In this document: in pieces, positions 1-37,816 of the stretch | How the letters are laid out: each line of letters begins with the position of its first letter | How positions within the stretch are numbered: the first letter of the stretch is position 1 | Assembly (NCBI GenBank): GCA_029260255.1 | Contig: JAJDDR010000595.1 | Span: forward strand, 1-37,816 | Source of the DNA: Phycisphaerae bacterium | GTDB lineage: Bacteria; Planctomycetota; Phycisphaerae; UBA1845 | Length of the DNA: 37,816 nucleotides | Direction of reading: 5' to 3' | Made by a program: the position numbers and the translations under genes | The notes under the pieces: generated by a model | Seen by the model: only the letters and a program-made list of their open reading frames with translations | Database searches by the model: none | What the model was told of the DNA's origin: nothing

Positions 1-60
1 GCCTCGATGCGGGCGCCCGCGTCGTATCGACTGATGACGCGCTATACCGGAGTGCGAGAG

Positions 61-3000
61 ATGGCTCGTCCTGCCTTGGATCGGCTTGTGATCGTCGTTG
101 CGGCGGTTCAGCTTCTTTTCCCGGCGGCGGATCGTCCTGCCACAGTCGCGCAGCCGACAACAGGCGCTTTGCGGCGTGACGACTCGACCGACGCGTACAA
201 GAACGAAACAGAGGTTCCCGCCCTCACCGGCGACAACGCCAAGCGGGCGGACGAACTGGACAGAGCCATCGACGAGTTGCGTACGCAGGCTAAGTACGCG
301 GAGGCTATTCCGCTCGCCGAACAAGTGCTGGCAATGCGTCGCCACGCTCAAGGCGAGCAGTGGTGGGAGACGCGTGATGCCCGGCGTTTGGTGGCGACGC
401 TTGAACAGATCGCTTCTCTATCTCCCGAAGCGCAGGCCGAGTTGGCCGAAGCAGACCGGAGTGACGGACCAGTTAGGGACATGTGGTTCGGCCGCCAGTT
501 TGATGCGTTGCTTGATGCCGCCCAACGGCAACGTGCGTGTCGCGAGAGACTGTTGGGGCAGACACATCCCATGGTGGGACGCTGCGCGTCGTACATAGGG
601 ATTGCGTACGAAAACAAGGGTGATTTTGCGCGTGCTGAGCGCCATTTCCGGGAAGCGTTGGACATCCATCGGACGCACCTCGGCACCATCCATCCGGACA
701 CCGCTATTAATCTGGTCAACTTGGGAAGGTTGCTCTCGAAGCGGGGGCACTACGAGGCCGCGGAAGCGAGCATTCGTGAGGGGCTCGAGATTTACCGCAA
801 GCTGCTCGGCGACGAGCATGCCGACGTGGCCACGATTCAGAACATCCTTGGGTATCTGTTGTATCTCAGAGGTGACTATCTCAAGGCGGAATCCCTGTTG
901 CGTGAGACGCTGGCTTTACGCCGAAAGCTGCTGGGCGACCGGAGCGTCGGCGTGGCCACGACACTGAACAACTTGGCGGCGGTGCTCAGCGCCAAGGCCG
1001 ACGACGCTGGGGCAGAAGCACTCCGCCGGGAAGTCCTCGATATCCACCGAGACATTTCCGGACCGGAGGATCCGCGGCTTGCGACGGGTTTGCACAACTT
1101 GTCCGGGACGCTACGTGATCGAGGCAACTACGCCGAAGCCGAATGGGCCGTGCGCGAGGCACTCGCCATTCGGCGTCGCGTGTTGGGTGACAGTCACCCA
1201 TATACGGGGTCGAGTTTGGGCCAACTGGGACACGTGCTGCGGGAGCGCGGGGATTACGGTGCAGCCGAACGCTGCATGCGGAGTTGGCTGGACTCGGCTC
1301 GGCTGACGTTGGGCGACGACCACCCGTATGTTTCGTCGGCGCTGAAGGGTCTAGCTGACGTCCTCCTGGAAGAAGGTGATTACGCCGAAGCGGAGACACA
1401 GCTCCGCAGAGCCCTGACGCTGGATAGGCGGAACTTGGGCGACGAACACCCCGGAGTCGCTACCACCATGAACGACCTGGGCAAGTTGCTCTTGGCACGT
1501 GGTGATCGGGCGGGGGCTACGGCACTTCATCGGCAAGCGTTGCAGATGCGACGCGAGCTTCTGGGCAATGATCACCCCGCTGTCGCGGTCAGCATGCACG
1601 ATTTGGCGAACTCGCTCGAAGGGGGCGACGGGGCGGAGGATTTGGCCGAGGCGGAGCGCATGCACGCCGAGGCGCTGTCGATCCGGCGCCGGACCCGCTC
1701 ACAGGACCTTCACACCAGTTGCACGGCGTACGCCGATCTTCTTTGGCGTCACCGCGACCGGGCGCTCGATGCAATCGCGCTCTACCGTGAAGCGGTTGAG
1801 CATATCGAGGCTCGGCGACACCGGGTGGCCGGCGATGCGTTGGACCGGGCGCGGTATTTCACACGATTGTCCCGCGGTGGCGCTTTCGACAGGATGGTCC
1901 GGGTCCAGATTGCCCCGTGGGCGAAGACGTCGGAGCCAACACAGGACCGCAGCGGGACGGGTCCGGCGGTGGCGTTCAACTATCTGGAACGCGGCCGCGG
2001 GCGAGCCGTGCTGGACCTGATGGACGCTGGAGGTCATGACCTTCTCGCGCTTATTCGCGCCCAGGCAACAGACGATGGGGATCACGCCTTACGCCGCAAG
2101 ACCGAGGAGATTCAGCAGCGCGAGAGCGAAGCGAGAGCGTCGCGCCGTTCAGCCGAGGCGATGATCAGGACCACTAGCAAGGACAACAGCCTCACGGATG
2201 CTCAGCAGACCGAGCACATCCGCGAATTGACCAGACAGCGTGACGAGGCCTGCGACGCGGATCGACAGGCTGCCCGCGATTTGTGGGATCTTGCGCGTGA
2301 CGTATTGGGGTCTAAGGGTCTTCGGCCACTGACGGCAGAGGAAGTGGCCGCCGCGCTTGAGCCCGGTGAGATCCTGCTGGCATACGACGTGGGAACGAGC
2401 GATAGTGTCCTATTGATTGTCGGGCTGCGCGAGCGCGAAGGTATCCCCCGGTCGAGCCGGGAAACCGAGGGACGTAGTGTGCGGTCGAACCGCGCCGGTG
2501 TGCGAGCGTATACGCTCAAGTGGCCTGACAAGACCGATGTGTCGGCCGAGGCGCTGACGGCAACCATCGACCGCGTGTTCGATCGCCTGTCTCGAGAAAC
2601 GGACAAGTCTGACCCAATGACCAGCAAGGTGGCCGGACATGCACCGACCGAGTTGCTGAGCACGCTCCTTCCGACGGAGTTGCACAAAGAAATCGGGGCG
2701 GCGAGGCGCGTCTTTGTCGTTCCTGACGGTCCACTGCATTGGCTGCCGTTTGAGACGCTGATCGTCGATTCAGCCAAGGGCGAGCGGTGGCTTGATGTAG
2801 GTCCGGCCGTTGTCTGCGGGCCGTCGGGGGCGGTGCTCCTGCATCGGCGGCGACAAGGCACGAAACGGCCAAGAGGGCGACCGGCGGCCGAGCGACCGAT
2901 TCTGGTGGCGTTGGGCGACCCTGCGTTCGGCTCTGGGCGGCCGGAGGAGAGCCTGCCACCAAGTGAGCCGGCGTCCAACTCCACCGATACTGCCCTGACG

Positions 3001-3786
3001 CTGGCGATGCGGGACAGCACCCGTGATGCCTTCGGAAAACTCGATCGACTGCCCGGCACGCGCGCGGAAATCGAAGCGATCGCCCAACTCGTGCTGGCCC
3101 AATCCCCGGGCCATCCTGAGGCGGTACGATCGTTCGCCGGTCACGAGGCGACGGTTACGAACCTGTTCAACGCCGTCAAAGGCCCGCGGTTTCTGCACTT
3201 GGCAACGCACGGTCTCGTTGAACGAGGGCGCAAGGTGTATGACAGCGCGCTGGCCATGGCGGCACCCAAGACGGTGACGCCGCAGGATGACGGCTTCTTG
3301 CGATTGGGCGATCTGCTCTCCCGATGGGGCGGCAAGCTGGACGGAACGGAGCTGGTCGTGCTCAGTGCCTGCCGGACGGCTCGGGGACGCATGGAATCCG
3401 GCGAGGGATTCGTCGCGTTGACCTGGGGGTTCCTCTTCGCGGGGGCCGAAAACGTGGTGGCGACGTTGTGGAAGGTCGATGACACCGCGACGGCGCTGCT
3501 GATGACGCGGTTCTATGCAAACTTGTTGGGTTCGGGCGAGGAGGGCAATGGTCAACGGTCATACCAGCCGCCCATGTCCAAGGCCGACGCTCTGTTTGAA
3601 GCAAAGCGGTGGCTGCGGAATCTCGACGCGGATCAAGCAGCTGAGCTTGGCAAGGACCTGTCGCGCGCGACCAAGATGCGCGGGGCCGGTCCAATCAGCG
3701 AGGTCGTGCCCGCGCGGGGTTCCGACCGACCCTACGCGGATCCTTTCTACTGGGGCGCGTTTGTTCTGGTTGGTGATGGTTCCTAG
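61..3786 (+). CDS. Secreted TPR-repeat CHAT-domain protease (caspase-like)
   Basis: N-terminal hydrophobic stretch (MARPALDRLVIVVAAVQLLF) resembles a signal peptide. About 9 kinesin-light-chain-type TPRs of 42 aa (e.g. LGDEHPGVATTMNDLGKLLLARGDRAGATALHRQALQMRREL). C-terminal CHAT signature FLHLATHG...LVVLSACRTARG.....GEGFVALTWGFLFAGAENVVATLWKVDD supplies the His/Cys dyad. The ORF opens at 7, but the ATG at 61 fits the signal peptide better. Confidence 0.9.
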   Translation: MARPALDRLVIVVAAVQLLFPAADRPATVAQPTTGALRRDDSTDAYKNETEVPALTGDNAKRADELDRAIDELRTQAKYAEAIPLAEQVLAMRRHAQGEQWWETRDARRLVATLEQIASLSPEAQAELAEADRSDGPVRDMWFGRQFDALLDAAQRQRACRERLLGQTHPMVGRCASYIGIAYENKGDFARAERHFREALDIHRTHLGTIHPDTAINLVNLGRLLSKRGHYEAAEASIREGLEIYRKLLGDEHADVATIQNILGYLLYLRGDYLKAESLLRETLALRRKLLGDRSVGVATTLNNLAAVLSAKADDAGAEALRREVLDIHRDISGPEDPRLATGLHNLSGTLRDRGNYAEAEWAVREALAIRRRVLGDSHPYTGSSLGQLGHVLRERGDYGAAERCMRSWLDSARLTLGDDHPYVSSALKGLADVLLEEGDYAEAETQLRRALTLDRRNLGDEHPGVATTMNDLGKLLLARGDRAGATALHRQALQMRRELLGNDHPAVAVSMHDLANSLEGGDGAEDLAEAERMHAEALSIRRRTRSQDLHTSCTAYADLLWRHRDRALDAIALYREAVEHIEARRHRVAGDALDRARYFTRLSRGGAFDRMVRVQIAPWAKTSEPTQDRSGTGPAVAFNYLERGRGRAVLDLMDAGGHDLLALIRAQATDDGDHALRRKTEEIQQRESEARASRRSAEAMIRTTSKDNSLTDAQQTEHIRELTRQRDEACDADRQAARDLWDLARDVLGSKGLRPLTAEEVAAALEPGEILLAYDVGTSDSVLLIVGLREREGIPRSSRETEGRSVRSNRAGVRAYTLKWPDKTDVSAEALTATIDRVFDRLSRETDKSDPMTSKVAGHAPTELLSTLLPTELHKEIGAARRVFVVPDGPLHWLPFETLIVDSAKGERWLDVGPAVVCGPSGAVLLHRRRQGTKRPRGRPAAERPILVALGDPAFGSGRPEESLPPSEPASNSTDTALTLAMRDSTRDAFGKLDRLPGTRAEIEAIAQLVLAQSPGHPEAVRSFAGHEATVTNLFNAVKGPRFLHLATHGLVERGRKVYDSALAMAAPKTVTPQDDGFLRLGDLLSRWGGKLDGTELVVLSACRTARGRMESGEGFVALTWGFLFAGAENVVATLWKVDDTATALLMTRFYANLLGSGEEGNGQRSYQPPMSKADALFEAKRWLRNLDADQAAELGKDLSRATKMRGAGPISEVVPARGSDRPYADPFYWGAFVLVGDGS

Positions 3787-3802
3787 TTGCGGATCGCGGA
3801 TC

Positions 3803-3822
3803 GCGGACCGCTGACAGTCCGC
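3803..3822. terminator. Candidate hairpin between convergent genes
   Basis: GCGGAC(3803-3808)-cgctgaca-GTCCGC(3817-3822), a perfect 6-bp stem between the stops of the converging CHAT and anti-sigma-like genes; preceded by tandem GCGGATC. Confidence 0.4.
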
Positions 3823-4583
3823 TATGGAAGATGTTCAAATGTGATCGCGTCGGCCTCAATTCGGGGATCGGCGCGCACTGCCGTCAGGATTTCCTTAAGC
3901 GCTACCGCGTGCGGCTTCGATCCGGCAGTCACAGCAGATTCCGCTTCACGAACGATCCCCACGAAATCCTCTTTGCTGAGCAGGTGCGCACTGTAGAGAA
4001 TCACGAAGGACTCCGTACCGGGTTCGTGGTCCAGCCGCGCGGATTTGGGTAGATTCGGCCCCCGCTTCACGGCGTGGACGTCGCTGCTCAGAGGCGCGAA
4101 TCGTGACTGGCTGTCGAGCATCGCCACAAAGGCCGTGCCCGGTCGGTCGGCGGCAAAGTGAATATACACCGGATCACCACTGCGGAATTGCGTTTCAGAT
4201 TCACCGCGGAGAAGTGTCGGCGCCGATGAGAGCCGCAAGTCGCCAAGAACCAGGACACGTGAAGTTCCAGTTCCCTCATCGGGTGAAAGCACCCCCCGGA
4301 CGAACCAGCCGCCGCCGATCACCAGCACCAGCGACGCGGCCGCCAGGCCGCCGCGCCACCACCACCACCACGATCGTCCGATCTTGAGCGGCACGGACGC
4401 CCCCTGTTGCGCGATCTCACCGTCCACGATGTCGAGCGCGCGGTGCATGTGCCCGAGATCACCGGGCGGTTCGAAGAGGTTCGCCTCCGTCTTCAAGCCC
4501 TCCGGGCGGCGTACCTGCTCGCCCCATCGGCGAAGCAGATCCGCTGCTTCCCGGTCTCCGAAGGTGTCCTCTTCAGCGGGCAT
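3822..4583 (-). CDS. Single-pass membrane protein, anti-sigma-factor-like with DUF4384-like C-terminal domain
   Basis: Starts 4 nt after the sigma-factor stop on the same strand. Cytoplasmic-like N-terminus, then one TM segment (RSWWWWWRGGLAAASLVLVIGGGWFVRG), then a C-terminal domain with the DUF4384-like pattern FRSGDPVYIHFAADRPGTAFVAMLDSQSRFAPL. Confidence 0.6.
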   Translation of the reverse strand: MPAEEDTFGDREAADLLRRWGEQVRRPEGLKTEANLFEPPGDLGHMHRALDIVDGEIAQQGASVPLKIGRSWWWWWRGGLAAASLVLVIGGGWFVRGVLSPDEGTGTSRVLVLGDLRLSSAPTLLRGESETQFRSGDPVYIHFAADRPGTAFVAMLDSQSRFAPLSSDVHAVKRGPNLPKSARLDHEPGTESFVILYSAHLLSKEDFVGIVREAESAVTAGSKPHAVALKEILTAVRADPRIEADAITFEHLP

Positions 4584-4587
4584 CGAA

Positions 4588-5208
4588 TCACTCCTGATGA
4601 CAACCGTCGGGCAGTACCCCTTTCCCGGACAGACAGAGTCGCAGCCGACCGACCGCCTCGACCAGCGCCGAGCGCAACGATGATTCCGGCATGCTCATCA
4701 GCTTCGCAACCTCGCGTTTCGACCGGTTCTCCACGAACACCAGCCAGCACATCGCCCGAGGCGCGGTATCAAGTTCACCCATGCAATCTCGGATCGCCCG
4801 GCTGTGCTCCTGCGAGACCCCGGATCCTGAGGGCGAATCGGACGAGACGGCGTACTCCTGCCAACTGTGCTCGTCGCCGACGAGATCGGTCAAGCAGTCC
4901 GCGGCGATACGCGCGCCTCGTCGCCTCCAGAAGTCGATCGTCTCGTTTCGCGCGCACGAAAACAGGTAGCGGCGCCAGCCGACTTCGTCTGCTTCTGACG
5001 GGCCGCCGCCTTTGCGCACCGATTGATAGACGCGCGTGAACACCTGTTGTGTCAGGTCTTCCGCCTCCCGCGGCGACACGCGCTTCCACATGTATCGCAT
5101 GATCGGCTCCCAGTATGCACGCACGAGCGCATCAAACGCCGATCGATCCCCGGCACGAAGCCGCTGGATCGGTATCGATGAACAAGATGTCGATTTCGCG
5201 TCCACCAT
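4588..5208 (-). CDS. ECF-type RNA polymerase sigma-70 family sigma factor
   Basis: Region 2 (DRSAFDALVRAYWEPIMRYMWKRVSPREAEDLTQQVFTRVYQSV...WRRYLFSCARNETIDFWRRR) and region 4-like HTH (SKREVAKLMSMPESSLRSALVEAVGRLR). The ORF is open to 5391; the ATG at 5208 best fits the family. Confidence 0.88.
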   Translation of the reverse strand: MVDAKSTSCSSIPIQRLRAGDRSAFDALVRAYWEPIMRYMWKRVSPREAEDLTQQVFTRVYQSVRKGGGPSEADEVGWRRYLFSCARNETIDFWRRRGARIAADCLTDLVGDEHSWQEYAVSSDSPSGSGVSQEHSRAIRDCMGELDTAPRAMCWLVFVENRSKREVAKLMSMPESSLRSALVEAVGRLRLCLSGKGVLPDGCHQE

Positions 5209-5220
5209 GCGGGGATTCAA

Positions 5221-5245
5221 AGTCCAGAATACTGAATTCTGGACT
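5221..5245. promoter_or_regulatory. Perfect 10-bp inverted repeat with 5-nt spacer just upstream of the sigma-factor start
   Basis: AGTCCAGAAT(5221-5230)-ACTGA-ATTCTGGACT(5236-5245), read directly. It lies 13 bp upstream of the minus-strand ATG at 5208. Confidence 0.6.
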
Positions 5246-5509
5246 CCGGACTCAGCCCGGCATTGAACCGGACCGGGTGGACGGATGCAAGCGGGGCGCA
5301 TGCGCCCTGCCTTGCCGGCGTGGGGTAATCGTATGCGTTGCGAGCCGACCAGACGCGCTTCGCCGCGACCTCCACACCTTCCAAGACGCACGGCGCGGCC
5401 GAACGCGCAGCATTTTTCTGCGCACCGCGTCAGTTAGTGCGTTGACGGGGAGAGACGCCGGGCGCACCGTTGCGTCCGATCAGAACGCCGCAAGATGGAG
5501 GATTCCACG

Positions 5510-8500
5510 ATGTTGAAAAGAGCAATGGTGTTAAGCGGTCTGGTTTGGACTTTCTTCCCCTCGGTCGCGCCCGCGCAATTGGAATATCGCGTCGACGACG
5601 GCAGAGCGGAAACGAGGGTCGGGATCGATAGCCCGACTGATCCCTCACACGCATTAGCCTGGTTGAATCAATTCGTCGGCGAGGCCAATAAGCCGACGAT
5701 CGCGGCGATCCGCGTCGCGTTCGGGACGATCGCGAACGGGACATCGGTGAGTGTCTATATATGGTCGGACCCAAACCAAGACGGAGATCCTTCGGACGCG
5801 GGAGTGCTCAGGTCGGCCACCGGTGTGGTCGCAAACAGCAATAGCAACGCCTTTAACACCTACCCCATCACACCGCCCCTGGACGTAAGCGTTGGGGCGA
5901 GTTTCTTTGTCGGAGCGATCATCAACGGCTACCCGGGAGGAAATAATCCGGCCCGCCTCGATAAGGACGGGACCGATGATCCGCCAAGCGTTTTCGTCCC
6001 CAGTGAACGCAGCTGGATCGCAGGGGATGCGTCGGCGGGGGGTGCCACGGTTGATCCCAATAATCTCGCCGCGGCCCCGGTCCCCCTGCGGACTGTTCGT
6101 GAGGCATTTGGCGGGACGCCCACCGGCGACGGCAACTTGCTCGTCCGGGCCGTCGAAGCCCCTCAACAAGGGGTGCGGGTCTTCATGGCCCCAGACGGTC
6201 AGCAGGGAAGCGTGCCGCAAACGGGCAATACCTCGATCACGATGGCCGCGGGAACAACCCAGCAGGTATCGGTGTGGGTCGTAGACACTGCGCAGGCCGA
6301 GCAACTCAACGCCCACCAGGTGATCGTCCGTTGGGACGGAGCACCGCAAGCGGGCGCCACGGGGGCCGTCTCATACGTAGACAACAACCCCGGACCCGGC
6401 AACACGGTCTTCGTCGATGAGACCCGGTCGGACTACGTGTTCACCGGCCTGCTCACGAACCCGCCGGTCTACAACGAAACGCCGCCACCTCCCGCCGTCG
6501 ACGCCGGATTTGGATGGATCGCGAGCCTTTTCGACTTCTTCCAGGGGGTCAACCCGCCCGCGACCCCTTCCTATCTGGGCGAGTTCCAGATCGAAGCATC
6601 CGCGGGCGCCGGCGGGCAGTTTGAAGTCTCCTTCGTGCCGTGGGGGGCGCCCCCCGCGGGCGGGACCAACCTCTTCGCACCCGGCGGTGGACTGTACACG
6701 GTCGACGAGTTTCAGAATCTGACGGTCACCGTCACGCCGTCCGCCCCGCCCCCTAATGATGATTGCGTCGACGCTATAGTGGTCGGCAACGGGACCTACG
6801 CCTTCGACACCACCGGCGCGACGCTCGGCGGCCCGTCTCACCCGGCACCGTGCAGTTTCTCCGATGACATCTGGTACGAGTACACCGCCACGTGCACGGG
6901 GACGCTGACAATCGACACCTGCAATCCAACGGGTGATACGGTGCTGGCCATCTACGATCCAGGCGTTCCTTGCACACCGGCGGCCTCCAACTTGATCCTA
7001 TGCAACGATGATTGCGCGACGTGTGGTCCGGGTTTCGGCTCGATGCTGCCTTGCCCGGCACTTGGCAACCCCAACATCAACGTGGCGACGGGGAACACTT
7101 ACCTGGTCCGCGTCGGCAACTTGTCTCCCGGGAGTGGCGCATCTGGGATCTTGTCCTTGACGTGTACACCGTCGTCGGGCTGCGCGGGTCAGCCGACCGG
7201 TACGCCCTGTGGGAACCCGGCGTCGGGTCCGTGTGACCTGCCGGATACCTGCAACGGTGCGGGCGTCTGTGTGGACAACGTTGAGCCGAACGGTACGCCG
7301 TGCAACACCGACCCGTGTACGATTGATGCTTGCGACGGAGCGGGTAGCTGTGTGGTCAGCAGCTTTGCCCCGGCCGGCACGCCGTGCAGCACAGGGAATG
7401 TATGCACGATCAATGATGTGTGCGACGGAGTTGGCATGTGTGTTGGCGGGAGCGTGTTGAGCTGTGACGACTTCGATGCTTGCACCATCGACACATGCAA
7501 TCCGACGATCGGTTGCATCAACGAGGTCATTCCCTGCACCTCGGCATGTGATTGTCTGATTGCAGGAGCGACCGATGCGGTCTGTGCTGCATCCGGCCAG
7601 TGCGACTGCTCGCCGTCCCCCTCGTGTTCCGCGCTGTGCGCGGCCGAGTGGCTGGGCACGCCCAACGGAGACTTCATGGGACCCGCGAACTGGAATCCCA
7701 GTGCGGTCCCGAACGGACGACCGGCGGTTCTGGACAATACGACCGGGTCCGACAGCACGGCCATCCTGAACGCCGGTGACTCGGTGAACGTGTGCGACGT
7801 GATGATTGCGGGCAATCCCGGCGCTTTACAAGTGCTCCAGATCGATGACACCGCCACACTGACCACGACAAACGGCACATCGATCAATGCGCATGGCACA
7901 GTGACGCTTGAGGGCGGCGAATTGGCCGGCAGCGCCAACCTCAACACGTCCGATGCCAAGCTGAGCGGCTGGGGCGAAGTCTCGGGCGAACTCTACAACT
8001 TCGGCGGCACCATCGAAGGTCGACCGGGGGGGCTGCTCTCCATCACCGGGGGCTTCTTCCAGAACATGGGCGTTCTCCGGACAATTGTGACCGGTGCACA
8101 GATCGACGTGACGTCCGGCATGGTGTTGCAGGATGGTCAGATTACGATCAATGCCGGGACGACCATCTCCTTCGGGACTGATCTCAACAACTTCGACCCC
8201 GGAAAGATCACCGTAGAGGGGACATCCGCGACGCCCGGGAATCTGATCGTCCCGAGTCTCACCAACAACGGCGGCACCGTGTCCCCGCTGACGCCTGGTA
8301 TCGACTTGCAGGGAGGGACCATCACACTGGACGCAAGCGGGCTGATCACCAACGCGGCAAACCGGAACATCACCGGATACGGCGCGATTTCCAGACCCGG
8401 GGGTCTCGACTCGGATAACACGTTGGTCAACGAAACGGGCGCCGTGTTCGCGGTGCAGGGGGCGCCGGGGTCTGTCATGAGTGTCTTCGGTCGTTTAGAG

Positions 8501-9976
8501 AACAATGGAATGGTGTTCATCGACACCAGGACGACACTCTTCCTCACCGGTGGGCTCGGCAACAACTGGTGGGTCGGCGGCGGGACGTGCATCGGGTGCC
8601 TGACCGGCGGCGGTGAGGCCGGCACGCTGGACGTGGCGGGGGACCTCACAATGGGCGCCGAGGCCGCCGTGAAGATGCCCGGAGGACGCATCCGAGTGAC
8701 GGGTGACGTAGACATCGCCATTGACGCCCCCCAACGCTTCGACCTGGCCACCACTGAACTTAACCTTGACCGGTTCTTCCCCCTCTTCGGTCCGCAGGAA
8801 CTGGAACTGCTTTCACCGAATGTTGGTGCGGTCGCAGGTGCGCCGTTCGCCATTGGGACTTTGCGCATCGGTCCGAACCAAGCCTGGGTGACGTTGGTCG
8901 ACAATCGCGCTAACGGAAGCGCCGAAGTGGGCGAGGTGCTCTATGTCGACGCGTTGATCTTGGAGCAAAACGTCACGCTCGACACGGGCGGGGCGACTGT
9001 CTACTACCGGACAGTGACACCGGCTGATCCCTGCGATCCCAAGAGCGGCGTTACGGTTATTGGCTGCGAAAACCTGATTCCCATCTCAACGGGTTGTGCC
9101 GATGCTGCCGACTGCGGCGATCTGGACGGAAACGCCGTCACCGACGATGTCTGCACTTGGCACCACTGCGACGCGGGCACGTGCAGCGAGGTGGCCAAGG
9201 CTGTTCCCGCCGACATGGGCGGATCGTTCGGTGCTTGCGACATTGACGGGTTCTGCAACGTTCACGACCGCAACCACGCGCTGAACTGCTTCAGCGGGAC
9301 TAGCGCATGCGATGAGTTGAATGTCGACGCCGGAGGTGCATTCGGCGCATGTCTGCCCGATGGTTTCTGCAACATTCACGACGCCAACCACGCGTTGACG
9401 TGTTTCGCGGGGACGAACCCGTGCGCCTGCGGGCCTTCGCCGGAACAGCCGGCCGAACCGTACATCGTGGGAAGTGCGTCCCTGCGCGTTGCGACCGATG
9501 CGCGGTCCGTGGACCCGGGCGATCTCGTGACTGTGCGGATCCTGCTCGACGCGGACGCCGTCAGCCGGCTACATTGGTCGAAACCTGCTCTGCAGAGTTA
9601 CCAGTTGCATCTGGACGTAAGCGGGGGGCGCCGGGGGTGGCTCGACCTGATCGACATCACTATCGAGGATCGCGGCGACTTCATCTTCGATGATTCGGCC
9701 GGTGTCTTCGACGCGTACAACGTGTGGAGCGGTCAGATGCTCGCCGGACTTGATGCTGGATACGTCGCACTCTTGCCGGATGCCTACCTGGCCACGTTCA
9801 CGTACCGCGTGTCGCCCGACGCTGTCGGCACCTTCGTGATCGACGTCGCGCACGACGAAACCGACGGGAACCAGACGTTCCTGGTGGGCAGGGAACAGAC
9901 TGACAAGATCGAGATCACTGGCACCCATCCGGCAGTGATTACCGTGGGCCGAGATCGTGCCGAGGGAACTCGGTAG
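5510..9976 (+). CDS. Large secreted modular protein with cohesin-like, Cys-rich (CTIDTC), beta-helix-like and dockerin-like segments
   Basis: Signal peptide MLKRAMVLSGLVWTFFPSVAPAQ; RBS GGAGG just upstream. Cys-rich DPCTIDACDGAGSC / DDFDACTIDTCNPTIGC. Repetitive Gly/Thr/Asn region (TLEGGELAGSANLNTSDAKLSGWG...). Duplicated FGACDIDGFCNVHDRNHALNCF / FGACLPDGFCNIHDANHALTCF. C-terminal beta-sandwich resembling cohesin (VDPGDLVTVRILLDAD...YLATFTYRVSPDAVGTFVIDV). Confidence 0.85.
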   Translation: MLKRAMVLSGLVWTFFPSVAPAQLEYRVDDGRAETRVGIDSPTDPSHALAWLNQFVGEANKPTIAAIRVAFGTIANGTSVSVYIWSDPNQDGDPSDAGVLRSATGVVANSNSNAFNTYPITPPLDVSVGASFFVGAIINGYPGGNNPARLDKDGTDDPPSVFVPSERSWIAGDASAGGATVDPNNLAAAPVPLRTVREAFGGTPTGDGNLLVRAVEAPQQGVRVFMAPDGQQGSVPQTGNTSITMAAGTTQQVSVWVVDTAQAEQLNAHQVIVRWDGAPQAGATGAVSYVDNNPGPGNTVFVDETRSDYVFTGLLTNPPVYNETPPPPAVDAGFGWIASLFDFFQGVNPPATPSYLGEFQIEASAGAGGQFEVSFVPWGAPPAGGTNLFAPGGGLYTVDEFQNLTVTVTPSAPPPNDDCVDAIVVGNGTYAFDTTGATLGGPSHPAPCSFSDDIWYEYTATCTGTLTIDTCNPTGDTVLAIYDPGVPCTPAASNLILCNDDCATCGPGFGSMLPCPALGNPNINVATGNTYLVRVGNLSPGSGASGILSLTCTPSSGCAGQPTGTPCGNPASGPCDLPDTCNGAGVCVDNVEPNGTPCNTDPCTIDACDGAGSCVVSSFAPAGTPCSTGNVCTINDVCDGVGMCVGGSVLSCDDFDACTIDTCNPTIGCINEVIPCTSACDCLIAGATDAVCAASGQCDCSPSPSCSALCAAEWLGTPNGDFMGPANWNPSAVPNGRPAVLDNTTGSDSTAILNAGDSVNVCDVMIAGNPGALQVLQIDDTATLTTTNGTSINAHGTVTLEGGELAGSANLNTSDAKLSGWGEVSGELYNFGGTIEGRPGGLLSITGGFFQNMGVLRTIVTGAQIDVTSGMVLQDGQITINAGTTISFGTDLNNFDPGKITVEGTSATPGNLIVPSLTNNGGTVSPLTPGIDLQGGTITLDASGLITNAANRNITGYGAISRPGGLDSDNTLVNETGAVFAVQGAPGSVMSVFGRLENNGMVFIDTRTTLFLTGGLGNNWWVGGGTCIGCLTGGGEAGTLDVAGDLTMGAEAAVKMPGGRIRVTGDVDIAIDAPQRFDLATTELNLDRFFPLFGPQELELLSPNVGAVAGAPFAIGTLRIGPNQAWVTLVDNRANGSAEVGEVLYVDALILEQNVTLDTGGATVYYRTVTPADPCDPKSGVTVIGCENLIPISTGCADAADCGDLDGNAVTDDVCTWHHCDAGTCSEVAKAVPADMGGSFGACDIDGFCNVHDRNHALNCFSGTSACDELNVDAGGAFGACLPDGFCNIHDANHALTCFAGTNPCACGPSPEQPAEPYIVGSASLRVATDARSVDPGDLVTVRILLDADAVSRLHWSKPALQSYQLHLDVSGGRRGWLDLIDITIEDRGDFIFDDSAGVFDAYNVWSGQMLAGLDAGYVALLPDAYLATFTYRVSPDAVGTFVIDVAHDETDGNQTFLVGREQTDKIEITGTHPAVITVGRDRAEGTR

Positions 9977-9990
9977 CATCTGCACTTCAA

Positions 9991-10019
9991 AGCGGGGCGG
10001 GCGTTGCGCTCGCCCCGCT
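9991..10019 (+). terminator. Strong GC hairpin downstream of the 5510-9976 gene
   Basis: AGCGGGGCGGGCG-TTG-CGCTCGCCCCGCT forms a 13-bp stem (one G.U) with a 3-nt loop, 14 nt after the stop. No U-tract follows. Confidence 0.65.
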
Positions 10020-10055
10020 CCTGCAAAACGCTCGCTCGTCTGCACTGCGAGACAT

Positions 10056-10460
10056 TCAACCGCGGCGACTCAGAATCCGCGCTACGGACTGATGGGTTCA
10101 CCGCATCGATTGCCAGGTCTTCGTGGGCACCGTGCGTTCGGTCATTTCCTCAGCGATGGCGGCAAGCGTCCAGCCCGCGGCTAGCAGTGATTGCATCTCC
10201 TCGATCACAACCTGCTCGGGTTCCCTGGGGACCGGAGGTATACCGTCGTCGCCAAGATCATAACCAAACGGAACAGCGCCGACGCGCTGGGCGATTCGCA
10301 GCTCGACTGGCTCAACACTAGGAAGTTCGGAGGTTTGAGCCGCAAAGATGTGGGCCAAGGTCCTGTGAATCGAACGCGCGATTCCGAACCGAGAGACGGC
10401 GTCCGACGCCGACATGTGAACGCGAAACTCGCGCAACGCGTGATCATTAGGAGCACTCAC
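10056..10460 (-). pseudogene. Serine recombinase remnant (Recombinase-domain segment only, interrupted by a stop)
   Basis: RVGAVPFGYDLGDDGIPPVPREPEQVVIEEMQSLLAAGWTLAAIAEEMTERTVPTKTWQSMR* followed in the same frame by THQSVARILSRRG*. Both parts match the serine-recombinase pattern (VPFGY..DG....EQ.VI..M..L...G.SL..IA..L...GVPTK..W.HQSVARIL.RR). No catalytic resolvase domain upstream. Confidence 0.7.
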
Positions 10461-10587
10461 GTTGTCACCCGACTTGCGCCAGTGGAATTCCAGTGGAATT
10501 CAGACCGCAGCGCCAGTCGAAAGCCAGTGTAGTGCCACTGTCAGATCAGTGCAGCGGTTTACTCGAAACCTGATTTCAGCGCAGAAA

Positions 10588-10606
10588 GCGGGCCTCACGG
10601 GCCCGC
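10588..10606 (-). terminator. Candidate minus-strand terminator hairpin
   Basis: Plus strand GCGGGCC-TCACG-GGCCCGC, perfect 7-bp stem; on the minus strand the stem is followed by TTTCT. Confidence 0.4.
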
Positions 10607-10677
10607 AGAAGGTGTTCTTGAGAAAGTGTCTATGCTCGACACGCAGGAGGTCAGAGGTTCCGGTCCTGCATCGGCCA
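10605..10677 (+). other. Degenerate tRNA-like sequence (possible tRNA relic)
   Basis: GCAGG-AGGTC-AGAGG-TTCCGGT-CCTGC-ATCGGCCA aligns with the 3' half of a class I tRNA (anticodon 3' stem, variable loop AGGTC, T-arm, acceptor ...CCA). The T-loop lacks canonical TTCRA, position 33 is C, and the 5' acceptor does not pair. The antisense frame reads RTGTSDLLRVEH, like known tRNA-antisense spurious peptides. Confidence 0.35.
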
Positions 10678-11095
10678 TTTGACCAACACGCCAGTTTCAA
10701 TGCCGGTTCCTGTTCGTTGCGTACCATGCGTGCGCCAGAGTGTTCCGCTCTGCGCCAAACTCCATTCCGTTGCAGAGGGGCTCGCCGCAAAGAAGTGGGG
10801 GCGCTGGGTGCATTGACCCCGTCCCGGATCCTCCCGGCGAGTGGGGGTGAGAAACCATGTGAGCGCATCGGTTCGGCCATGATGGGCACCTGACGTTTGA
10901 CGGGCCGCACGCGAGCGCGGGGTCTCCACACAGTAATAACGCGCGGCATGATCTGTTTGAAAATGGGGTTTTTCGGAGCGCCCGTGTTCCTGTGCGTGAG
11001 GGGCGGTATTCGTCGGCATCCGGTCCGCGGGCTGGGTACGCAGCGGTCGTTTTCGAGCGGTTCCGCGGATTCCGGCCGGCGGTGCGGAAAGCCGA

Positions 11096-11131
11096 CGGGC
11101 CGGCGCACGTCGTGGACGATGCGCCGGCCCG
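11096..11131 (-). terminator. Strong hairpin terminator downstream of the 11161-15807 gene
   Basis: CGGGCCGGCGCA(11096-11107)...TGCGCCGGCCCG(11120-11131), perfect 12-bp stem with additional CGTC/GACG inside, 30 nt past the minus-strand stop; followed on the minus strand by CTTTCC. Confidence 0.7.
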
Positions 11132-11160
11132 CCGGTCGTTTTGGGTTCAGGACGTTCGGC

Positions 11161-14100
11161 CTACGGCACGCAGACGTCGTTGACCTCGTCGCACGTTTGC
11201 CCCGGGCAAGGATTGGGTGGTCCGCCGGCCGGCAAGACGGTGTCATAAACAGCCGTGCCCGCGCCGAATCCGCCGTCCACACTGTGCACGCCGAAACCGA
11301 TGGTATGCGGGCCAGCGTTGCCCGCGACGGCGTCGATGTTCACGATGTAGTGGATGGCGACGGAGACCTGTCCGCCGTTATCAACCGTGCCTGCGCCGCC
11401 GGTTCCTCCGGTTGTGGCGGCGCCCAGCGTGCCGTTCTGGTTGAGACCGTAATAGGTGCCATCCAGGTAGAACACCGGGTAATCCCAGGATCCGGTGTCC
11501 GAACTCAAGTAGCTGAGCAGATCGAATTCCAGATTCGCTCCGTTCACCGCGATGCTGCCTTGGCTGGCCCAGGTGAATCCGACCGCGCCGGCATCCGTTC
11601 CGACCACGTTCAGATTGGCAGGATAGGTGATGCTTCCGCCGGCGGCCGTATTGCTGGTCCAAGAGGCGGCGCCGTCAAACGTTCCGTTTGCGACACCCGC
11701 GCCAATCACGGGGACGCAAGCACCCGCACTACAGACGTCCGCGCCGTTGCAGAACAGTCCGTCGGTACACGCAGCCACATTGTTCGCGTTCTGACAGACA
11801 CCGCCGACACACGTGTCATCGGTGCAGACGTTCGCGTCGTCGCAGTCCGCATTGATGGTGCAATTGCTGGCGGCCACCACGGTCACGGAAATGTCGTCGA
11901 CCGCGATGTCACCTTGCCAACTGCTGCCTCGGGTTCCGCGGAACCGAAGTTTGACGGACGACGATCCGGCATAGGCCGTCAAGTCGATGCTGGACTGGGT
12001 CCACGTATTGCCCTGATTGCCCGACAGCGTGAATGCATTGGTCCACACGGTACAATCGGTGGAAACCTCGACATCCAAGGTCCCCATCGAGGCTCCGTTC
12101 ATGTTGTACCAGAAGCTGAACGTCGCGCTGGAAGTGCCACTCAGATCCAGGCACGGTCCTTCCAGCAGCGCGGTATCGCCGGCCACTCTCGGCGAGGAAG
12201 TCTCCGTGAAGACATAGAAACCGGCACCGGAGGTATGATCGCCCGTCGGCCCCGTGTTTGAAGACGGAGTCGAGCCGCTGCGTCGCGTCCAGTCGAACAC
12301 GTCCCCGGTCACATTGCTCCACAGTCCGAAACCGACCTCGAAGTTCTCGGCGTATGGGAACACCGAGACACTGCTGGAACAGGCGTTGGTGCATACGCCG
12401 GCGGAGCAAGTATCCACCGTGCAAGCGTTGGCGTCGTCGCAGTCCGCATTGATAGTGCAACCGCCGCCGGAACACGTGTTCGTGACTTCGTCGCAGGTCT
12501 GGCCCGGACACGGGTCGCCGCCCAACTGACAATCGAGCGTTGCGCTGCAGGTTTCCGCGCCATTGCAGAACAACCCGTCATCACAAGCGACGTTGTCCGG
12601 CGTGTTGTCACACGCGTTTGTGGTCTCATTGCACGAATCGGTCGTGCAACCGACGCCGTCGTTGCAGTTCACTGCGGTGCCGGCTTGGCAATCGAGCGTA
12701 GCGCTGCACGTCTCGACGCCGTCACAGAACAAACCGTTGTCGCAGTTGGCATTGTTGGCGACGCTGTCGCAGGTATTCGTGACTTCGTTGCACGAATCGT
12801 CCGTACAGACCACGCCGTCGCTGCAATTCACCGCCGTGCCGGCTTGGCACACGCCGGCGGCGCAGGTCTCGGCCCCGTTGCAGAAGAGACCGTCGTCGCA
12901 ATCCGCGTTGACCACGCAATTGACGCACACGTTGCCGACCTCGTCACAGATCTGCCCGGGACACGGGTCGCCTCCCGCCTGGCAGTCCAGCGTGGCGCTG
13001 CACGTCTCTGCTCCATTGCAGAACAGCCCGTCGTCGCAGACGGCGTTGCTCGGCGTATTGTCGCAGGCATTGGTGGTCTCGTTGCAGGAGTCGGTCGTGC
13101 AACCAATGCCGTCATTGCAGTTCACTGCGGTACCCACTTGGCAGTCGAGCAGTGCGTCGCACGTCTCGGCGCCGTCACAGAACAAGCCGTTGTCGCAGTT
13201 TGCGTTGTTGGCGACGTTGTTGCACGTTCCGGACGGCTCGCTGCAGGAGTCATCCGTACAGGCCACGGCGTCGCTGCAATTCACTGCCGTACCCGCTTGG
13301 CAGTCGAGTGCCGCGTCGCAGGTCTCCGCGCCGTTGCAGGCCAGTCCATCATCGCAGTTGGCGTTGTTGGCGATGTTGTCGCAGGAATTGGTGGCTTCGT
13401 TGCACGAATCGTCCGTGCATGCCACGGCGTCGTTGCAATTGACGGCCGTTCCGACTTGGCAGTCACTCACCGCGTTGCACGTTTCACTGCCGTCGCAGAA
13501 TAAGCCGTTATCGCAGTTGGCGTTGTTGGCGGTGTTGTCGCAGGAATTGGTGACCTCGTTGCAGGCGTCGTCCGTGCAGGCCACGGCGTCGTTGCAGTTG
13601 ACGGCGGTTCCGACCTGGCAGACTCCGAACGCATCGCACGTTTCGGTCCCGTCGCAGAACACGCCGTTGTCACATGCGGCGTCGCTGATGCAAGCACACG
13701 CAAGACAGGGGCCGCCGCAGTCGATACGGTCTTCGCCCTGGTTCAGAATACCGTCGGAACACGTGGCACCGCCGCCAAGGTCGGTGGCGACGATCTCGAC
13801 GTCATCGATATTCCAGCCGCAATACTGCCACGAGCTGTCTGTCGTTCCGATGGTCCATCGAACGAAGACAGTCGCTTGACCATCCGCGACGGCCGAGATG
13901 TCGTAGGTAAACTGTGACCAACTCGTATCGCCCACCTCTGCGGTGTTCTGCCACAGCGTGGTCCAGGTCGTGCCGTTGTTGCTCACGCGCACATAGGCGT
14001 GGTCATACGTCGGCTGTTCGACGCCGAGCCAACGCTGGAACCGCACCGAGGTATTGATGAGATTCGTGCAGTCGATGGCCGTCGTTGTCAGGTGGGTCTC

Positions 14101-15807
14101 GGCGAGGTTGTTGGCGTAGTCGCCAGCAAGGTTGTACCCGACGACGTTGGTGCCGGTCGCGCCCGTTGTGGGATCAGGACCCGCGTGCTGCCCGCCGCCT
14201 CCGGTTGGCGAACCCCATGCCCACTGACCCTGCATCGTCCAGCCCGGATTCGTGTTCATGTTCCAGGAGTAGACGACAGCAGGCCCCGCGACGCATAGAT
14301 TGGTCGCCTCATCACACGATTGCCCCGGACAGGGATCGGAACCAGCCTGACAGCTTGAAGCCACGCAGGTCTCCGCGCCATTGCAAAACAGACCGTCGTC
14401 ACAGTCGAGATTCACAGTGCAGCCGACCGCGCCGGGCACCAGCGTGTTAACGGTTGTCGCCCCGGTGTTGGTCGGGTCCAGCCAATTACTCAGCCGGCTC
14501 GACGACGCCCCGCCGCCGTTCCACGAAACGGCCAACTTACCGTACCAGTCCGACGAGTTGTTCCCGCACGCGGCGCCACCGCCGTGCAACTGGCCGATCA
14601 CGCGGTGGTTCTGGTCGAAGAGCGGCGATCCCGAAGAACCGCCCTCGGTCGTGCCCAGATCCCAGTCGGTGATTCGGACATGTGTGCCGTCACCCGGAAC
14701 GGCGGTCGATGAATAGGACGTCGTGCTGGTGGCTTGATTCTCGAAACTGATGCGCTTCTCATCGACGTTCGGATGGTGGATGGCCACGGCAGAACTCGCG
14801 TTCGCGCCGGAGCGATCCCAGCCGGCGAACGTCACGCCCCACGCCGGAAGGGGGGCTGAGTCCAATTCCACAAGCGTGAAGTCGGATGGCGTGTACGCCG
14901 CCCGGAAGAACGAACCGGTCTGAAAGTCAGCCGACGATCCGTTCGGCGTCCCGCCGCACGTCGTCGTCTCGTAATTCCAGAACACCACCAGTGACGCGGC
15001 ATTGCCGGAAGTGATGGTGCAGTGGTTGGCCGTCAGAAAATACGGCGTCTGATTCTGGGATGTGTTGTTGATCATCGAGCCGGTGCAGAAACGGGCTCCG
15101 CCGGTCGAAATGACGCCCACCGAGGGAATCTCATCCCGCCACAGATCGCCTTCCGGACAAACGACATCTATATTGCACGCGCCGGATTCGATCGGTCCGC
15201 CGCCGCCCCCGCCGAACCGGCGGTACCCGACGTTGATCGAGGTGAGCTCGAGGTGCAACAGATGCGTCACCGCGTCGGGGATGGTAAGTTCCACGACGAT
15301 GTCGTCAGACGGCAACACGGGTGTCCACAGCTCTCCGTGCGTGGCGTTGTCCTCGGCTGTAAACGGCCTGATGGACCGCGTCCCGTCGGCAGAGCGTATC
15401 ACGAGGCTGCCGCCCTCCGGCATGAAATAACGCGTGAATCCCAGATTCAGCGAGACCGCCCCGGGCGAGTTAATTCGAAGCCGCCACACCCAAGTATCCC
15501 CGCGCACCTGCTCCCAATCACCGTCGTTGTCCGGCGTTACGAACACCTGATTGGGAATCGCGAACCGGGGCGCGAGCCCCGCCTCTCGGTCCTCCGTGTC
15601 TTCGATCGCCACGGCGGCCGGATCGACCGGCGGGACGTTGATCACCGGGAGGGTCTGCACCTCCGGGGGCACTGCGCCCGCCTTTCCACCAACCTGGTCC
15701 GCAGCATGAGCGGTTGCGGGCGCGAGGAGCGCCAGGACTCCTACACCTGCGAGGATTGCACGGGCGAATGTTTGGACAAATAACGAGGCACAAGCTGCGT
15801 GTGTCAT
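11161..15807 (-). CDS. Large secreted protease: lysyl-endopeptidase-like trypsin fold, tandem Cys-rich repeats and MAM-like domain
   Basis: N-terminal signal peptide (FARAILAGVGVLALLAPATAHAA). Protease motifs FCTGSMINNT...YFLTANHC, SDFTLVELD, TEGGSSGSPLFDQNHRVIGQLHGG. About 9 Cys-rich units (ANCDNGLFCDGAETCDALLDCQVGTAVNCNDGIGCTTDSCNETTNACDN). MAM-like ENFEVGFGLWSNVTGDVFDWTRRSG.....DIAVDDISV. Confidence 0.88.
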   Translation of the reverse strand: MTHAACASLFVQTFARAILAGVGVLALLAPATAHAADQVGGKAGAVPPEVQTLPVINVPPVDPAAVAIEDTEDREAGLAPRFAIPNQVFVTPDNDGDWEQVRGDTWVWRLRINSPGAVSLNLGFTRYFMPEGGSLVIRSADGTRSIRPFTAEDNATHGELWTPVLPSDDIVVELTIPDAVTHLLHLELTSINVGYRRFGGGGGGPIESGACNIDVVCPEGDLWRDEIPSVGVISTGGARFCTGSMINNTSQNQTPYFLTANHCTITSGNAASLVVFWNYETTTCGGTPNGSSADFQTGSFFRAAYTPSDFTLVELDSAPLPAWGVTFAGWDRSGANASSAVAIHHPNVDEKRISFENQATSTTSYSSTAVPGDGTHVRITDWDLGTTEGGSSGSPLFDQNHRVIGQLHGGGAACGNNSSDWYGKLAVSWNGGGASSSRLSNWLDPTNTGATTVNTLVPGAVGCTVNLDCDDGLFCNGAETCVASSCQAGSDPCPGQSCDEATNLCVAGPAVVYSWNMNTNPGWTMQGQWAWGSPTGGGGQHAGPDPTTGATGTNVVGYNLAGDYANNLAETHLTTTAIDCTNLINTSVRFQRWLGVEQPTYDHAYVRVSNNGTTWTTLWQNTAEVGDTSWSQFTYDISAVADGQATVFVRWTIGTTDSSWQYCGWNIDDVEIVATDLGGGATCSDGILNQGEDRIDCGGPCLACACISDAACDNGVFCDGTETCDAFGVCQVGTAVNCNDAVACTDDACNEVTNSCDNTANNANCDNGLFCDGSETCNAVSDCQVGTAVNCNDAVACTDDSCNEATNSCDNIANNANCDDGLACNGAETCDAALDCQAGTAVNCSDAVACTDDSCSEPSGTCNNVANNANCDNGLFCDGAETCDALLDCQVGTAVNCNDGIGCTTDSCNETTNACDNTPSNAVCDDGLFCNGAETCSATLDCQAGGDPCPGQICDEVGNVCVNCVVNADCDDGLFCNGAETCAAGVCQAGTAVNCSDGVVCTDDSCNEVTNTCDSVANNANCDNGLFCDGVETCSATLDCQAGTAVNCNDGVGCTTDSCNETTNACDNTPDNVACDDGLFCNGAETCSATLDCQLGGDPCPGQTCDEVTNTCSGGGCTINADCDDANACTVDTCSAGVCTNACSSSVSVFPYAENFEVGFGLWSNVTGDVFDWTRRSGSTPSSNTGPTGDHTSGAGFYVFTETSSPRVAGDTALLEGPCLDLSGTSSATFSFWYNMNGASMGTLDVEVSTDCTVWTNAFTLSGNQGNTWTQSSIDLTAYAGSSSVKLRFRGTRGSSWQGDIAVDDISVTVVAASNCTINADCDDANVCTDDTCVGGVCQNANNVAACTDGLFCNGADVCSAGACVPVIGAGVANGTFDGAASWTSNTAAGGSITYPANLNVVGTDAGAVGFTWASQGSIAVNGANLEFDLLSYLSSDTGSWDYPVFYLDGTYYGLNQNGTLGAATTGGTGGAGTVDNGGQVSVAIHYIVNIDAVAGNAGPHTIGFGVHSVDGGFGAGTAVYDTVLPAGGPPNPCPGQTCDEVNDVCVP
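12450..13710 (-). repeat. Coding tandem-repeat array with 159-bp (53-aa) period
   Basis: The motif cgcagttggcgttgttgg and its variants recur at 13514, 13355, 13196 and 13037 (exactly 159 bp apart). They continue at 12743 and ~12584 after one shorter PCPGQ-type unit. Protein units average 53 aa. Confidence 0.85.
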
Positions 15808-15889
15808 TCGACTCTTCCTTTCCGATTCGAGGGAATTCTACGCTTTTCCACGATCTGCGGCCGACCCAACCGCAGAGGGGTGACCACCA

Positions 15890-15906
15890 CCCACTGAGTC
15901 AGTGGG
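15890..15906. promoter_or_regulatory. 17-bp near-perfect palindrome (8-1-8) upstream of the protease gene
   Basis: CCCACTGA-G-TCAGTGGG, 83 bp upstream of the minus-strand start at 15807, in the intergenic gap. Confidence 0.45.
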
Positions 15907-16087
15907 GCATGCTATCCTAAACTGTGGATGGAAGCCAGGCGTTATTCTGAAGAACCCGCCAGCAGGGACGTACGGCGTTTGCAGAGGAACCCAAACGACC
16001 GTTGGATCGGCGCACACCTCAACCATCGGCGCGGCGACGGGAACGCAGATCGTGGGTGTTCCGGTCCGAACGGCGTGAAAACCACCG

Positions 16088-17107
16088 CTATCGAGGTGCG
16101 GGCTGGTCGAACACCTGCTGGGTGATTGCGACGAGGCAGGAGGTGCAGCTTTCGGTTCCGAAGGCGTATTGGGCGGTTCCGTCGGCACACGCCTCGACGA
16201 CGCTGGCGGTTACGGCCTCTCGGGTGGCGCCGTTTCGGCGGTCCACCTCCACCGCACTGAGAAACTCGGCGAAGGACTCGTCGAGCTCGAAGTCGACACA
16301 CGCGCCGCGCGCGGTCTCCAGCGTGCATGGCACGTCGTGGCACTCGTCGGGCACTCCATCGCCGTCGCAATCGCGGCTGCGACCGTCGCGAATATCGCAA
16401 TCGTCGGCCGTGTCGTTTCCGTTGCAGTCGGGCTCGCAGTCGTCGAGCAGCCCGTTGGCGGTGCAATCGAAGGCATCGCCGGTCGCGATGTCGCAATCGT
16501 CCGGGATGCCGTTGGCGTTGCAATCGAGATCGCACTCGTCGGGCACACCGTTGTCGTTGCAATCGGGGGCGGTGCCGGCGGCGATATCACAGGCATCGGG
16601 CGTTCGGTTCTCGTTGCAATCCACCTCACAGGACGGGCAGTCATCGGGGCGGCCGTTGTCGTTGCAGTCGGTGCTTGTGCCGTCTCGGATGTCGCAGGCG
16701 TCGGGCGTGCCGTTGTCGTTTCGGTCTGGGTCGCATTCGTCGGGGACGCTGTTGCCGTCGCAATCGGGGCTCGTTCCGCCGGCGACATCGCAGGCGTCAC
16801 CGACGCCGTTTTCGTTGCAGTCCTCGCACTGGTCGGGCAGGCCGTTGGCGTTGCAGTCCGCGCTGATCCCGTCAGTGACGTCCTGATCGTCCGGCACGGA
16901 GTTTCCGTTGCAATCGTCGGAATCCTCCGCCCCCGCGGCGTTGGGGATGAAAGAACCGGCGAGCGTGCGAACGACCAGGCCGACTGAGGGCTCGGTGACC
17001 GGTTCGGACTCCTGGGGCGACGGGCCGCCGATCAGCGGGCAGCCTGTAGTGATCACCGCAAGTGCCACGGCAATGGCACTTCCCATGGAGGTTCGGGAGA
17101 TGGGCAT
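16088..17107 (-). CDS. Putative lipoprotein with DCNxNGxPDxCD (thrombospondin type 3 / EF-hand-like) calcium-binding-type repeats
   Basis: Repeats DCNGNSVPDDQD, DCNANGLPDQCE, DCNENGVGDACD, DCDGNSVPDECD, DRNDNGTPDACD, DCNDNGRPDDC, DCNENRTPDACD, DCNDNGVPDECD, DCNANGIPDDCD. Signal-like MPISRTSMGSAIAVALAVITTGC. The ORF extends to 17206, so the start is uncertain. Confidence 0.75.
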   Translation of the reverse strand: MPISRTSMGSAIAVALAVITTGCPLIGGPSPQESEPVTEPSVGLVVRTLAGSFIPNAAGAEDSDDCNGNSVPDDQDVTDGISADCNANGLPDQCEDCNENGVGDACDVAGGTSPDCDGNSVPDECDPDRNDNGTPDACDIRDGTSTDCNDNGRPDDCPSCEVDCNENRTPDACDIAAGTAPDCNDNGVPDECDLDCNANGIPDDCDIATGDAFDCTANGLLDDCEPDCNGNDTADDCDIRDGRSRDCDGDGVPDECHDVPCTLETARGACVDFELDESFAEFLSAVEVDRRNGATREAVTASVVEACADGTAQYAFGTESCTSCLVAITQQVFDQPAPR

Positions 17108-17420
17108 GCGACGAAAACGGACCGCGGCCGCGCCGAGTTTCGCTTCCGTGATGGGGTACGTGTGGGTGCGCCGAGGCAGATGATCTCGCTTCATGACCGA
17201 CGCCATAATTCATCCGGGCGGGCGGGTCAAGCGCCGCGACGCACGGGGGTTGTCCTCCGCGTCTTGCCCGCTCCCACGCGTGATCGCGGCATCGGTGTCT
17301 TCGCCGGTGTCGGTTATCGGCGGACGCGCGAGCTGTTCGGTTTGTGTTTGTGGAAATCGCCGATCTTACGGCTTGCATCAGGACGCGGAACGCCTGTAAA
17401 AGGGGTTAAGGGAGTTCACC

Positions 17421-19058
17421 ATGCGCGCGCCAGTTATTGATTTGCCCCGCAGGATGAACGCGGCCACGTACTTCGTGGATGCCAACGTCGAGGCCGGGCG
17501 GGGCGACCAAATCGCTGTTCATGACGCCGGAGACGGATCGACCTACACGTACGGCGAAGTGTTGGAGATGACCAACCGCACGGGTCATGCGCTCAGAGAG
17601 TTGGGTGTGCGCCGCGAAGACCGCGTCATGCTGGTGCTGTTCGATTCTCCGGAGTTCGTTTTTTCGTTTTTCGGTGCGATCAAGATCGGCGCCGTGCCGA
17701 TCCCGACCAACACGCTGCTCAAGCCGCCGGATTACGCGTACCTGCTGAACGACAGTCGGGCTCGAGTGTTGGTGGTCAGCGAGTCGCTGTGGCCGGGAAT
17801 CGAAACGATCTGCGGGGGGCTGACCTACCTGGAGCATGTCGTCGTCGTCGGGCCACGCCCGTCTCGCCCGGATCAGAACCAGCCGCAATCGCTTCGTGAT
17901 TCGCCGGTCGTGCAGGGGCGAGCAACCGCTGGTGTGCCGGTGACGGCTTACTGGAGTTTGGTCGAATCGACATCCGCCGAATTGGCACCCGAGCTGCTGA
18001 GCGCGGACGACGCCTGCTTTTGGCTTTACAGCTCCGGCACCACGGCGTTTCCGAAGGGGGCGGTCCACCTGCAACACGACATGATCGTCGCCGCCGACTC
18101 GTACGCCCGCCCTATTCTGAGCCTGGGCGAATCCGATCGTACGTTCTCGGTGGCCAAGTTATTCTTCGCATACGGGCTGGGCAACGGGTTGTACTTTCCC
18201 TTTCGCGTCGGGGCTTCGACGGTCCTTTGTCCGGACAAGCCCGACGCCGTCCGGGCGTTCGAGACCATTCAGAGTTACCGCCCGAGCGTTTTTTTCAGCG
18301 TGCCGACCGGCTACGCCGGGATGCTGGCGATCGAAAATGCCGCCGCCGCTTACGACACTTCCAGCGTGCGTCTTTGCGTTTCGGCGGGGGAGTCGCTGCC
18401 GCCGGCGTTGTTCGAGCGTTGGAAGGCCGGATTCGGCGTCGAGATACTGGACGGAATCGGATCGACGGAAATCCTCCACATTTTCATTTCCAACCGTCCG
18501 GGACGGGTCAAGCCGGGTTCCACCGGCGAGATTGTGCCGGGCTATGAGGCTCGCGTCGTCGACGAGCAGGATCGCGACGTTGTTGCGGACGAAACCGGTG
18601 ACTTGCTCATCAAAGGGGACTCCATTTGTGCGTGCTACTGGAACAAACACGAGCAGACCAAGAGTACGTTGCACGGGCATTGGATCCGCACGGGTGACAA
18701 GTACGCGCGTGACGAGGATGGGTACTACTGGTATCAGGGGCGTTCGGACGACATGCTGAAGGTGGGCGGTATCTGGGTCTCACCGGTGGAGGTGGAGAAT
18801 ACGCTGATTCGACACCCGGCCGTCTTGGAGTGCGCGGTGGTGGGCGTCGGCGATGACCACGGTTTGGTCAAACCGAAGGCTTTTGTCGTGCTCAAAGATC
18901 CATCGGCGGCGGCGGACCGCCACGGGTTGGTCGGCGAACTGCAGCAATTCGTCAAGGGTAGTATCGCGGTCTACAAGTACCCCCGCTGGATCGAATTCGT
19001 GTCCGCGCTTCCCAAGACAGCCACCGGGAAGATCCAGCGTTACAAGCTCAGAAAATGA
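17421..19058 (+). CDS. Benzoate-CoA ligase family acyl-CoA synthetase (AMP-binding)
   Basis: N-terminus NAATYFVDANVEAGRGDQIAV; AMP-binding FWLYSSGTTAFPKGAVHLQHDM; AKLFFAYGLGNGLYFPFRVGAS; LDGIGSTEILHIFISNRPG; GRSDDMLKVGGIWVSPVEVE; C-terminal KTATGKIQRYKLR. Confidence 0.92.
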   Translation: MRAPVIDLPRRMNAATYFVDANVEAGRGDQIAVHDAGDGSTYTYGEVLEMTNRTGHALRELGVRREDRVMLVLFDSPEFVFSFFGAIKIGAVPIPTNTLLKPPDYAYLLNDSRARVLVVSESLWPGIETICGGLTYLEHVVVVGPRPSRPDQNQPQSLRDSPVVQGRATAGVPVTAYWSLVESTSAELAPELLSADDACFWLYSSGTTAFPKGAVHLQHDMIVAADSYARPILSLGESDRTFSVAKLFFAYGLGNGLYFPFRVGASTVLCPDKPDAVRAFETIQSYRPSVFFSVPTGYAGMLAIENAAAAYDTSSVRLCVSAGESLPPALFERWKAGFGVEILDGIGSTEILHIFISNRPGRVKPGSTGEIVPGYEARVVDEQDRDVVADETGDLLIKGDSICACYWNKHEQTKSTLHGHWIRTGDKYARDEDGYYWYQGRSDDMLKVGGIWVSPVEVENTLIRHPAVLECAVVGVGDDHGLVKPKAFVVLKDPSAAADRHGLVGELQQFVKGSIAVYKYPRWIEFVSALPKTATGKIQRYKLRK

Positions 19059-19082
19059 CCCGGCAGAGGAAACCGGGGACAG

Positions 19083-20303
19083 TTACGACTGGCACTGCCG
19101 CTGTGAACATCCTTGTGGAATCGAATGAGGCGGGCATTGTGTATCGGTCGGGCGTGGCAATTGCGCTGTTGACCCGTGGGTACACTGAAATCCGCCAAGG
19201 GAGGTTTTCTCTTGGGCGGCGCGGAAGTAGAGCATTGGCGTGCCGTGGTTGCGTTCGAGTATGGAAACGTGCGTGAAGAACTGCTCAAGCAACTTGCGCA
19301 CCTTGTCGGCTGATTGCAGTGCGACCTTGTGGTCCCAGGATTGCTCGTGCGGTTGTTCGAGCGCTTCGGAGCCGCAGAGAACGCCGTGGTTTCCGATGGC
19401 ACGGTGGACTTTGCGAAGCACGCATTCTATTTCATTCCATTCGAGATGGGCCATCGCACCATCCCATACAACGACGTCGTATCTCGTTCGGGGGAATGCG
19501 GATGTCACGACGTTCTTCATGTGGTGAGTGATGTTCTCGGCAGCGTGGCGCGTGCGGGCGCATCGGATGGCGTCCTCGTCGAGATCGACGGCGTCGATGG
19601 ACGCGGCTCTCTTGGCGAAAAAGTAGTAGGCGTAGAATCCGTCGCCACAGCAGAGGTCCAGTACACGGTCGCCGGGGTCAATCAGTTCGGCGGCGTAAGT
19701 GCCACGTTCGGCAAACGCGGCATCTTGGCTGTGCTGCCAGAGTTGTAGCGTGATTTGGTGGTTTCCCCAATGTGGGGATTGTTGTTGAGAATGCCAGAAT
19801 CTCCAGGACTCGTGTTTGAAATAGGCCTTCAGGAAACGTTGGGCAATCGACCAATGGCGTTCGGGCGCGAAAAGGGCATCATTGAGAAGTCGGCGCCATG
19901 GTGAGAACGGGACCATTCGTGTGACATGTCCGTCTGTGACGAAACTCCGGTTGCCGTACATGCGGATTATCTTGATGTTGCGTCCGAAGACCTCCTTGCA
20001 CCGCTTGGCGAGAGTGTGTTCGTGTCGATCGCTTGACACGAGGATGAGCGGCGTGTCGGACGGATCGACTTCTCGCGGGCTCTGAATGTGAATGCCGCAG
20101 ATCGGCTCGATGTCGGGATTGTCGTCGAGGATTTGGGAGATCAGTTCCCGATCCTCCGAGCTCAGTTCGGAGAGCAGCCATCGCGTGTGTCTTCCCGCGC
20201 CGAACAGCGTCAGTCGACATCGGCGCTTATTCGCCAGTGCGACGGCCTTCTTCCATGCGTTCAGGGCGTGGTCTTTCTGGGCGGTACGATCCGGGTGGTG
20301 CAT
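19083..20303 (-). CDS. Class I SAM-dependent methyltransferase with N-terminal nucleotide-binding-like domain
   Basis: Motif I VLDLCCGDGFYAYYFFAKRAASIDAVDLDEDAI; RYDVVVWDGAMAHLEWNEI; N-terminal LTLFGAGRHTRWLLSEL....ILDDNP. The ORF is open to 20465; ATG at 20303 preferred. Confidence 0.8.
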   Translation of the reverse strand: MHHPDRTAQKDHALNAWKKAVALANKRRCRLTLFGAGRHTRWLLSELSSEDRELISQILDDNPDIEPICGIHIQSPREVDPSDTPLILVSSDRHEHTLAKRCKEVFGRNIKIIRMYGNRSFVTDGHVTRMVPFSPWRRLLNDALFAPERHWSIAQRFLKAYFKHESWRFWHSQQQSPHWGNHQITLQLWQHSQDAAFAERGTYAAELIDPGDRVLDLCCGDGFYAYYFFAKRAASIDAVDLDEDAIRCARTRHAAENITHHMKNVVTSAFPRTRYDVVVWDGAMAHLEWNEIECVLRKVHRAIGNHGVLCGSEALEQPHEQSWDHKVALQSADKVRKLLEQFFTHVSILERNHGTPMLYFRAAQEKTSLGGFQCTHGSTAQLPRPTDTQCPPHSIPQGCSQRQCQS

Positions 20304-20626
20304 TATCAAGGCTCTTTTCGCGCGCGCGAGGAGGCGCTCAGCGGTACAGCGCACGGTTCTGTTTCGGCGAGCTTTCCACCGTTGGACTGCGGCAGAGCGC
20401 GGGACCCCGCGCTGGCGCTTCGCGCGACCTTGCGCTGTACCGTCACCTTCCCTTCGTGACGGCAAGCCGGCACTCCGGCGCGACTTGGAACAGGTGCTAA
20501 CCGGACATCGAGTCTGGTCGGCCGGGTCAACCGCGATATCGGAAGCTCACGAATCCCAGCTTCAGGGAATCCGCGGGACCTGGCGCAGCCGCGGACGACG
20601 GGCGTCATTCGACGGGGCGGGATGGA

Positions 20627-20711
20627 CCGAGCCGCGACCGTTGGGGAGGGGATGTGTGCCGTGCAAGACGCGGGTATCGTGGTCAACCGCTTCCTCACGG
20701 GCGCGGCTCGG
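20627..20711. repeat. Inverted pair of a REP-like interspersed repeat
   Basis: CCGAGCCGCGACCGTTGGGGAGGGG (20627-20651) and the reverse complement of CCGCTTCCTCACGGGCGCGGCTCGG (20687-20711) match at 20 of 25 positions, separated by 35 bp, in a long noncoding gap. A third arm lies at 25309-25333. Confidence 0.6.
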
Positions 20712-21181
20712 AGCACACTTCGATGCAGGTGTGGCGCGAGACCAGTGCGAAGCGTCGGGGACGACCGGGCGCGCGACTGCCGGGGTGGCCGAGAGTGTGC
20801 GCGGCAATACTCGGGCGTTAATTCGATCACACTATCGCCGCGCAGGCGTACACGGCCGAAGTGCTCCGGGCCGCCATCCATGCGGTTTTCTGTTTCGTGC
20901 GTGTAGCGTCCGGTCGAACCAATCACTGGGGTTGACCGGTGTTTGCCGGGGATCCGCGGCTCCTGTTGCGTATAGAGTCCGACCCAGGGGTGCCCCGGTC
21001 CGGCATCAGGGATGGCCGCCGTTTTGGCCTCGCTGAAGGCTTCCGCAGACTCTCGTGGTGGGAGCGGCCGCGCAGCTGTGACCCCCGCAAACCAGCCCGA
21101 AGCCACGCCGGCGAGAATCGTTGGCGGGCGTCGGGGTCCGAGACAGGACCGGCGACTTGGTGTACTATGAGGATTCCACGG

Positions 21182-21404
21182 CGGATGCGTGTGACATCCG
21201 TAGCGTGATGTACTCGGCTGGCGCCGGGCAAGAGGGACGCCGCAAGCGACGTTCGTGCCGACGGGAGTGAAGCCCGACTCGGCAATCCAAGTGTGAGCGG
21301 TCTTGGGCCGACCGCTCGCAAGCATTTGAGTCCGTACAGAACCAAGCGGCGTGTGATGACGGGCGGGCCGCGCGAAGTGAACCACGTGCTGTTCGTACGC
21401 GGTT
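21182..21404 (+). promoter_or_regulatory. Candidate structured 5' leader of the radical SAM gene (multiple hairpins)
   Basis: CGGATG-cgtgtga-CATCCG (21182-21200); TGCCGA-CGGG-agtgaag-CCCG-ac-TCGGCA (21256-21284); GAGCGGTC-ttgggcc-GACCGCTC (21295-21317); GAACC...GGTTC hairpin (~21379-21404), then a GAAAGGTGAG RBS before ATG 21425. Confidence 0.35.
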
Positions 21405-21424
21405 CCCGAGAAAGGTGAGACGCA

Positions 21425-23329
21425 ATGGAACTCCCCCGCCGTGAGCGCGATGACGTTTTTCTACGAGACGGCACGTTTCGAGGCACGGTTGATCGCCTGC
21501 GTCGCCGCGGGGATGCGCACGATCTGCGGATCGGGATCGTCTACGCCTTTGACTTTCGTACACGGATGCTGCCGTACTGGTACGCGGACAAGCGCATGGC
21601 GCCTTGTTCGGTGCGGACGCTCGCGGACGTGCTCTCGGACTCCGGTTTTCGGCACATCCGCGTCGTCCTGCAGCAATGGACGCCGCATTTTCGACCCAGC
21701 CTCGCGGAACTCGACGGGAAGCCGCTGGACATCCTCATGGTGTCGGCGATGCAGGTACACGCCGAGCCGTCCTACGCGTTGGTTCGTGACGCTCATCAAC
21801 TCGGTGCGACGCGCCCGCTGATACTGGCCGGCGGTCCCAAGGCGATCTATGAGCCGGCGGATTACTTCGAGCTCGGGCGATCGCCCGGTGTCGGCGCGGA
21901 TTGTGTCGTCACGGGTGAGGCGTTCGTGCTCTTGGATCTGCTGGAGACGGTGCTGGAGCAGCGGGCGTCGAACGAGTCGGTGCAGTCGGCGTTTGACCGC
22001 GTTCGACTGGCCGGGGGGCTGAATGCGGTTCCGGGGCTGGTGTACCTCGATCCGGACTCCGCGCCCGACGAACCGGTGGCGATCAGCACCGGGGTGCAGC
22101 GTCTTCTGCGGGACCTGGACGAGATGCCGGTGCCCGACGCCGGCTACCGCCTGCTGGAGCCGCCTCATCGGGGGGTTCGATTGCGACCGGAGCCGTTGCC
22201 GGCGAAACGGGTGGCTCGTCACTCGTTGATCGCGTCGGTGATCAGCACGCACGGCTGCAAGTTCAACTGCTCGTATTGCCCGATTCCGGCGGTCAACCAG
22301 CGCACGTGGCGGCACAAGAGCCCGCAGCGGCTGGCGACCGAGATCAAGCATCTTCACGAGGCGTTCGGCATTCGCGAATTCTTCAGCACGGATGACAACT
22401 TTTTCAATGACCGGGAGACGGTCGTTGATCTGATGACCGAGTTGGCCCGCACGCGCACGGGGGGCCGGCCGCTCGGCGGGCGGATACGCTTTTACACCGA
22501 AGCCACCCAATTCGACGTGCACAAGAACCAGGACATCTTGCCGCTGTGCCACGACGGTGGCGTTCGGGGGATCTTCTTCGGCATCGAGGATATCACCGCC
22601 GAGCTGGTGAAGAAGGGTCAAAACGCCCCGAACACGGCGCAGCTGTTCGATCGGATGTGGGAGGTCGGCATCGAGCCCATGGCGATGATGATTCACAGCG
22701 ACGATCAGCCGCTGCGGACCAAGCCGGGAGATCTTTCGGGTCTTGTCAATCAGGCGCGCTATTTGTTTGGCATCGGCGCCGTGTCGTATCAATGCACGTA
22801 CCTCGGCCCGGCGGTGGGCACTCGTGATTTTGAGTCGGCGGTGGCATCACAGTCACTGTACCGGTCCGTCGGGGGCGAGCTCATCCCGGAAGCGTTTTAC
22901 GATGGCAATCACGTGGTGTCGTCGCAGCACGCCCGCCCCTGGCAACAGCAACTCAACGTTCTTCGTGCCTATTCGACGTTCTTCAACCCGATCAACACGC
23001 TGCGGTCATTTCTGAAACTGAGCTCCAATCCGCTTTCGCACAAGCGGCTGCTCTTTCAGATCATCGGGCAGATCGGACTGGTATTGACGGTCCCCAAGCT
23101 TCTCGGCTGGGCGCGTCGCCTGGAAAAGGGTCCGATTGAGCCGTGGGACAAAGAGCTGACGGCCCGCGTCCCGATGATTGATGCGAACGGGCGCCAAGTC
23201 GATTGGGCTGTCAAGTACGAGACTGCGGTGACGCGACAATCGAATGTTCGCGCGATGGGAAGCGTTTCCGGTTTGACGGAGGATCGGCGCGGCGCGTCAA
23301 CGGCGCTGCCTGTTCTGCAGCCGAAGTAG
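21425..23329 (+). CDS. B12-binding-domain-containing radical SAM protein
   Basis: Radical SAM CxxxCxxC in ISTHGCKFNCSYCPIPA, preceded by a B12-binding-like Rossmann region (LADVLSDSGFRHIRVV...LDILMVSAMQ...LILAGGPKAIYEP...VVTGEAFVLL). Confidence 0.88.
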   Translation: MELPRRERDDVFLRDGTFRGTVDRLRRRGDAHDLRIGIVYAFDFRTRMLPYWYADKRMAPCSVRTLADVLSDSGFRHIRVVLQQWTPHFRPSLAELDGKPLDILMVSAMQVHAEPSYALVRDAHQLGATRPLILAGGPKAIYEPADYFELGRSPGVGADCVVTGEAFVLLDLLETVLEQRASNESVQSAFDRVRLAGGLNAVPGLVYLDPDSAPDEPVAISTGVQRLLRDLDEMPVPDAGYRLLEPPHRGVRLRPEPLPAKRVARHSLIASVISTHGCKFNCSYCPIPAVNQRTWRHKSPQRLATEIKHLHEAFGIREFFSTDDNFFNDRETVVDLMTELARTRTGGRPLGGRIRFYTEATQFDVHKNQDILPLCHDGGVRGIFFGIEDITAELVKKGQNAPNTAQLFDRMWEVGIEPMAMMIHSDDQPLRTKPGDLSGLVNQARYLFGIGAVSYQCTYLGPAVGTRDFESAVASQSLYRSVGGELIPEAFYDGNHVVSSQHARPWQQQLNVLRAYSTFFNPINTLRSFLKLSSNPLSHKRLLFQIIGQIGLVLTVPKLLGWARRLEKGPIEPWDKELTARVPMIDANGRQVDWAVKYETAVTRQSNVRAMGSVSGLTEDRRGASTALPVLQPK

Positions 23330-23402
23330 GCGGTTGGAAGCGACGAGGTCAGCGTGGGCGGTGATTTGCGGGCCGTGCGCCTCGAGCACTGAAACGGGTG
23401 GA

Positions 23403-24293
23403 TCACGAACCGAATCGATCCGCCGAGCGAATCCAGTCGCTGAGACCATCAATGATCGAAATGCCGCCGGAATCGTGGACGAGAACGGTCCGTCCATCGG
23501 GCAAAATGCAGATGCCCTCCGGCTTGCTTCCGGGCAAACGAACGTCATCGGAAACGCGGCCGGTCGAATCCACACAACGAGCCGTCCTTTCCTTCGACGA
23601 AACGACGACCCATCGGCTTGAGACTTCGTCGAACGTGAGTCCGGCCACGCGCGTCATTTCGACGTTGTACGATCTTTCAATCTGCCAGCAGTTCGCGCTT
23701 TCGTTGAAGACCAGTTCGATCAATCGCGGAGGGTCGTTTTCCATGATTCCCGCCAGGACCGGTCGCCCATCGCCGCGTTGCGCGGGATCAACCGCCAACC
23801 CTTCCAGTCCCTTGTTGCGGGTGGCGCGGCCCGCAAAGTCGGGATGCGAATGGAAGTCAACCGGCGTGCGCCGGATCTCGTGCCCGGAATCCAAATCAAA
23901 CTCGATGATCGATCCGTCGTCCTCGTCGGCGATGTAAGCAATCGATCCGCCGGGATGCAGCGCGATGCCCTCCAGGTCTCCGCCGATCTCCCAGGAGTTC
24001 AGCTGCTCGAGGTTCAGGTCGAATTCGACCATCCGTCCTTGGTCGCTGACGACAAGGACCGAGTGACGATCTCGGTGATAGGCGACGCCGGACGGTTCGG
24101 GAATTGAAATGTCATGGAAGGTGACGCGTCCGGTGAGTTCCGCGGCGCGTCGGTGAGAGACCTCCCAACGAACGAGCCAATAAGCTTGGCGCGAATACCC
24201 CGCAATAAGCACAATGCCGGCAACGGCTGCCGCGGTGAGCCACAGCTTGCGCCGCCGCGCTGCCGGCGACCTCTCCGTCCGTGCCATGGTCAT
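23403..24293 (-). CDS. Membrane-anchored SdiA-regulated-like beta-propeller protein
   Basis: N-terminal TM anchor (LWLTAAAVAGIVLIAGY). Propeller-type motifs EPSGVAYHRDRHSVLVVSDQGRMVEFDLNLE, DLEGIALHPGGSIAYIADEDDGSIIEFDL, GLEGLAVDP, KPEGICILPDGRTVLVHDSGG. Confidence 0.7.
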   Translation of the reverse strand: MTMARTERSPAARRRKLWLTAAAVAGIVLIAGYSRQAYWLVRWEVSHRRAAELTGRVTFHDISIPEPSGVAYHRDRHSVLVVSDQGRMVEFDLNLEQLNSWEIGGDLEGIALHPGGSIAYIADEDDGSIIEFDLDSGHEIRRTPVDFHSHPDFAGRATRNKGLEGLAVDPAQRGDGRPVLAGIMENDPPRLIELVFNESANCWQIERSYNVEMTRVAGLTFDEVSSRWVVVSSKERTARCVDSTGRVSDDVRLPGSKPEGICILPDGRTVLVHDSGGISIIDGLSDWIRSADRFGS

Positions 24294-24631
24294 CCACCCG
24301 CATCGCCCCCGGCGATGACATGCCGCTCGACCGTCGCTAGGGGGTCGGCCGCCGAATCGCCTTTACGAAGAAAGCGTCACGGCACGTTACTCCTCCGGTC
24401 CCGGAAGGGCAAACCGGGGGGCGGTTGGGTTCCCAAGCGATGCGGTATGGATGCCGGTGGACGCGTGGCGTGGCCTGCTGTCGCTGTCGAGGTCGGCTCG
24501 GCTCGGTCTGGCGGCGGCAGTGGGGCGGCGGTACGATGGAGAAGGGCCGGGTTCGCACGGCATTCCGCGTAACAAATGCACGATGCCCGGTTGGAGCGCG
24601 CGGCGTGGTTCGCACGGCATTCGCATCAATC

Positions 24632-25216
24632 ATGTTGCTGCTTGGGTTGGCGATGCCATCGCCCGTGCTCGGCGATTGCACCTGCGCGGTGACGAGGATG
24701 AAAGGCGGATGGTGTACCGAGTGCAAGGTCGGACATCTCGCTTCGGTCCGGGTTGAGTCAGAGTCTCTGTTCGAGATACTCGATGCCCACGGGCACCACA
24801 TAAACCCCGCCACCATTCGGTGTACGTCGTGTGCCATCGCCATCAAGTCGGAGGGCTTCTGCGAGCGTTGCGGCATGGGGTACGTCGATGGGTTGGCCTA
24901 TGTATCCATGCTGACTTATCAGATTGCCAAGGGGACACCGCTGGACCCAACAACGATTGCATGTCGAAAGTGCGTCACGCACGCTTCGGGATTCGGCTGG
25001 TGCGACACCTGCAAGGTCGGCATGATCGGGAACGTCGCAATCCGTGACAAGCGCGACTACGAGCATGCATCGAAGGCGTTCGAGAAACTCCTGATCGCCA
25101 ACGAAACTGCGAAAAAGTGCGAGACCTGCGCTCTTGCCATCGTCACGGACTCCACCTGCCCCAAGTGCAAGATCACGTACAAGGACGGCAAGAAACGCCC
25201 GACGGCCGACCCCTAA
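24632..25216 (+). CDS. Small secreted protein with four CxxC...CxxC zinc-ribbon-like modules
   Basis: Signal peptide MLLLGLAMPSPVLG. Modules: CTCAVTRMKGGWCTECKVG, CTSCAIAIKSEGFCERCGMG, CRKCVTHASGFGWCDTCKVG, CETCALAIVTDSTCPKCKIT. Confidence 0.7.
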   Translation: MLLLGLAMPSPVLGDCTCAVTRMKGGWCTECKVGHLASVRVESESLFEILDAHGHHINPATIRCTSCAIAIKSEGFCERCGMGYVDGLAYVSMLTYQIAKGTPLDPTTIACRKCVTHASGFGWCDTCKVGMIGNVAIRDKRDYEHASKAFEKLLIANETAKKCETCALAIVTDSTCPKCKITYKDGKKRPTADP

Positions 25217-25247
25217 CAGTGCAGCGCAACGCAACGCTGACACACTG
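25217..25247 (+). terminator. Candidate hairpin immediately after the CxxC-protein stop
   Basis: CAGTGCAGCG-caacgcaa-CGCTG-aca-CACTG begins at the base after the TAA. Confidence 0.4.
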
Positions 25248-25308
25248 GCAGAACCGCGACTGCTAAGGAGCAGCACCGAACCCTCGCAAACGCATTATGC
25301 GCGCGAGG

Positions 25309-25333
25309 CCGCTTCCTGACGGGCGCGGTTCTG
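25309..25333. repeat. Third copy of the REP-like arm
   Basis: CCGCTTCCTGACGGGCGCGGTTCTG matches CCGCTTCCTCACGGGCGCGGCTCGG (20687-20711) at 22 of 25 positions; intergenic. Confidence 0.5.
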
Positions 25334-25352
25334 ACCACTTTGCGCTGTGCGG

Positions 25353-25991
25353 CTAAGCACCCGCGCGCGACGCGGCAAACCTCGCTCCTCGCCGGGCCAG
25401 GATGATCGTACCCGCCGCGAGCAACAACATGGCCGTGACGAGCATGCCCCACTCGTTCACCGTCGGCACCGGAACGCCGCTCGCATCCACCGACCCGGAA
25501 TCGCCCGCGTAGTTCGTGGGTGAATTGACGCCCGTCGTGCCGTCCGCGTTTAGCGCGTTGATGCCGTCGAGCGGTAGTGCGCCGACGGCAAATGTCATCG
25601 TAGCGGCGGGGTACATCCAGTAGGTCAGCGTGTCCGCGCTGGTCGAGAAGAATCCATCCGGGATGATGTGGTCGGGTGTCGGAGCTCCGGGAAGCGCCGC
25701 GAATCCCGACGTCGCCAGCAGCAGGTGGCGATTCGCCGTGTTCCCGGTCAGGTTCGCCGGGAAGTCGAACTGATTGGCCGTGGTGTCGCTGAGCACCCAC
25801 TTGCCAAACAACGCCGTTTCACTCGCGGCGCCGCAGCATTCCATCATCTCGATGAACTGGATGGTCCCGTCGGAATTGCTGAACGCCTCATTGATTCGCC
25901 AGAGGTGTGATCCCGCCATCGCCGGGGCGCCGGCCGCCGCAACGAGCCCGGTGGCCACCAAAATCCGCGTAACTCTATTCAAACACACCAT
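25353..25991 (-). CDS. Secreted protein with IPTL-CTERM-like C-terminal sorting signal
   Basis: Signal peptide ILVATGLVAAAGAPAMAG; C-terminus VPTVNEWGMLVTAMLLLAAGTIILARRGARF (IPTLSEWGM-type motif, TM, basic tail). RBS GGGGAGG 8-9 nt upstream of ATG 25991. Confidence 0.82.
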   Translation of the reverse strand: MVCLNRVTRILVATGLVAAAGAPAMAGSHLWRINEAFSNSDGTIQFIEMMECCGAASETALFGKWVLSDTTANQFDFPANLTGNTANRHLLLATSGFAALPGAPTPDHIIPDGFFSTSADTLTYWMYPAATMTFAVGALPLDGINALNADGTTGVNSPTNYAGDSGSVDASGVPVPTVNEWGMLVTAMLLLAAGTIILARRGARFAASRAGA

Positions 25992-26075
25992 TTGATCGCC
26001 TCCCCAAATCATGGCTTGCCCGCCGTGTTGTCTTGCGGCGAGACACCGCCGACTTTCCCAACCCTACACACCGCG

Positions 26076-26104
26076 ATTGTACCGTACGTCCCGCGTCGCG
26101 TCAA
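26076..26104 (-). promoter_or_regulatory. Near-consensus sigma-70 promoter for the IPTL-CTERM gene
   Basis: Minus strand TTGACG (26104-26099) - 17 bp - TACAAT (26081-26076), ~85 bp upstream of the start codon at 25991. Confidence 0.65.
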
Positions 26105-26329
26105 CGCGTTCCGGCAAGCCCAAGGCGGTTAGGGTGTGGCCGTCTTCGTTGGCGCGGTTGAAATAATCGCGCCCCGCTTGATGTGCGCCGGCGCGCGGCT
26201 TGTGGGAGTCTGGGCGAATGGACGTGGCCGACGGCGTCACGGCCGTCTTCGCGACCAAGTGTCCATAGACCGGGCTGCTCTTGTTCAAACACGGTCCTCG
26301 ACACCGCGGGCCACCGCGACTGCGCCGCG

Positions 26330-27610
26330 TCAGCTGATGTGTAGTGCGAGCAGCGTTTGATCGTCTACCGCGGGGGCGTGGTCGGTGAACTGCCCGACGG
26401 CGTCGACCACGTCGCGAACGAAAGCCTGGGAGGACGCGTGCGGTCTCATGACGATCTCGTCGAGGCGGTCGGTGCCGAACTGCTCGTCGGCCGGGTCGGT
26501 CGCTTCGACGATGCCGTCGGTGAACAGCAGGATCTTGTCATCCGCGGTGAGCGCCAGACGATCCTCTTCATAGGCAACGCCGCACTGGATGCCGAGCGGC
26601 AGGCTGCGCGCGCCGGAGATGGAACACAGACCGCCGTCGGACCGTCGCCATCGAGGGGGGTTGTGTCCTGCCGACGCGTAGACAAGCGAGTTGCCTACGG
26701 AATCGTAGACGGCATAGAACGCGGTGACGAATGTCATCACGTCCATCGCGGCCTCACAGCGGAGGAGCAACTGCTCGTTGGCGAACGACAGCACCTCCGC
26801 CGGTCGCGAGAGGTCGAGCGCAGCGGAGTGCAACGTGGCGTGCATGCGCGCCATGACGACCGCGGCGGCGGCGCCGTGTCCGCTGACGTCGGCGATGAGG
26901 ATGCCCGAACGCCCGCGCTCGAGTGGGAAGAAGTCGTAGTAGTCGCCGCCCGCCCGGTGGGCAGTCGCGTAGTACGCGGCCATGTCGAGTCCGTTGCAGC
27001 ACGGCGCCGCCGTCGGCAGGAGCGACCGCTGGATGGCGGCGATTGTCTTGAACTCCGAATCGAGCGCCTCGTACGCTTCGCGCAACTGCTCGGCCATGAC
27101 CAGATTGTGCGTCGCTCGGCCGAAGAGATTGCCGGAGATGACGAGTTCGGGCAGGGTATCGAGGTCGATGGCGTTCGGCTTCTTCATGAGCGCGATCACC
27201 ATGTTGATCGACTCGCCGCGATCGAAGAGAGGCAGAGCGAGCAGACTGCGCATGCCTTCGAGATACTCCGCACTCGGGTCGGATGGGTCGACGCGAAAGT
27301 CGGTGAGCGCGCGGGGCTCGTTGCCGTAGATCAGGTCAGCGATGATGCCGCCCTCCAGGACGGGGAGGCGGTCCCTCTCTTTCCAGGGGTTGATCTCCTC
27401 GGTCCAGCGGCTGTCCCGTGTGATGCGAAAGCGCGGCGGATCGAGATCGCGCCGGCTGAGGGAGATGGTGACGTCCGCCGGCCGATGTCGCCGCACGTGC
27501 TCGCGATACCTGCGGACCATCTCCTGTGGGTCTGTTTGAAGGCTCACCTCGCGGACGAGGGTGACGGCTTCGTCGAGGCGTGCCTGAAGGTCGGCCGGCA
27601 GGTTATCCAT
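26330..27610 (-). CDS. GAF-like / SpoIIE (RsbU-type) serine phosphatase
   Basis: GAF-like region (LIYGNEPRALTDFRV...YLEGMRSLLALPLFDRGESINMVIAL) then the PP2C SpoIIE core (AIQRSLLPTAAP...AHRAGGDYYDFFPLERGRSGILIADVSGHGAAAAVVMARM...YASAGHNPPRWRR...LLFTDGIVEATD). The ORF is open to 27697; start uncertain. Confidence 0.85.
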   Translation of the reverse strand: MDNLPADLQARLDEAVTLVREVSLQTDPQEMVRRYREHVRRHRPADVTISLSRRDLDPPRFRITRDSRWTEEINPWKERDRLPVLEGGIIADLIYGNEPRALTDFRVDPSDPSAEYLEGMRSLLALPLFDRGESINMVIALMKKPNAIDLDTLPELVISGNLFGRATHNLVMAEQLREAYEALDSEFKTIAAIQRSLLPTAAPCCNGLDMAAYYATAHRAGGDYYDFFPLERGRSGILIADVSGHGAAAAVVMARMHATLHSAALDLSRPAEVLSFANEQLLLRCEAAMDVMTFVTAFYAVYDSVGNSLVYASAGHNPPRWRRSDGGLCSISGARSLPLGIQCGVAYEEDRLALTADDKILLFTDGIVEATDPADEQFGTDRLDEIVMRPHASSQAFVRDVVDAVGQFTDHAPAVDDQTLLALHIS

Positions 27611-27798
27611 TATGGCGCGCTCCAACGGTGGCAATTCGTCCCACCGGGATTCTCGCATGCCCGGTGGATTCCGCAAGGCGCGGCCTGCAACGGTCACCGT
27701 TGCCGTTGATCGGCGGATCGGTACACTGGGTTCGCTGTAAGTGTCACTTGTTTGGCACTGGGGCGTCCGTAGCCGGCTGATTGTGTGGGATCCGGGTC

Positions 27799-28797
27799 AT
27801 GCTGAACATCGGTGACGTGCGAATCGAGCATCCGTTCACGCAGGCGGCGTTGAGCGGGTACAGCGACCGGGCGATGCGTCGCGTGGCGCGAATGCACGGG
27901 GCATCGTACACCGTCAACGAGGTCGTGCTGGACAAGTCGGTCGTGCATGAGAGCGATTGGCAGAAGCAACTGCTCAGCGTCGAGCCGGACGAGCATCCGG
28001 TGGGCGCGCAGCTGATGGGTGCCGATCCCGACGCGTTCGCCGTGGCGGCGCGGCTGCTGTCGGACGCGGGGTACGACGTGATCGATATCAACTTCGGCTG
28101 CCCGGTGCCCAAGGCGCTGTCGCGCTGCCGCGGCGGGTACCTGCTCTCCGATCCGGCGGCCGCCTTGGAGATCGTCAAACGCACCGTGGAAGCGGTGGGG
28201 GGCGATCGTCCGGTAACGCTCAAGATGCGTCGCGGGATCGATGGCACGCGCGATAGCAAACGCTCGTTCTTTGCGATATTGGACGGCGCGTTTTCCGCGG
28301 GCGTGTCGGCGGTCACGGTGCATGGTCGGACGGTCGAGCAACGCTACAAAGGCCCCGCGGACTGGGACTTCATCGCGCGGGTCAAGGAGCACCTGGGGGA
28401 TCGCGTTGTGCTGGGCAGCGGCGATTTGCTGAGCGCTCGGGATTGCATCGACATGATCGCCCGGACGGGCGTGGACGGCGTGACCATAGCGCGCGGAGCG
28501 TTGGGCAACCCCTGGATTTTCAATCAGTGCCGGGCGCTGGCGGCCGGTGAAACGGACTTGCGCCCACCGACGCTGGTTGAACAACGCAGCACGCTGGCGT
28601 TTCATTTCGCCGAATCGGTCAGGCTCCATGGCGCGGGAAACGTCGGAAAGCTGATCGTCAAGCTGGCGATCAAGTACGGCCGGATGCACCCGCGCCCGCG
28701 GAGGGTGCGCGAGGCGTTCGCCGCAGCGCAGACCGTCGAAGCGTTCCATGCCGTGTTGGATCGGTGGTATGCGGCGGAGCGCGCGGACGACGTGTGA
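27799..28797 (+). CDS. dus: tRNA-dihydrouridine synthase (Dus family)
   Basis: QAALSGYSDRAMRRVAR; VGAQLMGADPDAFAVAARLL; DVIDINFGCPVPKALSRCRGGYLL; VTVHGRTVEQRYKGPADWDFI; GVTIARGALGNPWIF. Confidence 0.92.
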   Translation: MLNIGDVRIEHPFTQAALSGYSDRAMRRVARMHGASYTVNEVVLDKSVVHESDWQKQLLSVEPDEHPVGAQLMGADPDAFAVAARLLSDAGYDVIDINFGCPVPKALSRCRGGYLLSDPAAALEIVKRTVEAVGGDRPVTLKMRRGIDGTRDSKRSFFAILDGAFSAGVSAVTVHGRTVEQRYKGPADWDFIARVKEHLGDRVVLGSGDLLSARDCIDMIARTGVDGVTIARGALGNPWIFNQCRALAAGETDLRPPTLVEQRSTLAFHFAESVRLHGAGNVGKLIVKLAIKYGRMHPRPRRVREAFAAAQTVEAFHAVLDRWYAAERADDV

Positions 28798-28809
28798 GCG
28801 TCGTCCGCG
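28782..28809. terminator. Strong hairpin between convergent dus and PilZ genes
   Basis: CGCGGACGACG-tgtgag-CGTCGTCCGCG, perfect 11-bp stem overlapping the dus stop codon. Confidence 0.7.
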
Positions 28810-28819
28810 AATGCTCCGG

Positions 28820-29206
28820 TCAGTCGTCGATTCGGTCAGTTAGCTCCACGCCTACGAAGTACCCGCCGTTCGATGGCGTGCAGTGTCGGATGATGCCCTT
28901 GCCGTGGTAGGTGGCGTCGGGCTGGTGGATGGCCAACGGCAACATCAAGCCCACGGGGAACGGTCGCTCCGACAGCAAGCCCAGTCCGGCTTCGTTGAGG
29001 TTCTGACAGGTGGCGTAGGTTTCGATCTCGTCGCCGTTGCGGTCGAGGACCCAGAGTTGGACGGTCCCGGGGAACGGCCAGCGCTTTTCGTCGCGCCGCT
29101 CCCGGGTGCGGCGTTCGGCTGTGGCCCGCTGTCCGGCTTCCAGCAAGGTCCGAATTGTCTCGGTGTTCAGAGCGACGAATTCTTTGTCATCTACGTCTAC
29201 GCTCAC
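28820..29206 (-). CDS. PilZ-domain protein
   Basis: RRTRERRDEKRWPFPGTVQLWVLD...TYATCQNLNEAGLGLLSERPFPVGLMLPLAI...GYFVGVELTD matches the PilZ RxxxR...D/NxSxxG pattern loosely. GTG start. Confidence 0.72.
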   Translation of the reverse strand: MSVDVDDKEFVALNTETIRTLLEAGQRATAERRTRERRDEKRWPFPGTVQLWVLDRNGDEIETYATCQNLNEAGLGLLSERPFPVGLMLPLAIHQPDATYHGKGIIRHCTPSNGGYFVGVELTDRIDD

Positions 29207-29531
29207 TGGTCACCTCATGCTTGCAAACACTGAATCGCCCAATCACGATGCCGCGTGCGTCAGCCACCGTGGCTGTTACCCCGTCCGCGCGAGCCGCGGG
29301 ATGGATCCCTCAGCTCGGGAGGAACTCGCGGTCGCACGATGTTTGAGACGCGGTACTCGCCCCAACCCTACGATCCAACGGCGCGTCGAGCCAGACGCGT
29401 TTTCGGCCGGGATCCGCGTCGGATGCACCGATCGACTGTCCACAATTCGATTCGACTAACGGCGCGGCGCGCTTCAGGTCGAAGGACGGCGGAGACGGTG
29501 TTATAGGACGGGACGGGCGCGGCGTGCTGAC

Positions 29532-29795
29532 TCACACGCAGACGACGGAAGTGACCTCGGGGATGTGTTCCTTGAGGTTTCGCTCGACTCCCATGGTGAG
29601 GGTCATCGCGCTGGAGGGACAGCCGATGCAAGCGCCCAGCAGACGTACGCGGACCTTGCCGGATGCGTCGACGCCAATCAACTCGATATCGCCGCCGTCG
29701 GATTGCAGCGCCGGGCGGATACGCTCGAGCACCACAGCAACGCGCGCTTCGAGCGAGGCGTCGCCTCGCGGGGGAGGATCCCGACGCGTTTTCAT
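29532..29795 (-). CDS. NifU-like C-terminal domain protein (Fe-S scaffold type)
   Basis: RIRPALQSDGGDIELIGVDASGKVRVRLLGACIGCPSSAMTLTMGVERNLKEHIPEVTSV with CxxC. ORF open to 29969; ATG 29795 fits. Confidence 0.88.
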   Translation of the reverse strand: MKTRRDPPPRGDASLEARVAVVLERIRPALQSDGGDIELIGVDASGKVRVRLLGACIGCPSSAMTLTMGVERNLKEHIPEVTSVVCV

Positions 29796-29895
29796 GCGGT
29801 GCACCTTTCGACTCACCAGCGATCTGGCACGAGAACTCAACGTGATGGTAGCGGGGATTCGCGCCGAGTACAAACGCGCTGCTCGTCGCACGTGT

Positions 29896-30537
29896 TCAGG
29901 CGTCGCCGCCGGCGAGACGGAAGGACAGTTGCTCGAGGTGAACCGCGAGATCGACGGCCGCAACCGCACAGTCGGCTTTACGCAGCGTAACGGGGGCGAA
30001 GTTCAGGATACCGCGTACGCCGGCCGCCAATACGCGATCGGCTACGTCTTGTGCCTCGCCCGCGGGGATGGTGAGAACAGCCAGGCGGATGTTCAAGCTC
30101 TTTACCGTCTTGGCCATGTCTTCCATCCGCTGCACGACGATCGGTCGCGGTCCGTCGACGGTCTGTCCGATGACGGACGCGTCGTTGTCAAAGGCCGCGA
30201 CGACGTGGAACCCCTTCTTGGCGAACCCGCGGTAGCTCATCAATGCGCGGCCTAGGTTGCCCATGCCGACGAGCAGCACGTTCCAGCTCTTGTCGGTTCC
30301 GAGGATTCGGCGGACCTGCACGATCAACTCTTCGACGCGGTAGCCGATGCCGGGGTGCCCGAACTGCCCGAAATACGCGAGGTCCTTGCGAACCTGTGCA
30401 TCGGTGAGATCGAGCGACGCGCCGAGTTGTCGGCTCGAAACGGTGCTCTGCTGCCGGCCTGCGAGCGATTCGAGTTGACGCAGGTACAGGCTGAGGCGTC
30501 GAACTGCGGGGGCGGGAACTCCGTTCGGCTTGCCCAT
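29896..30537 (-). CDS. rex: Redox-sensing transcriptional repressor Rex
   Basis: N-terminal winged helix (VRRLSLYLRQLESL...SSRQLGASLDLTDAQVRKDLAYFGQFGHPGIGYRVEEL) and Rossmann NAD(H) domain (NVLLVGMGNLGRALMSYRGF...VVAAFDNDASVIGQTVDG). Confidence 0.94.
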   Translation of the reverse strand: MGKPNGVPAPAVRRLSLYLRQLESLAGRQQSTVSSRQLGASLDLTDAQVRKDLAYFGQFGHPGIGYRVEELIVQVRRILGTDKSWNVLLVGMGNLGRALMSYRGFAKKGFHVVAAFDNDASVIGQTVDGPRPIVVQRMEDMAKTVKSLNIRLAVLTIPAGEAQDVADRVLAAGVRGILNFAPVTLRKADCAVAAVDLAVHLEQLSFRLAGGDA

Positions 30538-30650
30538 GGATGGTCTCCCCGAATCGCGCGTCCGGGCGGTTCGGTGTTTGCCGACGGACTATAACGGGCT
30601 CGCGAATCGGGCGTCAACCACGGTCGTAAGGTGCGTCGTCGGCAATCGGC

Positions 30651-30680
30651 TTGACAGGTCTCGCTCCGATTGGGTACGGT
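30651..30680 (+). promoter_or_regulatory. Possible promoter for the 30779 gene
   Basis: TTGACA (30651-30656) - 18 bp - TACGGT (30675-30680). Good -35, weak -10. Confidence 0.35.
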
Positions 30681-30778
30681 CCCACCCGGCGCGGCGACCG
30701 CGGGAGGAGCGGGAACGTGAATTCCCCCCGCCCAAACCGGGAACTGGATCAAGACCGAGAGATCGCACAAGGCAGGCT

Positions 30779-31849
30779 ATGGTGAATCTAGCGTACGGGC
30801 GAATGGGCGCGGGGCGGTGGAGTCCGCCGCTGCTGGCGACTCTTGTGGCGTGCATTCTTGCCGCTTTGCCGGGGCGATCCGCGGCGCAGGCGACGACTGA
30901 CGAGGCGATCAACGAGCTGCGCGTTCGGACGCCGAGCGGCGCGAACGATGATCGAACGATCGATGACTGGCTCGGCGCGCAGATCGGCCGGTTGGGCTCG
31001 GCGAGCGATCCCGTCGCGGGCAAGCACGAGTTCCTTGCAAGTCTCTCTCGCGTCCGGGATGCGGTCGACTCGAAACAGGAATTCAAAGACGCCTTCGCCG
31101 CGCGTCTCGGGACACTTGCGGCCGCGGAGTTCGGAAAGGGCGATGCGCTGGGGACGCGGGTGGCGGATGCGATCGTTCGCGCGCTGCTGGACGCCAAAGA
31201 CAGGCGGGTCGTGGCGGGTCTCACGGCGGCGCTGTCTTTTCCGGCGGCGGAGATCCGGTATCTGGCCGCAAGGGGGTGCGTGGGAATTCGCGATTCGGTG
31301 CCTGCGAACGAGCGACGCCCGTTGCTCGACGCATTGAAGCAGGCGGGTGTGCGGGAGCCCAACGCGGTCGTCGTTGAGCGCATCTACACGGCGATGTCCT
31401 ACGGCGATCTGACGGCCGAAGCGCTTGATGCGATCGTCGACGTTCTGACCGCTCGGGTTGCCGGCTATCGCGAGGCGAAGGTGCTGGCCGATTCTGCTGA
31501 AGCGAGTGTTCTGGAGTATCTTGCCGGCGCTCAGATACCGCGGGCCCAGGGTGTCCGGATCGTACGGCAGCTTGCGTCGATGCTTCGACTCGATGTCGAG
31601 CATTACGTGCGTGGCGGTCTCTCGGATGACGTGGGAGTGGCGATCGAACTGCGCGTCGACGTGTGCGAGCGGCTCCTCTCGCGGATCACGGGTATCAATC
31701 CCGGCGAGACGGTTCGCGGCGTGATGCAGACCGGCGGCCCGGCCGTCGGTCCGAGCATGCAACTGGCGCTGATCGGTTGGATCGGCTCTGATCAGGCTGA
31801 CGGCGCGCTGACGGCGGGGACTTGGAACGTCCCACGCGGTGCGGATTAG
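30779..31849 (+). CDS. Secreted HEAT-repeat-like helical protein of unknown function
   Basis: Signal peptide (LLATLVACILAALPGRSAAQA), all-alpha repetitive body (ADAIVRALLDAKDRRVVAGLTAALSFPAAEIRYLAARGCVGI). The ORF opens at 30530; ATG 30779 gives the signal peptide. Confidence 0.65.
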   Translation: MVNLAYGRMGAGRWSPPLLATLVACILAALPGRSAAQATTDEAINELRVRTPSGANDDRTIDDWLGAQIGRLGSASDPVAGKHEFLASLSRVRDAVDSKQEFKDAFAARLGTLAAAEFGKGDALGTRVADAIVRALLDAKDRRVVAGLTAALSFPAAEIRYLAARGCVGIRDSVPANERRPLLDALKQAGVREPNAVVVERIYTAMSYGDLTAEALDAIVDVLTARVAGYREAKVLADSAEASVLEYLAGAQIPRAQGVRIVRQLASMLRLDVEHYVRGGLSDDVGVAIELRVDVCERLLSRITGINPGETVRGVMQTGGPAVGPSMQLALIGWIGSDQADGALTAGTWNVPRGAD

Positions 31850-31855
31850 ACCGCG
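31835..31855. terminator. Candidate hairpin overlapping the stop of 30779-31849
   Basis: CGCGGT-gcggattag-ACCGCG, perfect 6-bp stem between convergent genes. Confidence 0.4.
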
Positions 31856-31870
31856 CGGCGTGCCATCGTC

Positions 31871-34800
31871 TCATGGCTCCTCACTTCTAAGAACGATCGT
31901 CTGCGCTTCATACTCATCGACGGCGATGCAGAAACGGCGAAGCTCATCGTAGCGATTGCGCGGGACGGTGACGGTGTCGAAGATCAGTTCGCGGCTGACG
32001 CGCAGTGTTCTGCCGTCCCGCCGGACCGTCGCCTTGTAGGACATCCACGGTGTCGTCAGGTTGATGTCGGGCAGAGTCGACGCGACGCGCATTCGGTCTG
32101 GAATGAGAATCTCCTCCTTGAGTCGGTGGATCTGCCTGAACTGCATCCAGACGTCATGATGTCTGACGTCGCGCGGCGCGAATCGGGCGGTGGCCTCGGT
32201 GGGGCGCTTCAGTTGGATGGTCAGTTCGCGCCCGTTGTCCGCCGCGTAGTTTTCGGTGCGAAAGCTCATGCGGATGTCGACGGGGGCGTCGCGATCTTCG
32301 AGCGCGGAGAAGTCGAAGTCGGAAAGCGTGCTGCCCGGCGCGAAGCTGTTGAGCCACTGGGTGAGCCGCTCGGCTCTTTGACCGGGCTGCTTGAATGCGT
32401 TGCGGATCGACGCGGCGACTTGCCCGGTGGTGACCCACTTGCCGTTGACTTCTCCCGCGCCGTCGGGGTGCAGAGTGACATTCAATGACACTTCGCTCAC
32501 GGTGTTCGATGCGGGTTCGAGCGGCGTGCGCGTGAGTGCCATATCGCCGTCGGACTTCCAGACCATGGCGACGACGTCCTGATCGGCCCAGGGCAGGGCA
32601 CTGATCCCGTATTCGAGTGCGGTGCCGTCGACCCAGAGGTCTCGCGCCATGTCGCCCGTTTTGGGAATGAGGACTATGGCGTGGTTACACTGGTTGGAGG
32701 GAATCTCGTCGATGAGCCTGCCCGCGTCGCGGGTCCGAATGGTGGCGTAGCGAGCCTCGATGTCGCTCGCAGCGAGCATGGTGATGAGGAGTGTGGCCTT
32801 GTCCTTGCAATCACCCCACTGGTTGTGCAGGACGTTTGCGGCTTTGTTGGGCTTGTAACCGAAGATTCCGCCGCGCACGATCTTGTACTGAATTCCCTGG
32901 GACACGAAGTTCGCGATTGCGCGGATCTTCTCGCTGGTGGACTGCAGGCCGTCCGTCAGGGCGTGAACGCGCGCGATGAGGTCGAGGTCGGGCTGGAACT
33001 GCTCTTTGATGAGCGAGTGCTCCCACCGGGCGATGTCCTCCCAGCTCCGTATCGAGCTGACGCGAACTTGGGCGGCGACGTCGACCATCGGCGGGCTGTT
33101 GGGCTCGCCGGTGATGCGTGGAATGTCGCGGGCGTTCCAGATGTGGACGGTGTGGTTGTCAAACGTCTCGGTTCGGTATACGACGTCGTCGCCCCGATAC
33201 CAGTGGTTGACCGGTTTCGACTGCGGCGCAAGGAGCACAAATCGCGAGTCCAGCATCGGATCGGACGTCTGGAAGAAGAAGGTTTCGCTGTATTCGCGAC
33301 TCATCCAATCGTTGGCCGGGGCATACCCGGTGACGATGTAGTCGATGGTCGCTCCGGGCTGCAACTGCGAGAATTGGATCTGTGCGTCTGAGATGGAGGT
33401 CGCTTCGATCTCTGTTCCGTCGGGGCGGATAACGGCGGCGCGCTCCACGCGGTTGGCCCCGTTGGGCAGCGCCACCTGCGTCCACTGGCGTCTTCCGGCG
33501 TCGTCGAGGACCTTGATGGTCTGGTGGATTCGGTAGGTGCTGCTGCCGTCGTCGAACAGTTGGGTGATCATCTCGTCGAGAATGAGAACCGAGTCGCTCC
33601 GGGGATGGGTCGCCCGGCTGACTTCGCGCTGCAGGAGAGACGCGAATTCGGCGTCGCTGATGGCGTAGCGCTCGAATGCGAGGTTCTCTTGCGGCTCGAG
33701 GTACTCGACGTACTCGCGCAGCCAGCGATCATCGGGGCGAAACGCGAGTGATTCTCGAAACGCGGCCAACGCCGTTTCGTCATTGCCCATGCGTTGATGG
33801 ATGGTGCCGAGTTCGCGGTGGACGGCGTGATCGGCGGGGCAGATTCTCAGCGCTTGGTGACACTGTTCGATGGCCTCATCATAGCGTTTGAGGCTTGTCA
33901 GGAAACGTGCCCGTTCCAATCGAAGCTCGATATTGAGCGGATCGACACGCTGCATCATCCCATAGACGGCGACCGCGTCGTTGTAGCGGCGTTCCGCGAT
34001 CGCGCCGGCCAGGGCTTCGGAGCGCGCGAATCGACTGGTGAAATCGAGGCTGAGGATGTGCTCGACGAGTTGCTCGAATTCATCGGCGTAGCCGCGTGCG
34101 CTGCACATCTGCGCGTACGTCACGGCGGCCCGGAGGTCGGTCGGCATGGTCTCGTGCAGTGTTTTCGCCTTGCGAAAAGCCAGCTCCTCCCAGCCGCGAC
34201 CGGCGTAGTAGTTGACCCATTGAAATCCGGCGTCTCTCCAGTCGGGGCAACGCTGGTCGATGTCTTCGAGGACCTCGCGCTCCTGCCGGTGCAGACCGGC
34301 GCCGTTGTAGAACCGGGCGAGCATCAGTCGCAGTTGCAGGTTCCGCGGATCGACTTCAAGCCCGAGTTTCATCTGCTCGAGCGCTTTCTCGGCTTTGTCG
34401 TCACCCATGTAGGCGCGTGCCAGCAGGCGGTGGTGATCGGAACACCGGTCGTTCAGGCGACACAGTCGCTCGAATGTCTTGCTGGCTTGGGCGCTGAAGC
34501 GGTTGAGATTCTGGGCGAGACCCAGGTAGTACAACGCGTCCTCGTTCTGCGGATCGAACTGCACGACGCGTTCGAAATGCTCCATCATCGCGGCGGCGTA
34601 GGGAAACGTCGGGGGCGCGGCGTCGCTGCGGTCGGGCGTGTCATGGCGTTCGCGCCCGCAGTCGATGTTCTTTAGCGGCCGACCGGAGGGGTCCGTCAAG
34701 CGGGCCGAAAGGCGCCAGGCGCCCGTCTCGACGCCCACCTTGATGAGCAACTTGTTGTAACCCTTCTCGATTGTCAGCGGGATGGTGGTCTGGTCGGGTA

Positions 34801-35698
34801 CGAATCCACGTTCCAACTCTCCGGCATGCACCAGCCGATCGTTGAACCAGACCTTGACGGCTTCTCTCGCCCCGAGTCTTAGTGTTATGTCCGCGTTCTC
34901 TTTCGCGTGAATGAAGGTCAGGGCGTAGGCGAGGACCTGCTCTCGCGGGTAGGTGACGGCGGCGAAGTCGACGTATCGCCGCAGGGTAAGATGTTCGAGC
35001 GGGCGCCACGAAACGAGTCGGTCGCGTCCCTCATAGGATTCGCCGTAATCGATCTCGGATTCGGGTCCGAACGCCGTGCCGAACCCCGCGTTCCGCTCGT
35101 TGGCGAACGGGCCGATGATCATCCACTCGTCGATCGTGCCCACCTCGCCGAAGGCACGCTCGGTCGCGTCGACGTTTCCGAGCCCGAGGTCGTGATCGGC
35201 CAGCGCGCGGCGTGCGATGGTACGGCACACCTCACTGGGGTGGGTGCCGGCGAGCGTCCGCAGGCGTGCGATGACGCGATCCACTTCGGACTGCGACGTG
35301 GCCAGTCCTATCACCGCGGTGAGATAGAGTTGGACCTCCGGCCGATCCTCGTCGAGAAGCGCGAGCCAGTGCTCCAAAGCGAGGTCGCTGTGCCCGCGAA
35401 GGAAGTTCAGGCGTCCGGCGAGCTCGTGGGCTTTGAAACTCGACGGGTTCAACCCGCAGGCACGCTCGGCCGCTCGCAGCGCGCCGTCGGAGTCCTGAGC
35501 GTATCGGTAGCTCAACCACGCCAGTTCGGTCCAGTCGTCGGCTGAGTCGGGATGTCGGGCGATCATCGCGCCGAGAGTGTCGATGCGAGTCAGCGCCGCT
35601 TCGCGGGGCAGGCTGAGTCTGCCCACGTCCGCGGAGACCGCCGCCGACAGGCAGAAGATCGATGCGATCACGGTCTTCAGCGTTGTCCACCTTGTCAT
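31871..35698 (-). CDS. TPR / jelly-roll-like / DUF3857 / transglutaminase-like multidomain exported protein
   Basis: Signal peptide; TPRs (DALYYLGLAQNLNRFSAQASKTFERLCRL etc.); beta-rich segment IDEWMIIGPFANERNAGFGTAFGPE...VKVWFNDRLVHAGE; DUF3857-like YRIHQTIKVLDDAGRRQWTQV; transglutaminase core QWGDCKDKATLL...NHAIVLIP...LWVDGT. Confidence 0.88.
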   Translation of the reverse strand: MTRWTTLKTVIASIFCLSAAVSADVGRLSLPREAALTRIDTLGAMIARHPDSADDWTELAWLSYRYAQDSDGALRAAERACGLNPSSFKAHELAGRLNFLRGHSDLALEHWLALLDEDRPEVQLYLTAVIGLATSQSEVDRVIARLRTLAGTHPSEVCRTIARRALADHDLGLGNVDATERAFGEVGTIDEWMIIGPFANERNAGFGTAFGPESEIDYGESYEGRDRLVSWRPLEHLTLRRYVDFAAVTYPREQVLAYALTFIHAKENADITLRLGAREAVKVWFNDRLVHAGELERGFVPDQTTIPLTIEKGYNKLLIKVGVETGAWRLSARLTDPSGRPLKNIDCGRERHDTPDRSDAAPPTFPYAAAMMEHFERVVQFDPQNEDALYYLGLAQNLNRFSAQASKTFERLCRLNDRCSDHHRLLARAYMGDDKAEKALEQMKLGLEVDPRNLQLRLMLARFYNGAGLHRQEREVLEDIDQRCPDWRDAGFQWVNYYAGRGWEELAFRKAKTLHETMPTDLRAAVTYAQMCSARGYADEFEQLVEHILSLDFTSRFARSEALAGAIAERRYNDAVAVYGMMQRVDPLNIELRLERARFLTSLKRYDEAIEQCHQALRICPADHAVHRELGTIHQRMGNDETALAAFRESLAFRPDDRWLREYVEYLEPQENLAFERYAISDAEFASLLQREVSRATHPRSDSVLILDEMITQLFDDGSSTYRIHQTIKVLDDAGRRQWTQVALPNGANRVERAAVIRPDGTEIEATSISDAQIQFSQLQPGATIDYIVTGYAPANDWMSREYSETFFFQTSDPMLDSRFVLLAPQSKPVNHWYRGDDVVYRTETFDNHTVHIWNARDIPRITGEPNSPPMVDVAAQVRVSSIRSWEDIARWEHSLIKEQFQPDLDLIARVHALTDGLQSTSEKIRAIANFVSQGIQYKIVRGGIFGYKPNKAANVLHNQWGDCKDKATLLITMLAASDIEARYATIRTRDAGRLIDEIPSNQCNHAIVLIPKTGDMARDLWVDGTALEYGISALPWADQDVVAMVWKSDGDMALTRTPLEPASNTVSEVSLNVTLHPDGAGEVNGKWVTTGQVAASIRNAFKQPGQRAERLTQWLNSFAPGSTLSDFDFSALEDRDAPVDIRMSFRTENYAADNGRELTIQLKRPTEATARFAPRDVRHHDVWMQFRQIHRLKEEILIPDRMRVASTLPDINLTTPWMSYKATVRRDGRTLRVSRELIFDTVTVPRNRYDELRRFCIAVDEYEAQTIVLRSEEP

Positions 35699-35733
35699 GT
35701 GTGATCTCTCGGTTGGCGGGTGCGTCGGGTTTG

Positions 35734-36675
35734 TCAGATTCTGCTCACGTGGCAGGGATACTTGCGTGTGAACGCTTCAACGCGGTCCGCGTAGGTTTGA
35801 AGGATGGCGCTCAGTTCCTCATCGGACAGGTTGGTGCGTGGTTGCGGGTCGGGCAGGAGTTCCTGCACATGGTACTCGTACCGGAACCCCGGCCGCGAGA
35901 TGATGAACGCCTGCACCGCGGGCGCTCCACAGCGCGCGGCGAGCTCGATCGGGCCGGTGAGCAGGTCGCGCGGCCGGTTGAACATCGTCACGCCGACGGT
36001 CTTCTGCTTGTCGTCGTGTACGCGGGAGGCGTCCATGGCGCTGGCCAGCAGGGCGTTGTCGCCGAGCCAGCGAAACAATTGGCGCGGAAAGACGTCGTTG
36101 CCGAAGTATTGAACGCGCGCCCAGTCCGTCGACTCGAACCGGTTTAACATGAACCGTCGCATGGCGCCCTCCTTCGCCAGGCGAACGCCGCCGATCGGGT
36201 ATCCCGCGGCGCGCAGGTGTACGAGCGCGACGTGCTGCGATCCCTGATGTGACATTGCCAGATAGACGCCCCGCTTGGCGGCGAGGCCGTCGTCGACCAG
36301 GTGCCGATTGGTGATTGTGAAGCACCGGCGAATCGTCTCGGGCGGGAGCAGATCGAACATCAGATAGAAGATTTTGTCATTGCGCATACGCACGAAGTGC
36401 CGCCACGAAGCCCGCCGCACGTCGGCGGGTGACAGTTCGTCGCCCAGTATCTCGATGAGCATGCGGGCGAATCGCCGCCGCCGCTTGTAGTTGGTCAGCC
36501 ACTCCAACGTCGCGAGCGCCTGACCCAGCCGATAGAGACCGGAGAGCGACACAAGCCGCAAGGCCGCGCGGAGGACCAGTCGCGCGGCACTGAACGACGC
36601 GCGCTCCCACGCGGTTACGGGCGGCAGCTCGGTCGGTGACGTGCGCGTCGAGGATTCCGTCCCGCGGTCGTGCAT
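35734..36675 (-). CDS. LpxL/HtrB-like lysophospholipid/lipid A acyltransferase
   Basis: RLGQALATLEWLTNYKRRRRFARMLIEILGDELSPADVRRASWRHF...GVYLAMSHQGSQHVALVHLRAAGYPIGGV...LLASAMDASR...LLTGPIELAARCGAPAVQAFI. Confidence 0.8.
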   Translation of the reverse strand: MHDRGTESSTRTSPTELPPVTAWERASFSAARLVLRAALRLVSLSGLYRLGQALATLEWLTNYKRRRRFARMLIEILGDELSPADVRRASWRHFVRMRNDKIFYLMFDLLPPETIRRCFTITNRHLVDDGLAAKRGVYLAMSHQGSQHVALVHLRAAGYPIGGVRLAKEGAMRRFMLNRFESTDWARVQYFGNDVFPRQLFRWLGDNALLASAMDASRVHDDKQKTVGVTMFNRPRDLLTGPIELAARCGAPAVQAFIISRPGFRYEYHVQELLPDPQPRTNLSDEELSAILQTYADRVEAFTRKYPCHVSRI

Positions 36676-36822
36676 GGCGCGGTATCTTATCAGCAAATCG
36701 GTGGAACCAAAACGCCGAGGTCGCACAATCGACCGCAAGAGGGCGGGAATCCCGAGACGGGCCGTCGAATCATGCCGGCGCAAGCGCGGGCATGCCACCC
36801 GGGCTCTTCGGTTGGCGACGTG

Positions 36823-37816
36823 TCAGCCGCCGGGGAACGTGACGGTTTCGTTTCCGTAGAGACCAAGCTTGATCGCGTCGTCGGCCCTGCTGAGTGCTGC
36901 GCGGAACCGCTCCATGGTCGTGACGCGGGTTCCGTTGACGGACATGACCATCTGCTTTTCGGCGAGACCGCGCCGCGCGGCGTCCGACGCGGGCCGGACA
37001 CTGAGCACCACGATGCCGGCGTCCTGCTGCGGCACACCGTGCTCGCGCATCAGTTCTTCGGTCAACTCGCGAAACTCCGCGCCGCGCCAATTGATCGTCG
37101 TGGGAAAAGCGAGTCCGCCTCTTCGCCCCACTTCCCTGTCGAGTAGCTCGGCGGTGGCGGTTCGCTCTCGGCCGCTGCGCACGTAGCGGATGCGCACCTC
37201 CTCGCCGGGGAGGACGCCGCCGATCACGCGAATGACGTGGTCTGCACCCTCGATGGGCGCGCCGTCCAACTCGACGATGACATCATCGTCTTGCAGCCCG
37301 GCTATGTGGGCGGGCTGCTCCTTCTTCACGTGTCTGACGAGGCTGCCACGGACGCGCTTCCCCTGGACGGTGTAGAGCTTGTGCGACGGGTCGGAACCGA
37401 GCTCGATGCCGAGGTATCCGTAGCGGACTTCCTCTCCGCGGGAGAGCGTCTCAATGATGCGCCGGGTCCGCTTGGTGATCGGAATGGCGAATCCGACGCC
37501 TTCGTTCACACCCGAGCGGGTTTCGATGGCCGCGACGACGCCGATGACCTTGCCGTCGACGTTGAACAGCGGTCCGCCGCTGTTGCCGGGGTTGATCGCG
37601 GCGGTGGTCTCGATGAGATTGCCGTAGTAGCGGTCGGCCTCCGCGGTCGCGAGTTCGTAGGTCAAGCTTCGCCCGATGGAACTGACGTTGCCGACGCTGA
37701 ACGAGGTGGCGCCGGTGAAGTTGGAGAGCCCGAACGGGTTTCCGATGGCGAACGTCCAGTGGCCGATGCGAACGTGTTCGAGATCGGTGAACGACGCGGC
37801 GTGGAGATCATCCGCG
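36823..37816 (-). CDS. HtrA/DegP-like trypsin-type serine protease with PDZ domains (5' end outside window)
   Basis: The frame stays open to the window edge (...DDLHAASFTDLEHVRIGHWTFAIGNPFGLSNFTGATSFSVGNVSSIGRSLTYE), continuing into ETTAAINPGNSGGPLFNVDGKVIGVVAA and two PDZ-like segments. The M at 37665 in the ORF track is an internal TTG. Confidence 0.9.
   Translation of the reverse strand, partial: ADDLHAASFTDLEHVRIGHWTFAIGNPFGLSNFTGATSFSVGNVSSIGRSLTYELATAEADRYYGNLIETTAAINPGNSGGPLFNVDGKVIGVVAAIETRSGVNEGVGFAIPITKRTRRIIETLSRGEEVRYGYLGIELGSDPSHKLYTVQGKRVRGSLVRHVKKEQPAHIAGLQDDDVIVELDGAPIEGADHVIRVIGGVLPGEEVRIRYVRSGRERTATAELLDREVGRRGGLAFPTTINWRGAEFRELTEELMREHGVPQQDAGIVVLSVRPASDAARRGLAEKQMVMSVNGTRVTTMERFRAALSRADDAIKLGLYGNETVTFPGG

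Follow-up and report, generated by a model that had tools for sequence, protein, structure and literature searches.

Three genes at positions 61-5245 of a 37,816-nucleotide stretch from a planctomycete-type bacterium (the whole stretch being referred to as the window) appear, on an open reading frame map, to encode a transmembrane sigma/anti-sigma/CHAT module, in which a TPR-CHAT gene is convergent with a two-gene minus-strand operon specifying an ECF sigma factor and, downstream of it, a single-pass membrane protein (Table 1). The sequence anatomy supports this reading well, because the trio is conserved, homologues of the membrane protein are identifiable as anti-sigma factors, the predicted topology is coherent, the CHAT protein carries a His/Cys dyad, and the outer half of the membrane protein pairs with CHAT. 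Both the 35-bp gap separating the convergent genes and the 4-nt spacing within the operon are exact, as the initial annotation had placed them. The gene of the membrane protein thereby adjoins that of its ECF sigma factor, as is expected of a class I anti-sigma factor, and this adjacency is kept in homologues. A search of the window against Rfam returned no match, and PADLOC reported nothing but TPR. Elsewhere in the window, two very large proteins of secreted type are encoded at positions 5495-9976 and 11161-15807, numerous Cys-rich CDDGLFCNG-like repeats being found in the latter, and an HtrA-like serine protease fragment, recognized by reading only, lies at the contig end (36823-37815, minus strand).

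Table 1 Features of the three-gene locus, with positions given for the window.
Feature	Position	Strand	Basis or remark
TPR-CHAT protein, 1241 aa from ATG 61	61-3786	+	Signal-peptide-like N-terminus; start uncertain
TPR array, kinesin-light-chain-like TPR_10/TPR_12 repeats	589-1713	+	Pfam
CHAT domain PF12770	2650-3777	+	Pfam; Foldseek
Catalytic-type His1050 (HLATHG)	3208-3210	+	Invariant in 8 aligned convergent-class CHATs
Catalytic-type Cys1104 (LSACRT)	3370-3372	+	Invariant in 8 aligned convergent-class CHATs
Single-pass membrane protein, anti-sigma candidate, 253 aa	3822-4583	-	ORF; syntenic homologues
Predicted extracytoplasmic part, residues 100-253, beta-rich	3825-4286	-	Model; syntenic ectodomain profile
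Transmembrane helix, residues 81-99	4287-4343	-	One hydrophobic helix; positive charge on N side
Predicted cytosolic part, residues 1-80, three helices	4344-4583	-	Moderate-confidence AlphaFold2 model
ECF sigma factor, 206 aa, ATG at 5208	4588-5208	-	Pfam; TIGR02937
Perfect inverted repeat, 10-bp arms, 5-nt spacer	5221-5245		12 nt upstream of sigma ATG

Conservation of the trio was assessed at several scales. When 100 relatives were searched for the membrane protein, one clear match emerged, in genome G017, the corresponding locus of which holds the same convergent trio (42, 33 and 43% identity). Next to this, the regions around CHAT places of the order were sampled, ECF genes being found by means of a profile built up from the sequences of the window and of G017, and an ECF gene was present within 5 kb in 32 of the 57 CHAT loci. 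Apart from the window itself, nine loci have an ECF gene located 729-1031 bp downstream of the CHAT gene, on the opposite strand and with one gene in between, so that this convergent one-gene-gap slot is occupied in 10 loci (window included) versus 0.29 expected from the ECF density in fetched DNA away from CHAT; the associated Poisson P of about 1e-12 is indicative, since the loci (three of them in one genome) are not fully independent. A sample of 60 loci from the phylum contained one convergent slot (L130; 1 versus 0.095 expected, P 0.09), and the convergent form is therefore mainly a feature of the order to which the window belongs, in which the module is patchy, being missing from most genomes.

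A profile of the middle protein was then used to search whole genomes at any position, whether or not in a CHAT neighbourhood, and gave 13 strong matches, of which 12 adjoin a CHAT gene and one adjoins a CHAT remnant. As 11 of these 13 belong to the query profile and had been picked from CHAT loci, the fresh evidence consists of the two new matches, in G026 (the locus L046, adjoining CHAT) and in G024, together with the lack of strong matches elsewhere. In G024 (contig 132, 5131-7653, locus L160), an ECF gene and a middle gene are followed, on the other strand, by a transposase and the CHAT remnant. The ectodomain profile likewise retrieves every sequence that went into it and, in addition, a single new locus, again L046. 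A contig scan with the CHAT pair, limited to two peptide patterns, retrieved the G017 contig again and no further one, a scan of viral contigs gave no match, and a literature search found no paper on this trio. The conserved synteny of the three genes that is to be expected if they form a module, as initially proposed, is strongly borne out by the slot counts and by the whole-genome matches, and the recurring trio suggests that a protease-like protein may control the sigma factor from outside the membrane. A different arrangement occurs at L043 (contig 497 of the bacterium's own genome), where an ECF gene, a gene for a membrane protein with an Hx3Cx2C motif, a further gene and a CHAT gene are all on one strand, and where the reading frame of CHAT contains three related copies of a 47-nt repeat.

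The sigma factor scores above the cut-offs of Sigma70_r2 (PF04542; 29.5 bits, cut-off 24) and of the sigma70-ECF model TIGR02937 (61.9 bits, cut-off 42.9), which places it among the ECF sigma factors; region 4 (PF08281) reaches 21 bits against a Pfam cut-off of 25.7, and the TIGR02937 match spans this region. The exact pattern of the inverted repeat upstream of its start codon is present nowhere else in the assembly, and the repeat would form a strong hairpin as RNA (fold z-score of -3.75 for positions 5200-5270 of the window); it is possibly an operator or a 5' hairpin.

The TPR-CHAT protein, numbered here from the ATG at position 61, matches PF12770 with 185 bits (cut-off 24) downstream of ten TPR_10 stretches and possesses the His/Cys dyad, which assigns it to the CHAT-domain proteins, in line with its first description as a TPR-CHAT protein with dyad motifs. 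Its true start cannot be fixed because the reading frame runs on without a stop as far as base 1, where the contig begins; when read from ATG 61, the N-terminus is signal-peptide-like, so that, judged by sequence, the protein is predicted to be exported rather than cytoplasmic, as had been proposed. At the sequence level, the CHAT profile also finds TPR-CHAT chains from CRISPR systems (E about 1e-4). The AlphaFold2 model, of modest confidence (mean pLDDT 59, with a higher core), retrieved with Foldseek SAVED-CHAT, the anti-sigma factor DdvA (structures 8rot and 8rw5, E 6e-7 and 2.6e-6), Csx29 and separase. An inserted PDZ domain is found in the CHAT region of L035 (PF17820, 31.1 bits, cut-off 27), and weakly in that of L040.

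The membrane protein probably holds the sigma factor off. The window protein matches no Pfam model, neither DUF4384 nor any zinc-finger model, the only NCBIfam model that it resembles, one for anti-sigma factors, is scored far under the cut-off, and its AlphaFold2 model, again of modest confidence (mean pLDDT 65, three helices predicted N-terminally), gave no Foldseek match below E 0.1. Its designation as "DUF4384-like" in the initial annotation stands for a resemblance only, and an identity with DUF4384 was rejected, since even the two syntenic homologues with sub-threshold PF14326 matches stay well short of the required 27 bits (13.3 for L041, 12.7 for L058). Its anti-sigma identity gains support from zf-HC2 domains in syntenic homologues: above the Pfam cut-off in the convergent-class middle proteins of L027 and L054 and in two co-directional ones, and just under it in that of L130. 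The Hx3Cx2C zinc motif, absent from the window protein, is present in the middle proteins of L027, L033, L045, L054 and L130; this motif is optional in class I anti-sigma factors, which include members with zinc and members without it (PMC7406223). One class B (co-directional, see below) middle protein matches NCBIfam anti-sigma models below their cut-offs, with an E of 1e-10 for one of them.

With regard to topology, the single helix with its positively charged N side predicts the N-in/C-out orientation that the proposed module calls for, and the charge before the helix is more positive than that after it in 13 of 14 middle proteins. With one exception among the 14, the outer half is of near-constant length (approximately 145-158 residues), and the cytosolic part varies widely, the start used for the L058 protein leaving almost none. 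The syntenic ectodomain profile that matches the outer part in the window was built with the window protein included.

The topology of the middle protein corresponds to the predicted compartment of its CHAT partner. In the convergent class, complete CHAT partners start with a signal-peptide-like stretch, as determined by a scripted rule and partly by eye: the rule fired on the CHATs of the window, L027, L033 and L040, and the starts of L045, L041, L010 and L035 were judged by eye because the rule fired on a neighbouring start (L045), on an internal stretch only (L041) or not at all (L010 and L035). Co-directional loci (L020-L023, L026, L028, L034, L036, L048, L050, L052, L056 and L100), referred to as class B, comprise an ECF gene, a gene for a soluble anti-sigma candidate and a CHAT gene without a signal-peptide-like start; here, firings of the rule on internal stretches in L023 and L100 were discounted, and the L022 middle gene was read by eye. 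Leaving out L092 (zinc-motif membrane middle protein, CHAT start missed by the rule), transmembrane middle proteins with exported versus non-exported CHAT number 11 and 0, and soluble ones 0 and 12 (Fisher 7e-7), in a table that rests on our readings, ignores kinship and includes a class B that is essentially one sigma clade.

Natural swaps indicate where the module may be divided. The L045 locus resembles L033 in its sigma factor (48% identity, Z 70) and in the inner half of its membrane protein (50%, Z 51), but not in the outer half (Z 0.4), which instead matches that of L041 (Z 38, as against a sigma Z of -0.2) and likewise that of L035, the sigma factor of which is unmatched. The L045 CHAT groups with those of L041 and L035 on a starred branch of a quick tree, on which the CHAT pairing rests because every CHAT resembles every other. 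From these sequence comparisons, the swap point in L045 is placed near the membrane helix, the inner half staying with the sigma factor and the outer half with the CHAT clade. The L040 sigma factor goes with those of L041 and L035, and its CHAT, in the tree, with those of L027 and L033; since its outer half is clearly matched on neither side (Z 3.2 with L041, 1.8 with L033), L040 shows a change of CHAT and no matched ectodomain. Mantel (mirror-tree) tests of CHAT similarity against ectodomain and sigma similarity were not significant.

Considering this arrangement, the following sequence of events may be envisaged, for which we infer the signal, the CHAT activity, the cut, the binding and release of sigma, and the regulon. 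In the resting state, the short cytosolic portion of the membrane protein would block the ECF sigma factor. The exported CHAT would become active upon a signal from the envelope, possibly sensed through the TPR part, and would make the first cut in the ectodomain of the anti-sigma factor; intramembrane (M50/RseP-type) and cytosolic proteases would then complete its degradation, and the freed sigma factor would transcribe its targets. We regard a first cut by CHAT as the likeliest mechanism in view of the invariant dyad, the fitting topology, the PDZ domain carried by the L035 CHAT and the presence of M50 peptidases in the genome. On balance, we give slightly better than even credence to such a three-gene transmembrane module, in which an exported TPR-CHAT protein cuts the ectodomain of the anti-sigma factor and thereby frees the ECF sigma factor.

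Parts of this proposed design are known from other systems, the closest being DdvA of Myxococcus xanthus (described below) and the Csx29 set of type III-E CRISPR; the structural matches of the CHAT model to both DdvA and Csx29 count in favour of the module. RseA/DegS/RseP and the class I systems are similar in that they involve membrane anti-sigma factors, and Hx3Cx2C occurs in several of the syntenic homologues described here. DegS has a PDZ domain, as does the L035 CHAT by insertion, but the first protease of the RseA pathway is a serine protease, whereas the candidate in the window is of the CHAT/caspase type. In type III-E CRISPR systems, cleavage within the Csx29-Csx30-CASP-sigma set is reported to relieve inhibition (PMC10028731); a TPR-CHAT protein, an inhibitor (here a candidate) and an ECF sigma factor are shared, yet the Csx29 system is RNA-guided, acts in the Cas7-11 complex and is cytosolic, whereas the CHAT of the window is signal-peptide-like at its start and its inhibitor candidate spans the membrane. 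The parallel would at most be one of mechanism, no CRISPR part having come to notice in the course of the other searches. EACC2-caspase loci with an ECF sigma factor and a TPR protein constitute a bioinformatic proposal linking these parts, with another architecture and, in the portion of that work consulted, no transmembrane anti-sigma factor described (PMC8195603).

The first of the alternatives to be weighed is that CHAT is an output of the sigma factor, in that sigma and anti-sigma sense envelope stress on their own and induce the neighbouring exported CHAT, which would act on other targets. Genes neighbouring those of ECF sigma factors are often their targets, and CHAT could be an output because it is convergent and not co-transcribed. 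We nevertheless consider this unlikely, as the matching of topology and the L045 outer half following the CHAT clade suggest contact and not transcription only; no shared promoter motif was established, the window containing no more than 60 bp ahead of the ATG of CHAT.

Somewhat less probable again is regulation by CHAT without cutting, whereby it would bind the ectodomain as a sensor or co-inhibitor, the two proteins corresponding, in split form, to an anti-sigma factor that contains a CHAT domain. The match of the CHAT model to DdvA is consistent with this: DdvA spans the membrane and is the anti-sigma factor of the ECF sigma factor DdvS (PDB titles 8rot and 8rw5; PMC4374960), and its solved structure places a CHAT-like fold, to which the modelled CHAT of the window appears alike, within the anti-sigma factor itself, whereas anti-sigma candidate and CHAT are separate genes in the window. 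In Myxococcus xanthus, DdvS becomes active once DdvA is inactivated, by a signal that is unknown (PMC4374960), and controls a CBASS/type III-B CRISPR island (PMC12288465). Among the sampled CHAT ORFs, no zinc-motif/CHAT fusion was found; L106, with a TM-like CHAT start, was considered as a fusion and rejected, its neighbouring ECF gene being on the other strand and not fused. The invariance of the dyad in the 8 aligned convergent-class proteins argues for catalysis and against a non-cutting role.

It is improbable that the ectodomain serves as an inhibitor or immunity part, the anti-sigma factor restraining a harmful exported protease and reporting its state to sigma; the outer-half/CHAT pairing and the near-constant length of the outer half beside a variable cytosolic part would suit this, and the persistence of the G024 anti-sigma gene beside a CHAT remnant is compatible either way. 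Chance neighbourhood without a functional link is very improbable: relatives are rich in ECF genes, and many CHAT genes, especially across the phylum at large, do not belong to a trio of this kind, but the 10 slots against 0.29 expected strongly disfavour it, as does the adjacency of all 13 strong middle-protein matches to CHAT or its remnant, though 11 had been picked from CHAT loci.

Returning to cleavage by an exported CHAT, we put forward tentatively, with rather less than even confidence, the wider proposal that free exported CHAT proteins act as first-cut proteases for planctomycete-type membrane anti-sigma factors, and that sigma/anti-sigma inner halves are exchanged against ectodomain/CHAT halves at the membrane helix. 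The natural swap lends itself directly to testing the partner recognised by each half. Should the proposal hold, a part-swapping module would let proteases of the caspase family govern gene expression across the inner membrane of bacteria independently of CRISPR.
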